Source of the DNA: Clostridia bacterium
Lineage (GTDB): Bacteria; Bacillota; DTU025
Assembly: GCA_034926675.1 (NCBI GenBank)
Contig: JAYFQW010000009.1
Location: 1-64,000 of the forward strand
Direction of reading: 5' to 3'
DNA length: 64,000 nt
Shown here: piece after piece, positions 1 through 64,000 of the stretch
Layout: every line of letters begins with the position of its first letter
Position numbering within the stretch: the first letter of the stretch is position 1
Notes under the pieces: generated by a model
Databases searched by the model: none
What the model was told of the DNA's origin: nothing
Seen by the model: only the letters and a program-made list of their open reading frames with translations
Translations under genes and position numbers: made by a program

Positions 1-17
1 ATCAAACTCTCCAAAAA
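1..17 (-). rRNA. rrs: 5' end of 16S rRNA (partial, cut by window edge)
   Basis: Read on the minus strand, the first bases of the window end in GGAGAGTTTGAT, the almost invariant sequence near the 5' end of bacterial 16S rRNA. Only about 17 nt lie inside the window; the exact mature 5' end cannot be fixed. The call is strengthened by the leader and very strong promoter directly upstream. The rRNA operon would be transcribed leftward, away from oriC. Confidence 0.85.
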
Positions 18-208
18 ACCATCTCGCGATGACTCTTTCGAGTTTGTCGCGCTCTTATCTTCTCTAGTCGCCCGCAATTTCAAACTCTTGCTATCGACTT
101 CAGGCTCCACGCTGTTTGGTTTTCAAGGAACATCCGCCGCTTTCGCGGCGCCGTAAGGTTCATCCCTGCGGCAAAGAGAATCTTACCACGCGCCGCGGGA
201 GGTGTCAA
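18..208 (-). promoter_or_regulatory. rRNA operon promoter and leader
   Basis: On the minus strand TTGACA (203-208), a 17-bp spacer and TAAGAT (180-185) form a near-consensus sigma-A promoter. The roughly 155-nt leader contains a GC hairpin (135-140 pairing with 145-150) and the phrase GTTCCTTGAAAACC (about 118-131), which resembles the boxA-type antitermination element found ahead of Firmicute rRNA genes. It ends in the first bases of 16S rRNA. From 209 to 384 I see nothing further that I can support. Confidence 0.8.
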
Positions 209-384
209 CACAAATTCGGCGCCGTGTAGAGCGCCGCAAGCAACAACTCGCTCCTGCCTCTCAGCGCCACCTGCTGACCTTACCTGGCCTCACGCAGGAC
301 TTGCGCAATCTGTGCAGAGTTGTGCTGACCGCTCGGGAAGCGCCTATTACATCCATTGGAGGGTTGCCGTATTCCTTTTTGGCT

Positions 385-1641
385 TCAGTTCGAGCCTGGA
401 GCTATCTCGCTCCAAGATCCTGCTTCAATGACGGGAGGAGAATTACCCACTCCAAGGTCCAGGTCTCGGATTTTGTCAGCGTATTCCCCTGAAGGGAAAA
501 CCAGGTTTCCGGAGCCGTTGTAAGTGATTTTTCTGCCGACGACAACTCCCGTGAAGGCGCCATGTCCGTTGAAGACCACGTCAGATCCTGGCGCATAGAT
601 GACGGCAGCGAGAGATGGACTCCCGTTCACCACAACGCGGTCTCCGCTGCAGCAGACCACGAACTTAGTAGGATCCTCCAACGCCGCGCCTTTCGTGCTC
701 CCATTCCACGTGAAGTCGCCATCGACGTAGAGCCTGAACGAATGGCTTCCGATGATGTTAAGCTTGACGCTCCCATTTATGGTGAAGTCGTCCTTCACAT
801 GAATCACTACGTCCGCCGCAGTGGCATCAACATTGAAGTCGCAGCTCCCGTTGATCAGGAAACTCTCGTATTCCCCGCTCTGGCTTATGTTCACAGGATC
901 CCATCCATTGGCCCAGAGTTTGCCCCGGTATGGGAGCCCTGCAGGCGAGACGGGCAGCGGGTATTCGTACTCCTCTGGGTCGACTTCCACCGACTCGAAG
1001 TGCTCCTTGACCCTGTTCCTGATACCTTCAACGTTGGCCTCCGGTCGGACCCGCAGGGCGCCATCAGCAAATAGGGATCCGTTGGTCAGCACTGCGTCGG
1101 ATGTGAGCCCTTCGGTGTGCATGTCGCCAGTTATGTTGCCTGAGCCGTTCAACGTGATGCCCCATGGCTGTGTGGAAGTAGCCGACACAAGAAACCGCAG
1201 GTTGCTGCCATGCGGCCTCAGCGTCACCTGCACCAGCCTTGTCCTTCCGCCGGCACGGCCTTCCGCCTTGACAATAGTGCGGTTCTCTGCGGGCTCAGAC
1301 ACCCACACTCGGAAGGAGGTGGGAGTTCCCAGGCTCAGCTCTGACGGCATGAGGCCGGTCCCCGGCCCAATCCAATTGGCGCCGGCGCTGTCGATGCTAG
1401 CGCTCAGCGAAGGATAGACAGTCCGCGGAATCGAGACGCCCGCGGCCAACTTGGCCTGGGCCAGAGCGATTCCCGATTCGGCCGCGGCCAGCGCTTGTCG
1501 CCTTTGCTCCTCGAACCTGCCGGTGTTCACCGACATGAGCGACAGTTGGAGCATTCCCGCTATTGTGAGACTCAGGACGACCAGTACAACCAGCACGTAC
1601 ACCAGCGTGCCGCCCTTCTGATTTGCAGCAAGCCTCCTCAT
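385..1641 (-). CDS. PilX-like type IV pilus accessory protein
   Basis: 418 aa. The N-terminus has a short basic leader followed by a hydrophobic helix (about residues 11-33, GGTLVYVLVVLVVLSLTIAG), then the stretch with AAAESGIALAQ, which is the usual signature of PilX/PilV-like minor pilins. There is no classic GFTLIE cleavage site. The rest is repetitive beta-rich sequence with many NGSG/NGS motifs (NGSGNITGD, NGSLFADG, NGSPSLAA), resembling the polymer-forming or beta-helical C-domains of Firmicute PilX-like proteins. It probably sits at the cell surface or pilus tip. ATG is preceded by GAGGTGA. It is last of three pilin-like genes in one leftward cluster; no pilus motor genes are in the window. 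Confidence 0.7.
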   Translation of the reverse strand: MRRLAANQKGGTLVYVLVVLVVLSLTIAGMLQLSLMSVNTGRFEEQRRQALAAAESGIALAQAKLAAGVSIPRTVYPSLSASIDSAGANWIGPGTGLMPSELSLGTPTSFRVWVSEPAENRTIVKAEGRAGGRTRLVQVTLRPHGSNLRFLVSATSTQPWGITLNGSGNITGDMHTEGLTSDAVLTNGSLFADGALRVRPEANVEGIRNRVKEHFESVEVDPEEYEYPLPVSPAGLPYRGKLWANGWDPVNISQSGEYESFLINGSCDFNVDATAADVVIHVKDDFTINGSVKLNIIGSHSFRLYVDGDFTWNGSTKGAALEDPTKFVVCCSGDRVVVNGSPSLAAVIYAPGSDVVFNGHGAFTGVVVGRKITYNGSGNLVFPSGEYADKIRDLDLGVGNSPPVIEAGSWSEIAPGSN

Positions 1642-1653
1642 CGTCTCTTCACC

Positions 1654-2178
1654 TCACTTGGCGCGATTTCGCAGTCTGGCTCTTGTTGAATACTGGACGG
1701 TGTTTCCACTCCCCACATTCATAGTCAGGCTCACGACGTAAAACCCGCTGGCCCCGGCGAGATCTATGGACAGACTGTCAGCCATGGTCATCTGTAGCGC
1801 CGCTCCTCCGTCGGAGGAGCGGTACACGTAACCATTGCTGACCCAATAGCTTTCGGTATGAGACGAGATCGCCCCGGAATAGTGGAATTCGTATCCTCCT
1901 CCAGAGCGGACCGAGATCGACGACGCAGCGCGCATGCCCCTAAACTCGCTCCCCGAACCATCGAGTATCTCGTTTGCAGCCAGCGCAAGCCCCTGGGAGT
2001 AACGAGCTTGATTGCTCACGCGCGCGTTCGCCGACATGCCCACCTGCACATAGGTGAAGGCCGCACCCACGAGCAAGATCGCGAGAACCACGGCGATCAT
2101 CAGCTCTACCAGGGTCATGCCGCTCTCGCTCGGTTTACTTGGGCGCCAACACGGAGTTGCTCGCAATGATGTCCGCAC
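1654..2178 (-). CDS. Type IV prepilin-like protein (PilW-like)
   Basis: Up to 174 aa. A prepilin peptidase site (SGMTLVEL, Glu at +5) is followed by a 20-residue hydrophobic helix, the hallmark of type IV pilins and pseudopilins. The leader would be about 20 residues if the first ATG is used; a TTG four codons in is an alternative, so the start is uncertain. The body is serine/glycine-rich and beta-prone, as in minor pilins. The gene overlaps the 3' end of the preceding pilin gene by about 44 bp, which suggests translational coupling in a minor-pilin operon. Role in a pilus or secretion apparatus is inferred from family only. Confidence 0.75.
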   Translation of the reverse strand: MRTSLRATPCWRPSKPSESGMTLVELMIAVVLAILLVGAAFTYVQVGMSANARVSNQARYSQGLALAANEILDGSGSEFRGMRAASSISVRSGGGYEFHYSGAISSHTESYWVSNGYVYRSSDGGAALQMTMADSLSIDLAGASGFYVVSLTMNVGSGNTVQYSTRARLRNRAK

Positions 2179-2497
2179 CCATGCTCACCTCCACCGTCAG
2201 GCGGTACACACCGTGCGAAGTGTCAGTGACACGATACTTGACAGAGTACTGGTTCGGAACCCATGTGTCGCTGTAAGTCATGTCTCCTTTGTTCACATTA
2301 GAGCTAAGGTTGGACGACGCTAGTTCCTCTGTGACCGATTGAAGTATCGAAACAGACTCGACCTTTGTCTTTCCGCGCTGACTCGTACCAATCCCGATCC
2401 GGATTCCGGAGTAGAAGAAGGCTCCAATGAGCCCCAAAAGGGCCACTGCCACCACTATCTCCACAAGGGTGAAGCCGTCGTCCTTGCTGAGGATCAT
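2135..2497 (-). CDS. Type IV prepilin-like protein (PilV-like)
   Basis: 120 aa from the ATG at 2497, which I prefer because GGGGGTG lies just upstream and it gives a short leader ending MILSKDDGFTLVE, an ideal prepilin peptidase site (cleavage after Gly, Glu at +5). The ORF can be extended to 2548. A hydrophobic N-terminal helix (VVAVALLGLIGAFFYSGI) is followed by a small polar domain. It is the first gene of the three-gene pilin-like cluster, downstream of gyrA in the same direction. Confidence 0.75.
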   Translation of the reverse strand: MILSKDDGFTLVEIVVAVALLGLIGAFFYSGIRIGIGTSQRGKTKVESVSILQSVTEELASSNLSSNVNKGDMTYSDTWVPNQYSVKYRVTDTSHGVYRLTVEVSMGADIIASNSVLAPK

Positions 2498-2647
2498 TGG
2501 AAGCACCCCCATATGCAGTATATAATCCGTAGTATATTGAGGCTTCAATAGTAATTATTGCTCATTACCCCGCGTTCTGCAACAGCCATGAGACAAAACC
2601 GCGAGTAAGGCAAGCGCACGGCGCAGCGGGGATAGAACGCAACCGGA

Positions 2648-2665
2648 GGGCGAGATGACTCGCCC
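2648..2665 (-). terminator. Hairpin downstream of gyrA
   Basis: GGGCGAG / CTCGCCC form a perfect 7-bp stem with a 4-nt loop, about 100 bp past the gyrA stop codon. No clear U-run follows on the minus strand, so it is a candidate transcript 3' end or processing site rather than a proven intrinsic terminator. The remaining 2498-2764 gap holds no convincing gene. Confidence 0.35.
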
Positions 2666-2764
2666 CCCTTCGCACTGCAATCTTCGTAGCCTCGATCGAT
2701 GCCGTGGCCTGGCCTCCGGCATGACCTGCGGATTACTCTCATGTCGGCGCGTCGGCGGCCAGCC

Positions 2765-5212
2765 TCAATCCTCCAGATCATCCTCGCTCTTCGGTGACAC
2801 GCGAGCTATTGAGACCACCTGGTCATCTGGCTCAAGGTTCATCACCTTCACGCCCTGGGTATCCCGGCCCATCACAGGCACGTCGGATATCTGGAACCTG
2901 ATCACGTAGCCCGACGTAGTCATCAACATGAGCTCGTTTTCATCACGGACCAGCTTCACCCCGACTATGCTTCCAGTCTTCGGAGTCAGGCGGAGCGCCT
3001 TCAGCCCTTTTCCGGCCCTGCGCTGCGGGCGGTAGTCAACCACTGGAGTGCGCTTTCCATAGCCGTTATTGGTTATCACCAGGACGTCCGCGTTATCTCG
3101 CGCGATGTCCATCCCTACCATCACGTCATCCCGGTCGAGATCGATGCCTCGCACACCAGCGGCAGTCCTGCCCATCGCCCTTACTTCGCAGTGATGGAAT
3201 CTAATTGACATCCCGTCCCTCGTTACGAGGAGTATCTCGTCATCCCCCTCCGCAAGTTTCACTGAGATCAGTTCATCGTCAGGCGCAAGGGAGATTGCGA
3301 TTATGCCAGTCTTCCGTATGGCTGCGAAATCCGTGAGCGATGTCTTCTTCACAGTGCCCTTTCTGGTAGCCATCGTCACGAACACGTCGTCTACGAATTT
3401 CGATACAGGCACTACAGTAGTGACCGACTCCCCCGGATCGAGGTTAATGAGGTTCACGATGGCCGTGCCCTTTGCCTGCCTCTGCGCCTCCGGAATCTCA
3501 TAGCCCTTCAGGGAGTAGACCTTCCCCTTGTTCGTGAAGAACAAGATGGTGTCGTGGGTGTTAGTCACGAACAGGTTCTCAACGAAGTCCTCTTCACGGG
3601 TTGCCATCCCGGTAACCCCCCGTCCTCCCCGTCGCTGCGACTTGTATGTGGTCACTGGGAGGCGCTTGATGTACCCGCTGTGGCTCATGGTGACGACCAC
3701 ATCTTCCCGGGCGATAAGATCCTCCATTTCGATCTCGCCAAAGACCTCGGTAATCTCGGTTCTGCGCGGATCACCATACTTGTCTCTGATCTCGACCATT
3801 TCCTTCTTGATCACGCCGAGGAGGAGGGTCTCGCTTCCGAGTACCTCACGGAGGCTTTGGATCAGGGCGAGGATCTCAGCGTACTCCTGTTCTATCTTTT
3901 CACGCTCAAGCCCGGTGAGGCTCTGCAGGCGCATCTCAAGGATCGCCGTGGCCTGCCGTTCCGAGAGCCCGAACCTTTGCATTAGGGCCTCGCGGGCGGT
4001 ATCCCGGCTCCGCGATGCACGGATGAGCGCGATTATCTCGTCGATGTGGTCCAGAGCGATGCGCAGACCTTCCAGGATATGGGCGCGATCTTCCGCCTTG
4101 GCGAGTTCAAACTGGGTTCTGCGAGTCACCACATCCTCCTGGTGGGCGATGTAGTGCTGAAGCACCTGCTTCAGGTTGATAACTCGGGGTTCGTTGTTCA
4201 CCAGCACCAACATGATGACGCCAAACGTGCTCTCCATGGGCGTATGCTTGTAGAGCTGGTTGAGGACTACATTGGCATTGGCGTCTCGTCGGAGTTCCAC
4301 AACTACCCTAAGGCCTTCACGATCCGACTCATCGCGGAGATCGGTGATTCCATCGATCGTGCGGTCGCGCGCAAGTTCCGCGATTTTCTCCACGAGTTTC
4401 GACTTGTTCACCTGGTAAGGCAGTTCGGTAACGACGATTCGCTGCCTTCCGCCGTTCATCGGCTCGATCCTGGCCTTGGCGCGCACCTTTATGCTGCCGC
4501 GTCCGGTGTGGTATGCGTCCCGTATCCCTTGAGCGCCCAGGATCACCCCGCCTGTGGGGAAATCAGGCCCCTTGATGTGCTCCGCAATGTCGTCAATTGT
4601 CGCCTCGGGGTTATCGATGAGAGCTATGGTCCCATCGATGACCTCAACGAGGTTGTGCGGTGGTATGTTCGTGGCCATGCCCACTGCGATCCCAGCCGAT
4701 CCATTCACGAGCAGCTGCGGAAAACGCGACGGAAGCACGGTGGGTTCCTTCAGGGATTCGTCGAAGTTGGGAGTAAAATCCACCGTATTCTTCTCGATAT
4801 CCGCTAGCATCGCAGAGGCGAGTTTCGCCATTCTGACCTCGGTGTATCTCATGGCAGCTGCGGGATCCCCATCAACTGAGCCAAAGTTCCCATGGCCGTC
4901 AATGAGCATGCACCTCATGGAGAATGGCTGAGCCAGCCTGACCATGGTGTCGTAAATGGCAGTGTCGCCGTGGGGATGGTACTTGCCCATCACTTCGCCG
5001 ACAACCGTAGCCGATTTCCGATACTGCTTATCTGATGTGAGTCCTATATCGTACATGGCATACAGAATCCTGCGGTGGATCGGCTTGAGGCCGTCACGCA
5101 CATCGGGAAGAGCCCGCCCCACAATGACGCTCATCGAGTAGAGCAGGTACGATTTGCGCATTTCATCTTCGATTTCCACCGGCACAATCTTGCCGTCTTT
5201 AAGCTCCGTCAA
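2765..5212 (-). CDS. gyrA: DNA gyrase subunit A
   Basis: 815 aa, typical length. Catalytic subunit of DNA gyrase: cuts and rejoins both strands while GyrB hydrolyses ATP, introducing negative supercoils. The N-terminal breakage-reunion domain carries the active-site tyrosine in AAAMRYTE (Tyr123) and the quinolone-region motif HPHGDTAIYD, with Thr at the position that is Ser83 in E. coli. The C-terminal beta-pinwheel has a GyrA box, QRRGGRG, which separates it from ParC. Start is TTG with GAGGTG upstream. It lies 11 bp after gyrB, so the two are co-transcribed. Confidence 0.98.
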   Translation of the reverse strand: MTELKDGKIVPVEIEDEMRKSYLLYSMSVIVGRALPDVRDGLKPIHRRILYAMYDIGLTSDKQYRKSATVVGEVMGKYHPHGDTAIYDTMVRLAQPFSMRCMLIDGHGNFGSVDGDPAAAMRYTEVRMAKLASAMLADIEKNTVDFTPNFDESLKEPTVLPSRFPQLLVNGSAGIAVGMATNIPPHNLVEVIDGTIALIDNPEATIDDIAEHIKGPDFPTGGVILGAQGIRDAYHTGRGSIKVRAKARIEPMNGGRQRIVVTELPYQVNKSKLVEKIAELARDRTIDGITDLRDESDREGLRVVVELRRDANANVVLNQLYKHTPMESTFGVIMLVLVNNEPRVINLKQVLQHYIAHQEDVVTRRTQFELAKAEDRAHILEGLRIALDHIDEIIALIRASRSRDTAREALMQRFGLSERQATAILEMRLQSLTGLEREKIEQEYAEILALIQSLREVLGSETLLLGVIKKEMVEIRDKYGDPRRTEITEVFGEIEMEDLIAREDVVVTMSHSGYIKRLPVTTYKSQRRGGRGVTGMATREEDFVENLFVTNTHDTILFFTNKGKVYSLKGYEIPEAQRQAKGTAIVNLINLDPGESVTTVVPVSKFVDDVFVTMATRKGTVKKTSLTDFAAIRKTGIIAISLAPDDELISVKLAEGDDEILLVTRDGMSIRFHHCEVRAMGRTAAGVRGIDLDRDDVMVGMDIARDNADVLVITNNGYGKRTPVVDYRPQRRAGKGLKALRLTPKTGSIVGVKLVRDENELMLMTTSGYVIRFQISDVPVMGRDTQGVKVMNLEPDDQVVSIARVSPKSEDDLED

Positions 5213-5223
5213 GCCTCAACACC

Positions 5224-7167
<1,944 letters not shown>

Positions 7168-7189
7168 TCAGGCCCGGTGAAAAGAGACG

Positions 7190-7232
7190 CCGTGGCGCAC
7201 GGCGCGCCACGGCGCACACCATATCAATTATA
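7190..7232 (-). promoter_or_regulatory. gyrB extended -10 promoter and leader hairpin
   Basis: Minus strand TGGTATAAT (-10 at 7227-7232) is an extended -10 promoter with no good -35. Just downstream is a perfect 9-bp GC stem (CCGTGGCGC at 7190-7198 with GCGCCACGG at 7204-7212) followed by TCTCTTTTC. The hairpin would lie within the first about 30 nt of a gyrB transcript started here; alternatively it ends transcripts from remB. Confidence 0.5.
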
Positions 7233-7238
7233 CCATTT

Positions 7239-7505
7239 TTAGGCTGTGCCGTCTTCTCCGAAGTCTGGAGATCCACTACACCTTCCGCAGATAGTGGGCG
7301 GCGCCACCGGGCAGAGGTAGATCAGTTTGGTCGTCACTACCACGGCCTTAGCATTCCCATCGGAGAGATCCACAACCTTCTTGTCTCTCGCCGCAGCTTT
7401 CATGAACTGACGCACCGCGCTAGATCTAGCGATGGATTCGCCTTCGAGCACCGCAACTACCTCCTCGGAATCTATCACGACGTCACCGCCTAGGAAGAGG
7501 TACAT
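7239..7505 (-). CDS. remB: Extracellular matrix regulator RemB (DUF370)
   Basis: 88 aa. The N-terminal half matches the RemA/RemB (DUF370) fold: MYLFLGGDVVIDSEEVVAV, typical of the small DNA-binding regulators that in Bacillus control matrix and osmoprotection genes. Firmicutes keep remB (yaaB) between recF and gyrB, exactly the place seen here. ATG is preceded by a good AAGGAGGT. The C-terminal 20 residues (CPVAPPTICGRCSGSP...) are longer than usual and contain two cysteines in CGRC. Function is taken from family and synteny. Confidence 0.85.
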   Translation of the reverse strand: MYLFLGGDVVIDSEEVVAVLEGESIARSSAVRQFMKAAARDKKVVDLSDGNAKAVVVTTKLIYLCPVAPPTICGRCSGSPDFGEDGTA

Positions 7506-7586
7506 GCACCGGACCTCCTTCTTTGCGAAAGCTCAGCCCGGCAGTGCTCTCCACCACCGTCAGCCTGCATCGATGCTTCTGCCCGC

Positions 7587-8402
7587 TCACCTCGACAGGC
7601 TCAAGTAGGGCTCGTATTCGCGGCCGATGGCCGTCGCAGCAGTCTCACGGTCAATCTCCTCAGGGGATTTCCCCGTCGCTAGCATCGCGATAGACTGTGC
7701 CAACAGCCTTAACTGCATCCTTCCCTCAGGCATCGCCTCAGCGCCCTGCGCGACGAGCGCTAGTATCTCCCGGCGAAACTCTACTCCTGCCGCTGCCCTT
7801 GCCACCGAAATGTCGTCGGCAAGCGCCTTTGGCGACAGGTAAGCTATCTGCTCATTGGAAAGCCATGGCTCCCTGCGAAGAATGGCGATCACATCGCGGG
7901 ACGATGGAGATAGGTTGGAAAGCAGCCACACTCGGCGCTGCATGTCTGCTAGCAGGAGCCTCTCGAACTTGGCTCGGATACCCGGGTCGGCTATGGGTTC
8001 CGAGGCCTTCAAGACCTCAACCATTGCAGCGGATTCGAGACTGACATCAAGCCACGGAGGCTTTGTCTGTGCCTCTTTGCCGTCTGCGACGTCCTCGAGT
8101 TCAGGATCGATTCTCACCTGGCCAGTGTGGAAGCGGACGTCGGCAATCGCGTCTCCGCCCACGACGGAGTTTATCTTCCTGAGGAGCTGGCTCTTGAGCA
8201 TCGCGAGTTGTTGAGTCCATACTGAAGACTCCACGGTGACATGCATGACCCTGGCCCGCACCAGGGTAGCTCGGGAGAGGCACCTTATCCCTGGAGCGAT
8301 CTCCTCGTTCCACGCGTCCATCGCATGAGACTCGCTAATCCTGGCGCAATAACCCATTCGGGACACCGACTCGCCAAGCACGTCACCTAACCGGCGGAGC
8401 AA
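7587..8402 (-). CDS. DUF721/DciA-like protein
   Basis: 271 aa. The first about 95 residues match the DUF721 (DciA-like) domain, including DAWNEEIAPGI and the segment with VRARVMHVTVESSVWTQQLA. DciA in other phyla helps load the replicative helicase; Firmicute DUF721 proteins next to recF are mostly uncharacterised. The remaining about 170 residues are an acidic, helical extension without a domain I recognise, much longer than a minimal DUF721 protein. It overlaps the 3' end of recF by about 20 bp, so it is probably translated from the same mRNA. Confidence 0.75.
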   Translation of the reverse strand: MLRRLGDVLGESVSRMGYCARISESHAMDAWNEEIAPGIRCLSRATLVRARVMHVTVESSVWTQQLAMLKSQLLRKINSVVGGDAIADVRFHTGQVRIDPELEDVADGKEAQTKPPWLDVSLESAAMVEVLKASEPIADPGIRAKFERLLLADMQRRVWLLSNLSPSSRDVIAILRREPWLSNEQIAYLSPKALADDISVARAAAGVEFRREILALVAQGAEAMPEGRMQLRLLAQSIAMLATGKSPEEIDRETAATAIGREYEPYLSLSR

Positions 8403-9543
8403 ACCCCGTCACCTCCCCCGCATGTATCTGGAACACCCTGGCGCTCCCGGGCATCATCCTTATGGCATCAGGCTCAACACTCGTCACCAGGGTCTGATGC
8501 CTGCCAACCACCTCGCTCAGAAGGTGCGCACGCCTCACCTCATCGAGTTCAGACAGGACATCATCTAGGAGGAGGACCGGTTCATCGCCAACCCGAGACC
8601 TGATGAACTCCACCTCGGCCATTTTCACCGACAAGACCGTGGACCTCTGCTGGCCCTGGGATCCGAAGGACGCCACATCCATCCCGTCAATTTCGAACAC
8701 GAGATCATCACGGTGCGGCCCTGCCAGGGTAACACAGCGAGCTAGTTCTGCCCGTCGCAATTCCTTGAGGCGTGCGCGGAACAACTCTGCGATCGCGCTT
8801 ACTGATGCCGAGCATTCAAGGGGAATGGACGGAACGTACCGCATTGTTAGTATCTCTTTAGTTCCGGTTATCTTCCTGTGCGCGATCCTGCCGAGCACTG
8901 CCAGGCTCTCTATAACCTCGGCCCTGCGCGCAGTTATCCTAGATCCAGCATCAACGATCTGCTCATCCCAGGCCTCGAGAAGATCTCCAATTCGGTTGCC
9001 GCCGCTCGCACCGAATCCAGAGGCTTTTGCACCTGCCGCCGCCTGCTTGAGAAGTGCGTTCCTCTGGGAAACGGCCTTCGCGTAGGTGCTGACCCAACTT
9101 CTGTATGTCGGGCTGATCTGTGAGATTTCAAGGTCGAGGAACTTTCTTCTGTCGGCGGGTGATCCTTTCACCAGAGCAAGGTCATCTGGGGTGAACATCA
9201 CCACGTTGAGGTAAGATGACAGTTCCGCAGCTCGGACCCTCTCGCATCCGTTCAGCCTGACAAGCCTCTGCCCGGTGTGGGAGAAGCTCACCTCAAGACT
9301 CATTGGAACAGGCTTGCGCTCGATTGATGCACATATCCGGAAATGTGACTGCCCCCATCGGATGAGCTCCGCATCGCGAGAAGCACGGTACGATCTCCCC
9401 GCCGATGCTACATACACGGCCTCTAGAAGGTTAGTCTTTCCCTGAGCGTTTCTTCCGAGGAACAGGTTCAACCCAGAATCAAGCTTGGCCGACACCTGCG
9501 CGTAGTTCCGGAAATCGGTCAGCTCAAGGCTACTCACCCACAA
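8383..9543 (-). CDS. recF: DNA replication and repair protein RecF
   Basis: 386 aa. SMC-like ABC ATPase of the RecFOR pathway that helps load RecA at gaps and stalled forks. Walker A is GRNAQGKTNLLEA (about residue 31), the signature region is near GPHRDDLVFEIDG, and Walker B is VLLLDDVLSELD. The N-terminus LELTDFRNY is typical. Either TTG at 9543 or GTG at 9537 may start translation. It lies between the S4 protein and the DUF721 gene in the standard dnaN-yaaA-recF order. Confidence 0.95.
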   Translation of the reverse strand: MWVSSLELTDFRNYAQVSAKLDSGLNLFLGRNAQGKTNLLEAVYVASAGRSYRASRDAELIRWGQSHFRICASIERKPVPMSLEVSFSHTGQRLVRLNGCERVRAAELSSYLNVVMFTPDDLALVKGSPADRRKFLDLEISQISPTYRSWVSTYAKAVSQRNALLKQAAAGAKASGFGASGGNRIGDLLEAWDEQIVDAGSRITARRAEVIESLAVLGRIAHRKITGTKEILTMRYVPSIPLECSASVSAIAELFRARLKELRRAELARCVTLAGPHRDDLVFEIDGMDVASFGSQGQQRSTVLSVKMAEVEFIRSRVGDEPVLLLDDVLSELDEVRRAHLLSEVVGRHQTLVTSVEPDAIRMMPGSARVFQIHAGEVTGFAPPVR

Positions 9544-9549
9544 CGTTCT

Positions 9550-9792
9550 TCACTCATTCCGCTGCGGCAATGAAGCCACTGCCACCTGCACCGATAGTCC
9601 GTTGAAGCCGAATACATCTCCTGCACGAAGCTTCTTTCCCCGTCTGGTTTCGACGACCCCGTTCACTGTCACCCTCTCCGCGAGGATGGCCGTCTTGGCC
9701 TCTCCGCCTGAACCCACCATACTAGCAAGTTTCATCGCCTGGTCGAGCGTTATGTAATCAGTGGTGATCGCAATGCTCCTATCCTGTGCCAT
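9550..9792 (-). CDS. yaaA: S4-domain RNA-binding protein YaaA
   Basis: 80 aa. A single S4 RNA-binding domain: ITLDQAMKLASMVGSGGEAK, then VTVNGVVETRRGKKLRAGD, as in the small YaaA proteins between dnaN and recF of Firmicutes. The family is linked to ribosome assembly in Bacillus. The ATG is 4 bp beyond the dnaN stop and has no clear Shine-Dalgarno, so translation is probably coupled to dnaN. Confidence 0.92.
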   Translation of the reverse strand: MAQDRSIAITTDYITLDQAMKLASMVGSGGEAKTAILAERVTVNGVVETRRGKKLRAGDVFGFNGLSVQVAVASLPQRNE

Positions 9793-9796
9793 AGCT

Positions 9797-10930
9797 TTAT
9801 GAAAGAGACGTCACGGGCATCACGAGATACGTATAACTCGGATCCGTGTCGTCCTTAACGACCATTGGATGCTTGAAGCTTATGTAACCAAGAGAGACAT
9901 CATTTCCGTCGAGAACCCTCAGGACATCTCGAAGGTAACGGGCGCGGAGAGCAACAGTCACATCGGCGTGGCCAACCATGGATACGGGGATATCCTCGGT
10001 GGCCTCACCTATCTCAGGAGTGTTGGCTGAGATGGTGAGGAAGCCCGATGCCATGCCCTCATCCCCAGTGTATACCATCTTGATGGCAGATAGCTCGTCT
10101 TTGCACAGAAGCGATACTCGGTCGATGGATTCGAGCAGCTGTAGACGGTCACACATGATCCTCGCCGGGATGCTCTGTGGAAAGACCTGCTTGTAGTTGG
10201 GGAACTGCCCCTCAAGCAGACGAGTGACGTATGTTGTGCTTCCGGTCCGGAACATGGCGTGCCTCTGCGTGACCGAAACGGCCACTTGTCGATCACCATC
10301 CGCGTTCAGGTTCTTCTCCACCTCGATAAGGGTCTTGCTTGGGACTATCACACCCACACCCGAATCAACAGGGATGGATGCTGGCATCGTGCGGTGCGCT
10401 AGCCGAAACGAATCCGTGGCCACCATGGTTATCAGCTCTCGCTCGAAAAGAGTGTAGACGCCTTTCATGAGAGCTCTGTTGTCATCGGCCGCAGCCGCGG
10501 GCGACACCTTCCGAATCATGGTCTTGAACTCACCCTCAGGCAACGACCAGGACTCTGCGGCAGAGATCTCGGGAAGTGCAGGAAACTCCTCTGCAGGCAT
10601 CGTTTTGACGCTGAAGTTGGCTCTATCGGAGGTGATCTCGACAGCTCTCACATCCTCCCGATACTCCAGAACCACTTCCGTATGGGGAAGCCTCCGCGTG
10701 ATGTCAGCCAGGTATCTGGCTGGGAGCACCATCGCGCCTTCCCTCTCGATAGTCACTGGTATGTAGGTCTCGATCCCGAGGTCAAGGTCGTACGCTACAA
10801 GCCTGAGCCCTTGTGAGCAGGTTTCCATCAGAATTCCCGAGAGAACAGGGATGGTCGCCTTAGGTGATACAGCCTTGAGTACGGTTTGAACCCCTGATAA
10901 CAGAGCCACCTTGGAACAGGATACCTTCAT
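9797..10930 (-). CDS. dnaN: DNA polymerase III beta sliding clamp
   Basis: 377 aa, normal length. Forms the ring that tethers the replicative polymerase to DNA. Recognisable stretches include MKVSCSKVALLSGVQTVLKA, the middle-domain EFPALPEI, and the C-terminal hydrophobic-pocket strand ending SYTYLVMPV. ATG is preceded by GGGAGGT. It lies downstream of dnaA, separated by the 289-bp origin segment, and leads the dnaN-yaaA-recF-DUF721 run. Confidence 0.97.
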   Translation of the reverse strand: MKVSCSKVALLSGVQTVLKAVSPKATIPVLSGILMETCSQGLRLVAYDLDLGIETYIPVTIEREGAMVLPARYLADITRRLPHTEVVLEYREDVRAVEITSDRANFSVKTMPAEEFPALPEISAAESWSLPEGEFKTMIRKVSPAAAADDNRALMKGVYTLFERELITMVATDSFRLAHRTMPASIPVDSGVGVIVPSKTLIEVEKNLNADGDRQVAVSVTQRHAMFRTGSTTYVTRLLEGQFPNYKQVFPQSIPARIMCDRLQLLESIDRVSLLCKDELSAIKMVYTGDEGMASGFLTISANTPEIGEATEDIPVSMVGHADVTVALRARYLRDVLRVLDGNDVSLGYISFKHPMVVKDDTDPSYTYLVMPVTSLS

Positions 10931-11219
10931 GCGCGCAAACCTCCCGGCCTACAGAGTCTTGAGTTCTAATTAACGGACTATACGAGTACATAGGTACATT
11001 CCGTAGTAGTAGTAGACGGGGCTGTGGAAACCTGGATAAGTCGCTTATTGCCTGCTACAGGCCATTTTAAGGCTGTGGACAGCCTGTGGATGAAAAATGG
11101 ACGAAAAGGAGAGTTGTCCCCACTAATCCACAGCTGACAGTACCGTCCACAAAGTACCAACACGTAACCAACAGCCTATCCACCAACTTATCAACAACGG
11201 CCCTGAGCTGGTGTTTGTC
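10931..11219 (-). other. oriC unwinding segment (DnaA-trios and DnaA boxes) between dnaA and dnaN
   Basis: The gap holds four TAG repeats (11004-11015), a GC cluster ACGGGGC (11016-11022), then two tandem DnaA-box-like sites, TGTGGAAAC (11023-11031) and CCTGGATAA (11031-11039). This is the order of the basal unwinding system described for Bacillus: trios (3'-GAT-5'), GC cluster, boxes. More box-like sites follow: TGTGGATGA near 11085, TAATCCACA near 11124, and TTATCAACA near 11188. The flank toward dnaN is A/T-richer, as expected for the melting side. Confidence 0.8.
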
Positions 11220-12797
11220 TCATCCATTCTGGAGCCTTGCGATGATTTCCTTAACCGTTAAGCTCAGCGCCTGATCTGCCTTAATGTCCTGCTGGATCTT
11301 CTCGCACGCGTGTATCACCGTTGTGTGATCTCTGCCCCCGAACCCCTCACCTATCTTCGGAAGAGATAACTCCGTAAGCTCACGGCAGAGATACATGGCC
11401 ACTTGCCTCGGCATGGACACGGTTCTTACCCTACTCCTGGCTCGCATTTCGGACACTTCGAGGCTATAGTAATCTGCCACCGTGCGCTGTATCAGCTCCA
11501 CTGAGATCTGCTTTGGCCGTGATGACGGAAGCATGTCCTTGAGGACTTCCGCTGCGAGCTGCGGGGTGATCTCCCTGTTGTTGAGGGCGGCAAAAGCAGT
11601 AACACGAATGAGAGCTCCCTCAAGCTCTCGTATGTTTGAATGAATCTGGCCTGCCACGTACACCAGGGCATCGTTTGGGACATCCATCTGCTCCGACGCT
11701 GCTTTCTTCTTGAGAATCGCGATCCTGGTTTCCAGATCAGGCGCCTGGATATCAGTGATCAGGCCCCACTCGAAACGAGACCGAAGCCTACTTTCCAGGG
11801 TCGCTATTTCCTTTGGAGGACGATCGGAGGAGATGACTATCTGCTTGCCCGCCTCATACAGAGTGTTGAACGTGTGAAAGAACTCCTCCTGCGTGCGTTC
11901 TTTTCCAGCCAGGAACTGAATATCGTCGATCATGAGGAGGTCCACGCTTCTGTACCTGCCGCGGAACTCGACTGTTCTATCATACCTGATTGCATGTATA
12001 AGATCGTTTGTGAACTGCTCACACGGAACGTATACGACCCGGGCCGAGCTGTTTTGCCCAAGAACATGGTGGCCGATTGCCTGCATGAGGTGGGTTTTGC
12101 CGAGGCCCACACCTCCATATATGAATAGAGGGTTGTACGCCTTGCCAGGTGCATCAGACACTGCGAGCGCGGCCGCGTTGGCGAAGTGGTTCGAATTGCC
12201 CACGACGAACGACTCGAATGTGTATTTCGGATTGAGGATAGCATCTGGAACCTCGTCCATTGACCTGGATTCCGGGGAGTTCTTCTGGCCTTGAACTCCG
12301 GAGGATGCAGATGCTCTGCCCGGTACAGATGATCCGGATGATGATCCAGTCGACGGCCTGGAGTGCATCGCTGCGGAAGATCCGGAGTATGAATCCGCAG
12401 AGGAGGCCCCCGACGTTCCGCTGAAGCCCTCGGGCGCCGTGTGAACGGCAGGGCTGTTCTCGTATCCTGCACCTGCTGATTCGTTGCCGAACGTTTGCTT
12501 TTCCCTATTGGTCTCGGAGGACTGATTCGACCCTCTGCGCGCTACGAACCGTATTCTGATGTCCCTGCCAGATAGGGATCTTAAGACTTCAGACAGCAAA
12601 GCCGAATACCTGGATTCAAGCCAATCACGTGCGAATTCGTGTGGGACTTCGACGACAAGGGTGTCGTCAGACAGCGACAGCGGTGTGCTGCTCCTGAGCC
12701 AAGCGTCAAAGCTGGGCCTGGAAAGCTCATTCTCGAGCACACGCAGCACGTCAGTCCACACCGCGTTTAGATCGTCAGGCAATTCGTTATCCCTCAC
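11220..12797 (-). CDS. dnaA: Chromosomal replication initiator DnaA
   Basis: 525 aa, longer than the usual about 450. Domain I is at residues 1-85. Domain II (about 90-195) is an unusually long Ser/Gly/Ala-rich linker. Domain III is the AAA+ ATPase with Walker A GGVGLGKTHL and Walker B LLMIDDIQFL. Domain IV has the box-binding signature GRDHTTVIHACEKI. GTG start overlaps the TGA stop of the upstream ATPase gene by 4 bp (GTGA), so translation is probably coupled. DnaA would bind the box arrays on both sides of its own operon. Confidence 0.98.
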   Translation of the reverse strand: MRDNELPDDLNAVWTDVLRVLENELSRPSFDAWLRSSTPLSLSDDTLVVEVPHEFARDWLESRYSALLSEVLRSLSGRDIRIRFVARRGSNQSSETNREKQTFGNESAGAGYENSPAVHTAPEGFSGTSGASSADSYSGSSAAMHSRPSTGSSSGSSVPGRASASSGVQGQKNSPESRSMDEVPDAILNPKYTFESFVVGNSNHFANAAALAVSDAPGKAYNPLFIYGGVGLGKTHLMQAIGHHVLGQNSSARVVYVPCEQFTNDLIHAIRYDRTVEFRGRYRSVDLLMIDDIQFLAGKERTQEEFFHTFNTLYEAGKQIVISSDRPPKEIATLESRLRSRFEWGLITDIQAPDLETRIAILKKKAASEQMDVPNDALVYVAGQIHSNIRELEGALIRVTAFAALNNREITPQLAAEVLKDMLPSSRPKQISVELIQRTVADYYSLEVSEMRARSRVRTVSMPRQVAMYLCRELTELSLPKIGEGFGGRDHTTVIHACEKIQQDIKADQALSLTVKEIIARLQNG

Positions 12798-14080
12798 TTG
12801 AAGATGTAGCCGAGGAAGTCAATACCCCTCTTGGTAAGCCTGCGTTTCCCACCATCAAGGCCCTCGACGAGGCCGAGTTCCTCGAGTGTGACCAGGTCTC
12901 TGTATGCTGTGGACAAACTGATCTCCAACTCCTTCGTGACAGTAGAAGGCCCGATCTCTCCCATCTCCGCTATGAGAAGAAACACCTTCTTCTGGCGTGC
13001 GGAGAGTAGAGAATCGAGTGTATCGTTTGATGGAGCCGACGACTCATCCTGCCTTTTGTTCGACTGAGCAGAAGCCGAATCCTGCTTCAGCAGCCCAGTG
13101 GCGGCAGTCCCGTCCGGGGATATGTTATCCAAATCCGAGCAAGGGGATGCCCCCGCTCCCTTCGAAAGAGATGCTGGAGGCCCATCTCTCCTAGGCGGCG
13201 CCCCTTCTGGGGAGGTCGCTGCCAAATCGCCAACATCAAGCTGATAGTGTTGTTGCGACGTCGACGTGAGCGCCGGCTTTGATCTGGTTTCTACCTGTTG
13301 GCAAGGATGGCGCTGGGCAGATGGCGAGGAGCCGGCCTGCTCCGTTCCAGACAAGCGCACTTCACTCTGCTCTGCCCCCGTTCTGCCCGGAATGGCGAAA
13401 TCCGCCGTTTCTTCAGGGGCAGAATGAGCAGGCATTTGCGCAATGGGCCTATGGGCGCCGCCTGGTTCTAGGCGCTGACTCGCACGCTGGTCGTGGTGAT
13501 CAAGCCCTGATCGAACAGGAGTAGGATGATTACAGATGGCTGAGAGGGTGACCACTGAGCCATGGCCTAGGTTGTCTTCGATTGTAACAGATCCACCTGA
13601 TGACTCCAGAGATTCGCGCACTATCGGCAGACCAGATCCGACACCTTTGATGCGTCGCTTCATGCTTCCCGACGCTGTAGTGAAACCTGGAAGGAAAGCG
13701 CGCTCCTTGTCGGGGATTCCGGGTCCATGGTCGGATATCCGAACCACATTTCCGTCAGGCATCACTGTGATGACGGCATCCGCGAAACTGGCATGGATCA
13801 GATTCTCTACGGCCTCGCGGAGTACGACGAAAGGAATGAGCCCGCCCTTTTCTCGGCAGAGAGAATACACTTTCGAGCTCACAAGCTCAACGAACTCGGG
13901 AAAATCGTCGGAATCAAGGTCGATGGTGCGCGGAAGTGCTGAAAGCGAATCATAAGCTGCTATACGCACTGTATACGAAGCCCTGACTTCCTCGGTTTCG
14001 GGTGCAGTAATGCTAACGTCCAGCTTAGGCTGGGCGTTTGAATTGACGCTGCCTCCGAATAGCCGTTTGAACCAGGACAT
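12794..14080 (-). CDS. GHKL ATPase-winged helix protein coupled to dnaA
   Basis: 428 aa. Residues about 70-190 are a histidine-kinase/anti-sigma type GHKL ATPase: N box REAVENLIHA, G1 box ISDHGPGIPD, and G2 box GVGSGLPIV. No phosphoacceptor histidine domain, receiver or membrane segment is visible. A long low-complexity linker (about 195-355) leads to a C-terminal winged helix (about 360-428, QKKVFLLIAEMGEIGPSTV then SLSTAYRDLVTLEELGLVEG). An ATP-binding switch joined to a DNA-binding domain is what I see; control of dnaA or of origin firing is inference from position, since it lies between the DnaA-box array and dnaA and overlaps the latter by 4 bp. I do not know a characterised homologue. 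Confidence 0.75.
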   Translation of the reverse strand: MSWFKRLFGGSVNSNAQPKLDVSITAPETEEVRASYTVRIAAYDSLSALPRTIDLDSDDFPEFVELVSSKVYSLCREKGGLIPFVVLREAVENLIHASFADAVITVMPDGNVVRISDHGPGIPDKERAFLPGFTTASGSMKRRIKGVGSGLPIVRESLESSGGSVTIEDNLGHGSVVTLSAICNHPTPVRSGLDHHDQRASQRLEPGGAHRPIAQMPAHSAPEETADFAIPGRTGAEQSEVRLSGTEQAGSSPSAQRHPCQQVETRSKPALTSTSQQHYQLDVGDLAATSPEGAPPRRDGPPASLSKGAGASPCSDLDNISPDGTAATGLLKQDSASAQSNKRQDESSAPSNDTLDSLLSARQKKVFLLIAEMGEIGPSTVTKELEISLSTAYRDLVTLEELGLVEGLDGGKRRLTKRGIDFLGYIFK

Positions 14081-14121
14081 TGAGCATTCCTCCGAACACG
14101 GGAACCGGCGCGACCGTCATT

Positions 14122-14690
14122 TCATCCACAGGCTATCCACAGGAAACTGTGGATAACTCGAACTGCAGGCAGTGAGGTTCGAAATTGGTCGACAATTCCG
14201 CAGTATTCTACGAAACCTGCTACAGCCGGTGCGAACTTTCTCGAAATGGACTTTCCTTTGCGGAGAGTTATCCACAACGTTTTCCACAGCTGTTGAAAAG
14301 TCAAGACGCGCTACCCCGCTGTTGCTATTCTCAACAGGTAATCAACAAGTATTCCACAGGCGCCTGTGGATATCCTACCGCAGCAAGACCCGGGGGAACA
14401 CCTGTTTTGCGCAGCATACACAGTGTTCGGACGCGTTTCACACTTATCCACAAGCGTTTCCGAAAAGCACCCTGCCGGTACATGGGCTGTGGATGAGAAT
14501 CCACGCTCTGCCCACAGGTTATCCACACACATATCCACAGTCTGTGCATAAAGCCGCTCACAACTGGGGATAATCACTTATGAATCTGTCCATGAATGAA
14601 AACTCCCGTTCTTCGTACACAACATAATACCAGAGCGGAGAATGAGGGTGCAACGGGAACTGGAATTACCTGAAAAGGATCTGTGGATAT
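14122..14690. other. oriC DnaA-box array upstream of the dnaA operon
   Basis: Four perfect TTATCCACA boxes lie at 14148-14156 (reverse), 14268-14276, 14444-14452 and 14519-14527. Sites with one mismatch occur at 14122, 14133, 14280, 14365, 14488, 14531, 14543, 14565 and 14682, in both orientations. Such density in about 570 bp is diagnostic of an origin box cluster, here the dnaA-upstream half of a bipartite origin. No protein gene is convincing in this stretch. Confidence 0.9.
14624..14653 (-). promoter_or_regulatory. Candidate promoter of the ATPase-dnaA operon
   Basis: Minus strand TTGCAC (14648-14653), an 18-bp spacer and TATTAT (14624-14629) preceded by TGG, i.e. an extended -10. Transcription from here would run about 540 nt through the DnaA-box array before the first gene at 14080, placing dnaA expression under DnaA-box occupancy. 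A closer promoter is not excluded. Confidence 0.5.
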
Positions 14691-14803
14691 CTTGTCTGCT
14701 TGGCGCATCATAACACTGCCTCGTGAAACGCGCCTCCCCTTTTCACCGCGGCTTCTTGTGTGATCCCTAAGGAAATGAGGCACGCAACAGGGCAGGGCCT
14801 ATC

Positions 14804-14832
14804 TTGACACCCCATGGGGCCTAGCATATAAT
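14804..14832 (+). promoter_or_regulatory. Promoter of rpmH
   Basis: TTGACA (14804-14809), exactly 17 bp, then TATAAT (14827-14832): a perfect sigma-A consensus. It drives the rightward rpmH-rnpA-yidD-yidC-jag block, about 45 bp ahead of the rpmH start. Confidence 0.9.
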
Positions 14833-14878
14833 TTACGCGGTGTACTTTCGGTAGGCTTGCCAGGGAGGATAGTGTAAT

Positions 14879-15013
14879 ATGAAGCGCACATACCAGCCTA
14901 AGGTCAGGCATCGGAGCAAAGTCCACGGGTTCCTTGAGCGGATGAGCACGCCGGGTGGTCGTAATGTGATCAAACGCAGAAGGGCAAAGGGCCGCAAGCG
15001 GCTCACGGCCTAA
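14879..15013 (+). CDS. rpmH: 50S ribosomal protein L34
   Basis: 44 aa, the exact usual size. Reads [20 protein letters not shown] at the N-terminus and ends with the basic tail [12 protein letters not shown], both diagnostic of bL34. ATG at 14879 is preceded by AGGGAGG at 14862. It is the first gene right of oriC, as in nearly all Firmicutes, and is followed by rnpA. Confidence 0.98.
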
Positions 15014-15036
15014 GGCGGGGCGCCAGTACTTTCTAT

Positions 15037-15056
15037 GCCGTCGTGCGACGGCTTTT
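15037..15056 (+). terminator. Attenuator-like hairpin between rpmH and rnpA
   Basis: GCCGTCG (15037-15043) and CGACGGC (15046-15052) form a perfect 7-bp stem followed by TTTT. It lies after the rpmH stop and before the preferred rnpA start, so it can limit read-through and keep rnpA mRNA below the very abundant rpmH message. Confidence 0.6.
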
Positions 15057-15094
15057 CCTTTCGTACGTGTTCTTTGTGCATGGGAGGCCCTGAA

Positions 15095-15490
15095 GTGAGA
15101 TACGAGAGCTTGCGTCGGAGTTCCGAATTCCGCAGGGCTTTCCGGGAAGGGCGATCGGTGGCCGGGGACTACGTGGTGGTGCACGCTGTTCCGAACGGAT
15201 TGTCCACCGTGCGCACGGGCTTCCCTGTCACAAAGAAGCTGGGCGGCGCTGTGGTTCGGAACAGAGTGCGAAGGCTGCTCCGGGAGGCGGTCCGTCTGGC
15301 AGAGGGGATCCCGAGCTCGGGGTATGATATGGTCATTATCCCTCGTCGGCGCACGGCAGGTCCGGATGTCAAATGCCCAGAAGTTGCCTTCGACCTAGAA
15401 CGCGTGCTTTGCAGGCTTGCGCTCAAGGAGCCTCTGTATCAAGGCCCAGCTGAACAGGATCCTGCTCCAGAGGGAGATGTCAAGAGGTGA
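15095..15490 (+). CDS. rnpA: Ribonuclease P protein component
   Basis: 131 aa. Protein cofactor of RNase P, which matures tRNA 5' ends. It carries the family signature in [19 protein letters not shown] chose the GTG at 15095 ([14 protein letters not shown]) because GGGAGG lies 8 nt upstream; the longer reading frame from 15035 would run through the preceding hairpin. It overlaps yidD by 4 bp (GTGA). Confidence 0.95.
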
Positions 15491-15699
15491 AATGCGTGGA
15501 GCTGTTTCTCATCCGCGTGTACCGCATGTACATATCGCCTCTTAAGCGGGGCCCGTGCTGTCGTTTCGTGCCCACGTGCTCCCAATACGCCGAGGAGGCA
15601 ATCGTGAAGCATGGAGTGGCTGTTGGAACATGGCTGGCTCTGCGTCGACTGTTCAGATGCCACCCGTTCAGCAAAGGCGGATACGACCCAGTGCCGTAG
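15487..15699 (+). CDS. yidD: Membrane protein insertion efficiency factor YidD
   Basis: 70 aa. A small, basic, membrane-associated protein with the family motif [16 protein letters not shown] and the C-terminal [14 protein letters not shown], both diagnostic. It assists YidC in membrane protein insertion. The GTG start overlaps the rnpA stop, and yidC follows. Confidence 0.97.
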
Positions 15700-15756
15700 A
15701 TAACGCCTACGCGTTGGGTTCTGCCGCGCGTGGATCCGAAAGGGGGACCCGGTATA

Positions 15757-16389
15757 TTGAGCATTACAGGCATAGTTCAGAGCATTCTGCGGTTCTTCGC
15801 AGATCTCACAGGCAGTCCTGCCTGGGCCATAATCATCGTGACAGTGTTGCTGAAAGTGATGCTCCACCCACTCACTGTCAAGCAGATCCGAGTCATGGAA
15901 CAGATGAAGGAAATCGCGCCCAAGCAGAAAGCGCTTGAGGAGAAGTACAAGGGACAGCCCCAGGAATATCAGCAGCGTGTGGCTGAGCTGTACCGAGATA
16001 ACAAGATCAACCCCATGGCAGGGTGTCTGCCGATGCTCATTCCGTTGCCCGTTCTCATAGTGCTCTTCAGAGTATTGCAGGATAAGGCGTTTGTGGGCGG
16101 ACTTAAAGGTGGTGCGCTCGGGTTTTTGTGGATGAAGGATCTGGCGACTCCTGATCCATGGATTCTTCCTATTCTATCGGGCGTGACTACTTGGATGTCG
16201 ATGAGGCAGACGGCGACTGACCCATCGCAGAAAGCAACCACGATCATCATGCCTGTCATGCTTGGCTGGTTCACCATGAAAATGCCTGCTGGCGCTGCGA
16301 TCTACTGGGTCGTCACGAACATTGTGAGCATAGCCCAGCAGTGGATCATTCAGCGGCAACTGGTTGCGTCTAAGAAGGGAGTCAGCTAG
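15757..16389 (+). CDS. yidC: Membrane protein insertase YidC/Oxa1
   Basis: 210 aa, the short Gram-positive form lacking the large periplasmic domain. About five membrane segments are visible, with the cytoplasmic hairpin (QIRVMEQMKEIAPKQKALEE) after the first helix, the NPMAGCLPMLIPLPVLI segment, and IIMPVMLGWFTMKMPAG near the end. TTG at 15757 is preferred since AGGGGGA lies 9 nt before it; GTG at 15730 is the alternative. No lipobox cysteine is seen, unlike SpoIIIJ of Bacillus. Confidence 0.95.
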   Translation: MSITGIVQSILRFFADLTGSPAWAIIIVTVLLKVMLHPLTVKQIRVMEQMKEIAPKQKALEEKYKGQPQEYQQRVAELYRDNKINPMAGCLPMLIPLPVLIVLFRVLQDKAFVGGLKGGALGFLWMKDLATPDPWILPILSGVTTWMSMRQTATDPSQKATTIIMPVMLGWFTMKMPAGAAIYWVVTNIVSIAQQWIIQRQLVASKKGVS

Positions 16390-17280
16390 ATGGAATGGAT
16401 AGAGGCGACCGGAAAGACCGTCGATGAGGCAGTCAAATCCGCTCTCTCCACGCTCGGCCTAGCCAAAGAGGCCGTCGAGGTGGAAGTGATAGACCGTGGT
16501 TCACGGGGAATCCTTGGATTCGTCGGAACACGGCATGCCAGAGTCCGCGTGGCCCCGGTGGCCAAGACCGCGGAGCCGCCGTCAGGGAAGAGCGTTGCCC
16601 CGGACAAGGCCGACAGGCCGGAGAAGCTGAGGTCAGTCGATGACAGGGCGCAGGCTGGCCCTGCAGGTCGTGCAGGTGGGTCCAGAATAGGCGCTGGAAA
16701 CACAGTGCGGGCAGGTGAAGGAGAGCCATCCCGTCCATCAGCGCCCTCAGGTGCGGTTCGGAGCGCCGTCATTCCAGCTGAGGATGGCGAGGTTGATGGC
16801 GGTCGCGGCTTTCTTGAGAAGCTCATATCCATCATGGGACTGCATGCAACCGTCACTGAGCGCGGTGGTGATGAAGTGACCGTGCTTGACGTGCAAGGCA
16901 AGTCCCTAGGGGCACTCATAGGCCGGCATGGGGAGACCCTCGACGCAGTGCAGTATCTGGTTAACCTGGCTGCAAACAAGAATGCTCGCGTCTCAGGCGA
17001 ATCCGGACGCGCTAGGTATGTTGTCGATGTTGCAGGGTATCGCCAGAAGCGCGAAGAGGCTCTGCAGGACATGGCGCGCGAGATCGCCGCGAAGGTCGTA
17101 AGGGACCACAAGAGCCAGGCTCTGGAACCCATGTCCGCCCTGGAGAGGCGAGTGGTCCACGTTGCCCTTCAGGGCGTCGGGGGGGTTTCCACCCATTCAG
17201 AAGGGCGTGAACCTTACAGACGCATAGTCATATCGCCGCTCCTGGCCCAGCAGGGCGCTGAGGGCGTCGAGGATATGTAG
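16390..17280 (+). CDS. jag: RNA-binding protein Jag/KhpB
   Basis: 296 aa. Three parts: N-terminal Jag_N domain (about 1-52, MEWIEATGKTVDEAVKSAL and GSRGILGFVG), a variable acidic/proline linker (53-135), then a KH domain (GALIGRHGETLDAVQYLVN) and an R3H domain (MSALERRVVHVALQG). It binds RNA and in Gram-positives affects cell elongation and sporulation regulation. It starts directly after the yidC stop and ends the rpmH block. Confidence 0.95.
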   Translation: MEWIEATGKTVDEAVKSALSTLGLAKEAVEVEVIDRGSRGILGFVGTRHARVRVAPVAKTAEPPSGKSVAPDKADRPEKLRSVDDRAQAGPAGRAGGSRIGAGNTVRAGEGEPSRPSAPSGAVRSAVIPAEDGEVDGGRGFLEKLISIMGLHATVTERGGDEVTVLDVQGKSLGALIGRHGETLDAVQYLVNLAANKNARVSGESGRARYVVDVAGYRQKREEALQDMAREIAAKVVRDHKSQALEPMSALERRVVHVALQGVGGVSTHSEGREPYRRIVISPLLAQQGAEGVEDM

Positions 17281-17312
17281 CATGCGCTCCGGGGCGCGGA
17301 ATGCTAGAGTGT

Positions 17313-17346
17313 GTGCGTGTTTCTGTAACACGCACTTTCTTTTATG
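17313..17346 (+). terminator. Intrinsic terminator after jag
   Basis: GTGCGTGT (17313-17320) and ACACGCAC (17328-17335) make a perfect 8-bp stem with a 7-nt loop, followed by TTTCTTTTATG. It separates the rpmH-jag operon from mnmE. Confidence 0.85.
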
Positions 17347-17503
17347 CTAAGGGTATTGTCGAGATGAGGTCGCGAAGTTCCCCGTGCTGAAGCGCCAGGG
17401 TTTACGCCTAGACGATTGACGAAATGGGTACGCGCGGCCTCCAGTGAATGAGCGAGGTCGAGGCCTCGAGGCAGGCTGCGCTTGATGCCGAGGAGGTGCT
17501 CCC

Positions 17504-18910
17504 ATGGGTGACTCCGACACAGTCGCGGCGATCTCCACTCCGCCGGGAGTCGGAGGGATCGCGATAATCCGCATTTCCGGCGCGAATACGTTCCCCATTG
17601 TCGACAAGCTCTTCAGACCAGGCCGGAAGGACCGTTCCGCGCCTACAGAGGCGATCAAGCCGGGATCGAGATGGCGTGCGAGATACGGCCGGGCATTTGG
17701 CCAAGATGGCGAGTTCATTGATGAGGTCATACTGCTTACCATGCCGTCTCCTTTATCTTACACCAGAGAGGACGTGGCTGAGATCAGCTGCCACGGCGGA
17801 ACGGCTGTCGCCCGGGGAGTGCTCAAAGCGGTTCTGGATGCTGGGGCGAGACATGCCGAACCGGGTGAGTTCACGAAGAGAGCGTTTCTTAACGGTCGAA
17901 TAGACCTATCGCAGGCAGAGGCGGTACTTGAGATGGTGAACTCCCGCACTGAGCGAGCCAGGCGCGCCGCGTCGGAGTTCATGTCGGGAAATATAGGCGG
18001 GGGACTACTTGCGTCGAGGGCCGAGATAGCCGACTTGATGACCAGAATAGAGGCGTCTCTCGACTTCCCGGAGGACGACATACCCGGTGTTGAACTCGAA
18101 GAGATCGCCGCTAGAGCTTCGGAGATCGCGGCTGAGCTTGAGAACGCGACGAATGAGGCCTTGAGAGGACGCATCCTATGGGAAGGGACGTCGGTGGCAA
18201 TCGTCGGCCGCCCAAACGTGGGAAAATCCCGCCTGCTCAATGCGCTGCTCCGGGAAGAACGGGCCATTGTTTCGGAGAGTCCGGGGACTACTCGAGACAC
18301 TGTGTCGGAAGTTGCCAGCATCAATGGGATCCCAGTTCGATTGGTGGATACCGCCGGACTAAGGCAGTCGGAAGACCCGGTGGAGCGGATAGGAGTCGAG
18401 CGGGCGCGTACTGCCCTGGCAGAAGCTGAGATCGTGTTGGCTGTGATCGATGGATCGGTGGCGGTTTCCCCGGACGATAGGGAGATCCTATCATGCACAC
18501 CCCAGGCCGGCACGGTAGTTGTGGTGAACAAGTCGGATCTCTCCCAGGCTGTGGTCGAATCTGAGCTGGCTCTGATTTCCGGGCCGAGGCCAGTAGTTCA
18601 CACGTCGGCCGTAACCGGAATGGGCATTACCCGGCTTGAACATGCCATTGAGGAAATGGTCCTTTCGAGAGTGTCGGGAGCGGCGGGCGCAGGGGAAACC
18701 GATGGCTTCAGCTCCAGAAGGTCTGATTGCCTCAGAAGAGCGGCAGCTGCACTCAGAGATGTCAGGCAGGGGGCGCGCGACGGCATGCCCCCCGACATGC
18801 TGTCGATAGACCTTCGAGCTGCAGCTGACGCCCTAAGCGAGCTGACCGGGGCCACCACAAGAGAGGACATCATCAATCGAATCTTCGAGCAGTTCTGCAT
18901 CGGCAAGTGA
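17504..18910 (+). CDS. mnmE: tRNA modification GTPase MnmE
   Basis: 468 aa. With MnmG it makes the 5-carboxymethylaminomethyl group on wobble uridine 34. N-terminal folate-binding domain (DTVAAISTPPGVGGIAIIRI), then the G domain with P-loop GRPNVGKSRLLNALL, switch GTTRDTV, DTAGLR and NKSD, and the obligatory C-terminal CIGK. A GAGGAGGT site precedes ATG. mnmG follows 24 bp later. Confidence 0.98.
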   Translation: MGDSDTVAAISTPPGVGGIAIIRISGANTFPIVDKLFRPGRKDRSAPTEAIKPGSRWRARYGRAFGQDGEFIDEVILLTMPSPLSYTREDVAEISCHGGTAVARGVLKAVLDAGARHAEPGEFTKRAFLNGRIDLSQAEAVLEMVNSRTERARRAASEFMSGNIGGGLLASRAEIADLMTRIEASLDFPEDDIPGVELEEIAARASEIAAELENATNEALRGRILWEGTSVAIVGRPNVGKSRLLNALLREERAIVSESPGTTRDTVSEVASINGIPVRLVDTAGLRQSEDPVERIGVERARTALAEAEIVLAVIDGSVAVSPDDREILSCTPQAGTVVVVNKSDLSQAVVESELALISGPRPVVHTSAVTGMGITRLEHAIEEMVLSRVSGAAGAGETDGFSSRRSDCLRRAAAALRDVRQGARDGMPPDMLSIDLRAAADALSELTGATTREDIINRIFEQFCIGK

Positions 18911-18934
18911 TATGTGCCCGGGGGTGATGGCAGA

Positions 18935-20704
18935 GTGGATTTCGATGTGATCGTAGTAGGGCTGGGTCACGCTGGATGCGAGGCAGCGCTAGCCTGCGCC
19001 CGCATGGGCTGCCGCACCCTAGGCCTCTCTATCAGCATGGCCAACATAGCCCAGATGTCGTGCAATCCATCGGTGGGAGGACCGGCCAAAGGGCATCTAG
19101 TTCGTGAGATAGATGCACTCGGAGGCGAGATGGGGCTCGCTGTGGATGATACATTCATGCAGATACGGATGCTCAACACGTCAAGAGGTCCGGCTGTGCA
19201 GGCTCTGCGAGCTCAAGTGGACAAGACCCACTACCATGCGAGGATGAGGCGCGCCCTAGAGGGCGAGTCGAATCTCTTCCTCAGACAAGCGATGGTTACT
19301 GGGCTGCATGTGAACGATGGGGCAGTCACCGGCGTAGGCACTGATCTTGGCGAGATCAGCGCGCCCGCAGTAGTCCTGGCAACTGGGACATATCTCGGCG
19401 GTCGGGTGTACATAGGTGAACTGAGCTATGAGTCGGGTCCAGATAGACAACCAGCATCGGCCGCTCTTGTGGGCAGCTTGGAGCGGCTCGGATTTGTTAC
19501 TCGCCGTTTCAAGACAGGCACCCCGGCGCGTGTGGATGGCAGGACAGTGGATTTCGGCAAGACCATTCCCCAGTACGGAGTGGATCTGCCGCATGGGTTT
19601 TCATTCCTTAGGAAACCGCGTGTCAGGGATCAGGTGGCCTGCTACGCTACTTGGACCAGCGAGGCTACCCACGAAATCGTCAGGAGCAACCTGCATCGCG
19701 CTCCGATCTACTCCGGGGCGATCACTGGCACGGGCCCCCGGTACTGCCCATCGATTGAGACGAAGATCGTGCGCTTTCCCGAGAGAAGGCGGCATCAGGT
19801 TTACCTCGAACCGCAAGGGCGGGACACGACAGAGCTGTATGTAGCAGGGGTATCCACAAGCCTGCCAGTGGATGTTCAGGAGGAGATGCTCCAAAGCATT
19901 CCTGGGCTAGAGAATGTGCACATCATCAAGTACGGCTACGCGATAGAATATGACTGCATCGATCCCACTCAGCTATTCCCCACACTGGAGACCATGGGGA
20001 TTCGCGGGCTGTACTGTGCTGGACAGATCAATGGAACGTCAGGGTACGAGGAGGCGGCCGCTCAAGGTCTGATCGCCGGGATCAATGCGTCTATCACTGC
20101 ATTGAGGCCGGGCTCGCCTACTTTCGTGCCTGATCGATCTGAAGCTTACATAGGTGTGCTCATCGATGATCTGGTGTCGAGGGGCACTGACGAGCCCTAC
20201 CGTCTCATGACGGCCCGCGCAGAGTATAGATTGATGCTGCGGCAGGACAATGCGGATCAACGGCTCACTCCAGCTGGTCGAAGCATCGGGCTGGTGTCCG
20301 ATGATAGATGGGACAGGTTCATTGTCAAGCGGACGGCCATCGAGGCGTTCCGCGCTCGAACAGATCTTCCTCGGGATCTGTGCGGGGTTGAAGAGGAGGC
20401 GGCCAACAGCGTCCTGATAGAGAGGAAATTCGCTGGTTACATCGCCAAACAGGAGAGGCAGGTTCATGAGTTCAGGAAGCTGGAACGATGGCTGATCCCC
20501 GATGGTATCGACTACAGCCGTCTTTCCCGGCTGTCGGCCGAGGCCCGTGAGAAGCTGACCGTGGTGAGGCCCGTTTCCGTGGGGCAGGCATCGAGAGTGG
20601 TGGGAGTTTCGCCAGCAGATGTTCTGGCCCTGACTGTGCACTTACGGGAGATGGAGCTTGTGGCAGGGCACGGGATCGAAGGGGGAGACGATGAGGATGA
20701 GTGA
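18935..20704 (+). CDS. mnmG: tRNA modification enzyme MnmG (GidA)
   Basis: 589 aa. FAD-dependent partner of MnmE in U34 modification. The FAD fingerprint GLGHAGCEAALACARMG is at the N-terminus, with GGPAKGHLVREIDALGG and the catalytic-loop region containing CPSIETKIVRFPER. GTG at 18935 gives the standard N-terminus MDFDVIVVG and has GGGGGTGAT upstream; the frame stays open to a GTG at 18914. The C-terminus is slightly short compared with typical 620-residue members. rsmG overlaps the end. Confidence 0.97.
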   Translation: MDFDVIVVGLGHAGCEAALACARMGCRTLGLSISMANIAQMSCNPSVGGPAKGHLVREIDALGGEMGLAVDDTFMQIRMLNTSRGPAVQALRAQVDKTHYHARMRRALEGESNLFLRQAMVTGLHVNDGAVTGVGTDLGEISAPAVVLATGTYLGGRVYIGELSYESGPDRQPASAALVGSLERLGFVTRRFKTGTPARVDGRTVDFGKTIPQYGVDLPHGFSFLRKPRVRDQVACYATWTSEATHEIVRSNLHRAPIYSGAITGTGPRYCPSIETKIVRFPERRRHQVYLEPQGRDTTELYVAGVSTSLPVDVQEEMLQSIPGLENVHIIKYGYAIEYDCIDPTQLFPTLETMGIRGLYCAGQINGTSGYEEAAAQGLIAGINASITALRPGSPTFVPDRSEAYIGVLIDDLVSRGTDEPYRLMTARAEYRLMLRQDNADQRLTPAGRSIGLVSDDRWDRFIVKRTAIEAFRARTDLPRDLCGVEEEAANSVLIERKFAGYIAKQERQVHEFRKLERWLIPDGIDYSRLSRLSAEAREKLTVVRPVSVGQASRVVGVSPADVLALTVHLREMELVAGHGIEGGDDEDE

Positions 20705-21479
20705 GTTCAGGGAATATCTGGTGAGTGCAGCGGATGCAATTGGCATCAGACTGCGCCCAGATGAGGTAGACCTTTTCTGCACTTACAAGGAACTCCTCAT
20801 TGAGCGGAACAAGTTGATGAACCTGACTTCGATAAAGGATGATCTGGAAATCGCGATCAAGCATTTCACGGACTCCCTAACTTGCCTGCTTGTTGCAGAG
20901 AGAGCCGAATTCGATTCAGTGATCGACATAGGCACAGGAGCGGGCTTTCCTGGGCTGGTTCTGAAGATCATGGCGCCGAGTAGCAGTGCTGTGCTGGTTG
21001 ACAGTGTCGGCAAGAAGGTGAACTTCGTTCGGGACACCGCTTCTGCGTTGGGCTTGGATGGTGTTGCGGCGATCCATGGCAGGGCAGAGGAGTTGGGCCG
21101 AAATGCGGAGTATCGGGGCCAGTTCGCTCTGGCAGTGTCCAGGGGTGTCGCATCTCTTCCCGCATTATGTGAATACTGCCTGCCTTTTGTGAGGAAGGGC
21201 GGGATCTTCATTGCGATGAAAGGGCCAAAGGCTGCAGAGGAAATCGATGCGGGTGCTCGTGCCGCTGCTATCCTCGGTGGCGGGCGGCCAGAGATCACAA
21301 GGCTGACTCTTCCATACGGGGCAGGTGAGCGAATGCTGGTCGTCATCACGAAAGAGCAGGCCACGCCGAATGGTTACCCGCGCAAGACGGGAGCACCGGA
21401 GAAACAACCACTCGGTTTGCGTGTGCAGAGACCCGAAAAATCACCCTCTTCCAGCCCCAGTAATCGCCCTCTTGGGTGA
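20691..21479 (+). CDS. rsmG: 16S rRNA m7G527 methyltransferase RsmG
   Basis: 262 aa. SAM-dependent methylation of G527 in 16S rRNA. Motif I is DIGTGAGFPGLVLKI, preceded by the characteristic NKLMNLTSIKD and followed by VDSVGKKVNF. ATG at 20691 has GGGGGA upstream and overlaps mnmG by 14 bp; ATG at 20697 is equally possible. The last about 40 residues (PRKTGAPEKQPLG...) are a basic low-complexity tail not usual in the family. Confidence 0.96.
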   Translation: MRMSEFREYLVSAADAIGIRLRPDEVDLFCTYKELLIERNKLMNLTSIKDDLEIAIKHFTDSLTCLLVAERAEFDSVIDIGTGAGFPGLVLKIMAPSSSAVLVDSVGKKVNFVRDTASALGLDGVAAIHGRAEELGRNAEYRGQFALAVSRGVASLPALCEYCLPFVRKGGIFIAMKGPKAAEEIDAGARAAAILGGGRPEITRLTLPYGAGERMLVVITKEQATPNGYPRKTGAPEKQPLGLRVQRPEKSPSSSPSNRPLG

Positions 21480-21529
21480 AGGACATTCCTGGAGGGCGGC
21501 GAAGTGATGTGCATGTTAGGGGGTATGCC

Positions 21530-22300
21530 GTGTTGGGCAGGGTCATTGCCATTGTGAATCAGAAGGGCGGCACGGCAAAGACGACGACGGCCGTCAATCT
21601 GGGCGCTTACATTGCACTGGCAGGCAGGCGTGTTCTCCTGGTTGATATCGACCCACAAGGCAACGCCACGTCTGGCCTTGGGATCGAGAAGCGCGATGTG
21701 AGCAGATGTGTGTATAACGTACTAATAGATGAGGATCCCATAGGCGACGCCACACTGAGCACGAAAGTGGATGGACTAGACATAGTCCCTGCCACACTGA
21801 ACCTGGCTGGAGCCGAAATCGAGCTAGTCTCCGCTATGTCGCGCGAACTGAGATTGCGGCATGCTCTTGAACCAGTCCGAAATGGGTACGACTACTGCTT
21901 TGTGGATTGTCCCCCCTCTCTTGGACTTCTCACAATCAATGCCCTTACAGCAGCGGATTCGGTGCTTGTCCCCATACAGTGCGAGTACTATGCTCTTGAG
22001 GGGCTAACTCAGTTGCTGCGGACGGTGGATCTGGTGCGAAAACACCTCAATCAGAGCCTCGAAGTTGAAGGAGTTGTCCTTACGATGTTCGACCCGAGGA
22101 CCAACCTGTCACAGCAGGTGGTATCGGACGTGAGGATGCATCTCGGTGATAAGGTATTTCAGACGGTGATACCGCGGAACGTGCGTTTGAGCGAGGCGCC
22201 CAGCTACGGTCTCCCAATTCCCCTGTATGATGAGAGATCACGTGGCGCTGAGGCGTACAAAGGTCTTGCGGAAGAGATCATGGCGCGAGAGGAGGGGTAG
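21530..22300 (+). CDS. parA: Chromosome partitioning ATPase ParA/Soj
   Basis: 256 aa. Deviant Walker A ATPase (NQKGGTAKTTTAVNLG) that works with ParB in origin segregation and in control of DnaA. Also VDIDPQGNATSGLG and DCPPSLGLLTINAL. Of note, the usual Gly in KGGVGKTT is Ala-Lys here (GGTAKTT), as in many Soj proteins. GTG at 21530 is chosen because AGGGGG lies 6 nt before it; the frame stays open upstream to 21476 over the rsmG end. parB follows 2 bp later. Confidence 0.96.
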   Translation: MLGRVIAIVNQKGGTAKTTTAVNLGAYIALAGRRVLLVDIDPQGNATSGLGIEKRDVSRCVYNVLIDEDPIGDATLSTKVDGLDIVPATLNLAGAEIELVSAMSRELRLRHALEPVRNGYDYCFVDCPPSLGLLTINALTAADSVLVPIQCEYYALEGLTQLLRTVDLVRKHLNQSLEVEGVVLTMFDPRTNLSQQVVSDVRMHLGDKVFQTVIPRNVRLSEAPSYGLPIPLYDERSRGAEAYKGLAEEIMAREEG

Positions 22301-22302
22301 GA

Positions 22303-23172
22303 ATGGCCGTAAAACACAGGGGGCTCGGGAAAGGATTGGGCGCCCTGATCGATGAGACGAAATCGGCTAGCCCTGGCGAATTGGGCAGAGCAATGGAGAT
22401 TCCTCTCGACCGACTTTCGCCGAATCCGTTTCAGCCGAGGCGGGCATTTGATCAGGCCAAGATCGATGAACTGGCTGAGTCGATAAGGCAGCATGGAGTG
22501 CTTCAGCCGATCGTTGTGAGGCCGATGGGGGATTCGTATCAGATCATCGCCGGCGAACGCAGGTGGCGAGCGGCGCAAACCGCGGGGCTGGATACCATTC
22601 CGGTGGTGGTGAGGGACCTAGATGACGCTGGCATGATGCAGACTGCCCTGATTGAGAATGTGCAGCGAGAGAATCTGAACCCTGTAGAGAAGGCAGCAGC
22701 ATACAAGCGCCTCATGGATGAATTCGACATGACCCAGGAACAACTATCTGCTGTGGTTGGAGTTAGCCGTCCCGTCGTTGCAAACGCGGTGAGATTGCTC
22801 TGCCTGCCAGAGGAGATTTTGGATTCTGTTTCACGTGAAACAATGTCCGAGGGTCATGCACGATGCTTATTGGCGCTTCCGGCTGCGGCGGTTCAGATCG
22901 AGGTCGCCAAGCAAGTAGTACAAAAGGGCCTTTCAGTGAGGCAGACGGAAGAACTTGTGAAGAGGCTTGGTGAGAATGTTTCACGTGAAACAATCCCGCA
23001 TAGGAAAAGGGAGAGCGACCCGGATGCGACTGCGATAGCCCACCGACTTGGAGAGCGTCTGGGGACAAAGGTGAAGATATCGGGATCCCAACGGAAGGGC
23101 AGATTGGAGATCGAGTACTACTCGCCCGACGATCTGGATCGCATCCTTGATGTCATACTTGGGACTGTCTAG
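22303..23172 (+). CDS. parB: Chromosome partitioning protein ParB/Spo0J
   Basis: 289 aa. CTP-dependent clamp that loads at parS. Motifs: short N-terminal ParA-stimulating peptide (KHRGLGKGLGALI), CTP-binding ParB/Srx domain (IRQHGVLQPIVVRP, GERRWRAA, ENVQRENLNPVEKA), HTH (LSAVVGVSRPVVANAVRLL), and a C-terminal dimer domain ending LDRILDVIL. Two perfect parS sites lie inside the coding sequence, as in Bacillus subtilis spo0J. Confidence 0.97.
   Translation: MAVKHRGLGKGLGALIDETKSASPGELGRAMEIPLDRLSPNPFQPRRAFDQAKIDELAESIRQHGVLQPIVVRPMGDSYQIIAGERRWRAAQTAGLDTIPVVVRDLDDAGMMQTALIENVQRENLNPVEKAAAYKRLMDEFDMTQEQLSAVVGVSRPVVANAVRLLCLPEEILDSVSRETMSEGHARCLLALPAAAVQIEVAKQVVQKGLSVRQTEELVKRLGENVSRETIPHRKRESDPDATAIAHRLGERLGTKVKISGSQRKGRLEIEYYSPDDLDRILDVILGTV
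22827..22842. other. parS site 1 (inside parB)
   Basis: TGTTTCACGTGAAACA, a perfect 16-bp palindromic match to the conserved bacterial parS. It is the loading site for ParB. Confidence 0.97.
22977..22992. other. parS site 2 (inside parB)
   Basis: A second perfect 16-bp parS palindrome, 150 bp after the first and also within parB. The encoded peptide repeats VSRETM / VSRETI because the same 16 bp is read in the same frame. Confidence 0.97.
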
Positions 23173-23261
23173 AGCGAGTGCATCACTGGCTCAGGGGCGT
23201 CCGTTGGCTGGGTGTCTGTGCGATTTGAGAGGGGGTCAAGGCCCTCTGGGCCTAGCATCAC

Positions 23262-23777
23262 ATGAATCTCGCTGGTTTCGTGTCTCAGCTCATGGCAGAG
23301 GGGCAGTTGCTTCCTCTCATTCTGTCAGTGGTTCTCTTAGCTGCGACAGTGGTGTTCGTAGTATCCAACGCTCACCTTCGCAGGCTCTCCAAGTCGTATC
23401 GCTCCCTTCTTGCTGGCCAGGAGGGGCGGAACCTTGAGACGCTCATACTCGAATACATAGGCAGGGTTGATGCTCTAGGCGCTGAAATCGAGAAGACGAA
23501 AACTGATCTGTTGGGTCTTCAATCGGCGGTGTTGAAGCACGTTCAGAAGGTCGGACTCGTTCGCTATGATGCCTTTGACGACATTGGCGGGGAGCAGAGC
23601 TTCTCTGTTGCGCTTCTGGACGCCAACGCCAATGGCCTGGTCATCAGCGGGCTCTGCGGACGCGAGGAGACGCGCGTCTACGCCAAGCCTGTGAATGGCG
23701 GCAGATCCAATCACACGCTGTCCACTGAGGAGATTCGCGCGATAGCGAGGGCAATCGAGGAATACAGGGCAAGCTGA
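23262..23777 (+). CDS. DUF4446 family membrane protein
   Basis: 171 aa. One N-terminal membrane helix (LPLILSVVLLAATVVFVVSN), a coiled-coil-like segment (about 60-95), then the conserved C-domain with GLVRYDAFDDIGGEQSFSVA and ALLDANANGLVISGL, which identifies DUF4446. The family is found next to parB in many Clostridia. No biochemical function is known to me. Confidence 0.9.
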   Translation: MNLAGFVSQLMAEGQLLPLILSVVLLAATVVFVVSNAHLRRLSKSYRSLLAGQEGRNLETLILEYIGRVDALGAEIEKTKTDLLGLQSAVLKHVQKVGLVRYDAFDDIGGEQSFSVALLDANANGLVISGLCGREETRVYAKPVNGGRSNHTLSTEEIRAIARAIEEYRAS

Positions 23778-23823
23778 GCGTGAAATGAGCTGCTAGCTAC
23801 TTTGAGACCAGGAGGCGGGACCC

Positions 23824-24492
23824 ATGATGTTTGCGGATAGGGATGAAGCCGGCGCCCGTCTTGCTCAGCTTGTATCGGCTCGGCGCCCGAACTGGAAGGA
23901 CCCCATCGTGCTCGGGCTGCCTCGCGGAGGGGCGCCAGTTGCGGAGTATGTGGCCGATGCTCTTCACGCAGAGTTGGATATCGTGATCGCGCGGAAGATA
24001 GGTGCTCCCGGGAACCCTGAGGTGGCTATCGGGGCAATTGGCCCCAGCGGCGAGCGTGTCATGGATGATCGGCTTCAGCACGTGCTAGGCGTTGGAGCGC
24101 CGTACATCGATGGGGAGATTGAGAAGGAGATGGCGGAGATCCGCCGACGTGAGGCGAAGTACCGGGGGATGAGGCCCAAACCGCGATTCGATGGCCGTGA
24201 TGTCGTGCTTGTGGACGATGGCATCGCCACTGGATACACTGTTATGGCTGCCGCTCGACACATCCGCAGGCACGAACCGCGAAGCCTGATGATTGCCACT
24301 CCTGTCTGCCCTGCTGACAGAATTCCCGATCTTCGCGCGGAAGCTGACGAGGTGGCCTGCATATCTTTTCCCACCGATTTTATGGCGGTCGGGCAGTTCT
24401 ACCGCGTTTTCGGGCAGGTATCCGATAGCGAGGTGCTCACTGTTCTCAACCGTGCATGGGCGCGTCAACGGACCAGGGAATCTGATATGTAG
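23824..24492 (+). CDS. Phosphoribosyltransferase-domain protein
   Basis: 222 aa. Type I PRTase fold: N-terminal FADRDEAGARLAQLV, GLPRGGAPVAEYVADAL, and the PRPP-binding motif VVLVDDGIATGYTVMAA. These stand-alone predicted phosphoribosyltransferases are common in environmental bacteria, but their substrate is not established. An AGGAGG-type site lies upstream of ATG. Its 3' end overlaps the converging yyaC gene by 28 bp. Confidence 0.85.
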   Translation: MMFADRDEAGARLAQLVSARRPNWKDPIVLGLPRGGAPVAEYVADALHAELDIVIARKIGAPGNPEVAIGAIGPSGERVMDDRLQHVLGVGAPYIDGEIEKEMAEIRRREAKYRGMRPKPRFDGRDVVLVDDGIATGYTVMAAARHIRRHEPRSLMIATPVCPADRIPDLRAEADEVACISFPTDFMAVGQFYRVFGQVSDSEVLTVLNRAWARQRTRESDM

Positions 24493-25085
24493 GCAATGAT
24501 GCCTCGGGCGATGGCATCCGCCATTCGCATCACCAGAGAGAGGCGCGTGTTCTGGAGTACGAGATACTCCATGAAACCGCCGACGTTGACTACGCCAGTG
24601 ATGTGGGCGGTCCCGATGTGTGGAAGGTCCTTATTCACTCCAGTGCCAGGCCTCAATGGCCCATCGGCAAAGGTGATGTATCCTACACTCCCTAGCTTTC
24701 CCAGGCATGCGTCGACTGCAAGGATGTGACACCCATCTCGCTGGCGATGCTCCAACAAGCCGATTGTCTCACCAAGGTTTCCGGCATGGACTGGGTCGTC
24801 CAGCGTGCCAAGGACCGCAGCGTACTTCTCCAGAAACCGCCACTCCCTGAGTTTCGAACCGACTATCGGGCCGAGCGAATCGCCTGTGGATCTGTCGGTG
24901 CCTATGCACACTATTGCGAGTGCAGGAGGCTGGCCTTCGGGAAGACGCCCTAGGCACGCGGAAAGTGAGCGTGCAAGCCACCAGCACGCATCTGGGCTGT
25001 CAACGTGTAGCCTTCCTGGCAGGAGTTCACCAGAACCGAGAATCATGGTCTGGGCAGTGAGTGCCACATCATCAATGTGATCCAA
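24465..25085 (-). CDS. yyaC: Spore protease YyaC (DUF1256)
   Basis: 206 aa. Similar to the germination protease fold: CIGTDRSTGDSLGPIVGSKL, GTLDDPVHAGNLGETI, and AVDACLGKLGSVGYI are the family signatures. In Bacillus it is expressed in the forespore and sits near parB. It is evidence that this organism forms spores or descends from one that did. It is the only minus-strand gene between oriC and the aminotransferase at 39212. Confidence 0.92.
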   Translation of the reverse strand: MDHIDDVALTAQTMILGSGELLPGRLHVDSPDACWWLARSLSACLGRLPEGQPPALAIVCIGTDRSTGDSLGPIVGSKLREWRFLEKYAAVLGTLDDPVHAGNLGETIGLLEHRQRDGCHILAVDACLGKLGSVGYITFADGPLRPGTGVNKDLPHIGTAHITGVVNVGGFMEYLVLQNTRLSLVMRMADAIARGIIAYISDSLVR

Positions 25086-25313
25086 TTATGGCGTCCTCCG
25101 TCGTTGCGCAGCCGGGAAGGCCCGGCGGAGATGCTAACTGCAGTATATGAGTAGTGGCCACACAGTATGTGGATGCCTGCCAGGCCGATCGTGCAAGCAA
25201 GCCAAGGCGGCGAATATGCATTCTGATGAGAGGCGGATCGATTCCGCCAAGGGCTTCTGCGCACCACAGAGGCTTCCGTGGCCATGCGGATGGACGCTGG
25301 GAGGAATGTCGAA

Positions 25314-25871
25314 ATGACCCGCGACACAGACACATCCCTGCGAATTGGATTGAGCAGCGGAGCGGAGCGTGCGCTTAGGGAGGCATCAGCGCTCATGAGC
25401 AGCGGGCGCGAACGAGAGGCCCTCGCAGTTCTGCACGTGGCCACACAGTGTAAGGAGACGAGCGCTTGTGCTCACAACAAGGCAGGAATATGTTATGCTC
25501 GATTAGGCGACCTAGGGCGTGCACGGAGGGAGTTCGAGGCCGCTATCGCGGGTGATCACGATTCAGTTGACGCCTACCTGAATCTGGGCAGCGTCCAGCT
25601 GGACATGGGCGATGTCGAGTCGGCCGTGACCACCTACGGGAAGGCAATACAGATAGAGCCCGGGAATGTCGCGGCAAGGTACAACCTGATGTCGACCATA
25701 CGCGAGAAACCCGTGGACTCATGTCTCGATACCCAGTCGACTCGCGTCCAGTGCTCACGGGCTGTGTGGAAGCAGCAGGATTCATTCAGGTCTCTTGTGG
25801 TCTCAAGGTTTCTGCTGTTTCTTGTGATTGCCGCGGCAGCGGTGTCCGTAATAGTGCTGCAGAGGAGGTAG
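25314..25871 (+). CDS. TPR protein with C-terminal membrane anchor
   Basis: 185 aa from the ATG at 25314, preceded by GGGAGG (frame open to 25278). Residues about 10-110 contain three tetratricopeptide-like repeats (AHNKAGICYARLGDLGRARR, DAYLNLGSVQLDMGDVESA). The last about 20 residues form a membrane helix (FLLFLVIAAAAVSVIVLQ) followed by RR, so the TPR domain would face the cytoplasm as a tail-anchored protein. Partner unknown. A tiny ORF starts 4 bp after its stop. Confidence 0.75.
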   Translation: MTRDTDTSLRIGLSSGAERALREASALMSSGREREALAVLHVATQCKETSACAHNKAGICYARLGDLGRARREFEAAIAGDHDSVDAYLNLGSVQLDMGDVESAVTTYGKAIQIEPGNVAARYNLMSTIREKPVDSCLDTQSTRVQCSRAVWKQQDSFRSLVVSRFLLFLVIAAAAVSVIVLQRR

Positions 25872-25875
25872 GCAC

Positions 25876-26016
25876 GTGTCTGTCTACGTCTGCAATGAAC
25901 ATGGCCGACCACCCAGGCGGAACAGGTCGCGCAATAGTAGGCCATTCCTATGTGAGAGGAGGGGCGGCTTCATCCCCGCAATGAACTGCGAGGTTTCTGC
26001 CGCCGAATCCCCATGA
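25876..26016 (+). CDS. 46-aa Cys/His small protein
   Basis: GTG at 25876 is 10 nt after AGGAGG and directly follows the TPR gene stop; the TGA overlaps the vanW ATG. The product starts MSVYVCNEHGRPPRR and has three cysteines and a histidine (CNEH, FLCERR, MNCEV), compatible with a small metal-binding or secreted peptide. No family recognised. Spacing and overlap support real translation between its neighbours, but it may be chance. Confidence 0.45.
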   Translation: MSVYVCNEHGRPPRRNRSRNSRPFLCERRGGFIPAMNCEVSAAESP

Positions 26017-27413
26017 CCAGCAGGTTCAACCTAAGGCGACGAACGGCAGTCACCATAGGCGTAGTGGCCATATCGCTCCTAGCAGGTCTCGGTTGGAGCG
26101 CAGGAAGGATGCTTCCATCACTCATCGACAGCGATAGAATCTGCCGCGGGGTAAGCATAGGAGGGTTCGACGTAGGCGACATGACCGTTCCGGAGGCGCG
26201 CGGAAGCCTACAGGAACACGTACGGCAGCTCCAGACGGAGCCGATCATACTTGGGCTCGGAACTGAGCAGTGGCGCGTGAACCCTGCTGATGTCGGAACC
26301 GCTATCGAGTTGGAATCGGCTCTGGGAGCAGCCCGGATGGTGGGACACACTGGCTCTCTTGTTCGACGGCTGTCCGAAAGATCGGCGGCTAGAAAGTCCG
26401 GCGTCGATATCCCGTGGATTGTGTCCGTTGATGAACAGGCGCTGCGAGACCTCGTTTTCGACATGGCCAGAGTGGTGTCCATTGATCCGAAAGATGCGAC
26501 CCTCATCATCACTGCCGAAGACGAAGTCATCATAGAACCATCCATGGATGGACGGAAGCTCGATGTGGAGAGGCTGATATACGATCTGAGATCAGCCACA
26601 CTTTTGGGAACCGCCCGATATGTCGCCATGCCAGTCGATGTGGTCACCGCCAACGTGACCACCGCCGAGCTAGAGGCAAAAGGCATTCGGCGCTTGATCT
26701 CGAAGTACAGCACCAAGTTCAATGCTGCAAACTACAAACGCACACAGAACATCCGGCTCGGAGTGCAGAAACTAGACGGATTGGTGCTTGCTCCCGGAGC
26801 CGAGCTTTCATTCAACGATGTGGTTGGCCCTAGAGTGCCCGAGAGGGGTTTCATGGAGGCAGACATAATCTTCAACTCTGAGTTGGTTCCGGGCATCGGC
26901 GGAGGCATATGCCAGGTCTCCAGCACCCTCTACAACGCCGCGCTGCTCGCCCTGATGGAAGTGGCATCGAGGGTGAACCACTCACTCCCAAGCAGCTATG
27001 TGCCGCTTGGCCGAGACGCCACAGTGTCGTACGGGAGCATTGACCTCAAGGTCAGGAATACTACCAAGCATCACGTGCTGATACGCTGCTTTGTTTCAGG
27101 GAACACGGTGACGTTCAAGATCTTCGGCGACATCCCAGATGACATGGACGTGAGCATTCGCACGGAAGTGCTGGAGAGAATAGAGCCCAACACTATTGAA
27201 CAGATGGACCCTACGATCCCAACGGGCGCTCGAGTGGTCGTGGAGAAAGGCTCACCTGGGTATCGTGTGGCGGTCGAGCGGGTAGTCAAAGTGGATGGCG
27301 CTGTGGTCAGCACTGAACTCATATCCAGAGACAGGTACAAACCGCAGTCAGCGGTAGTCAGGGTGGGTACAGGTGCACCCGCGCTCGATCTTCCTCCTGT
27401 CCAAACCCAATGA
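26013..27413 (+). CDS. VanW family protein
   Basis: 466 aa. N-terminal signal anchor (TVGVVAIS-type hydrophobic stretch, about residues 11-33), a repeat of the YoaR-like putative peptidoglycan-binding domain (about 45-220), then the VanW domain with PGAELSFNDVVGPR and GGGICQVSSTLYNAAL, and a C-terminal beta-rich G5-like tail. Predicted extracytoplasmic, attached to membrane or wall; VanW function is not established. Overlaps the tiny upstream ORF by 4 bp. Confidence 0.88.
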   Translation: MTSRFNLRRRTAVTIGVVAISLLAGLGWSAGRMLPSLIDSDRICRGVSIGGFDVGDMTVPEARGSLQEHVRQLQTEPIILGLGTEQWRVNPADVGTAIELESALGAARMVGHTGSLVRRLSERSAARKSGVDIPWIVSVDEQALRDLVFDMARVVSIDPKDATLIITAEDEVIIEPSMDGRKLDVERLIYDLRSATLLGTARYVAMPVDVVTANVTTAELEAKGIRRLISKYSTKFNAANYKRTQNIRLGVQKLDGLVLAPGAELSFNDVVGPRVPERGFMEADIIFNSELVPGIGGGICQVSSTLYNAALLALMEVASRVNHSLPSSYVPLGRDATVSYGSIDLKVRNTTKHHVLIRCFVSGNTVTFKIFGDIPDDMDVSIRTEVLERIEPNTIEQMDPTIPTGARVVVEKGSPGYRVAVERVVKVDGAVVSTELISRDRYKPQSAVVRVGTGAPALDLPPVQTQ

Positions 27414-27488
27414 GAGCATAGGGCGGACTGCAGACCGACGAGGGCAGGCTCGATCTTCCCACCGGTCAGCAGCGGAAGACACAGTCCC

Positions 27489-27782
27489 ATGTTACAGCAT
27501 ATGTATGCTGAAGGCCGAGTTCGGCGCTGGTGCGCCCATATCTGGCAAGCGGTTGAAACCGCTGCGTGGAGGCGGTCCGGAATCCGACACTATGCACTTG
27601 GCATCGAGTTCGCAGGCTTCGTGATCATGGGGTTCGTGATTGGCGCATACCTCGATTCTACTCGGGGCACGCGGCCTTGGGGTGCGATCGTTGGTTTTCT
27701 TGTAGGGATCCTAAGCGGCGCTCTCAGCGTGAAGCGGGCAGTGGATGAGATGGCAACGCGAGCTCGTAGAAACAGACGGTGA
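27489..27782 (+). CDS. AtpZ/AtpI-like small membrane protein
   Basis: 97 aa. Two membrane helices (ALGIEFAGFVIMGFVIGAYL and WGAIVGFLVGILSGALSV) linked by DSTRGTRP match the AtpZ/AtpI family that normally precedes ATP synthase operons. Here no ATP synthase genes follow, so the gene is detached from its usual context. The start is uncertain; no good ribosome site precedes the ATG. Confidence 0.65.
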   Translation: MLQHMYAEGRVRRWCAHIWQAVETAAWRRSGIRHYALGIEFAGFVIMGFVIGAYLDSTRGTRPWGAIVGFLVGILSGALSVKRAVDEMATRARRNRR

Positions 27783-27860
27783 ATTCGCTAGGGAATTGGC
27801 GATTTCGTCCTGTGAAGATGGACAGTCGTCCTGCATAGCGGATGATGAAAGGAAACTGGG

Positions 27861-28457
27861 ATGAACGATCAGCAGGAATCTGGAGAGGTCAATACTGCAG
27901 AGCGGCCCGCTCGGCCATGGGCGGGCCTTTGGGAGCTGTTCCTGACCTTCTTCAGGATTGGCGCTTTTACAATCGGCGGGGGATACGTGATGGTTCCCCT
28001 CATTCAGAAGGACCTCGTTGACAAGAGGCAGTGGCTCAGTAAGGAGGAGTTCGTAGACATCCTTGCTGTGGCGCAGACTGCGCCTGGTCCGATAGCGGTC
28101 AACACATCGGTATATGCTGGATACACCCTCCGGGGGCTACGCGGAGCTATTGCATCGGTTGGCGGCTGCATATTGCCATCGATCATGGTGATCCTCGTCG
28201 TGGCGGCTGCGTTTGATCGAATATCGGCGTACCACTTGATGAAGGCGGCTTTCGCTGGGATACGTCCAGCAGTGGCGGTGCTGATCGTATCGGCCGTTCT
28301 CAAGATAGGCAAGCCGGTGGTTCGGTCGTGGCAACAGCTCGCGGTGGCTGTTGGCGCTGCGTGCGCAGTGGCTGTCTTCCACATTAGTCCGCCGCTGGTG
28401 ATCACCATCGCTGCTCTGGTGGGGCTGGCGTTAGGCACTGGAGGTGCACTCTCATGA
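27861..28457 (+). CDS. Chromate transporter, N-terminal half type
   Basis: 198 aa. CHR family membrane protein: LWELFLTFFRIGAFTIGGGY, VDILAVAQTAPGPIAVNTSV and GCILPSIMVILV are signature stretches. In many Firmicutes CHR proteins occur as two short half-size proteins encoded in tandem that together make the transporter, as here. Substrate (chromate, sulfate or other anion) is not shown. Overlaps the next gene by 4 bp. Confidence 0.9.
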   Translation: MNDQQESGEVNTAERPARPWAGLWELFLTFFRIGAFTIGGGYVMVPLIQKDLVDKRQWLSKEEFVDILAVAQTAPGPIAVNTSVYAGYTLRGLRGAIASVGGCILPSIMVILVVAAAFDRISAYHLMKAAFAGIRPAVAVLIVSAVLKIGKPVVRSWQQLAVAVGAACAVAVFHISPPLVITIAALVGLALGTGGALS

Positions 28458-28975
28458 TCCTGCTGGATCTGTTTCTCAGTTTCGCAAGGGTGGGTTTGTT
28501 CACCTTCGGCGGTGGGTATGCCATGCTTCCCCTGATTGAGAACGAGATCATCCAAGGGCGTGGCTGGCTTACCCTGGAGCAGTTCACTGACATGGTGGCG
28601 ATAGCTGAGGTGACGCCGGGGCCGATAGCTGTGAACAGCGCCACCTTCGTTGGGTACCGGCTCGCTTCCGTGCTTGGCGGCGTCGTAGCCACGTTGGGGG
28701 TTGTGACTCCGTCAGTACTGATCATGCTCGCCCTCGCCATGCTTGCCCGAAGATTCGAGGAGTCTGCTGCCTTGTGCCGGATCAAGGCAGGTATGCGGCC
28801 AGCCGTCGCTGGCCTGATAGCCGCCGCAGCCATCTCAGTGGCCCGGGTAAGCCTGCGAGACCTGAAGTCGGTAGGCATTGCTGCCGCGGCTGCGGGCATG
28901 CTCTTCGGTGTGAAGATGGACCCCATACTAGTCCTCATCATATCGGGCGTGCTTGGGGTGTTCATTTTCGCCTAG
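28454..28975 (+). CDS. Chromate transporter, C-terminal half type
   Basis: 173 aa. Second half-size CHR protein: LFLSFARVGLFTFGGGYAML, AIAEVTPGPIAVNSATFVGY, and five to six hydrophobic segments. Start ATGA overlaps the stop of the first half, so the two are made together and presumably form an antiparallel heterodimer. The 230 bp after it contain an inverted repeat GTTCC-N8-GGAAC (29095-29112) of unknown role. Confidence 0.9.
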   Translation: MILLDLFLSFARVGLFTFGGGYAMLPLIENEIIQGRGWLTLEQFTDMVAIAEVTPGPIAVNSATFVGYRLASVLGGVVATLGVVTPSVLIMLALAMLARRFEESAALCRIKAGMRPAVAGLIAAAAISVARVSLRDLKSVGIAAAAAGMLFGVKMDPILVLIISGVLGVFIFA

Positions 28976-29245
28976 TCTTGATGATCAGGATGCACGTCTT
29001 GCCTTGCCAACGGAAGATCGGGCTGAAGACCGTCTCTAGGAACCTCCACACTCTCAATACCTCCTGATGGTGCGCACTTATGTCCTGTGTCCATGTTCCA
29101 TTATATCGGAACGGCATGCGGGCGTGATTGTGCTTCCGGATGTGGCTTGGTGAGTAAAGAGTCATGTTCTCAGCCCGTGTAAGTTATCGCCCGTTCGCGG
29201 CATCCTATGGGATGTACTGTGCAATGGGCAGAAAGGGGCAACACA

Positions 29246-30691
29246 ATGATAATCAGCCTTGCAACCTTTGAGCACCTGCCGAAGCGCGTTGGAGGCCTAG
29301 CTGAGGCTGCCACATCCATAGGCGAGTCTCTCGCGCGCGACAACGAAGTCATGGTGTTCATGCCTTCCCACGGGATCCACAAAACCGAGAAGGAACTGAA
29401 GGTCAAGAAGTACGGCAAGTTCGCGATAACATCCAATGCAGGTTCATGTGATGTCACGGTATACGAGATGGACCGCAACGGAGTGCGAATGTTCCTTCTG
29501 AGCGACGAGGTCATGGATCATCCCGATGTCTACATGCCCAGGGAGACACTGACCGGGAAGATCGTGCACTTCGCACGGGCCTTTCCTGCGGCTATCAACC
29601 TCATCCTCGCCAAAGAGGGAAAGAAGCCTGATGTGGCGCACATCAATGACTGGCACTGCGTCCTCGGAGGCGCGGCTGCAAGGAAGTATTTCGGCATACC
29701 CATGGTGTACACCATACATAGGATCTGCAAGGAGAAGATCGGCGTAAGGGACATGATAGATGCAGGTCTCCGCGAATTCGTTGATGTGGACTGCGTCGAG
29801 GAGATGCCGAATGGCGCGGATCTTTTCAACCTAGAGACCTACGGATGCAAGATATGCGACTACCTGACGACAGTCAGCTACACCTATCTCAACGAGGAGT
29901 GGGACACGCTTTTTGGCCGCTATGCTGGCAAGGTCACGTACGTGTGGAATGGGATGGACTCCACCTTCTGGAATCCGTCGCGGCTGAATGATGCTGACAA
30001 GCCCAGATCCGAGAGGCGTGCCTCCCTGCTTCGTGAGAATGGGCTGGAGGATGGGCCGTTCTTCTTCTATGTTGGACGTTTCGATATGGAACAGAAGGGC
30101 GTAGACCACATGTTTGCCGCAACAGACCTGATCCTGCAGGGCAAGGTTCCCGACGCCGATCGAGTGAAGCAGGATATGAGGCTGGTCGTACTCGGATCCG
30201 GAGACCCAGTTCTCGAACAGATGGCCCGGGACATGGAGAAGAGATATCCCAGGAACGTCAAAGTCATCGTGGGCTATCTATCTCGGGAGGTAACACGCGA
30301 GTACTACGGCGCTGCCGATTTCGCGATGGTTCCCTCCAACTTCGAGCCTTTCGGACTGGTTCAACTTGAGGCCATGTGCATGGGCGCCATACCGGTCGGA
30401 ACCGCAGTCGGCGGGATCAATGACACGGTGATCGATATTGACAGATCGAAGGAGAAGGCAACTGGGAAGCTGGTTCGCCCGAGAGATCCCATGGCGTTAG
30501 CAGGCGCCATGGTGAAGATGAGTGCGCTCGCTATCGAGGATAAGCCCAGGATTGAGCGGGTGAGAGCGAACGGCAGGCCACACGTGATGACGGAGTTCAC
30601 GTGGGAAAAGGCTGCACAGAGGTATCTTGCCGTCTATCAGCGAAAAGCCACCATGAAACTGCCATTCGCGGATTTCGGCGGCCCATTCTAG
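29246..30691 (+). CDS. Glycogen/starch synthase-like glycosyltransferase (GT5)
   Basis: 481 aa from ATG 29246, which has AAAGGGG upstream (frame open to 29207). N-terminal half has KRVGGLAEAATSIGESLARD, the GT5 nucleotide-sugar loop (KVGGL variant), and HINDWHCVLGG; C-terminal half has FFFYVGRFDMEQKGVDHM and FEPFGLVQLEAMCMGAIPVG with the catalytic EPFGLVQLE glutamates. It should extend an alpha-glucan from ADP- or UDP-glucose, but product specificity is not shown and no glgC/glgB genes are near. Confidence 0.85.
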   Translation: MIISLATFEHLPKRVGGLAEAATSIGESLARDNEVMVFMPSHGIHKTEKELKVKKYGKFAITSNAGSCDVTVYEMDRNGVRMFLLSDEVMDHPDVYMPRETLTGKIVHFARAFPAAINLILAKEGKKPDVAHINDWHCVLGGAAARKYFGIPMVYTIHRICKEKIGVRDMIDAGLREFVDVDCVEEMPNGADLFNLETYGCKICDYLTTVSYTYLNEEWDTLFGRYAGKVTYVWNGMDSTFWNPSRLNDADKPRSERRASLLRENGLEDGPFFFYVGRFDMEQKGVDHMFAATDLILQGKVPDADRVKQDMRLVVLGSGDPVLEQMARDMEKRYPRNVKVIVGYLSREVTREYYGAADFAMVPSNFEPFGLVQLEAMCMGAIPVGTAVGGINDTVIDIDRSKEKATGKLVRPRDPMALAGAMVKMSALAIEDKPRIERVRANGRPHVMTEFTWEKAAQRYLAVYQRKATMKLPFADFGGPF

Positions 30692-30732
30692 GGCAACCGC
30701 GACGTACGGAAATGCATGCGGCGGGCGGTCCG

Positions 30733-31227
30733 ATGATCTATCGCAACCTGGAACGTTGCATCAGGACCCCGCCTCGCCCAAGGCGACCGTTGGACCTCGC
30801 TGGGTTGCCTGACGCATACTCCACTGACGGCTGGTTACCATATAAGCGCGATTGGCGAGCAAAACCAGCAAAGATACTGGGGGCGAAGTCAGTGAGTCAG
30901 TGGGTTAAGCATCTGGTCAGGCTAGTAGTGTCGGCGCTTGTGCTGATGTTCATCTCCTTTCTAATACCGGGCTTTGCAACTGTGACCTTCTGGACAGCGC
31001 TTATCGCAGCGGCTGTAATCACGGTCCTGGGATGGCTCATCGAAACCATATTGGGACGTGCGGTGTCCCCATATGGGAGAGGAATCGTGGGGTTTCTAGT
31101 GTCGGCTGTAGTGATCTATGCTACCAAGTTCATCGTTCCAGGCATGACGGTGAGCATTCCTGGAGCGCTTCTTGCGGCCTTTGTCATCGGGCTAGTGGAC
31201 ATGTTCGTCCCTACCACGCTGCGCTGA
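30733..31227 (+). CDS. Phage-holin-4 superfamily membrane protein
   Basis: About 164 aa from ATG 30733; the frame remains open to 30601 within the previous gene, so the start is a judgement. The C-terminal about 110 residues hold four membrane helices (LVLMFISFLIPGFATVTFW, ALIAAAVITVLGWLIE, GFLVSAVVIYATKFIVPG, AAFVIGLVDMFVP), the pattern of the Phage_holin_4_2 superfamily of chromosomal membrane proteins. Despite the name there is no sign of a prophage here. Function unknown. Confidence 0.65.
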   Translation: MIYRNLERCIRTPPRPRRPLDLAGLPDAYSTDGWLPYKRDWRAKPAKILGAKSVSQWVKHLVRLVVSALVLMFISFLIPGFATVTFWTALIAAAVITVLGWLIETILGRAVSPYGRGIVGFLVSAVVIYATKFIVPGMTVSIPGALLAAFVIGLVDMFVPTTLR

Positions 31228-31228
31228 G

Positions 31229-31244
31229 AGTTTCACGTGAAACA
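31229..31244. other. Third parS-like site
   Basis: AGTTTCACGTGAAACA differs from consensus parS only in the first base. It starts 2 bp past the stop of the holin-like gene, about 8.3 kb from the two parB sites. One end mismatch is usually tolerated by ParB. Confidence 0.85.
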
Positions 31245-31440
31245 TTCGATCCCCGCAGGCCCCTTTCGGAGACGCCGGGAGGGGTTTTTCCGCGCTATGC
31301 AGGACAACCCGGTAGAGGTGTCTAACATATGTGGGAACCATCTGTGGGAGTGATGCATCCTGGGGGCCATAGCTGAATCGAGCTTCATCAGGAATCTGAT
31401 CGCCGGAACGCTATCCAGGCAGGCCCTGACAGACGCAACG

Positions 31441-32277
31441 GTGGGAGTGTTGTCGTCCGCAGTGACTGTCGCGATCATCATCCTTGTTTCGACTCTCATT
31501 CTTCGAATCTCCTCTCGTCTGATAGACCGCGTTTTCAAGCTGCGCGAGGCTGAGCAACTCAAGCTTCTCCGTGACACGAGGCGCCTGCTTACTCTGCGTA
31601 CCCTGATGAAAAGCATCATCAAGTACGCGGTGTACTTCGCAGGCGCGATAATGATTCTGGCAGAGCTGGGTGTGAATACGTCTAGTCTCATCGCTGGCGC
31701 CGGCATCGCCGGAGTGGCACTGGGCTTCGGGGCTCAGAACCTCGTGCGAGACATGATCACCGGGTTCTTCATTCTGTTCGATGATCAATTCGCTGTGGGG
31801 GACTATGTGGGCATCGCCGGTGTGTCGGGCACTGTGGAGGAGATTGGGTTAAGGGTGACCCGCGTGAGGGACTTCGCTGGCCAGCTGCATATCGTGCCGA
31901 ACGGCAGTATTGGACTGGTAACTAACTTTCGCGGGAGGAGCATGAGGGTGATGTTCGATGTGCAGGTGGATTACTCCACGGACATCGGGAGAGCAATGGC
32001 CCTGCTCAATCGCGCGTTCAAGGAGAGTAGATCCAGCATTGCCGGGCTCGTAGAAGGCCCCACAGTCCTCGGGGTTCAGAGCCTGGGGGAGTCTGGGGTC
32101 GCCCTTCGAGTGTGGGCGACTGCCAAGCCCATGTCTCAATGGGATGTGGAACGCGACATCAACCTGCTGATAAAGAGCACTCTGGATGAGAATGGAATAC
32201 GGGTCGCGTTCCCTCAGAGGCGGGTCATTTTTGACAATGTGCCCGGAGAGAAGCCGCCTGGCTCGGATGTGAACTGA
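31441..32277 (+). CDS. MscS family mechanosensitive channel
   Basis: 278 aa from GTG 31441. Membrane segments at the N-terminus, then the pore-lining helix region SSLIAGAGIAGVALGFGAQN, followed by the beta domain (FAVGDYVGIAGVSGTVEEI, LHIVPNGSIGLVTN) and a C-terminal alpha/beta domain. It opens on membrane tension to release solutes. No ribosome site precedes 31441, and the frame stays open and coding-like back to about 31357, close behind GGGAG at 31346-31350; see findings. Confidence 0.92.
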   Translation: MGVLSSAVTVAIIILVSTLILRISSRLIDRVFKLREAEQLKLLRDTRRLLTLRTLMKSIIKYAVYFAGAIMILAELGVNTSSLIAGAGIAGVALGFGAQNLVRDMITGFFILFDDQFAVGDYVGIAGVSGTVEEIGLRVTRVRDFAGQLHIVPNGSIGLVTNFRGRSMRVMFDVQVDYSTDIGRAMALLNRAFKESRSSIAGLVEGPTVLGVQSLGESGVALRVWATAKPMSQWDVERDINLLIKSTLDENGIRVAFPQRRVIFDNVPGEKPPGSDVN

Positions 32278-32313
32278 TAATCTGGTCTCTGTGCAGCAAA
32301 CAGGAGGGCTCCA

Positions 32314-32520
32314 ATGAACTACCGTCTGGGTGACTTGGTGAGGCTGAAGAAGCAGCACCCGTGCGGAAGCAATGTGTGGGAAGTCATGAGAGTCGGCGCG
32401 GATTTTCGCATCAAGTGTCAGGGATGCGGGCGTGTTGTGATGTTGCCGCGGGTCCAATTTGAGCGTGATGTTCGGGAAATCATGAACGGGCACGGAGGAG
32501 GGACCAACAGTGCTAAATGA
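32314..32520 (+). CDS. DUF951 family protein
   Basis: 68 aa. Matches DUF951: YRLGDLVRLKKQHPCGSNVW, then DFRIKCQGCGRVVMLPR, a CxxC motif, and an RFERDV-like tail. A small, probably nucleic-acid or zinc-binding protein encoded ahead of rpsF in many Firmicutes. GGAGG site upstream of ATG. Confidence 0.92.
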   Translation: MNYRLGDLVRLKKQHPCGSNVWEVMRVGADFRIKCQGCGRVVMLPRVQFERDVREIMNGHGGGTNSAK

Positions 32521-32574
32521 TGAATCACCCTTCTCCTCACCCGGTTTCCCACCCATCTGAAGCCTGGTGGATGG

Positions 32575-32603
32575 TTGCACCTGTCACTGGGGGATGCTAT
32601 AAT
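32575..32603 (+). promoter_or_regulatory. Promoter of rpsF-ssb-rpsR
   Basis: TTGCAC (32575-32580), 17 bp, TATAAT (32598-32603). The 65-nt leader to the rpsF start could hold the S6:S18-binding autoregulatory RNA known from rpsF leaders; I did not establish its fold. Confidence 0.8.
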
Positions 32604-32667
32604 TCATCTCGCGATCCCTGCTCCGTGCAATGACACGGGGCCGTTAGTCCGAGGGGAGGTGAAGTCA

Positions 32668-32955
32668 GTGCACGCCTACGAGAGCATGTTCATCATCAGC
32701 TCGCAGCAGTCAGAGGAGCAGGCCGACTCTCTCATAGCCAAGTTCGAGGAGTTGATCACGTCCAACGGAGGAGAGCTGGTAAAGACCGATCGTATGGGTA
32801 GGCGCAGGCTGGCGTATCAAATCGGGGACGATCTAGAAGGTTACTACACTGTCCTCTATTTCAACGCTACCGGCGCTACCGTTGCGGAGCTCGAGCGGGT
32901 TTTCAAGATCACCGATGGAGTGATCCGCTACCTGATAATCCGGAAGGACGATTAA
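32668..32955 (+). CDS. rpsF: 30S ribosomal protein S6
   Basis: 95 aa, usual size. HAYESMFIISSQQSEEQAD at the N-terminus and the GRRRLAYQIGDDLEGYYTVL segment are diagnostic of bS6, which binds S18 on the 30S platform. GTG at 32668 is chosen because AGGGGAGGTGA lies 6 nt upstream; an ATG-type frame runs back to 32575 but overlaps the promoter. Confidence 0.97.
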   Translation: MHAYESMFIISSQQSEEQADSLIAKFEELITSNGGELVKTDRMGRRRLAYQIGDDLEGYYTVLYFNATGATVAELERVFKITDGVIRYLIIRKDD

Positions 32956-32997
32956 CCGTTTGCCGGGCCGTCAATAACGAGGCAGGGTGGTGTTCCT

Positions 32998-33429
32998 ATG
33001 AACAAAGCCGTGTTGGTAGGCCGGCTTACTCGGGACCCCGAAGTGCGGGCCACTCAGAGCGGCGTGGCTGTCGCCCGGTTCAGTGTGGCGGTAGACAGGC
33101 CATTCGCAAACCAGGCAGGTGAGCGAGAGACCGATTTCATCGATGTTGTTGTCTGGCGAAAGCAGGCCGAAACCGTGGGGCAGTACCTAAAGAAAGGGCG
33201 CCTCGTCGGCGTTGAAGGCGCGATCCAGACTAGAACATATGAGAAAGATGGCCAGAAGCGCAGGGCCTGGGAAGTAGTTGCGGATCGCGTGGAGTTCCTC
33301 GACCGTGGGAGCGATGCCCCTGCGCGCGCGCCAGCCAACCAGGCTGGGCAGGAGGAACGATCCGGAGTGGAAGACCGCAACCCGGAGACATTCGGGGATG
33401 AGGTTGGGCCTGAACAAGTTCCGTTCTAG
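32998..33429 (+). CDS. ssb: Single-stranded DNA-binding protein
   Basis: 143 aa. OB fold: MNKAVLVGRLTRDPEVRATQ, FIDVVVWRKQAETVGQYLKK, and GRLVGVEGAIQTRTYE. The acidic tail ends EVGPEQVPF, a variant of the DDDIPF partner-binding tip used to recruit repair and replication proteins. It sits between rpsF and rpsR as in most bacteria. Confidence 0.97.
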   Translation: MNKAVLVGRLTRDPEVRATQSGVAVARFSVAVDRPFANQAGERETDFIDVVVWRKQAETVGQYLKKGRLVGVEGAIQTRTYEKDGQKRRAWEVVADRVEFLDRGSDAPARAPANQAGQEERSGVEDRNPETFGDEVGPEQVPF

Positions 33430-33472
33430 GTGCATCACATCGGCGCCTCATCGATGAGGAGGACTTCACTAC

Positions 33473-33703
33473 ATGAAGCGCGAGAAAGGACGCAAGTCGA
33501 GAAGGCGAGTATGCTCGTTCTGCGTCGATAAGGTCGTGTCTATCGACTACAAAGAGACCGCTAAGCTTCGGCGGTACATCTCGGAGAGGGGCAAGATTGT
33601 TCCCCGTCGGATCTCCGGGAACTGCGCGAAGCACCAGCGCCAGCTGACAATAGCCATCAAGCGTTCGAGGCACATTGCGCTGATGCCATTCACAACGGAG
33701 TAG
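33473..33703 (+). CDS. rpsR: 30S ribosomal protein S18
   Basis: 76 aa. Contains [20 protein letters not shown] and [19 protein letters not shown], which identify bS18, partner of S6. Four cysteine/histidine residues of the zinc-type (C+) form appear present (CSFC ... NCAKH). Third gene of the rpsF operon. Confidence 0.97.
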
Positions 33704-33741
33704 CGTCGGGCTAACTAGAACCCTGGCTGTAAGGATGCGAA

Positions 33742-33779
33742 AACTCTTTGGCGGTGTTCAGCCCCAAAGAGTTTTCTTG
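33742..33779 (+). terminator. Intrinsic terminator after rpsR
   Basis: AACTCTTTGG (33742-33751) pairs perfectly with CCAAAGAGTT (33764-33773), 10 bp, followed by TTCTTGC. It closes the rpsF-ssb-rpsR operon. Confidence 0.85.
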
Positions 33780-33900
33780 CTCATACAGGCGATTAGCCCC
33801 TGAGAGGGCATCGGCAGGCATTATGAAGGTTTCGGCGAAGTGGATCGAGAACGAACGTATCTGTGGCTGTGGTGCAGATACGGGTGCGGGAGGAATTCCA

Positions 33901-34215
33901 ATGCCGCATGATGGGGAGTCCGACATCGCTCGTAACTTCAAGACCATCGACTGGCTGAAGGCCGAGATACTCGGCAGCATATCATCCCTCTACCGATCGC
34001 TGTCGCGCGCCGGCGAGGAACCGCGCGCCGTGGATCTGGCCAATGCAGTCATCGGATGCTACCTATTGGGCAAGAGGATAGGGATAAGCTACGCGGCACT
34101 TGATGAACAGATTGAGAAGAACATTCGTGAGAATATACAGAACGAGCACGAGATCGAGAAGTGGTACACTGACTTTAGTGCTCTTGCGAACCATAGGAGG
34201 GGGCGCACGCCTTGA
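33901..34215 (+). CDS. MazG-like family protein
   Basis: 104 aa from ATG 33901, preceded by GGGAGG at 7 nt; the frame is open upstream to 33748 across the terminator. KTIDWLKAEILGSISSLYRS and AVDLANAVIGCYLLGKRIG match the MazG-like family (a MazG-related all-alpha fold) that Firmicutes encode between rpsR and the DUF2232 gene. MazG proteins hydrolyse nucleoside triphosphates, but this subgroup has no proven activity. Confidence 0.8.
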   Translation: MPHDGESDIARNFKTIDWLKAEILGSISSLYRSLSRAGEEPRAVDLANAVIGCYLLGKRIGISYAALDEQIEKNIRENIQNEHEIEKWYTDFSALANHRRGRTP

Positions 34216-35180
34216 AATCGCCTCGTACCCAAAGCCAGAGCGCGAGGGCTGTCACCGAAGGGGCGCTTCTGGCTGCACTCACCATTGTCCTTTATGTCGC
34301 GGATTTCTACACGAAACTGTTGGTGTATGTGATTCCAGTCCCCATAGCGATTCTCGTCGTGAGGCGGGACCTGCGCACAGGCGCCATGGCCGCGGTTGTG
34401 GCGGCGCTTGGAGTGGGGCTGATACTCGGTCCTATCGACGGCCTGATAGTTCTCGCAAGCGTGGGCTTCGTAGGCCTATCACTCGGATTCTGCCTATCGA
34501 AGCGGATCTCGTGGATCACCACCATAGCGTTTACCTCAATCGCCGCCCTAGGCATGATAGTGATGGACTTCCTGCTTGGTGCGGTAGCGGCGCGTCTCTC
34601 GCCGGCGGCTTCCCTCGCGCAGATGCAGAAGCTGATGTTGGAAGCGGGTGCGCAGGCACAGGCGATATACAAGAAGATGGGAGTCGCAGAGGAAACACTG
34701 AAGGCTGGCACACAGCTGTTTGACATGCTCCCGAAACTGTTCGAGACGTTTCTACCGGTGGTTGCCATCATGATCGCCGTAACTGCAGCTGGAATAGCTT
34801 ATGCAGTGACCCGGTTCGTGCTGAAGAGGACCAATCACTATGTGGATCCGATACCGCCATTCCAAGAGTGGCGAATCGAATGGCAGTGGGCGTGGGGATT
34901 GATCGCCGGGATCCTCCTGGGCAACGCAGGAGCGATCTGGAAGATGCCGATCGTCGCGACTGTTGGCCAGAACATCATGGTTGCATTTTGGATGCTTTAC
35001 GGGGTGCAGGGGGTAGCTGTGCTCTGGTGGAGTCTGGCCAAGTACAATGTGGCTAAGGGGCTGAGGGTGCTGATCGCTCTGATGATATACACATCGCCAG
35101 CTCTGAACCCATTGCTGCCGTTGGCAGGAGTCCTGGACGGCTGGTTTGATTTTCGGAAGATGGCCGCGAAACGCGGATAG
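34212..35180 (+). CDS. YybS family membrane protein (DUF2232)
   Basis: 322 aa. Eight or so hydrophobic segments, with GALLAALTIVLYVADFYTKL near the start and a C-terminal group resembling energy-coupling-type membrane proteins. DUF2232/YybS is always found between rpsR and rplI in Firmicutes; its role is unknown. TTG start overlaps the MazG-like stop by 4 bp. Confidence 0.88.
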   Translation: MKSPRTQSQSARAVTEGALLAALTIVLYVADFYTKLLVYVIPVPIAILVVRRDLRTGAMAAVVAALGVGLILGPIDGLIVLASVGFVGLSLGFCLSKRISWITTIAFTSIAALGMIVMDFLLGAVAARLSPAASLAQMQKLMLEAGAQAQAIYKKMGVAEETLKAGTQLFDMLPKLFETFLPVVAIMIAVTAAGIAYAVTRFVLKRTNHYVDPIPPFQEWRIEWQWAWGLIAGILLGNAGAIWKMPIVATVGQNIMVAFWMLYGVQGVAVLWWSLAKYNVAKGLRVLIALMIYTSPALNPLLPLAGVLDGWFDFRKMAAKRG

Positions 35181-35244
35181 ATACCTATAACAGGGAGGGA
35201 GGTAGTGGGTGGGCCGAGTTCATGGTGCTCACCTGCGCTAGCTC

Positions 35245-35706
35245 ATGATGGTAGTCCTCCAGAAAGATGTCCCTGGTTTGGGCAAGAAGGATACTGCAGT
35301 GGAGGTGTCCGACGGGTATGCGCGCAATTTCCTGCTTCCGAGGGGCTTGGCCCTTGCTGCTTCCTCAAATGAACTGCAGCGGGTCGAGGCGATACGGGAG
35401 GCTGGGAAGCGCAAGGAACTGCGCGAGGAGACCAAGGCTAGGGAGGATGCACGGAAGCTGAAGTCACAGGGTGTCACGGTGAGTGTAAAGGCGGGCGACG
35501 CCGGCAGGCTCTATGGCTCAATCACATCCAAGGATCTGGCCAGCGCAATCAAGAAGGTCATCGGGGTGGATGTGGACCGAAGAAAGATAGAGCTGAAGGA
35601 GCCGATCAGGGAGGTTGGGACCCATTCTGTGACCGTGCGTCTGTTCCCAGGAGTGAGTGCTGATGTTATCATAAATGTCGTGCCCCAAGAAGACGCCCGG
35701 CCATAG
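35245..35706 (+). CDS. rplI: 50S ribosomal protein L9
   Basis: 153 aa. The bL9 N-domain with VVLQKDVPGLGKKDTAVEV and DGYARNFLLPRGLA, a long connecting helix, and the C-domain (LYGSITSKDLASAIKK). No ribosome binding site is evident at the right distance from the two tandem ATGs; a purine-rich GGGAGGGAGG lies about 45 nt upstream. Confidence 0.96.
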   Translation: MMVVLQKDVPGLGKKDTAVEVSDGYARNFLLPRGLALAASSNELQRVEAIREAGKRKELREETKAREDARKLKSQGVTVSVKAGDAGRLYGSITSKDLASAIKKVIGVDVDRRKIELKEPIREVGTHSVTVRLFPGVSADVIINVVPQEDARP

Positions 35707-35739
35707 GCGCGGCGGACCGGTGGGCGCCTAGGGAGGGCT

Positions 35740-37752
35740 TTGTCTATGAAGTCGCTCGTTGAGAAGTTCATCAGGATGGGAAGCAAGAATCTGGCGGAGA
35801 AGCTCCAGGACGACGAGCTACTTACGAGACAGGTGGCAGCTGTATTCGGCATACTGTCCGATCTATATGGGCCGGATAAGCTAGTGCTGAAGGCGGGCAA
35901 GCTCGATGCCTTGAACCTGATGCGGTCTGAGAAGATCGAAGACAAGATCCTGGCCTTGGAGCGTATCGTGTTTGAGGATCCTACAATAGAGAAGGCGCCG
36001 ACCCCCGCGGAATGTGAGACGGTCATTTCCGACATCGAGGAGGAGATTGCCGACATCATTGCTAGGCGGCGGGTGGAGGAGAAGATAGAACGTAGGATCA
36101 CCGATAGGATGCAGCAGAGGCATGAAGACTACGTAAATGAGATAAAGATGCAGATACTGAAGGAGGACTCAGGCCCGGACACCCCTGAGACCCTCAGGAA
36201 GCTCGAAGAGCTCAAGCTGCTCGAATCGAAGCAACTGGCCCGTTCCGCAATGGAGATCGTCCGCCCATCAGCGATGTCGGAGGTTGTTGGGCAGGACAGG
36301 GCGGTCAAGGCGCTATTGGCCAAGGTCGCATCGCCATTCCCGCAGCACGTGATATTGTACGGACCACCCGGTGTGGGCAAGACCACTGCCGCCAGACTTG
36401 CTCTGGAAGAGGCAAAGAAGGCGAGATTCACCCCGTTCGAGCAGAATGCCAAATTCGTTGAAGTTGATGGGACCACACTCAGGTGGGACCCTCGGGAGGT
36501 CACGAATCCTCTGCTCGGCTCTGTGCATGACCCTATATACCAGGGCGCCAAGCGCGACCTCGCCGAAGGCGGGGTTCCTGAGCCGAAACTGGGTCTGGTG
36601 ACTGAGGCCCACGGGGGAGTCCTGTTCATTGATGAGATAGGGGAGATGGACCCGACCCTCCTGAACAAACTCCTTAAGGTCATGGAGGATAAGAGGGTCA
36701 CCTTTGAGTCGTCGTACTACGACTCGGCTGATCCCAGTGTGCCAACTTACATCAGAAAGCTTTTCGAGGAGGGTGCGCCGGCCGACTTTGTGCTGATAGG
36801 CGCCACTACCCGGGATCCATCGGAGCTGAGCCCGGCCCTGCGTTCCCGCACTGCTGAGGTCTATTTCGAACCCCTGACTCAGCTCGGCATACAGCAGATC
36901 GTGATGAACGCCGCGATAAAGCTTGATGTGAGCATGGACCCCGAGATTCCAGCCGTGGTGAGCGACTACACCATCGAAGGCCGCCGGGCCACGGCTCTGT
37001 TGATCGATGCTTACGGACTTGCGCTGTTCCACTCAGCCCAGATGGAGTTGGCATCGGAATCAGCAGAGCTTCCGGAGCCGGACGAGGGAGGGGCGGCGAA
37101 CGCTTCGAGGCGTGCCGCCAAGGATGTTCGGGTCGCCATGGCTGATCTAGAGGAGGCCATCCGCCTCGGCAGGCTTTCGCCTAACGTCCATACTAGAGCG
37201 TCTGACACGGCTGAGACTGGGAAGGTGTTCGGCCTAGGCGTTTCGGGGTTCCTAGGTTCTGTCATCGAGATAGAGGCGATCGTATTCTCGGCTCGCGAGG
37301 ACGGGAAGGGAACCATCAGGTTCAACGAGACTGCTGGCAGCATGGCGAAGGACTCGGTGTTCAACGCTGCATCAGTGTTCAGAGGCTTGACTTCCAAGGA
37401 TCTTGCCGACTACGACGTCCACGTGAATGTGGTCGGCGGCGGGGATATCGACGGGCCTTCTGCTGGCACAGCGGTGCTCTTAGCGATACTCAGCTCAGTC
37501 TTCTCCTGCCCGATCAGACAGGACGTCGCCGTCACCGGCGAGCTCTCAATTCAGGGCAAGGTGCGCGAAGTCGGAGGCATCTTCGAGAAGCTGTACGGTG
37601 CAAGGCAGGCGGGAATCCGCAAAGTGATAGTGCCTGCGGAGAATGGGAAGGACATCCCAGCTGGAATCACCGGCATCGAAATCGTTCCCGTTTCCAGCGT
37701 GACGGAGACCTTCTCCCATGTGTTCGCAGGCGAGATCTCGCTCAAGAAGTAG
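35740..37752 (+). CDS. Lon family ATP-dependent protease (LonB/LonC type)
   Basis: 670 aa. An N-terminal coiled-coil region (about 85-180) replaces the large Lon N-domain. AAA+ module: Walker A GPPGVGKTTAARLAL and Walker B GGVLFIDEIGEMDP. C-terminal Lon protease domain with catalytic Ser in GDIDGPSAGTAVLLA and catalytic Lys in VIVPAENGKDI. This clostridial form, encoded between rplI and dnaB, is distinct from classical LonA. A soluble cytoplasmic protease is expected, since no membrane segment is seen. Confidence 0.9.
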   Translation: MSMKSLVEKFIRMGSKNLAEKLQDDELLTRQVAAVFGILSDLYGPDKLVLKAGKLDALNLMRSEKIEDKILALERIVFEDPTIEKAPTPAECETVISDIEEEIADIIARRRVEEKIERRITDRMQQRHEDYVNEIKMQILKEDSGPDTPETLRKLEELKLLESKQLARSAMEIVRPSAMSEVVGQDRAVKALLAKVASPFPQHVILYGPPGVGKTTAARLALEEAKKARFTPFEQNAKFVEVDGTTLRWDPREVTNPLLGSVHDPIYQGAKRDLAEGGVPEPKLGLVTEAHGGVLFIDEIGEMDPTLLNKLLKVMEDKRVTFESSYYDSADPSVPTYIRKLFEEGAPADFVLIGATTRDPSELSPALRSRTAEVYFEPLTQLGIQQIVMNAAIKLDVSMDPEIPAVVSDYTIEGRRATALLIDAYGLALFHSAQMELASESAELPEPDEGGAANASRRAAKDVRVAMADLEEAIRLGRLSPNVHTRASDTAETGKVFGLGVSGFLGSVIEIEAIVFSAREDGKGTIRFNETAGSMAKDSVFNAASVFRGLTSKDLADYDVHVNVVGGGDIDGPSAGTAVLLAILSSVFSCPIRQDVAVTGELSIQGKVREVGGIFEKLYGARQAGIRKVIVPAENGKDIPAGITGIEIVPVSSVTETFSHVFAGEISLKK

Positions 37753-37783
37753 AGTGCGCACCGCGCATACGAGGTGATTGGCA

Positions 37784-39148
37784 TTGGCAGCAGCTGACAT
37801 GGGAGGCCTTGATCGGATGCCCCCGCAGAACCTTGAGGCGGAGCAGTCCACCTTAGGCTCTATGCTGCTCGATAAGGAAGCGATAGCGAGGGCAGTGGAG
37901 ATCTTGGTTGCTGAGGACTTCTATCGGGAGGTTCACAGGACGATCTTCGATACTCTGGTCACCCTCTTCAACAGGGGCGAACCTGCTGACCTCGTAACCG
38001 TTACGGAAGCTCTGCGACAACGAAACTCCCTGGACCAGGTGGGCGGAGCATCCTACATTAGCACCCTCGCGAACACGGTTCCAACCGCTGCGAACTGCGA
38101 GTATTACGCCAAGATCGTGAAGAACAAGGCGATACTCAGGGCTCTCGTGGCGGCGGGCACCGAGATCGCCGGGATGGGATACGACAGCGCTGCTGAGGTG
38201 GGAGTTGCGCTCGACAGGGCGGAACAGCTCATCTTCAGGATCTCTCAGCGGGGCGAGACAGGCAGCATCGCGGATATGAAGACTGTCCTGATGACTACGT
38301 TCGACCGGATTGAACGGCTCTACACCAGCAAGGGAGCAATCACTGGGCTTTCGACCGGGTTTACCGAGATGGACAACATGCTCTCCGGCCTGCAACCGTC
38401 GGAGCTCATCGTGATCGCAGCCCGGCCCTCCATGGGGAAGACAGCTTTCGCGCTGAATATCGCAGAGAATGTTGGGCTCGCGCAGAAGAAGCCAGTGCTC
38501 ATATTCAGCCTGGAGATGTCCCGCGAGCAGCTTGCCCAGAGGATGCTCTGTTCTCAGTCGTCAGTCGATGGGCAGAAGCTCAGGCGGGGGAACTTATCCG
38601 ATGCTGACTGGCCACGACTCTCTCGTGCGTTGGGGCGGCTGAGCGAAGCGCCGATCTACATCGACGACAGTCCCTCCATAACCGCTCTCGAGATCCGCAC
38701 CAGGGCGCGACGGCTCAAGGCGGAGCATGGGCTTGCGCTGGTGGTAATCGATTATCTTCAGCTGGTGCAGGGCAGGGATCGGGTAGAGAACCGACAGCAG
38801 GAGATCGCTGAGATCACCAGGTCTCTGAAAGCCCTGGCGCGGGAGCTTGATGTGCCGGTTCTATCCCTTGCCCAGCTGAGCCGGGCCGTAGAAGCGACGG
38901 CTGATAAGCGCCCGCTGCTCTCACACCTGAAGGAGAGCGGAGAGATTGAGCAGTCTGCTGACGTGGTGGCTTTCATCTACCGTGAGGAGTACTATAAGCC
39001 CGACACCGAGCGGAAGAACATCGCTGAGATCATGGTCGCGAAGCAGCGCAACGGCCCGACGGGCTCGTTCGATCTGGTGTGGCAGAAAGAGTTCACTAGG
39101 TTCCGAAACGTCGAGAGATATGATCCGCAGGCGGAGGCAGCCTCATAG
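37784..39148 (+). CDS. dnaB: Replicative DNA helicase DnaB
   Basis: About 454 aa. N-terminal primase-interaction domain (PPQNLEAEQSTLGSMLLD, the usual DnaB start) and C-terminal RecA-like motor with Walker A ARPSMGKTAFALN, FSLEMSREQLAQRM, and VIDYLQLV. Named DnaC in Bacillus. TTG at 37784 is 6 nt after GAGGTGA; TTG at 37778 is the alternative. Last gene of the rplI-lon-dnaB run. Confidence 0.97.
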   Translation: MAAADMGGLDRMPPQNLEAEQSTLGSMLLDKEAIARAVEILVAEDFYREVHRTIFDTLVTLFNRGEPADLVTVTEALRQRNSLDQVGGASYISTLANTVPTAANCEYYAKIVKNKAILRALVAAGTEIAGMGYDSAAEVGVALDRAEQLIFRISQRGETGSIADMKTVLMTTFDRIERLYTSKGAITGLSTGFTEMDNMLSGLQPSELIVIAARPSMGKTAFALNIAENVGLAQKKPVLIFSLEMSREQLAQRMLCSQSSVDGQKLRRGNLSDADWPRLSRALGRLSEAPIYIDDSPSITALEIRTRARRLKAEHGLALVVIDYLQLVQGRDRVENRQQEIAEITRSLKALARELDVPVLSLAQLSRAVEATADKRPLLSHLKESGEIEQSADVVAFIYREEYYKPDTERKNIAEIMVAKQRNGPTGSFDLVWQKEFTRFRNVERYDPQAEAAS

Positions 39149-39211
39149 CAGGGCTCTTTGCTGGTAGCGAGCCTATGCCGGAGTGCAGCCCCGCTCCTCC
39201 ATATGCGACAT

Positions 39212-40432
39212 CTAGCCTATCGCCTTACGCTTGTCTTGGAGCAACGCCTTCTCCATGAAATCCCGTATTCGGGAGGTTCCATTGAGTAGATCCTCTCTGC
39301 AGGATGTGTAGGAGACTCGGAGATACTGCTCCTTCTCCCCGGGATTTGGAGCGCCGAAGGCGGTTCGCGACAGAACTGCAACGTTGGCTTCTTCGAGAAG
39401 CGCCTGCTGTAGGGAATCGGCATCGGGAACCCCCGCTATTCTGCACGCTTCTGTGACATTCGGGAAAGTGTAGAATGCTCCAGCAGGCGCCAGACACCTG
39501 AATCCGGGTATTCTGTTGAGCTCCTGCACAAGCAGATCGCGACGGGCGGCGAACTCCATCCGCATGGCCTCCACGGCATCCTGTGGGCCGTCGAGTGCGT
39601 CAATCCCCGCATACTGGGTGAATGTGGCAGTGCACGACTCGGCGTTCATCATGAAGAGGTCGAGCTTACGAGCGAGTGTGCGGTTCACGACTCCGAAGCC
39701 AAGGCGCCAGCCAGTCATGGCGTAGGTTTTGGAGAATCCGTCGATGAGTATGGTCCGCTCTTTCATGCCAGGTCTTGATATGATGCTTTCGAACTTGCCA
39801 GCGTAAATCAGGCGCGAGTAGATCTCGTCGGACATGACCCATAGGTCGTGCCTGTTCGCGATTTCGGCTATGCGGTCGAGGTCGGCGCCGGACAGGACAG
39901 CGCCTGTGGGGTTGTGCGGGAAGTTGAGGATGATCATGGAAGTGCGCGGAGTCACCAGGCTCTCCAGTTGGTCCACATCCATGGAGAACCCGCGCTCTTC
40001 GGTTAGGGGAGCGGACACGTACCGAGCGCCCACCATGTTGACGATAGACGGATATGCAGGGTAACATGGGTTTGGACCGATTACTTCTGTTCCGGAATCG
40101 ACGCAGGCCATGATTGAGTGGAAGATCAGGGGTTTGGTTCCCGGGGCCACAACTATCTCGTCTGGGGCCACATCGGTGCGGCGGGTAGAGTTCACGTATG
40201 CCGCTGCCGTCTCGCGAAAAGCCCACACCCCTGACGCAGGCGAGTAGTGGGTCTTGTTGTCGAGAATCGCTTTGCATCCGGAAAGTTTGATGTTGTTGGG
40301 GGTATCGAACTGCGGCTCTCCAATGTAGAGGCTGATTATGTCTCGCCCCTGGGCCTTCATCTGAATTACTTGCTCCAGTACCTCAAATGCGCGCTCAGGT
40401 CCTAGTCGGTCAGCTCGTGGTGCATACCTCAT
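39212..40432 (-). CDS. PLP-dependent class I/II aminotransferase
   Basis: 406 aa from ATG 40432, which has GGAGGG upstream (frame open to 40510). Fold-type I enzyme: NFPHNPTGAVLSGADLDRI, MSDEIYSRLIY, and the PLP lysine in DGFSKTYAMTGWRLGFG. Resembles aspartate-type aminotransferases. Amino acid substrate not determined. Transcribed toward dnaB, so it converges with the dnaB operon. Confidence 0.9.
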   Translation of the reverse strand: MRYAPRADRLGPERAFEVLEQVIQMKAQGRDIISLYIGEPQFDTPNNIKLSGCKAILDNKTHYSPASGVWAFRETAAAYVNSTRRTDVAPDEIVVAPGTKPLIFHSIMACVDSGTEVIGPNPCYPAYPSIVNMVGARYVSAPLTEERGFSMDVDQLESLVTPRTSMIILNFPHNPTGAVLSGADLDRIAEIANRHDLWVMSDEIYSRLIYAGKFESIISRPGMKERTILIDGFSKTYAMTGWRLGFGVVNRTLARKLDLFMMNAESCTATFTQYAGIDALDGPQDAVEAMRMEFAARRDLLVQELNRIPGFRCLAPAGAFYTFPNVTEACRIAGVPDADSLQQALLEEANVAVLSRTAFGAPNPGEKEQYLRVSYTSCREDLLNGTSRIRDFMEKALLQDKRKAIG

Positions 40433-40527
40433 CGGATAGCCCTCCGTTCTTGGATTGTTCTGAAATGCGTTGGCGCGTTGATTCGCCCCTAGGGCCCAAT
40501 ACTCCTGCATAGGAGGGGGGATTATCG

Positions 40528-41286
40528 ATGAAACGGAGTGCTCTTGTTGCCGTGGCTGCGGCAGTCCTGCTCTTAGTGTCTGTGGCGCCCTGCGCAGCGT
40601 CGGTAGTCCCGAATTCTGCCCATGGCGCGAAGCCGTTCGTCATACTTGTGCACGGATGGCTTGCGACTTCGGCGAACATGACCATACTCAAGTTCAGGCT
40701 CGAAAGGGACGGATTCGAGTGCGATAGCATCAATTTCGCCCGGCTCGGCTACTCCTACAGCATCGCCGACTACGCAGTTGAGCTCGCCCGCAAGATCGAA
40801 GAGGAACACTTTCACGAGGCGAATATCGCAGTCGTCGCCCACAGTATGGGCGGGCTCGTGACCAGATACTACCTTTCGAACCTGAGAACCACAAACCAAG
40901 TTAGGACTGTGATCACACTCGGGACTCCCCATCATGGCTCCATGAGCGGGACGATCCTGCCGCCAAACACCGAATGCGGCCGCGAAATGGTTCCGGATAG
41001 CGAGTTTCTCGCTGCACTCAATAACCCGACGGAGGCTGTGCCAGGGGTGCAGTTTCACTGCATATGGACCCCGACGGATGCTGCTGTAATTCCAGCTGAG
41101 AATGCGATCATGTGCGGCGCCAAGAACTACCAGGTTACCGGTTTCGGTCTGAGTCACATGACACTGCTGGCAAGCGATGCGGTGTACGCCATCGTGATCA
41201 GCGTCCTTAATGGACTGGATCAGCCAGTGTCAGGGCCGCAGCTGGTCGACCACACTAATACCAAGAGGCTGAACCTGCCGTGGTAG
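40528..41286 (+). CDS. Secreted alpha/beta hydrolase (lipase-like)
   Basis: 252 aa. Signal peptide (about residues 1-25, LVAVAAAVLLLVSVAPCAAS). Oxyanion strand VILVHGWLATSANMTILK and nucleophile elbow AVVAHSMGGLVTRYYLSN (Ser in HSMGG), with GTPHHGS typical of class 2 and PGAP1-like lipases; a catalytic His is likely in GLSHMTLL. Predicted to hydrolyse lipid or ester outside the membrane. ATG is preceded by AGGAGGGGGG. Confidence 0.88.
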   Translation: MKRSALVAVAAAVLLLVSVAPCAASVVPNSAHGAKPFVILVHGWLATSANMTILKFRLERDGFECDSINFARLGYSYSIADYAVELARKIEEEHFHEANIAVVAHSMGGLVTRYYLSNLRTTNQVRTVITLGTPHHGSMSGTILPPNTECGREMVPDSEFLAALNNPTEAVPGVQFHCIWTPTDAAVIPAENAIMCGAKNYQVTGFGLSHMTLLASDAVYAIVISVLNGLDQPVSGPQLVDHTNTKRLNLPW

Positions 41287-41339
41287 GCAAGCCCTTCAGA
41301 TGCGCGGCAGGAGTAGGGCAAACTGGCAGGGCCCTGGTA

Positions 41340-41368
41340 TTGAACCGCACCCTCGCTCATGGTATAAT
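41340..41368 (+). promoter_or_regulatory. Promoter of tRNA-Lys
   Basis: TTGAAC (41340-41345), 17 bp, TATAAT (41363-41368), about 28 bp before the tRNA. Confidence 0.8.
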
Positions 41369-41396
41369 CATTTAGTTAACAAGTGAGGCTTACAGT

Positions 41397-41472
41397 GGGC
41401 CACTAGCTCAGTCGGTAGAGCACCGGACTTTTAATCCGGGCGTCGCGGGTTCGAGTCCCGCGTGGCTCACCA
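41397..41472 (+). tRNA. tRNA-Lys (TTT anticodon)
   Basis: A 76-nt cloverleaf: acceptor GGGCCAC pairs with GTGGCTC, D-arm AGCTCAGTCGGTAGAGC, anticodon loop CTTTTAA giving TTT, T-arm GCGGGTTCGAGTCCCGC, discriminator A and encoded CCA. The 3' end is a frequent target of tyrosine integrases, and an integrase remnant lies about 95 bp downstream. Confidence 0.97.
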
Positions 41473-41494
41473 CTTTTATACCTTCTAGATGGCA

Positions 41495-41531
41495 GGGCGC
41501 TGGAAATGTGTTTCCAGCGCCCCGTTTTCTT
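41495..41531 (+). terminator. Intrinsic terminator after tRNA-Lys
   Basis: GGGCGCTGGAAA (41495-41506) and TTTCCAGCGCCC (41511-41522) form a perfect 12-bp stem with a TGTG loop, followed by CGTTTTCTTT. Confidence 0.92.
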
Positions 41532-41551
41532 TGCCACGGACTTGCCACGGA
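41531..41551 (+). repeat. Direct repeat TTGCCACGGA x2
   Basis: TTGCCACGGA occurs at 41531-41540 and again at 41542-41551. Short tandem repeats between a tRNA and an integrase 3' end are the usual form of integrase arm-binding sites, so I read them as a relic of an attachment region. No second copy of the tRNA 3' end was noticed in the window. Confidence 0.5.
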
Positions 41552-41554
41552 ATC

Positions 41555-41587
41555 GGCAAAACCCCAGCTAGGGGTTTTGCCATTTTC
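41555..41587. terminator. Bidirectional-type hairpin at the integrase 3' end
   Basis: GGCAAAACCCC (41555-41565) and GGGGTTTTGCC (41571-41581) form an 11-bp perfect stem with loop AGCTA, followed by ATTTTC on the plus strand. It overlaps the integrase stop codon. Confidence 0.75.
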
Positions 41588-41819
41588 GGCGTTTTTGGGG
41601 ATTTAGGCGTTCATCGATTACGTTCATGGCTCGATTCTGGCCGGCGACATGAACATATCTCTCGGTCGTGCTGATCTGGGAGTGCCCGAGGTGCTTCGCC
41701 AGCGCAAAGGCGTTCATGCCCTCATTCGCGAGCAAGCTCGCGTTCGAATGTCGAAGGTCGTGAAACCGGAGCCCTGTAAGGCCAGCGGCCTTCAAGCGAC
41801 CGTATCCGGTGATGCACAC
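41568..41819 (-). pseudogene. C-terminal remnant of a tyrosine recombinase/integrase
   Basis: About 83 codons. GLRFHDLRHSNASLLANEG carries the His-x-x-Arg box and LGHSQISTTERYVHV carries the second conserved His and the catalytic Tyr (STTERY). The N-terminal arm-binding and core domains, and the first catalytic Arg, are missing: at about 41815 the sequence changes into an unrelated Ig-like coding sequence on the other strand. It points at the adjacent tRNA-Lys, so a tRNA-targeting element entered here and was later cut. Confidence 0.88.
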
Positions 41820-44553
41820 GAGAGATCCCCAGAGCTTCTATCTGTGGGACGCGTTCGCCCGCGACGGCTCCGACGATGGGACCTATCAGGTCCGTGTGTG
41901 GACCAACGATGCAGCCGGCAACCGCAGCGCATCCTACGCGTCCGACACGTTTATCATAGACACGCAACCGCCAACCCTCGCGAGTGGCGCGCCGACTGGC
42001 TACATAGGAACCACTACTCCAACGATCTCGGCTGGCTTTGCTGACGCCGGCGTCGGCCTGGATGCATCGGAGACGGTGTTGACGATTACCTACAACGGCA
42101 GCTCGACTGACATCACGTCAGGGTTCACCGGCACGCCGAGTTACGAGGACGGCGACACGTCCACCAAGATCGAGTACACGGCGACCAGTAATCTAGCGGA
42201 CGGCGAGTACACGGTGGACATGGTCGCGTACGATCTTGCCGGCATCAAGTCCACTCCGGATCCTACGCTCCAGTGGACATTCAGCGTGGACACCAAACCG
42301 CCGACCAATCCGGGCGAGCCGGTCGCGGGCAACATGCGCGATGGCGGCAAGCGGTACACCAACACCCTGCGACCCACATTCAGCTGGGCGGCGAGCACGG
42401 ACCCCAATGCTGACGACGGCACGCCCGGTTCGGGCGTGAAGGACTACCGGTTCCAGTTGGGCGCTGAGTCCGGCAAGCCCGGACCCCTGGTCGACGCGTG
42501 GCCAGACGCGCTGGTCAACCCGACAGGGGCCGACCCAATTCCGGCGACGCCCGGAGCGAATACCCAGCAGTGGACTCCATCGTCCGACCTCCCGCTTGCG
42601 GTGGGGGTGGAGTACTCGGGCAGGGTGAAGGCGTTTGACAACGTTGGCAACGCTTCCGCATGGGTCGATCCGATAATCATCTACGACCCGCATGAACCAA
42701 AGACACCCGGAACCCCCGCTACTACCACTCCGACCGCTGATAAGACCCCTTCGTGGCAGTGGGGTGGTTCAACAGACGACGTATCTGGCGTCGATGTGCA
42801 TCACATCCAGATCAGGCGTCAGGGCAGCATTGACTGGGACGTCTTCGACACCATCGTAGACATCCCCGATGCGCTGATTCCCGCTGATCCGCAGATCTGG
42901 GAGCAGGGCTTGCAGCTCGAGAACGGCACGTACGAAATCCGAGTGCAGGCCATGGACGTTGCCGGCAACTACTCCGAGTGGTCCGGCATCGGCAGCGTCA
43001 CAGTCGACGCGTTGCCTCCTGCTGTTCCTGCGATCAAGGCCCTTGCCCCGGGCTACAATACGAGCCCGATAGCGATCAACTGGAACGACGTAACCGATGG
43101 AACCAATGACATCACCTACGTCCTGCAGATTGCCAAGAACGCCGGGTTCGATGGCCCAACCAACGAAGCCTGTTCGGTGTCGAATTACAGCTTCGACGCG
43201 GAAGCAGCGGGTGAAGGCGAGTACTGGTTCCGCGTGAAGACGGTCTCCACGTTGCCTGGCGCAGGCGGAACAAAGGAGAGCGGATGGTCGCCGGCAGTAT
43301 CGACTATCTACGACAAGACCGGACCTGACGCTTCTGTGGTCACCCTACACACTGCTTCTCCCACCAAGGAGAGCGCGCAGCAGTGGACCTGGACGACGCC
43401 TGCTGACGCAGTGAGGTACGACTTCGGGGAGTCGACGGACGGTACCACAGCGCCTACAGTGTTCGCAGACGTGGGTAATGTGTGTACCTGCACGACCAAC
43501 TTCACGAGCGACGGCGCTCATTACGTCATGGTCAGAGCATACGACGGTCTGGACAACGCGGCGGCGATCAACATCGGCAACCCAGTCGTCGGCGGCGTTG
43601 CGAGCTACACGCCGGCAGCACTTGTCGATGGGACGCACAGCCTGAAGGTCAGAGCGCTGGACGCTCTGGGCAACCCAAGCGACTGGACTGCCGAGGCGAT
43701 AGTCCTGGTAGACACCACGCCTCCGGAAAGGCCGAATGCGCCAGAAACAACCAGTCCGACCAGGGAAGCAACCCAGGTATGGACGTGGGGGGCGGTCGCT
43801 GATGCCGACCTTGATCACTACGAGGTCATGATCGACGGCGGGCCCCCTCTCGCGACGCCGACGCCCGGGAATGCAAACACCTACACGACATCGCTGGGCG
43901 AGGGGGTCCACTTCCTGCAGGTCAGGTCGGTGGACGACTTGGGCAACACAAGCCTATGGTCTGAGAAGGGTTACGTCACAATCGATAGAACTGCTCCTCG
44001 GGCGCCGGTGATGAGGGCTCTGCCTCGCTTCACCAATGCTGCACAACTCACCTTCGAGTGGTCGGCGTCGTTCGACGCTGCGAAATACGAGCTCAGCTAC
44101 AGCAAGGACGGCGGCGCGGACTGGACCCAGGAGGACTTCGCCGGCGTCAGGAGCGACCCCGTGGATATCGGGGGCGTTCCGGACAACGCGACGGTGCTCG
44201 GCAAGGTCAGAGCCTACGATGCAGTCGGCAACGTGTCGCTCTGGTCTGACGAGATGCCTGGCGCAGTCATCGCGTCGACGATCATCGACAGGACTGGCCC
44301 TGTGGTCGCCATAGCCAGTCCGACTGAGCCGGTCGCCACCAACGCGGCCACGTTCACCTGGACGTGGACCGCAGTCGACGACGGTTGCGGAGTCAACAAC
44401 TACATGATCAGCCTGAACGGCGGGTCCTGGTTGCTGGTGGAGGACGGCGCGAGCTACAGCGGCAAGCTGGACGAAGGCGACAACAAGCTCCTGTGGTGGG
44501 CTCGGAGCGCAGCGGGTTCGGCTTTGGCCGCCTGCGCCCCTGGTAAGGGATAA
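41809..44553 (+). CDS. N-truncated Ig/fibronectin-like repeat surface protein
   Basis: 914 codons open. About eight tandem 90-110-residue beta-sandwich repeats, each with a TPTADKTPSWQW- or SPTREATQVWTW-type strand followed by DGTHSLKVRALDALGNPSDW and a DTTPPERPNAP-type linker. This is the pattern of extracellular FN3/Big-like repeat proteins. There is no signal peptide: the first residues are antisense to the integrase remnant, so the true N-terminus was lost at the junction. The C-terminus (WWARSAAGSALAACAPGKG) also stops abruptly inside a repeat. Probably a nonfunctional fragment unless expressed from a fused start. Confidence 0.7.
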   Translation: MMHTRDPQSFYLWDAFARDGSDDGTYQVRVWTNDAAGNRSASYASDTFIIDTQPPTLASGAPTGYIGTTTPTISAGFADAGVGLDASETVLTITYNGSSTDITSGFTGTPSYEDGDTSTKIEYTATSNLADGEYTVDMVAYDLAGIKSTPDPTLQWTFSVDTKPPTNPGEPVAGNMRDGGKRYTNTLRPTFSWAASTDPNADDGTPGSGVKDYRFQLGAESGKPGPLVDAWPDALVNPTGADPIPATPGANTQQWTPSSDLPLAVGVEYSGRVKAFDNVGNASAWVDPIIIYDPHEPKTPGTPATTTPTADKTPSWQWGGSTDDVSGVDVHHIQIRRQGSIDWDVFDTIVDIPDALIPADPQIWEQGLQLENGTYEIRVQAMDVAGNYSEWSGIGSVTVDALPPAVPAIKALAPGYNTSPIAINWNDVTDGTNDITYVLQIAKNAGFDGPTNEACSVSNYSFDAEAAGEGEYWFRVKTVSTLPGAGGTKESGWSPAVSTIYDKTGPDASVVTLHTASPTKESAQQWTWTTPADAVRYDFGESTDGTTAPTVFADVGNVCTCTTNFTSDGAHYVMVRAYDGLDNAAAINIGNPVVGGVASYTPAALVDGTHSLKVRALDALGNPSDWTAEAIVLVDTTPPERPNAPETTSPTREATQVWTWGAVADADLDHYEVMIDGGPPLATPTPGNANTYTTSLGEGVHFLQVRSVDDLGNTSLWSEKGYVTIDRTAPRAPVMRALPRFTNAAQLTFEWSASFDAAKYELSYSKDGGADWTQEDFAGVRSDPVDIGGVPDNATVLGKVRAYDAVGNVSLWSDEMPGAVIASTIIDRTGPVVAIASPTEPVATNAATFTWTWTAVDDGCGVNNYMISLNGGSWLLVEDGASYSGKLDEGDNKLLWWARSAAGSALAACAPGKG

Positions 44554-44569
44554 GCAAAGCGGAACGATG

Positions 44570-44594
44570 CCCGGGCGGGTTAGCCCCGCCCGGG
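44570..44594 (+). terminator. GC-rich hairpin after the Ig-repeat ORF
   Basis: CCCGGGCGGG (44570-44579) and CCCGCCCGGG (44585-44594) form a perfect 10-bp stem with a 5-nt loop. No U-run follows, so it may be a transcript end or a recombination-prone palindrome. Confidence 0.5.
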
Positions 44595-44737
44595 TGCGAA
44601 AGCCAAACCGAGCCGACACCTACTTGGAGGAGGGGCGGACACCATGACAAAGCACATTATGGTCCTCGCTGCCAATGGACTGATTCGCACGTACAAACGT
44701 ATGCGGTAGTGGACGGGCATCTTCGTTTTCGATAGCC

Positions 44738-45599
44738 CTATTCCGCTGTACCGGTTGGCAACTCCACCTTGAACGGGCGTCGCTTGCAGCGGCAGATCTT
44801 TCGGATGACATCGCGGCCATCTCTAGCCGCCGGGGGCCCCCCCGATAGTGGTCCACTGACCGCTCATCATCATAGGCATCGTTCTGGTCGAGATCAGCCA
44901 CCCCTCGAACGAAGCGCGCCAGTTGCCGGTATAGCGCTCGTATGTCATGGGTGTAGCCACATCGACTACCTCAACCTGTTCACCAATGCCAGGGAAACGT
45001 TCGCCCAGTGCAGCGATCACCTGCCGGGCGATGGCCTCAGAAAACGCCAATGAGCCCCCAAGTGGGTAGCCGCCATTCCCTGCGCTGCGCAGCGCCAACG
45101 GCATCAGCAGCCCAAGAGCCGGATAGTCAGGCAGATCGGCAACAGAGGCCATAGCTTCCCGAAGCAGCGGGCTGGAGAATCGGTTTGCGTAGTCGCGCAT
45201 ATGGATTGGGCCGTATTTCTTCATATACCCCATGGCGGGAATCATCCTGGGGGCCAGCCTCAACATGCCAATCGGGTCGGCGTCAACCGGCATGTCCATC
45301 CCGGCTAAACGACGGATCCCTTGGGTCAAGTCCTTGATGATGCCGGCATCCTGCGGCGCCAGTTCGATGAGATGGCGCTCGAAGCGGTCGACATCGGAGC
45401 AGAAGATCACCGACTGTCCGTCGCGCGCCTCGTAGCGCGAGAACTCCTCAGGAGCTACGAACTGCCTTCCCTGAACTGCGCCAAGCTCCTTCCAGACGCG
45501 GTGCATTCCGCTCTTGGGATTGGCGCCCATTAGCCACTCGATTCAGCCATCGAAAACGTATCCGCCGCGTTTCCAGGCTGTGCATAACCCACCGGGCAT
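44738..45599 (-). pseudogene. Broken FAD-dependent phytoene-desaturase-like oxidoreductase
   Basis: Read on the minus strand from 45599 the peptide MPGGLCTAWKRGGYVFDG is followed by an in-frame TGA (45543-45545) and then IEWLMGANPKSGMHRVWKEL, the continuous N-terminal part of CrtI-like enzymes (a Cys is usual where the stop is). The main open part is 44823-45530. It lacks the FAD-binding N-terminus, has shortened middle segments near PLGGSLAFSEAIARQ and WLISTRTMPMMMSGQW, and shifts frame in a G/C run near 44830, after which GGPPAARDGRDVIRKICRCK restores the family C-terminus up to 44738. At least one nonsense codon, one frameshift and deletions: a pseudogene. Confidence 0.82.
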
Positions 45600-45875
45600 T
45601 CGAAAACCCACGCTGGCACTTCCAAGCAACGCGTGATGTGGCTAACGTTGTCTGCTAGGAATACTCACCTTATCATGCACACGGCCCACCGTCTAGCCAG
45701 CCCTGGAGCAGCAGTTGATGCCGAACTCCTCGTCTCTTGAGTTGTGGGGGGTCCTTGTGTGCCCGAAATGGCAGAGGGTTTGGATGGGCGCTGTGGAATT
45801 TGTCCAGCGGTGTTGTGGTGAATGACTCCTTGGAGATATCCTTGTCAGTTGATTTCACAAACGGAGGGGAGCTAG

Positions 45876-48167
45876 ATGACACTGGGAGCGAAGAGGACAA
45901 TCGTCGCATTCCTGCTGATTATGCTGTGTGGGTTCGCGGTTGGGGCCACGGATACCGGCCGCCTGGAGCTGAGGGTGCTTTCGGGCGGCGCTGACGCGGG
46001 CGCACAGTACATGGCGATGGCCACGAACATGGCGAGCGGCTACACAGCGATGCTGGCGCTGTCGCCTACGGGAGTGCTGGCGGCCGACCTGCCAGCCGGC
46101 TCCTACATGGTTGTCGTGATGCCCGGCAGCGGGGGGATGACGGGGTCGCCGATGGGCCAGATGACGGCCGCCATGCCGACGATGCTCAACGTGGTGATTG
46201 TGGCTGGGAAGACTGTCAGCCAGTCAGTCAACGTGGGTGGCGGCGCTCTCAGCGAAGAAGACCTGGAGGGCGACCCGGAGAACTTGTTCAACGCTTTCGA
46301 CTTCGGTGACGATGAAGGAGTGACGGAAGCTGACGCCGGCGCCGGCGCCGACGTGGCCCAGCTCGATCTCGACGCTGCGCCATCCACTGACGAACTGATC
46401 TCGCTGGCGCAGAGGTATCACGATCTGTACTGGGGTGAGCTCACCGCCGACGAGCGCTGGCTGGTGGAGTCGCTGACCCAGCGGATCGAGGCGCGTCCGG
46501 GGTGGCCCATTCAGACCGCCGATGTGGAGGAGGTCACTACGACTGCGGCGGCGATAGCAGCTCCTGGGGCGTCGCGCGCGGTCTCTGTCGTGCTCGCCGC
46601 CCGGGCGGTTATGGCCATGCCCGACCTGGGTCTTGCGCTGAACAACTTCGGTGCGATACTCCGCTTGCTGGAGGAGATGGCGGATTCCGTTACAGTGCTC
46701 GTGGCGGCCAGGGAAGCTGACCCCCAGTCTCCCATGGTGCTCACTAACCTGGCCAACTCCGTGCGTGACCTGGGCGACTCGAGTTTGGCTGAGGAACTGT
46801 ATCTAGAGGCGCTGGCGGCCAGCAGCGACTTCGGCCCGGCCCTGTCGGCGCTGGGGGAGATATACATGGCGCGCCGTGACTACGAGAAAGCTATTGAGAT
46901 GATGATGCGCGGGGCGAAGACGGGGTTCTGTGCAGCGGTCAGCGATACCTTAGCAGATGCGCTTGACGAGGCGTACAGCGAGTCCGACAAGGTCCCGCCG
47001 CTTCCGCCGACCTGGGATGACAGCGACTCGCTGGCTTCGGTTATCCCGGTGGTTCCTCTGGCGCCCCCACGGGGCCAGGCCCCTCTGTATGTGCCGCAGT
47101 TCGGCAATTGGGATAGCATCGAGACGGTCGCTGGTTCGGTACCGGAGCTGTCACGTGTTGTGAGCAAGGTCATAGAGGACTATGTCGTCGCTGTGCAGCA
47201 GCACGATGAGCTCGTGCGCGGGCTGGCGGCAGCGGGTCCGCGCGACTTCGACAGTCCGGATAGGTTCGCGCTCAGCTTTGACAAACAGCAGTTGCATTTG
47301 AAGCTGATAAGAGATCACTTCTGGAAGACAGCAGTTCAGGCCGTGGACCGTGCTGCGGAACAGCTCAACCTGGATGCTGACGTTCAGAGGTATGCCTCCA
47401 TGGTGCAGCGGTATGCGCAGCGGGCGCAGGCTGCGACCTCAGAGGCGCAGGGTAGGAAGATCGCGGCCGAGTTCTGCGCTGAGGCCGCGGCCTTCGCCAG
47501 GCAGCAGTTCAGCAAGAACAAACCGATATGGGCGGCAATGAACGCCGTGCTCGTCCCAGCCATTGAAGACTACTGGGGTTTCTCTCAGCGTGTGCTAGAT
47601 TCAATATACGATCCAACCATATACAGGCTTGAGGAGCTGGAGCGTCGGATAACGGTGTACTCGATGATCAAGATGGCAGCCGACACAACTGACATGTTGG
47701 CCTCACTCCCTATTTCCCATCACGAGTGCGGCAACTGTGGCGGCACAGGCGTCGCCCCAGCGCTGCTAGAGGATGCGGATGTGCCAAAGGACCCCGATGA
47801 CAAGTGTCCGTTCAAGGGAGGCGCCAAGTTCGCGGTCAACTTCGGACCTGTAGACTACAAAGTGGCATGTACCACCGTGGAAATCGGGTTCTCTGGAGGC
47901 ATAGCGGGATCGCTTACGTGGGATTTCAAACAGAAGCGCGTCACCAGCATATTTGCGGGTGTCGGCGCAAAGGTGGGAGCAGGTCCCGTAAAACTGGGAG
48001 CCAAGTTCGGGGCGCAGGTTACATTCGATGCTGATGGCTCGGTGTCAGACATCAGTGGCTCGGCGTCGGGTTCGGCTGGGATCGGTCCGGCAAAGGCTCA
48101 AGCGAGCACCAACGGCGGACTCGTGGTTGGCGCGCCGCCGATACAGGTGCGGATAGGAAGGCCGTGA
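45876..48167 (+). CDS. Large secreted TPR-containing protein of unknown function
   Basis: 763 aa. Signal peptide (RTIVAFLLIMLCGFAVGA). An N-terminal beta domain (about 25-125) resembles carboxypeptidase-regulatory or PEGA-like sandwiches (LELRVLSGGADAGAQY, PAGSYMVVVMPG). An acidic linker is followed by helical TPR-like repeats (about 260-345, SPMVLTNLANSVRDLGDSSL), a long helical region, one CxxCxGxG motif (CGNCGGTG, about 640), and a glycine-rich beta C-domain (about 665-763, VGAKVGAGPVKLGAKFGAQV). No known family. GGAGGGGA precedes ATG. It overlaps the following small ORF by 4 bp. Confidence 0.75.
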   Translation: MTLGAKRTIVAFLLIMLCGFAVGATDTGRLELRVLSGGADAGAQYMAMATNMASGYTAMLALSPTGVLAADLPAGSYMVVVMPGSGGMTGSPMGQMTAAMPTMLNVVIVAGKTVSQSVNVGGGALSEEDLEGDPENLFNAFDFGDDEGVTEADAGAGADVAQLDLDAAPSTDELISLAQRYHDLYWGELTADERWLVESLTQRIEARPGWPIQTADVEEVTTTAAAIAAPGASRAVSVVLAARAVMAMPDLGLALNNFGAILRLLEEMADSVTVLVAAREADPQSPMVLTNLANSVRDLGDSSLAEELYLEALAASSDFGPALSALGEIYMARRDYEKAIEMMMRGAKTGFCAAVSDTLADALDEAYSESDKVPPLPPTWDDSDSLASVIPVVPLAPPRGQAPLYVPQFGNWDSIETVAGSVPELSRVVSKVIEDYVVAVQQHDELVRGLAAAGPRDFDSPDRFALSFDKQQLHLKLIRDHFWKTAVQAVDRAAEQLNLDADVQRYASMVQRYAQRAQAATSEAQGRKIAAEFCAEAAAFARQQFSKNKPIWAAMNAVLVPAIEDYWGFSQRVLDSIYDPTIYRLEELERRITVYSMIKMAADTTDMLASLPISHHECGNCGGTGVAPALLEDADVPKDPDDKCPFKGGAKFAVNFGPVDYKVACTTVEIGFSGGIAGSLTWDFKQKRVTSIFAGVGAKVGAGPVKLGAKFGAQVTFDADGSVSDISGSASGSAGIGPAKAQASTNGGLVVGAPPIQVRIGRP

Positions 48168-48346
48168 GCGAGAAGGTCACGGCCAGCATGATGGACGACC
48201 CCATCCGTTATCTGCTTGCCCATGACGGAGGATCCCACAGGCTCTCATTAGTGTTGCTCAAGTATTTCGACGAGATTGCCAAACCCGCAGAAGGTGCAAT
48301 AACGGAACTTGCCGAATGTCTCCGCCATCTAGTGATAGAACGATGA
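48164..48346 (+). CDS. 60-aa protein coupled to the secreted TPR gene
   Basis: GTG start overlaps the previous stop as GTGA. The product (MSEKVTASMMDDPIRYLLAH then LSLVLLKYFDEIAKPAEGAI) is a helical, mildly acidic cytoplasmic-type polypeptide without a signal peptide. No family recognised. Overlap and length suggest a real coupled gene, but it could be chance. Confidence 0.5.
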   Translation: MSEKVTASMMDDPIRYLLAHDGGSHRLSLVLLKYFDEIAKPAEGAITELAECLRHLVIER

Positions 48347-48409
48347 AGGCGACAGCGAAACTTATCATCTGCGTGCCTGTTCGTCCCAGACGGAAGGAGA
48401 ATCTGACAA

Positions 48410-49222
48410 ATGCGTGCGGCCCATACTCGCCTTATGCGTCTGCTATTGATGACCATCGCCCTCACACTTGTCGCAGCCTCTTGCCACGGTGCGCCCCTTA
48501 CTATCTACTTCAAAGATGGCGCCTACGTGACCTTCGACACCGACAAGATTGACCGCATGGTATATGCTAGCCCGTCTGGCCAGTCAGCTGCCAGCGCATT
48601 GCCGTTCAAGTTCACAACCGTTATCAGCGAAGAGGAGTTCGAAGACGGACTCGGCTCCGCATGGCTTCCGCTTTCGGCGGCAGGTGGCAACTTCGACCGC
48701 TTCGCCAAGGTACGCAACGGATTCGTAGTGGTGGATGTGCCCGCGGGCAACTGTTGGGGGAAGACAGGTGTGATGTCGGCGGTCCCAGTCGTCACAGTGT
48801 CGGCCGACTCCCCGAACACGGTCATAGTCAGGGTCGATCCGGCGAAAAACGACAGTTTCGTGATATCGTTGTCTCCTGTGCTCTACGCAGATACCTGGCT
48901 GCAAACGAACCTGTGGTTTCACTATGCCTCCGCTCAGCCGGGATCCCCTGCGGGATGCTATTACGCCGACGCACATGGGGCGTTCAAGTATGGCGGAACT
49001 GGAGAACTTCGCCCCAACACTCAGTCAGTGCCGGAGTGGATAGCCATAACGGTGAGGCCAGGAGCGGCAGATGTTTTCATTCAGGGTGAGGCGTCGCCTG
49101 CAACTGGCTCATTCCCGTGGATGACCCCGGGGACGCAGCTGTATGTGCATATTTTCTCCCACGCACGTGTTGACGGCGGCAGTTCGTTGCTGGCACTCGA
49201 CTCAGTAACCGTAGTCAAGTAG
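48410..49222 (+). CDS. Secreted (probable lipoprotein) beta-rich protein
   Basis: 270 aa. Signal peptide ending LTLVAASC, a possible lipobox. An N-terminal strand pattern LTIYFKDGAYVTFDTDKIDRM, then a jelly-roll-like domain with VDVPAGNCWGKTGVMSAVPV, WFHYASAQPGSPAG and SVPEWIAITVRPGAADVFI. Its last 165 residues are clearly related to the truncated ORF at 61635-62138. AAGGAG lies before ATG. No characterised homologue known to me; lamin-G or concanavalin-like folds are possible. Confidence 0.72.
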   Translation: MRAAHTRLMRLLLMTIALTLVAASCHGAPLTIYFKDGAYVTFDTDKIDRMVYASPSGQSAASALPFKFTTVISEEEFEDGLGSAWLPLSAAGGNFDRFAKVRNGFVVVDVPAGNCWGKTGVMSAVPVVTVSADSPNTVIVRVDPAKNDSFVISLSPVLYADTWLQTNLWFHYASAQPGSPAGCYYADAHGAFKYGGTGELRPNTQSVPEWIAITVRPGAADVFIQGEASPATGSFPWMTPGTQLYVHIFSHARVDGGSSLLALDSVTVVK

Positions 49223-49488
49223 ACTCAGTCGCAGGGTGCACACGCTTGGACTTTATGGCGATTTCGTGGATTCTCACCGATTCTCCAATGTCCAGGCGGG
49301 ACAGAATGGCGTTCTGAGCTGGGTTCATCTCCGTGGGCTGCACACGTCGATTGTCGGGGGTTTCGATCTTCATCTCCGCTTGTTGGCGGCGAACACCAAG
49401 AATCCGCCTGCAACAACCACGATAAGCTGCGCGATGCCGGGCTTTGTGTGCTGCTCTCTCTCCTTTGCAGACTATCACCTTCTGCCAT
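49215..49488 (-). pseudogene. Possible frameshifted small membrane protein
   Basis: Minus strand ATG at 49488 follows AGGAGCAG, 10 bp past the neighbouring zinc-ribbon gene, and begins MAEGDSLQRRESS. In a second frame the sequence becomes KPGIAQLIVVVAGGFLVFAA, an evident membrane helix, and in a third frame AEMKIETPDNRRVQPTEM and ILSRLDIGESVRIHEIAI, which look protein-like. Two frameshifts would be needed. Otherwise the 49223-49498 gap has no gene. Confidence 0.3.
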
Positions 49489-49498
49489 GATACTGCTC

Positions 49499-50071
49499 CT
49501 ACTTCAGAAGCGGGCACTTGCAGCGAAAGCAAATGTCATCTGAGACATTGTTCTTTGTGCCGCAGGCGGTGCAAAACAGGAAGGTATCCTTTGACTTGTC
49601 GTACTTCTCATATCCGCCAAATCCCCTATGATGTCGCACTCTATCACCGATGTCGAAGTAGTTGAACACAGTGTCGCTGTCTTCGTGTTGGTGTGTGTAA
49701 ACCTTGCGGTTGTCTCGCTTTACCTTGTACTCATATGCCGTGTGAGTGGTGTGCGTCTCATTGGTCTTGTCATATGTGCGCCGTTCAAAGACCTGCTTTC
49801 CAACTACAACACCATCCCATGTGGTGTCACGACCCCTGCCAGCAATCTGCAGCAGGGCTATTGCGATGAACATCCCGCCTATGCCCGGCCCGTAGTATAG
49901 TGAGTGCGGCATCTCGAGCTGTCCGCTTACGTGCCCATAAATCGGGAACGCCACGATCACGATGACAGCCAGTATGGTCGCAAAGATGATCGACCACTTG
50001 CTAGGTGCTTTCTGATACCTTGCGAACGCTGGGTCATTGATCCTGGGCGAGAATCCTACTGAGCCCTGCAA
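49499..50071 (-). CDS. Membrane protein with C-terminal zinc ribbon
   Basis: 190 aa from TTG 50071, which has AGGAGG 6 nt upstream (frame open to 50197). Two membrane helices (IIFATILAVIVIVAFPIYG and YYGPGIGGMFIAIALLQIAG), then a soluble beta domain (WDGVVVGKQVFERRTYDKTN) similar to DUF3592-type domains, and a C-terminal zinc ribbon CTACGTKNNVSDDICFRCKC. Function unknown. Confidence 0.65.
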   Translation of the reverse strand: MQGSVGFSPRINDPAFARYQKAPSKWSIIFATILAVIVIVAFPIYGHVSGQLEMPHSLYYGPGIGGMFIAIALLQIAGRGRDTTWDGVVVGKQVFERRTYDKTNETHTTHTAYEYKVKRDNRKVYTHQHEDSDTVFNYFDIGDRVRHHRGFGGYEKYDKSKDTFLFCTACGTKNNVSDDICFRCKCPLLK

Positions 50072-50224
50072 GATAATCCTCCTCTCTACGATGACATAGC
50101 TGCACTTGGATGCGCGCAGTTCCCACCACAATGCGGGATATCCGTGAGGGCCGTGACTCGGCGTTTGAATGGCTGCGGCATGGCGAGCAGTGCGCATGAA
50201 GATGCCTATTGCCAGGCGATGCTG

Positions 50225-50531
50225 TCACCCGGCGTCAGCGCGGGCTTGTTTCGACACACGCTCATCGAACTCGATGGTGGTGACCGTGCCGCCCCATTCG
50301 CTGACTACCTGTGCCATGCAGGTCGTGGAATAGCCTATGCTGGTTCCAATCTCCAGTATGAGCGGAGGATGCGTCAGTCGCACGAGTAGTCTGAGTAGTC
50401 TAGCCACTTCGTCGGCCACAACAGGGCAATAGTCTCGCAGGCCTGTCGCCGCCGTATACAGGCTTTGACTAAGCGATGCCCTCTACCTCATAGAGGCATG
50501 CAATGTAGTCATGAACGGTCTTGGGGTCCAT
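50225..50531 (-). pseudogene. 5' fragment of an O-methyltransferase, frameshifted
   Basis: ATG at 50531 follows AGAGGAG and reads MDPKTVHDYIACLYEVEGIA, then hits TAG (50469-50471). In the next frame the sequence continues LSQSLYTAATGLRDYCPVVA and reaches the SAM motif ILEIGTSIGYSTTCMAQVV and VTTIEFDERVSKQAR, as in CaOMT-type O-methyltransferases. It stops at 50225, so only the N-terminal half remains. One frameshift plus loss of the C-terminus. Confidence 0.75.
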
Positions 50532-50759
50532 GGAGACTCCTCTGGAGCTCTGACCACGCCATGTCAATCCGAATAATCGCAGAAACCAACAGAGAAGAAT
50601 GGCAACATGAAGGTTGATGCCGCGAAAACAGAGGAAAGCTGAAAAGGAAAGGGCTGGTGCTAGCAAGAATCACACATAGGCACAGTAAACACTGTCTGAG
50701 TCGGCAGTTTGGATAATGGGCGATGGAACGTCACTGTGAGGAGTGCAATTCGCTGAACC

Positions 50760-51770
50760 ATGAAGATCACTGAACTGAGAAATGTCATACGAGACTATTC
50801 CCAAGAACAGCTTGCATTGTTGGTCACTGAGCTATACAAGGCGATGCCGAAAGCGGTAAGAGATGAGAAGAACATCGACGCAATAGTGCAGAACCCCGAC
50901 GCGCAAGCGGTTCGGCGCCTTCGACCGTCGCATGAAGGTTCCAACCTTTGTTTCGATGATGTGGCCAGCGAGACACGGACGTTCATAGAGAATGCCAGCT
51001 GCCAATGCTACTTCGTGCCGAACAGGGTGATTACAAAGGGGCAGAGACCCAAGTGGAGGTTCATCGTGAGGCGCCTATATGGCAGCTTGGTGCAACTCTC
51101 CGCCCAACCGGAGTGCCGTCAGCCCGCGGCCGAACTGGTTGAACAGCTGTACAAGCTGCTATGCCGTGCGTGCCGTGTAGCATTATTCAGCACCTGCGAA
51201 CCATTCCGGTCAGTTGGAATTCCGCAGACTGAGTTCTTCAGCCAAGTGCTTACGCTGAAACGCCAGTATTCGGATAAGAGCCAGTTTGTGCAGGAAGCAG
51301 TCGCGCTGGCAGTCAATGGCGGATTAGATGGGTCTACCACCACAACCGGCCTCATGCTTGTGTTTCTCGAGTTCCTGCCAATTCCTGATTTGAAACTCCG
51401 TGCAATAGCCGCTGCTGAGGAACTGAAGGATCAGATCATGAACGAGCGCCAGCAGGCGCGAGATTGGAGTGATCGATATGAAACTGAGGGTAGACTTAAT
51501 CACCTGACTGAACTGGCCTTTCATTGCTATGCACAGCTGGGAGAATTCGAGAAGGCTATTGATTACTTTGATGCTCACTGCCTGGAGAATGATGAAGAGG
51601 TCAAGTTGTACGTCCTGGCGCAGCTTCTGTTCTACTGCTACCAGCAGCCTGAGCTCACTGCCGAGCAGATCAGAAAGGCCATGGCTCGAGGAGTGCGTCC
51701 ACGCCCGGGACTCATCAAGCTGGCTGGTTCCATAGCGGTGAACAAGAAACTGCCGGAGCAGTTGCCGTGA
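50760..51770 (+). CDS. Hypothetical helical protein
   Basis: 336 aa, no signal peptide, mostly helical. N-terminus ITELRNVIRDYSQEQLALLV and LVTELYKAMPKAVRDEKNID; C-terminal part with TPR-like helices (LAFHCYAQLGEFEKAIDYFD). I vaguely associate the N-terminal pattern with uncharacterised Firmicute proteins, but cannot name a family. A terminator follows at 51816. Confidence 0.65.
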   Translation: MKITELRNVIRDYSQEQLALLVTELYKAMPKAVRDEKNIDAIVQNPDAQAVRRLRPSHEGSNLCFDDVASETRTFIENASCQCYFVPNRVITKGQRPKWRFIVRRLYGSLVQLSAQPECRQPAAELVEQLYKLLCRACRVALFSTCEPFRSVGIPQTEFFSQVLTLKRQYSDKSQFVQEAVALAVNGGLDGSTTTTGLMLVFLEFLPIPDLKLRAIAAAEELKDQIMNERQQARDWSDRYETEGRLNHLTELAFHCYAQLGEFEKAIDYFDAHCLENDEEVKLYVLAQLLFYCYQQPELTAEQIRKAMARGVRPRPGLIKLAGSIAVNKKLPEQLP

Positions 51771-51815
51771 GATCGCACCTCTACATGTCGGATCGAAATA
51801 CTAGTTCAGTAATAG

Positions 51816-51843
51816 CCTGCGTATGGAACGCAGGGTTTTCCTC
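51816..51843 (+). terminator. Intrinsic terminator
   Basis: CCTGCGT (51816-51822) and ACGCAGG (51828-51834) form a perfect 7-bp stem, followed by GTTTTCCTC. It ends the hypothetical gene upstream. Confidence 0.75.
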
Positions 51844-51889
51844 TCCGCAGCTAATACGTCAAGAGACCATCCCATAGGCATCGTTACAC

Positions 51890-52516
51890 TCACAAAGGCA
51901 GCTTTCTCAGTATGTAGTCGATGTAAACCTGGTGCAGACTCTCTCCCTGGCACATTCGATCAATGCTTCTCTCCTCTTTGTGAACCACCTGCCAGCATTT
52001 GAAGAGGGAGTCCGCTTCTTCGTTCCCATAGAAGCTATGCATTACTGGGCCACCTTCTTCTTCCTGTATGAACTGATTGGCCCCGACTTCATTTCCAACC
52101 CCAAAGAGATCGTCCTGGATCGAGAGCAGATTGATGAAGGCCAGTCCTTCGGGCTTGAGCACCCGGCGCATCTCATCAACTGACCTGGAGATATCGGGCT
52201 TCGTCATGTGGAAGATAGAGTTGTACGAATAGACGAATCCGAAGCTGCAATTAGGGAACTCAAGCTGTCTCATATCACCCGGCGAGATGTTCAAGTTCAT
52301 GCCGTAGGCTTTAGAGTAGTTGTTCGCCTCTCGAATGGCATCTTCAGACATGTCTATGCCAGTCGTCCGGTAGCCGCAGCAGTAGAAGAGGGATAGGGGA
52401 GGCAGATCTCCTCCGGCTCCGCAGTCCAACACCGTCCGCTCACCGTCCGTCTGCTCTGCCCAGAAGAGGAACTTGTACACGGGGTACGCACGAATCACGG
52501 GCATCACCGGCGTCAT
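51890..52516 (-). CDS. SAM-dependent methyltransferase (class I)
   Basis: 208 aa from ATG 52516, which has GGAGTGAT 5 nt upstream; the same frame is open to 53164 but the extra part is antisense to the exonuclease gene. Motif I is VLDCGAGGDLPPLSLFYCCG, acidic residue in TGIDMSEDAIREA, and motif post-II FGFVYSYNSIFHM with VLKPEGLAFINL. Rossmann-fold methyltransferase, substrate unknown. Confidence 0.82.
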   Translation of the reverse strand: MTPVMPVIRAYPVYKFLFWAEQTDGERTVLDCGAGGDLPPLSLFYCCGYRTTGIDMSEDAIREANNYSKAYGMNLNISPGDMRQLEFPNCSFGFVYSYNSIFHMTKPDISRSVDEMRRVLKPEGLAFINLLSIQDDLFGVGNEVGANQFIQEEEGGPVMHSFYGNEEADSLFKCWQVVHKEERSIDRMCQGESLHQVYIDYILRKLPL

Positions 52517-52793
52517 AAGAATCACTCCATATCCAGATACGGAAGCCATTGACATGCGGCATCGGGCAGTCGATTTCGTCCAAGCTTCATCGCCGCACTG
52601 TTTACTATCGGCGTGGTTCGACAATCGGCCTCCAGCACCTGCCTCACTCTGTCGGCAGAGGACCGATATACTGTGCGCAAGTATGGGCTGCTCTCCCGCT
52701 CGCTGCTGGGACATGTCGAATGCAGGAAAGCGATGCACTCTCCCAGAAGTAACATGCCATCTAGCTCTTTCGATTGTGTTTAGGGGGACGTGC

Positions 52794-53561
52794 ATGGATC
52801 TGATGATTGACGCGGATATTCTGGCCTGCCAGTACGCGTATGCATATGAAGCAACACGGGGCTGGGATGCGGACGGGGCTCTCGATATGGATGGCGCAGT
52901 ATGGGACGACGCGGGCTGGGCCATTTCCGGGTTCGATTCCGCAATCGAGCGAATGCTGAGGGAAACGAGGACGGAGAAGGCGCTCCTATGCTTCACCGGT
53001 CTGGACAATTTCAGGTATTCCATACTGCCCACATACAAGTCAAACCGCCGGGGAAAGCCTAAGCCCGTGTTGCTCGATGCGCTCATCGAGCACTCGCGGC
53101 AGGTGTGGGATTGCAAGGAAGAGGACTGCCTAGAGGCAGACGACGTCATGGGAATCATGGCCACTAGGTCTCCGGGAAGCTATGTCATTGCCACCACCGA
53201 TAAGGACTTAAGGCAGATACCTGGGACTCACTACAACTGGAGAAAGCGACTTGCAGAAGAGGTCACGACGTGTGCAGCCGATTACTGGTTCCATTTTCAG
53301 GTTTTGGCAGGGGATTCGACCGACGGTTACTCTGGATGCCCCGGGGTGGGCGTATGCAAGGCCAAGGCGATCCTCGAGGGAGCAGGAGAGGATCCCTGGG
53401 CTTCGATTGTCACGGCGTTCGAGTCGAAGGGGTTTGCAGAGGAGGACGCGCTGATCCAGGCCAGGGTGGCCCGTATCCTTCGATGCGGTGATTACGACTT
53501 CAGACGGCGCAAACCTATATTGTGGCGGCCAGGCCCAGAAGGCGCCCGACCTGATAGGTGA
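52794..53561 (+). CDS. Phage-type 5'-3' exonuclease (FEN family)
   Basis: 255 aa from ATG 52794, preceded by AGGGGGA. A flap-endonuclease fold with acidic metal ligands: LMIDADILACQYAYAY, FTGLDNFRYSILPTYKSNRR, EEDCLEADDVMG, VIATTDKDLRQIPG and GDSTDGYSGCPGVGVCKAK. The closest relatives I know are T7-gp6-like phage exonucleases, not the PolI-type domain. It converges on and overlaps the feoB 3' end by 47 bp. Probably a stranded phage gene. Confidence 0.85.
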   Translation: MDLMIDADILACQYAYAYEATRGWDADGALDMDGAVWDDAGWAISGFDSAIERMLRETRTEKALLCFTGLDNFRYSILPTYKSNRRGKPKPVLLDALIEHSRQVWDCKEEDCLEADDVMGIMATRSPGSYVIATTDKDLRQIPGTHYNWRKRLAEEVTTCAADYWFHFQVLAGDSTDGYSGCPGVGVCKAKAILEGAGEDPWASIVTAFESKGFAEEDALIQARVARILRCGDYDFRRRKPILWRPGPEGARPDR

Positions 53562-55395
53562 TGACCGCAAGCGTCCATCCAAGCACGAGTGGATATGCCA
53601 CCGCAAAGGCGGTCCACGCCCGCGAGCCGGTCTCGCGCCGGATGGCGGCTATCGTGGCGATGCACGGTACGTATGTCAGCGACATCACCATGAAGGCGTA
53701 GGCCGAAAGGGGCGTCCAGTTGGCCTGGATCGCGCCGGCCACGCCCGTCTCTCCCGTCCCATACAGAACTCCGAGGGTGCCAACTATCAGTTCCTTGGCT
53801 ATAGCTCCGAAGAACAAGGCCGCTGCAGCCTGCCACGTCCCGAAGCCGGCGGGTTTGAATATTGGGGCAATGGCGCTGCCTATCTGTCCTATCAGCGAGT
53901 CTGGGCTGCCCGGGGCGGCGCCCACGGGCAGGTTGGACAACGCCCACACCACGACCACCGCCATTAAGATGACTGTGCCGGCCTTGTGAAGAAACTCCTT
54001 GCCTCTCTCCCACGTCTGCAGCAGAACCCCTGATATCCTGGGCATTCGGTATGGCGGAAGCTCCATCACGAATGTGGACGAGACATCAGGTTTGATGAAG
54101 ACGCTCAACACTCTGGCCACGACCGCGGCCAGCGCCACGCTCAGTGCGTATAGGGAGAAGACTACGAGCCCGCGGCGCTCGGCGAAGAAGACGCCAGCAA
54201 ACAAGACGTATACCGGCAGCCGCGCTGAACACGAGATCAGCGGGTTGACGAGTATCGACACTAGCCTGTCGCGCGGGCTATCGAGGCTGCGCGTTGCCAG
54301 GATGCCGGTGACGTTGCACCCGAAGCCCAAGATCATTGGGATGAAAGCCTTGCCGTGGAGCCCAACGGCGCCCATGAATCTGTCGGAGATGAGAGCGGCT
54401 CGCGCCATGTACCCGACATCTTCGAGCAGCGAAATTGCGAAGAACAGCAGGAATATGGGGGGCGCGAACTCGAACAGCGCCCCTAGGCCCGCGATCACGC
54501 CGTCTGCAACGAAAGCGACCACGATCTTTGGCGCACCAGCCGCCCCCAACGCGCGCGCGGCCCAGGCGCCGAAGGTTCCGATTACGCCTCCAAGCCCGCC
54601 CGCGATGGGCGCACTCAGCGAGAATGTGAACTGGAACATGGCCCACACCACGCCGAAGAAGATGGGGTAGGCAAGCCACGGATTGAGCACTATGCGGTCG
54701 ATCCGTTGAGACGGCGACTCCGCGGCGCGGTCGGGAGCGGTCGTGATGACCGACTGGGCGATTTCGGCTGCCAGCTTGTAGCGGCGCTCAGTGGCCAGGT
54801 CGTGCGACTCGATCGCCGGGCTTGACTCGATAGAATGTTCTGACTCCCGGCCCTGTTTCGGGGAACCGTCTTCCATGCGCCGGGCCGAGACGGCAGCGAA
54901 CGCCGCGTCGAGCAGGTCGTCGATGCCTTTGCCGCGGACCGCCACCGTGGGCACGACCTCGACTCCCAGGGCTTTCGATAACCCTTCTACGTCTATGTTG
55001 AGGCCGAGTGCCTCCGCCTCGTCGAACATGTTGAGTGCCAGCACAAGATGCGTGCCCATCTCGAGCATCTGAATTGTGAGGTAGAGGTTCCTTTCAAGAT
55101 TGGTGGAGTCCACCACGTTGATCACTACGTCGGGCCGTTCACGCATGATGAAGTCGCGCGCGATGGTCTCGTCCAGCGCCTGCGAACCCAAGCTGTAAGT
55201 GCCGGGCAGGTCGACTATGAGCGCGGACACTCCGTGTCGAGTCACGCGCCCTTCTTTCTTCTCGACTGTGACTCCAGGCCAGTTGCCTACGTGCTGGTGG
55301 GCGCCTGTTATGGCGTTGAAAAGGGCAGTCTTGCCCGAGTTGGGGTTGCCTGCGATGGCTATCACAGGCGCCGTGCGCGAAATGGAATCGATCAT
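53515..55395 (-). CDS. feoB: Ferrous iron transport protein B
   Basis: 626 aa from ATG 55395, with GGAGGG upstream. N-terminal G domain: P-loop GNPNSGKTALFNAITG, DLPGTYSL switch and NMFD for G4. A shortened helical spacer (about 160-215) is followed by about 10 membrane helices with the GFGCNVTGILATR and FGAIAKELIVG motifs. It takes up Fe(II). It follows feoA and a DtxR-type regulator in the same direction. Confidence 0.95.
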   Translation of the reverse strand: MIDSISRTAPVIAIAGNPNSGKTALFNAITGAHQHVGNWPGVTVEKKEGRVTRHGVSALIVDLPGTYSLGSQALDETIARDFIMRERPDVVINVVDSTNLERNLYLTIQMLEMGTHLVLALNMFDEAEALGLNIDVEGLSKALGVEVVPTVAVRGKGIDDLLDAAFAAVSARRMEDGSPKQGRESEHSIESSPAIESHDLATERRYKLAAEIAQSVITTAPDRAAESPSQRIDRIVLNPWLAYPIFFGVVWAMFQFTFSLSAPIAGGLGGVIGTFGAWAARALGAAGAPKIVVAFVADGVIAGLGALFEFAPPIFLLFFAISLLEDVGYMARAALISDRFMGAVGLHGKAFIPMILGFGCNVTGILATRSLDSPRDRLVSILVNPLISCSARLPVYVLFAGVFFAERRGLVVFSLYALSVALAAVVARVLSVFIKPDVSSTFVMELPPYRMPRISGVLLQTWERGKEFLHKAGTVILMAVVVVWALSNLPVGAAPGSPDSLIGQIGSAIAPIFKPAGFGTWQAAAALFFGAIAKELIVGTLGVLYGTGETGVAGAIQANWTPLSAYAFMVMSLTYVPCIATIAAIRRETGSRAWTAFAVAYPLVLGWTLAVITYQVGRLLGLAATI

Positions 55396-55521
55396 AATAC
55401 GTTGGCCCTCCAAATGTGATATGTATGCTGCAAGAAATAGTAGACGTAGTCAGTTAGGGCCAACTAACTTTCGGCCCGTAAAAATGGTCCCCCCGTGGGA
55501 CAGCGTCCACCGTTCATGCAT

Positions 55522-55902
55522 TCAGGTGCCGTTGCGTCTGCCGCGCCAGCGACGCACACCTCGCCTTGGGTGTCCTGAGCAGGGACCGCTGGGGGGCAGG
55601 GCGCCAGACTTGCGATGCCTGTGCGGACCCTGGCAGGAAAGAGCGCATGCTGAACCGGGGCAGGGGCTAACAGTGATGCCTGCGGCTTCCGCCCGTCTGA
55701 GTCCGAGACGGCATCCTCGGGCACATATAATGATGGGATCGCCCAGAGGAGCGGCGCCTTCGAGGCGGACTTCGGTGCCGGGCGTCAAGCCCATGTCCAT
55801 AAGCCTGCATTTGAGCGGACCCGGGCAGCCGATGCCGACAATCTTGCCGCGCGCTCCCGGGTCGAGCTCGTCCAGTGATGTTGCCCTTCCACTGTTGTTC
55901 AC
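55522..55902 (-). CDS. feoA: Ferrous iron transport protein A, C-terminally extended
   Basis: 126 aa from GTG 55902 (GGGAGG 10 nt upstream). Residues about 8-80 are the FeoA SH3-like domain (LDPGARGKIVGIGCPGPLKC, LMDMGLTPGTEVRLEGAAPL). The last about 45 residues are Cys/Pro/Arg-rich (PCPGSACALSCQGPH...) and go beyond the normal FeoA length of about 75-85. Another frame (55464-55724) is also open there, so a frameshift near 55680 cannot be excluded. Overlaps the regulator by 4 bp. Confidence 0.85.
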   Translation of the reverse strand: MNNSGRATSLDELDPGARGKIVGIGCPGPLKCRLMDMGLTPGTEVRLEGAAPLGDPIIICARGCRLGLRRAEAAGITVSPCPGSACALSCQGPHRHRKSGALPPSGPCSGHPRRGVRRWRGRRNGT

Positions 55903-56297
55903 CGGTCGGCCTCCCTTTCCATGAAGTCTATCATGCCCGTCATAGTCTCTTTGCTGACTACGTGTTCTATTTGACACGCATCTTCCTCAGCCACCGTCTC
56001 GTCCACGCCCAGTACAGAGATGAGGAAAGATTTGATGGCCCGGTGCCTCTTGCAAACGGCTCGAGCTGCATTTTGCCCGTCCTCTGTGAGGTAGACTGGC
56101 CCGTATTTCTCCCGCATGATCAGGCCATGGTCGACTAGGAGGCCCATTGCCTGGTTGACGCTAGCCTTGGCCACTCCGAGCCTCGCGGCTATATCGGTAG
56201 TGCGCACGCCTTCATCGTCGCCGGCCAGCACCAACACTGCTTCCAAGTAGTCCTCTAGAGAGGGAGATATCTGGGCTCTGGGCTTGCTTGCAACCAA
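55899..56297 (-). CDS. DtxR/MntR family metal-dependent regulator
   Basis: 132 aa from TTG 56297, with GGGGGTAG upstream; an open frame extends to 56606 but that part has no family similarity and crosses the promoter. DNA-binding domain PSLEDYLEAVLVLAGDDEGV with HTH DIAARLGVAKASVNQAMGLL; dimer/metal domain with RHRAIKSFLISVLGV and EEDACQIEHVVSKETM, giving the usual Cys/Glu/His metal ligands. It should repress feoA-feoB when iron or manganese is sufficient. No SH3 domain; FeoA is encoded right after it. Confidence 0.92.
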   Translation of the reverse strand: MVASKPRAQISPSLEDYLEAVLVLAGDDEGVRTTDIAARLGVAKASVNQAMGLLVDHGLIMREKYGPVYLTEDGQNAARAVCKRHRAIKSFLISVLGVDETVAEEDACQIEHVVSKETMTGMIDFMEREADR

Positions 56298-56367
56298 CCC
56301 ACTACCCCCAATTTCCGGCGCCGCCGTGCGGCGCAGAAGTAAGGGATGCCTAACACCTTCTGCCTTT

Positions 56368-56396
56368 AGTCTACGACACGGCGAGTATCGTGTCAA
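56368..56396 (-). promoter_or_regulatory. Promoter of the regulator-feoA-feoB operon with palindromic operator
   Basis: Minus strand TTGACA (56391-56396), 17 bp, TAGACT (56368-56373). The spacer is filled by an inverted repeat GACACG-N8-CGTGTC (56375-56394), which overlaps the -35 element. Such a position is ideal for repression by the DtxR-type protein; autoregulation is inferred. Confidence 0.7.
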
Positions 56397-56580
56397 GATG
56401 CTGTTCAAATCGATAGAATAATCCCATCGTACGGTTAGGAGGAATCCCAGCATGGGCGGATAATGGATGGGGCGAAGGACAGGCTGCTGACCGTGCCCGG
56501 GAGTTGCCGCTGCTTCTTGCATCGACCCAGGGGAGTCGGGGGGCAAGCTTGCAAATGGCCCCCGGAGAGGAGGGTAAGGG

Positions 56581-56676
56581 ATGAGCATTATCAGCTTCTT
56601 CGCCAACGTAACCGCTGGCCGAGGGCTGGGGATGACGATCCCTGCCCAAACGGTGAAGGCGCATGATTTGGACTAG
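56581..56676 (+). CDS. 31-aa small ORF
   Basis: MSIISFFANVTAGRGLGMTI is the N-terminus; total 31 codons. A strong GGAGAGGAGGG lies before ATG. It is followed 10 bp later by the Cys-rich ORF. No family known; could be a peptide or a leader. Confidence 0.4.
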   Translation: MSIISFFANVTAGRGLGMTIPAQTVKAHDLD

Positions 56677-56686
56677 GGGGGAGTCC

Positions 56687-56929
56687 ATGAACACCGTAAA
56701 CGCAGGCGATATCACCATCAACTCCGGTGGTTTCTGGTGCTTTGCCGGATGTGCAGGGACGTGCGGCGGCCTTGGTGGTCATGATGTAGGCCATTGCGGA
56801 GGGAGGGAGACTCGCAGACACGGAAGCACCCGCGTGATCAAAAGGCCGGTTCATGAGGGAAGAGCCTTTGAGGATCCCAGTGATAGCCCAGTACGCCGTC
56901 ACCGACAACTGTCGCCAATGCTTCAATGA
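56687..56929 (+). CDS. 80-aa Cys/Gly-rich small protein (possible peptide precursor)
   Basis: ATG 56687 follows GGGGGGAG. The N-terminal half has MNTVNAGDITINSGGFWCFA, then GCAGTCGGLGGHDVGHCGG: four cysteines and many glycines within 30 residues. The second half is Arg-rich (RETRRHGSTRVIKRP) and may be non-native. It lies about 170 bp ahead of a radical-SAM remnant. Peptide-precursor status is speculation from composition and context. Confidence 0.4.
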   Translation: MNTVNAGDITINSGGFWCFAGCAGTCGGLGGHDVGHCGGRETRRHGSTRVIKRPVHEGRAFEDPSDSPVRRHRQLSPMLQ

Positions 56930-57099
56930 CGGTTTTGATTTGACGCAACGAATCGACTTCGACAAGAGTACTGATGACACAAATCGGAACGTTGACATGC
57001 GGAGTCAGTTCTATCATAATCGTTATGGGCATATGATTGATATTCGAAGGGCAAGGAGCAGATCCGGGGAATGGGCTCACCAGAGGATAGGTGATATGG

Positions 57100-57640
57100 A
57101 TGCCGTACATCTTTGGCCCAGTGCCTTGAAGGCGGTTGGGGTTGTCGCTGGAAGTGGACGTAGTACCCCTACAAGGTGTGTTCCTTCAATTGCATATGCT
57201 GCTAGGTTGGCAGGACCACCTGCAGGACTCTGCAACGCCAGGCTTTTGTGGATATCGACGATGTGATCGCCGAGTTGCGAGCAGTCTTGCCTCGGGCTAA
57301 AGCCAACTACACTACCCTGTCGGGATCGGGTGAGCCCACGCTCAGCCTTCACGTAGGCAGACTGATACAGGAGATTAAGAAGCTGACCTCGATACCGGTG
57401 GCAGTTCTGACCAATGGTTCGCTCTTAGGCCGTTCAGATCTCGATCAGGAACTGCTCGGCGCCGACCTCATGATCCCTTCTCTGGACGCAGGCAGTCAAA
57501 AGGTGTTTGAGAGAATAAACCGCCCATGTTTTGAGCTGAGCATAAGCGGCATCATCGATGGACTTGAGCGGTTCTCGATCCGCCGCGAGAACGGGTTGAC
57601 CTACTTCGGATGCGCGCACGATTCTGAACAGGAGTTGATA
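57100..57640 (+). pseudogene. Broken radical SAM protein (COG0731-like)
   Basis: From ATG 57100 the peptide MPYIFGPVP runs into TGA (57127-57129, a Ser codon in relatives) and then RRLGLSLEVDVVP. An extra C in the CCCC run at 57166-57169 shifts frame; with the shift corrected the sequence reads YKVCSFNCICC, the CxxxCxxC iron-sulfur motif, then TAG (57203-57205, normally Gln) and VGRTTCRTLQRQAFVDIDDV. The rest is open (ANYTTLSGSGEPTLSLHVG, PVAVLTNGSLL, VFERINRPCFELSI). The C-terminal third is missing, ending near 57600. Three point lesions in 80 bp: a recent pseudogene. Confidence 0.85.
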
Positions 57641-57642
57641 CC

Positions 57643-58203
57643 ATGCCAAGACCGCCCAAGCTCAGACGTGTAGAGTTCATACCTCAGGTGACCGTGTTCA
57701 AGCCTGCGGGCGTGTCGCTGCGCGACCTGGAAGAGGAAGTGCTCACAGTAGAGGAGCTTGAGGCTATACGCCTCAAGGATCTGGCAGGTCTGGAACAAGA
57801 AGGGTGCGCAGAGCGGATGCAAGTGTCCCGGCCTACGTTTCAGAGAGTACTCTCTTCCGCAAGGGAGAAGGTGGCTCGGGCGCTCGTGGAAGGCAAGGCC
57901 ATTCGTTTCGAGGGCGGAACGTATCGCCTGGCTCTGGGGCAGTTCAGATGCGGGTCGTGCAGCTATGAGTTCCAGGCTCCCTTTGCCGTAGCGCAGAGCG
58001 GGACAGACCCTGCTTGTCCGAATTGCGGCGCCGAACGCGGAAAGCGAATTGGACAGGCGGGACACGGACACGGAGCCGGAAGACCGGGCCCAGGACGCTG
58101 CCGCAGAGGATGCGGAAAGATTCAAAACACAGATCGCGATGCAGATCAGGAGATGAACTCGGAACTGCCGGAAGGACCGCAGACGCCGGAAGCGGGCGAT
58201 TGA
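57643..58203 (+). CDS. DUF134 family protein with zinc-ribbon region
   Basis: 186 aa. Typical DUF134: [40 protein letters not shown] and an HTH ([20 protein letters not shown]), i.e. a sigma-70-region-4-like DNA-binding domain. Residues about 105-130 have CGSCSYEF and CPNCGAE, a zinc ribbon; then a His/Gly-rich stretch [23 protein letters not shown]134 genes regularly precede NifX and Mrp genes in anaerobes and are likely their regulator. AGGAG precedes ATG. Confidence 0.9.
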
Positions 58204-58336
58204 CGGACTGACCGACTCGCGATTTGCTTTCGGTTTGATTGCTTCCGGCCACACCTCATTGCTCACCCATTTTCCTTGGTCAAATGGCATACGAACCACT
58301 GATTTGCACGGAAGGCAGACTTTTCGGCCTTGGTTA

Positions 58337-58366
58337 TTGACATATGCCCATAACCTTGGGTATACT
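58337..58366 (+). promoter_or_regulatory. Promoter of the DUF5320-NifX-MinD operon
   Basis: TTGACA (58337-58342), 18 bp, TATACT (58361-58366), about 43 bp ahead of the DUF5320 start. The sequence around contains several CATATG-type short palindromes. Confidence 0.8.
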
Positions 58367-58408
58367 GATAACGAGCATATGATCATTATAACTAGGGAGG
58401 TATGGGAT

Positions 58409-58834
58409 ATGCCAAGAGGAGACGGAACGGGTCCAGCAGGCTTTGGACCCATGACTGGAAGATCTGCGGGCTATTGTGCAGGGTACGATGCCCCCGGGTT
58501 TGTGGACGCTCCCGGGGCAAGAGGCAGAGCAGGGGCTGGCAGAGGCTACAGGCGGATGTACTACGCCACAGGTTTGCCGGGTTGGATGAGGTATGGCTGC
58601 CGCGGATGGGTTGCTCGTGAAGTCGCGCTCGGATCTGCTCGTCCTGCTGCAGGCTTTCGAGGTGTGCCGTATGAAGGCCGCTACGCGAGCGACGATGCGG
58701 GAATGTCTGAGGAACGTGAGAAGCAGCTGCTGAGCCAGCAGGCGCAGTTCCTCAGGAGCGAACTTGAAGTGGTGGAAAGGCGAATTAGCGACATGGCGAG
58801 CCCGGACCGTGGCTCGACGGAAGGCGGCAAGTAA
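58409..58834 (+). CDS. DUF5320 family protein
   Basis: 141 aa from ATG 58409 (AGGGAGG upstream). N-terminus MPRGDGTGPAGFGPMTGRSA and GYCAGYDAPGF is the signature of these Gly/Met-rich small proteins; the C-terminal half has a coiled coil (EEREKQLLSQQAQFLRSELE). They accompany NifX/MinD genes in anaerobes. Role unknown, possibly a metal or cluster scaffold. Confidence 0.9.
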   Translation: MPRGDGTGPAGFGPMTGRSAGYCAGYDAPGFVDAPGARGRAGAGRGYRRMYYATGLPGWMRYGCRGWVAREVALGSARPAAGFRGVPYEGRYASDDAGMSEEREKQLLSQQAQFLRSELEVVERRISDMASPDRGSTEGGK

Positions 58835-58835
58835 C

Positions 58836-59207
58836 ATGCATATTGCAATAACCGCTCAGGGCGTGGACCTGGATTCGACTATGGACCCGCGTTTCGGGAG
58901 GTGCCGGAATTTCGTCATCGTTGACCTTGAGTCTGACAAGTTCGAGGCGTTTTCGAACGAAAGCATCATGGCGTCTGGAGGCGCGGGCACTCAGAGCGCG
59001 CAGTTCCTGGCCAACAAGGGAGTGGACGCGGTAGTCACCGGCAACATCGGCCCCAACGCCTCACGCGCGTTGGAGGCGGCAAGCATCAAGGTGTACACCA
59101 TGGCCTCAGGCACAGTGCGCGATGCTCTTCAGGCGTACAAGGCAGGCAAGCTCAGCACGGTTTCCGGGGCCACTGTGGACTCGCATCACGGAATGGGAAG
59201 ACGTTAG
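58836..59207 (+). CDS. NifX/dinitrogenase cofactor-domain protein 1
   Basis: 123 aa from ATG 58836. NifX/NafY fold: MHIAITAQGVDLDSTMDPRF, GRCRNFVIVDLESDKFEA and GVDAVVTGNIGPNASRALEA. Relatives bind iron-molybdenum or other Fe-S cofactors. No nif genes in the window, so a general Fe-S handling role is more likely. Starts 2 bp after the DUF5320 stop. Confidence 0.9.
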   Translation: MHIAITAQGVDLDSTMDPRFGRCRNFVIVDLESDKFEAFSNESIMASGGAGTQSAQFLANKGVDAVVTGNIGPNASRALEAASIKVYTMASGTVRDALQAYKAGKLSTVSGATVDSHHGMGRR

Positions 59208-59256
59208 GGCTGTAAGGCAGCGAAACTACCTCAACGATTTGGGAGGTTCGTCACAC

Positions 59257-59676
59257 ATGAAGATCGCGTTGGCAACGGATGGATCAGTGATATCACCGCA
59301 TTTCGGTCATTGCTCCGAGTTCACGGTGGTTACGGTCGAGAACGGCAAAGTCGTGGACACGGCGACCGTTCCTAACCCAGAGCACCAGCCGGGGTTTCTA
59401 CCGGAATACCTATCGAAATTCGGGGTGTCGTGCATAATCGCAGGCGGCATGGGCCCGAGGGCGCAGGAGCTGTTTGCCGCCAAGGGCATTCAGACTGTGG
59501 TGGGCGCTTCAGGGACTGTAACAGAGGTGCTCCGAGACTACCTGGCCGGATCGCTCAAAGTGGGCGAGAGCGCGTGTGACCACATAGATGGGGCCGAAGG
59601 ACACGAGGGTCACGCGTCTTGTGACCATGGCAACCATTCGGACGACCATGGCCATCCCTGTGGGCACGGCAAGTAG
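59257..59676 (+). CDS. NifX/dinitrogenase cofactor-domain protein 2, His-rich tail
   Basis: 139 aa from ATG 59257 (GGGAGG upstream). MKIALATDGSVISPHFGHCS, VSCIIAGGMGPRAQELFAAK. The last about 35 residues hold about ten histidines and two Cys (HGNHSDDHGHPCGHGK), a probable metal-binding tail. Paralogue of the preceding gene. Confidence 0.9.
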   Translation: MKIALATDGSVISPHFGHCSEFTVVTVENGKVVDTATVPNPEHQPGFLPEYLSKFGVSCIIAGGMGPRAQELFAAKGIQTVVGASGTVTEVLRDYLAGSLKVGESACDHIDGAEGHEGHASCDHGNHSDDHGHPCGHGK

Positions 59677-59679
59677 GCT

Positions 59680-60564
59680 ATGATCGTATCAGTGGCCAGC
59701 GGAAAAGGCGGCACAGGCAAGACGACAATCGCGGTCAACCTGGTCCTGGCTCTGGAGGGGACTATGCCCGTGGACTTCCTGGACTGTGATGTCGAGGAGC
59801 CCAATGCGCATCTGTTCCTCCATCCTGTGCTCGAGACCTCTGAGCGAGTCACTCTGCCTGTGCCTGTTGTCGACGAGAACAAGTGCAGCGGGTGCGGTAC
59901 GTGCGCGGAAGTATGCGCGTTTCATGCCATTCTGTCGCTTGGAGGCCGTGCCATAGCATTCCCAGAGTTATGTCATGGCTGCGGGGGGTGTGCGCGCTTC
60001 TGCCCTACGGGCGCAATATCCGAGGTTCCCAGAGAAATCGGAGTGGTGGAGACTGGGAGGGCAGGCGATACAGGGGCGATCAGATTCGTCCAGGGACGAG
60101 TCAACATCGGCACTGCTCTGGCTCCCCCGGTGGTGAAAGCCGTTCGAAGCAAGGCCGGACCAGGCGACAGAGTCGTCATCATCGACTCGCCGCCCGGGAC
60201 GTCCTGCCCGGTCGTAGCCTCGGTGAAAGGCAGCGACTACTGCCTACTCGTTACCGAGCCCACGCCGTTCGGGCTGAACGATCTGGCGCTGGCAGTGGAT
60301 ATGGTGCGGGAACTGGGCGTTCCATTCGGGGTGGCCATCAACCGCGCAGGGCTTGGCGATGACAAGGTCGCTGCTTACTGCAGACAGGAGCATATCCCCG
60401 TGTTGCTTGAGATCCCATTCGACAGGAGATATGCGGCTTCCTACGCTCGCGGCGGACAGCTTGTACGCGACTTCCCTGAGCTGGGCGATTCTCTGAGAGG
60501 CCTCTGGCGGCAGATTCGTGCTGCGGTGGGGCCGTTGCCAGAGGAGGGGGAAATGGCACGATGA
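59680..60564 (+). CDS. MinD/Mrp-type ATPase with ferredoxin insertion 1
   Basis: 294 aa. P-loop ASGKGGTGKTTIAVNLVLAL at the N-terminus; residues about 65-115 are a 2[4Fe-4S] ferredoxin-type insertion (CSGCGTCAEVCAFHA and CHGCGGCARFCPTGA); the ATPase resumes with DSPPGTSCPVVASVKGSDY. Fe-S cluster carrier or donor ATPases of this type occur in pairs in anaerobes. It starts 3 bp past the NifX stop and overlaps its paralogue by 4 bp. Confidence 0.92.
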   Translation: MIVSVASGKGGTGKTTIAVNLVLALEGTMPVDFLDCDVEEPNAHLFLHPVLETSERVTLPVPVVDENKCSGCGTCAEVCAFHAILSLGGRAIAFPELCHGCGGCARFCPTGAISEVPREIGVVETGRAGDTGAIRFVQGRVNIGTALAPPVVKAVRSKAGPGDRVVIIDSPPGTSCPVVASVKGSDYCLLVTEPTPFGLNDLALAVDMVRELGVPFGVAINRAGLGDDKVAAYCRQEHIPVLLEIPFDRRYAASYARGGQLVRDFPELGDSLRGLWRQIRAAVGPLPEEGEMAR

Positions 60565-61619
60565 AGGAACTGCTCGTCATCAGCGGCAAGGGTGGCACGG
60601 GAAAGACCTCTATCGTAGGAGCCTTTGCGGTTCTGGCGGAGAGCAAGGTGCTGGCGGACAGCGATGTGGACGCGGCTGACCTGCACCTTCTGCTCAACCC
60701 GACGGTCAAGACCATCAACGAGTTCCGGGCGTCAAAGCAGGCGGTGCTTGACCCAGCCAAGTGCGCCGGCCAGTGCAGCGCATCTGCCGCCTGCGCCGAG
60801 GTGTGTCGGTTCGGAGCTATCTCCCTGTCCTGTGGGACCGGCGCTGGAACCAACGCCGGCGGCAGCATGTCAGTCTCTGACACCGGCGGTGCTGCTGGCG
60901 CCGGTTTTCCCCACATCGATCCAGTCTCTTGCGAAGGCTGCGGCGTCTGTGCTCGTGCATGTCCTCATGGCGCGATCTCAATGGAGGATGTGGTGTCGGG
61001 GCACTGGTTTGTGTCCGATACAGCCTATGGTCCCATGGTCCACGCCAGGCTCGGAGTGGCCCAGGAGAATTCAGGCAAGCTTGTCACGCAGGTCCGACGT
61101 GAGGCGCGGGCCATTGCGGAGAGGCAGGGGCTGGAGTATGTAATCATCGATGGACCACCCGGCATAGGCTGCCCGGTGATATCGTCAATGTCCGGAGTTG
61201 ACTTGGCCCTCATCGTCACTGAACCCACTGTTTCAGGGACGCACGACATGAGGAGAGTCGTGGAGTTGGCACACTACTTTGGGGTAAGAACGGCAGTCTG
61301 TATCAACAAGTACGACCTTGATGAGGCAAGTGCCGAGCAGATTGAAGAATACTGCCGCAGTGAGAGGATTGAAGTCGCGGGGAGGATCCCATTCGACGAA
61401 GGAGTGGTCGGCGCCTTGGTGAGGGGAGTGCCGATGGTAGCGAATGCCGACAGTTGCCCCGTTTGTGTGGGCGATTCAGTACAAGCATCAGATTCCGCCC
61501 GCCCTCATGGCAAAGCAGCGCTGGCCACACGGGAGCTATGGAGGAGGGTCGCGGTTATCCTGAAGCAAAGCCCAAGCTCCCAGGCGTACGCGAGAGAGGT
61601 AAGCATCCGGGATAGATAG
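60561..61619 (+). CDS. MinD/Mrp-type ATPase with ferredoxin insertion 2
   Basis: 352 aa. P-loop ISGKGGTGKTSIVGAFAVLA; ferredoxin-like clusters CAGQCSASAACAEVCRFGA and CEGCGVCARACPHGA, separated by an unusually long Gly/Ala/Ser-rich spacer (about 35 residues, GTGAGTNAGGSMSVSDTGG) absent from its neighbour; then DGPPGIGCPVISSMSGVD. Likely forms a hetero-pair with the preceding ATPase. The C-terminus (SSQAYAREVSIRDR) lies against the truncated secreted-protein fragment. Confidence 0.92.
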   Translation: MKELLVISGKGGTGKTSIVGAFAVLAESKVLADSDVDAADLHLLLNPTVKTINEFRASKQAVLDPAKCAGQCSASAACAEVCRFGAISLSCGTGAGTNAGGSMSVSDTGGAAGAGFPHIDPVSCEGCGVCARACPHGAISMEDVVSGHWFVSDTAYGPMVHARLGVAQENSGKLVTQVRREARAIAERQGLEYVIIDGPPGIGCPVISSMSGVDLALIVTEPTVSGTHDMRRVVELAHYFGVRTAVCINKYDLDEASAEQIEEYCRSERIEVAGRIPFDEGVVGALVRGVPMVANADSCPVCVGDSVQASDSARPHGKAALATRELWRRVAVILKQSPSSQAYAREVSIRDR

Positions 61620-61634
61620 AGGAAAAGCAGTGCA

Positions 61635-62138
61635 TTGGTGAGTGTGCCTGCGGGAAACAGCTGGGGCAAGACTGGCGTCGAGTCCAAATCGCCGGTGTTT
61701 ATCGTTGATGGTTCGTTTGCGACTCGACCAGGCCTCGTGCTAGTCAAACTAGACCCTGAGCTAACCACCAGTTACGTTGTTGCTCTTATGCCCACCTGGA
61801 ACTATGACCCATGGTTCTCACGCAACGTGTGGGTTGGCGCTAGCGGCGCCACGGACAAGGCCGATGGATACGTCAACCTCATCGATTCGCAAGGCGCTGA
61901 GAGGTATGGAACCGATGGTTACCTTCCCATCAAGCCTACGCATGCGCCTGCGTGGATTGGGTTCAAGGTCTACCCCGGCAGAGTGGAGGTCTGCGTGCCA
62001 GGTATGGATGACCCTGCACCCATGAAGGCCGATTGGATTGGCGAAGGGACGCCAATATTCCTGAGTGTGTTCTCGTCGGCTCCCTACGAGTCGGGACCAA
62101 CGGCTGTGGCCATCGATGAGATCCTCGTGGGACGGTAG
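61635..62138 (+). pseudogene. 5'-truncated paralogue of the secreted beta-rich protein
   Basis: About 167 codons, opening near TTG 61635 or GTG 61638. VSVPAGNSWGKTGVESKSPV, NVWVGASGATDKADGYVNL and HAPAWIGFKVYPGRVEVCV align through the whole length with residues about 105-270 of the protein encoded at 48410-49222. Signal peptide and N-domain are absent; an in-frame TAG closes the frame just upstream, 16 bp from the end of the ATPase gene. A cut duplicate, probably not secreted. Confidence 0.72.
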
Positions 62139-62204
62139 GCACGGACTAGGGCCGGCCATTCGCGGCGGCTCGCGTAGCTCCTATCGAATTGGGGGAGAAC
62201 GTGC

Positions 62205-62230
62205 GGGGGGCGAGTTTGACCTGGCCCCCC
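62205..62230 (+). terminator. GC hairpin in the 62139-62457 gap
   Basis: GGGGGGC (62205-62211) and GCCCCCC (62224-62230) pair; no U-run. The rest of this 318-bp gap holds only the promoter of the next operon. Confidence 0.4.
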
Positions 62231-62404
62231 GTTGTCGTGCTTTCTGCCCCGGGCGCCATTCGGGCTTGTCATGGCTTTTCTGATCTCCTCACCACTTCCG
62301 CTCCCGTCATAATCACGTCGCTTCTGCGCTGTGAACCGTCCTCAGGAGAGAATTCGAGTTCAAACACCGCATCAAGTGACGAGAGGACTGGCTGCACGCG
62401 AGCC

Positions 62405-62434
62405 TTGACACCATTTATGGCTAAATAGTAATAT
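62405..62434 (+). promoter_or_regulatory. Promoter of the ArsR-permease operon
   Basis: TTGACA (62405-62410), 18 bp, TAATAT (62429-62434), 23 bp before the ArsR ATG; AAAGGTGATG serves as ribosome site. The AT-rich stretch around the -10 is where an ArsR-type repressor would bind. Confidence 0.7.
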
Positions 62435-62457
62435 AGACATAAAGGTGATGATGAAGC

Positions 62458-62754
62458 ATGCTCGACCCGAAGATCGCGGCACGCGTGACTGTTTTTAAGG
62501 CCCTTGCCCACGAAACACGGGTAAGGATCGTGGAGATGCTAGCTGAGGAAGGCGAGAAGTGCGTGTGTGAGATTGTGGAGCGCTTGGACTTTGATCAATC
62601 AACCATCTCAAGGCATCTCAGCGTCCTGAGGAGTGCTGGAATCGTAGCCTCCAGGAAGGAAGGGCTCAACGTCTGGTACCGCCTCGAGACCCCCTGCGTC
62701 TACCAGTTCATGAGATGCATAGACGGGGTCAGCACGTGCAGCCTGAAGGAGTGA
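62458..62754 (+). CDS. ArsR/SmtB family regulator
   Basis: 98 aa. Winged helix with FKALAHETRVRIVEMLAEEG, the metal-site motif EKCVCEIVERL (ELCVC-type box of arsenic sensors) and recognition helix DQSTISRHLSVLRSAGIV. It probably senses arsenite or another thiophilic metal(loid) and represses the permease gene. Extra Cys near the end (CVYQFMRC, TCSLKE). Confidence 0.93.
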   Translation: MLDPKIAARVTVFKALAHETRVRIVEMLAEEGEKCVCEIVERLDFDQSTISRHLSVLRSAGIVASRKEGLNVWYRLETPCVYQFMRCIDGVSTCSLKE

Positions 62755-62760
62755 ATCTGG

Positions 62761-63930
62761 TTGAAAGAGCTCAAGGCGTTTCTGCTCATTCTTGGAGTGT
62801 TCATTATCGTGTATCTCGCGCCTCTTGGAAACCCTCGTGTTCAGGCCGCTGTGCTTGAGGCCCTGTATATGCTGCAGGAATACGCTCGTCAGCATGTGCT
62901 GTTCTGCCTCGTGCCGGCTTTTTTCATAGCCGGCGCCATGCAGAACTTCATATCCGCCAAGTCAGTCATGCGATACCTCGGCAAGGGAGCAAAGCAGTGG
63001 CTTGCGTACGCCGTGGCATCTGTCTCCGGAGCGATCCTTGCGGTATGCTCCTGCACGGTGCTGCCCCTGTTCATGGGCATATACAAGAAGGGGGCGGGCC
63101 TTGGGCCGGCGACCGCATTTCTATACTCTGGCCCTGCCATAAATGTGCTTGCCATAATCCTCACAGCCAGGGTGCTAGGCTGGCAGATCGGGGTGGCAAG
63201 GGCGGTGGGGGCCATAGTCTTCTCGGTTGTTATCGGCCTGCTGATTGCGGCGATCTTCAGAGGAGAGGAATCCGAGAGGCAGAAGGGTTTCGCTTCCTCT
63301 TCCGTGGAGGCGGGCGGAAGAACACTGGGTCAGACGGTCGTGTACTTCGCTACCCTCGTGGGAATCCTGGTCTTCGCAGCTTGGGGCAGACCCTCGGAAG
63401 AGGTCGGGTTCTTCTACACAGTCTGGCGGATCAAGTGGCGCCTAGCCTTCACTCTACTCGGGTTCCTTGCCTACCAGGCCACAGCCTGGTTCAACCGCGA
63501 TGAACTGGTGACTTGGAAGGACTCCACCTGGAGCTTCGCAAAGCAAGTGCTGCCTCTGCTTTTCGGAGGAGTGCTCCTTGCAGGTCTGCTAACGGGCAGG
63601 CCCGGCATTGATGGAGGCCTGATCCCGTCCGCCTGGGTGGCTAGGGTAGTAGGGGGGAACTCTCTCCTCGCCAACTTCACCGCCTCGGTGGCCGGAGCGT
63701 TCATGTATTTCGCAACCCTCACCGAGATACCGATCATCCAGGGGCTAATAGGATCCGGAATGGGCCAGGGGCCAGCACTTGCACTGCTCCTTGCGGGGCC
63801 AGCCTTGAGCCTTCCCAGCATGCTTGTGATCAACAGCATCCTAGGACCCAAGAAGACTATCACCTACGTTGCGCTCGTAGTGGTCATGGCCACACTTAGC
63901 GGGTGGGTATTCGGAGCAGTAATGGCCTAG
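62761..63930 (+). CDS. Permease of the ArsP/SO_0444 family
   Basis: 389 aa. About ten membrane helices; signature segments AFFIAGAMQNFISAKSVMRY, GAILAVCSCTVLPLFMGIYK (with the CSCTVLP cysteine pair), and GPAINVLAIILTARVLGW. Such permeases export arsenic compounds or other thiol-reactive ions. TTG start with GGAGTGA upstream, 6 bp after the ArsR stop. Confidence 0.9.
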   Translation: MKELKAFLLILGVFIIVYLAPLGNPRVQAAVLEALYMLQEYARQHVLFCLVPAFFIAGAMQNFISAKSVMRYLGKGAKQWLAYAVASVSGAILAVCSCTVLPLFMGIYKKGAGLGPATAFLYSGPAINVLAIILTARVLGWQIGVARAVGAIVFSVVIGLLIAAIFRGEESERQKGFASSSVEAGGRTLGQTVVYFATLVGILVFAAWGRPSEEVGFFYTVWRIKWRLAFTLLGFLAYQATAWFNRDELVTWKDSTWSFAKQVLPLLFGGVLLAGLLTGRPGIDGGLIPSAWVARVVGGNSLLANFTASVAGAFMYFATLTEIPIIQGLIGSGMGQGPALALLLAGPALSLPSMLVINSILGPKKTITYVALVVVMATLSGWVFGAVMA

Positions 63931-63956
63931 ATGGTTCAGTGGAAGGAGGCGCTCAA

Positions 63957-64000
63957 GTGAAGATCGAGATACTCGGAACTGGCTGCGCCAAGTGCAGGAA
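63957..64000 (+). CDS. Thioredoxin-like redox protein (partial, cut by window end)
   Basis: GTG 63957 follows GGAAGGAGG. The visible residues MKIEILGTGCAKCRK include the CxxC of small redox-active disulfide proteins, which commonly follow ArsR and this permease. The rest lies outside the window. Confidence 0.8.
   Translation, partial: MKIEILGTGCAKCR

Follow-up and report, generated by a model that had tools for sequence, protein, structure and literature searches.

What is made by a set of six linked genes that joins two NifX-type proteins to two ferredoxin-bearing ATPases, and what controls it? The question is raised by a 64,000-nucleotide stretch of DNA (hereafter the window) whose host is probably an anaerobic bacterium; the assembly of Fe-S plus heterometal cofactors in anaerobes is poorly understood, and ORP-type genes are so far without clear function. 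An earlier note on this DNA had proposed that the cluster serves the ATP-driven assembly or delivery of an Fe-S or metal cofactor. That is still the best reading, given the match of NifX2 to MrpORP and the Mrp, NifU-type and MrpORP genes found behind the same operator or a nearly identical one, but the informative part of the locus, its control element, had escaped the note.

An ORP-like gene cluster

The gene order DUF134-DUF5320-NifX-NifX-MinD-MinD described in the earlier note was borne out: the presence and placement of the six genes, all on the + strand between 57643 and 61619, were verified by a Pfam profile search of the translated sequence, with scores above the cut-offs. A DUF134/UPF0251 protein of 186 aa, with an HTH and a C-terminal CxxC...CxxC (57643..58203; PF02001, 81.6 bits, cut-off 27), is followed by a 141-aa DUF5320 protein (MPRGDGTGP...) starting at the ATG at 58409 (58409..58834; PF17253, 72.4 bits, cut-off 27), and by two proteins with a Nitro_FeMo-Co domain (PF02579, cut-off 26.3), namely the 123-aa NifX1 (58836..59207; 94.4 bits) and NifX2, which has a His/Cys-rich tail (59257..59676; 79.2 bits). 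The 294-aa MinD1 (59680..60564) is a P-loop ATPase of the deviant-Walker type into which two 4Fe-4S ferredoxin motifs are inserted, and its end is overlapped by 4 nt by the start, at 60561, of its partner ATPase MinD2 (60561..61619; 352 aa), which has two Cys quartets and a low-complexity spacer. The starts of the five genes from DUF5320 to MinD2 were taken from the sequence and then checked. At the 5' end lies the pseudogene remnant of a decayed radical SAM gene on the + strand (57100..57673, boundaries approximate; PF04055, 25.2 bits, cut-off 29.5), with in-frame stops and a change of reading frame in three-frame translation; open homologues of 268-332 aa adjoin the operator described below in six other loci (L120, L148, L150, L174, L178 and L191).

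The claim that both ATPases carry ferredoxin-type clusters likewise held, P-loop and Fer4 matches being found in each; the ParA/NUBPL scores of MinD1 and MinD2 are 49.4 and 38.8 bits (Pfam, cut-off 27.1). The deviant Walker A motif GKGGxGK is present as SGKGGTGK and is invariant. The best structural match of the ATPase fold was ApbC (8zkc, Z 24.2), followed at a short distance by MinD (Z 23.8) and the vanadium nitrogenase Fe protein (Z 23.0). The P-loop fold and the deviant Walker A are shared with the ApbC/Mrp/NBP35 Fe-S carriers and with NifH. Unlike those carriers, MinD2 has two conserved cysteines outside the quartets, C204 (invariant) and C265 (at least 90%), in place of the Mrp-type, cluster-bridging CxxC, no conserved copy of which was found outside the quartets in 20 MinD2 sequences. 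Compared by eye with NifH, C204 presumably fits the position of Cys132; a partner for Cys97 was not seen. The first MinD2 quartet is an odd one, which the earlier note had missed: it reads C-x3-C-x5-C-x3-C in the window (C68, C72, C78, C82) and is odd in L004 too, and it reads C-x2-C-x2-C-x3-C in L005 and the other relatives (21 relatives in all). Its cysteines are all kept, three being invariant and C72 present in at least 90% of the 20 sequences.

Two further features had been called distinctive, the Gly/Ser spacer of MinD2 and the His-rich tail of NifX2; both exist, but as local elaborations. The spacer covers approximately residues 88-115 (pLDDT below 50 at residues 91-114, AlphaFold), and when the window was aligned with 21 relatives, a long insert at this position was confined to the window, its nearest relatives L004 and L005, and L019, whose insert is unrelated in sequence. 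The long tail is local and highly variable among relatives. We rejected both as functional hallmarks.

The same note had stated that the group has no assigned product, which overlooked the ORP complex (PMC6345978). The Desulfovibrio vulgaris complex (Orp3/4/5/8/9) has been ascribed a putative role in cell division (PMC6345978, PMC3897727), and its genes form two divergent sigma54 operons with the activator DVU2106 and IHF (PMC3897727). Judged from its sequence, the window cluster is ORP-like, combining two NifX-type proteins with two MinD/Mrp-type ATPases that bear ferredoxin domains. Compared by description, the two systems share two ATPase-type proteins, each with two 4Fe-4S motifs (Orp3 and Orp4), a NifX/ORP-type protein (Orp8) and an occurrence in anaerobes. 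The window differs in having a single-direction operon with a -35/-10-like promoter (58337-58366), DUF134, DUF5320 and no Mrp gene. Because of the single direction, the promoter type and the presence of DUF134 in place of a DVU2106-type activator, we class the cluster as ORP-like and not as an ORP complex. NifX2 aligns with the C-domain of MrpORP (NF041136), an Fe-S carrier, at 107.5 bits, where the cut-off for the whole protein is 450 bits, and matches the solved ORP protein 2wfb weakly (E 4e-4), whereas MinD1 and MinD2 score 42.0 and 39.8 bits against MrpORP and carry inserted ferredoxin motifs. MrpORP (Orp9) itself is absent from the cluster; adjacent genes on contig C46 of the same genome match its two domains with 313 and 80 bits, each below the whole-protein cut-off.

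A candidate palindromic operator at the promoter

The DUF5320 gene is preceded by a promoter with, by direct reading of the sequence, a -35 element TTGACA (58337..58342, +) and, after a spacer of 18, a -10 element TATACT (58361..58366, +). Its -35 box is overlapped by a 20-bp palindrome, TTATGnnCATATGnnCATAA, with a second copy 35 bp downstream. The first of these candidate operators, O1 (TTATTGACATATGCCCATAA, 58334..58353, +), is an exact match and the sole one in its own genome, and is exact in L004 and L005 as well; the second, O2 (TAACGAGCATATGATCATTA, 58369..58388, no strand assigned), has 3 mismatches. A further candidate, operator A (TTATGGGCATATGATTGATA, 57023..57042, no strand assigned), with 3 mismatches to TTATNNNCATATGNNNATAA, lies 5' of the radical SAM remnant and DUF134, and a very similar site is found upstream of DUF134 in L065 and L050. 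Sites with at most 3 mismatches number 24 in the own genome and 24 in the control, so that weak sites there cannot be read as a regulon beyond the window's own contig (C9) and C46, where the second DUF134 locus of this genome lies. A search with the window's DUF134 as query did not retrieve a third, weak DUF134 match on C48 (27.9 bits).

The candidate operator recurs with the same genes

The strict motif TTATTGACATATGNNCANAA, the form found in the window's phylum as judged from its nearest named relatives, was exact in 57 of 299 genomes, compared with none for a reversed-pattern control. It gave 72 matches, of which 70 were analysed, one being too close to a contig end and one a duplicate; two nearly identical sites from a local duplication in L169 were both counted. 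In the 900 bp downstream of each site, the gene that came first among those with a family label was DUF5320 at 32 sites, NifX at 11, Mrp at 8, DUF134 at 7, Fur at 5 and MBL-fold at 2, with none at 5; DUF5320, NifX or DUF134 thus came first at 50 of the 70. Five of these labels are weak (18-24 bits), and those for Fur, Mrp and MBL are partly circular, since the HMMs used were partly built from the same loci; Pfam confirmed Fur in L166 and L178, and NCBIfam confirmed Mrp in L105. The arrangement at the promoter recurs as well: a second core lies at +33..36 at 40/70 sites (0-1/70 in six control windows), and a -10-like hexamer follows with a spacer of 17 at 43 sites and of 18 at 21. In other loci, this operator or one almost identical to it accompanies genes for Mrp, a NifU-type scaffold and full MrpORP, with MrpORP scoring above the NCBIfam cut-off in L103 and L116, and in L146 one site precedes the run NifX-NifX-MinD-MinD-Fur-74 aa-NifU_N-Mrp-MBL.

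DUF134 was found in 53 of the 57 motif genomes vs 145 of the 242 others, genomes being counted as independent of kinship. Among genomes lacking the ATPase, the motif occurred in 15/66 with DUF134 vs 0/88 without it (kinship uncorrected). The four motif genomes without a DUF134 match (G001, G056, G257 and G293) are drafts of 90-93% completeness; because of them, motif and DUF134 are unassociated among ATPase-bearing genomes (38/132 with DUF134 vs 4/13 without). The strict motif is absent from 145 of the 198 genomes with DUF134.

DUF134 as the proposed regulator

DUF134, a little-studied family, has matches in 198 of the 299 genomes sampled from the window's phylum, in 193 of them above the curated cut-off. 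The window's protein has a weak sigma-factor-like HTH (Sigma70_ECF, 21.4 bits, cut-off 21.1), and its cysteines C55, C103, C106, C125 and C128 are conserved in 46-53 of 58 sequences. Its structure model, built from three sequences, was too poor (pLDDT 46) to be fit for a structure search. The titles and abstract openings listed for DUF134, UPF0251, DUF5320, the operator letters and the gene set held nothing relevant. The cognate regulator at the palindrome is probably DUF134, which would control, most likely as a repressor, a regulon for the assembly of an Fe-S/metal cofactor. IscR, Fur and ArsR are metal- or Fe-S-responsive repressors. The logic proposed here resembles theirs in having a Cys-bearing regulator, an operator over the promoter, and control of both itself and its target; unlike them, DUF134 has a weak sigma-factor-like HTH and no match to their families.

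A link between DUF134 and the operator was also seen in another phylum. Among 16 DUF134 genes above the cut-off, in 19 genomes reached via other loci, six were preceded, at a distance of no more than about 70 bp, by an operator-like site with 0 or 1 mismatch, compared with 0.001 expected, and all six were from Omnitrophota. Four of the six head arsenic-type (ArsP-type) operons, three of these loci also having ArsE, ArsF, ArsG or ACR3; a NifX/MinD cluster adjoined DUF134 in none of the eight Omnitrophota loci read. An N-terminal C-x5-C-x4-C was present in 3/4 DUF134 proteins of arsenic-type loci and in 0/3 of the other loci read, which suggests that the Cys sites of DUF134 may be swapped between loci, changing the signal.

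Proposed mechanism and alternatives

The explanation that we favour, with moderate confidence, is that these genes are an ORP-like module for a metal-sulfur cofactor and that DUF134 is their dedicated regulator, which would bind the palindrome, probably as a dimer. With O1 lying across the -35 box and O2 beyond the -10, at a distance of 35 bp from O1, DUF134 on the DNA would keep RNA polymerase off the promoter and so act as a repressor. The signal would be Fe-S or metal status, perhaps sensed by the conserved cysteines of DUF134, upon which the DUF5320-NifX1-NifX2-MinD1-MinD2 operon would be transcribed. Driven by nucleotide, MinD1 and MinD2 would work as a pair and provide electrons or clusters through their ferredoxin domains, so that a metal-sulfur cofactor borne by NifX1 and NifX2 is put together or passed on. 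The six genes may build or move such a cofactor.

The arsenic-type loci lend themselves to another explanation, which we consider unlikely, namely a detoxification or repair module: DUF134 would respond to thiophilic metal(loid)s or to Fe-S clusters that have been damaged, and the module would restore the clusters after such stress. Besides the four Omnitrophota operons, it can draw on the ArsR-ArsP-ArsE-ferredoxin-ACR3 run that comes after the window's cluster: an ArsR regulator and an ArsP_1/SaoE-like permease start an arsenic-type operon at 62458..63930 (+), neighbours that we do not assign to the cluster, and the operon goes on with an ArsE-like thioredoxin, a ferredoxin and ACR3 in L041. 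However, the arsenic genes in the window come with an ArsR of their own and lack an operator site even when 3 mismatches are allowed, and an ArsP homologue was present in only 1 of 96 loci scanned. Somewhat less probable still is a reading in which the palindrome is bound by another regulator, such as a Fur-family protein, DUF134 being a mere member of the regulon. Fur is the first gene at five of the 70 sites and is found in 20 of the 96 loci, and four motif genomes have no DUF134 match; against this stand the co-occurrence of motif and DUF134 in the other 53, the palindrome directly 5' of DUF134 genes in Omnitrophota, and operator letters that we take to be unlike a Fur box.

That the cluster places the division septum, with the MinD-type ATPases as spatial regulators, was first proposed for the ORP complex (PMC6345978, PMC3897727), and the fold match to MinD agrees with it. 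We regard it as improbable for the window: the operator places the cluster in one group with genes for Mrp, NifU-type proteins and MrpORP, each ATPase has two Cys quartets, and ApbC and the nitrogenase Fe protein are equally close in fold. Maturation of a nitrogenase-like cofactor, in the sense of FeMo-co, is suggested by the NifX domains and by the radical SAM genes that adjoin the operator in relatives, a combination we take to be reminiscent of NifB plus NifX. It is very improbable, since the radical SAM gene is decayed in the window, the own genome has no PF00148 match at E <= 1e-10, and the profiling against metalloenzymes suggested in the earlier note, run for this nitrogenase-like superfamily, gave no association (28/145 ATPase genomes vs 41/154 others, p 0.17).

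Significance

For the cofactor module, the shared operator yields a list, drawn up without bias, of genes that are probably controlled together, and it points to Fe-S assembly over cell division. With nearly the same confidence, we propose that DUF134 may be a so far overlooked family of thiol- or metal-sensing transcription regulators with a sigma-factor-like HTH and one ancient operator in at least two phyla, controlling an ORP-like cofactor regulon in the window's phylum (DUF5320, NifX, paired MinD, Mrp/MrpORP, NifU-type and Fur) and arsenic-efflux operons in Omnitrophota. If true, this would be the first function for DUF134, a family present in 198 of the 299 genomes sampled from the phylum.

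The cluster and its surroundings

The genome that carries the window is a draft of 3.38 Mb in 90 contigs, 97% complete. An earlier note had placed a DUF134-DUF5320-NifX1-NifX2-MinD1-MinD2 cluster at 57643-61619; the positions of all six genes, on the + strand, agree with those claimed, DUF5320 starting at 58409. The nearest named relatives of MinD2 (72-73% identity) come from metagenome-assembled genomes labeled 'Bacillota' or 'Firmicutes', and the window is accordingly assigned to Bacillota in the broad sense. A 167-aa open reading frame at 61635-62138 matches neither Pfam nor NCBIfam. The divergent upstream genes (53515-56606) encode FeoB, FeoA and an MntR/DtxR-type regulator; a FeoB homologue was present in 10 of the 96 scanned loci, L004 and L106 being the same locus.

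A conserved palindromic site precedes Fe-S-type genes

An exact 14-bp inverted pair at 57022 and 58341 led us to a 20-bp palindrome. Across 30 DUF134 loci from relatives there were 15 occurrences of TTATNNNCATATGNNNATAA, with one mismatch allowed, while 60 composition-matched control palindromes averaged 0.08 and never exceeded 1. The form with an embedded -35 box, TTATTGACATATGNNCANAA, was found exactly in 57 of the 299 genomes sampled from the phylum, and the reversed pattern in none. Context was analyzed for 70 of the 72 TTATTGACATATGNNCANAA sites: a -10-like hexamer lies 17 bp past TTGACA at 43, and 40 have a further operator core 33-36 bp downstream (0 or 1 in each of six control windows). 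The window carries both sites, spaced by 35 bp. Between DUF134 and an upstream copy of the site with 3 mismatches, operator A, lies a decayed radical SAM gene (57100-57673), of which long open homologues (268-332 aa) adjoin the operator in L120, L148, L150, L174, L178 and L191.

The first labeled gene within 900 bp of these 70 sites was DUF5320 at 32, NifX at 11, Mrp at 8, DUF134 at 7, Fur at 5 and an MBL-fold gene at 2, five of the assignments carrying weak labels (18-24 bits); the remaining five sites (L147, L158, L160, L172, L182) had no labeled gene within that distance. At all five Fur-first sites a cluster or Mrp gene then follows within 900 bp of the site, and L146 has NifX, NifX, MinD1, MinD2, Fur, a 74-aa open reading frame, NifU_N, Mrp and an MBL protein in one gene run. 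Among twenty proteins from genes at or after operator sites, Pfam confirmed Fur, NifU_N, a metallo-beta-lactamase fold, DUF1847, CoA_binding_2, MOSC and hemerythrin; others (ABC transporter, UbiA, GntR regulator, alkaline phosphatase, ARMT1-like, DUF1893) had no evident Fe-S link. In L105 (5600-9276) and L107 (764-4351) the operator is followed by an Mrp-type gene and then an NMT1-type ABC transporter (Pfam search on L105).

DUF134 as the probable reader of the site

DUF134 was present in 53 of the 57 motif genomes vs 145 of the 242 others (p 2.5e-7, one-sided, kinship ignored). The separation is clearest in genomes without the ATPase of the MinD1/MinD2 type, where the motif occurred in 15 of 66 with DUF134 and 0 of 88 without it. 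Against the link, ATPase-bearing genomes had the motif equally often without DUF134 (4/13) and with it (38/132). The four with motif and ATPase that lack DUF134 are drafts of 90-93% completeness, and two of them, G001 and G257, have genus mates that carry it.

A further sample comprised the 19 genomes of L006-L024, 18 labeled outside Bacillota and one (L021) within, and held 16 DUF134 genes over the cut-off. Six of these genes are preceded, at a distance of up to about 70 bp, by a site with no more than one mismatch (expected 0.001). They belong to four Omnitrophota genomes (G301, by taxonomy, G304, G312 and G314); two of their sites match exactly, and in these the inner letters form a palindrome too. 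The other ten have no such site in that interval, one of them (G306:C86) having two upstream sites with two mismatches each. DUF134 is probably the reader of the operator. Four Stahlbacteria loci have a variant of the site (near TTATGCCCATATTCACATATAA, 2-3 mismatches) ahead of MinD1 (L013:85, L014:4897, L016:4778, L019:4620), and it recurs after NifX2 wherever the locus extends that far; DUF134 was not found in these four genomes.

The surroundings of DUF134 and the site were read in eight Omnitrophota loci, of which L224 stops inside DUF134 and L227 starts at the site. In four, both head an ArsP-type run, which may form a second regulon. In L222 the run comprises an ArsP_1 permease, an ArsE-type thioredoxin, ArsF and ArsG (NCBIfam, Pfam), and L225 has the same order, judged by eye; L221 has ArsP_1 with ACR3, and L226 combines two ArsP_1 permeases and a thioredoxin-like open reading frame. 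Beside the site in the other four, arsenic and NifX/MinD genes are both absent. An arsenic-type run (ArsR, ArsP_1 permease, ArsE-like thioredoxin, ferredoxin, ACR3) also follows the window's cluster (62458-63930, continued in L041:2-1659), and no matching operator was found there; in L147 the strict motif lies about 1.1 kb ahead of an ArsP-like open reading frame. DUF134 of the arsenic-type loci has an N-terminal C-x5-C-x4-C in three of four (L226 lacks it), and in the window's phylum 46-53 of 58 DUF134 sequences have C55 and the C-terminal CxxC...CxxC. Either pattern would suit metal or thiol sensing.

The paired ATPases and the ORP complex

MinD1 and MinD2 share a deviant Walker A motif and a conserved Cys in PPG[TI][SG]C. 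MinD1 has two canonical ferredoxin quartets; the first quartet of MinD2 is oddly spaced in the window and in its near relative L004, and canonical in L005 and the other relatives. The Gly/Ser/Ala stretch that follows it is predicted to be disordered. A MinD2 model built from 20 sequences (pLDDT 78.5) superposed best on ApbC (8zkc; Z 24.2, rmsd 2.9, 225 residues), then on MinD (1g3q; Z 23.8, rmsd 2.6, 216 residues) and nitrogenase Fe protein (6q93; Z 23.0, rmsd 2.7, 222 residues), which for this predicted structure are near ties. The MinD2 profile (E <= 1e-40) matched in 145 of the 299 genomes, at least twice in 131 of them, as expected for an ATPase pair.

In the ORP complex of D. vulgaris described in PMC6345978, Orp3 and Orp4, each with two [4Fe-4S] motifs, are joined by Orp5, Orp8 and Orp9/MrpORP, and this last protein can pass Fe-S clusters on to ORP proteins in vitro; PMC3897727 places the ORP system under sigma54 control. 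The window's cluster likewise pairs two ATPases with NifX-type proteins, but lacks ORP-type (sigma54) control and an Mrp gene. Elsewhere in the same genome (C46, L039:4437-6421), a weaker operator-like site stands upstream of a second DUF134 gene, behind which come an Mrp and a NifX gene that match the N-terminal and C-terminal portions of MrpORP (313 and 80 bits). Full MrpORP exceeds the curated cut-off in L103 (507 bits) and L116 (451.2 vs 450), loci that each have operator sites with one mismatch; in L116 the site and the MrpORP gene downstream of it are 3.7 kb apart.

The site and its geometry are conserved, and the site is associated across genomes with DUF134 and Fe-S-type genes. DUF134 at the operator would repress transcription under the control of a signal, and the paired ATPases and NifX proteins may assemble a cofactor. 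Taken whole, we consider it more likely than not that the cluster is a DUF134-controlled cofactor-assembly module.
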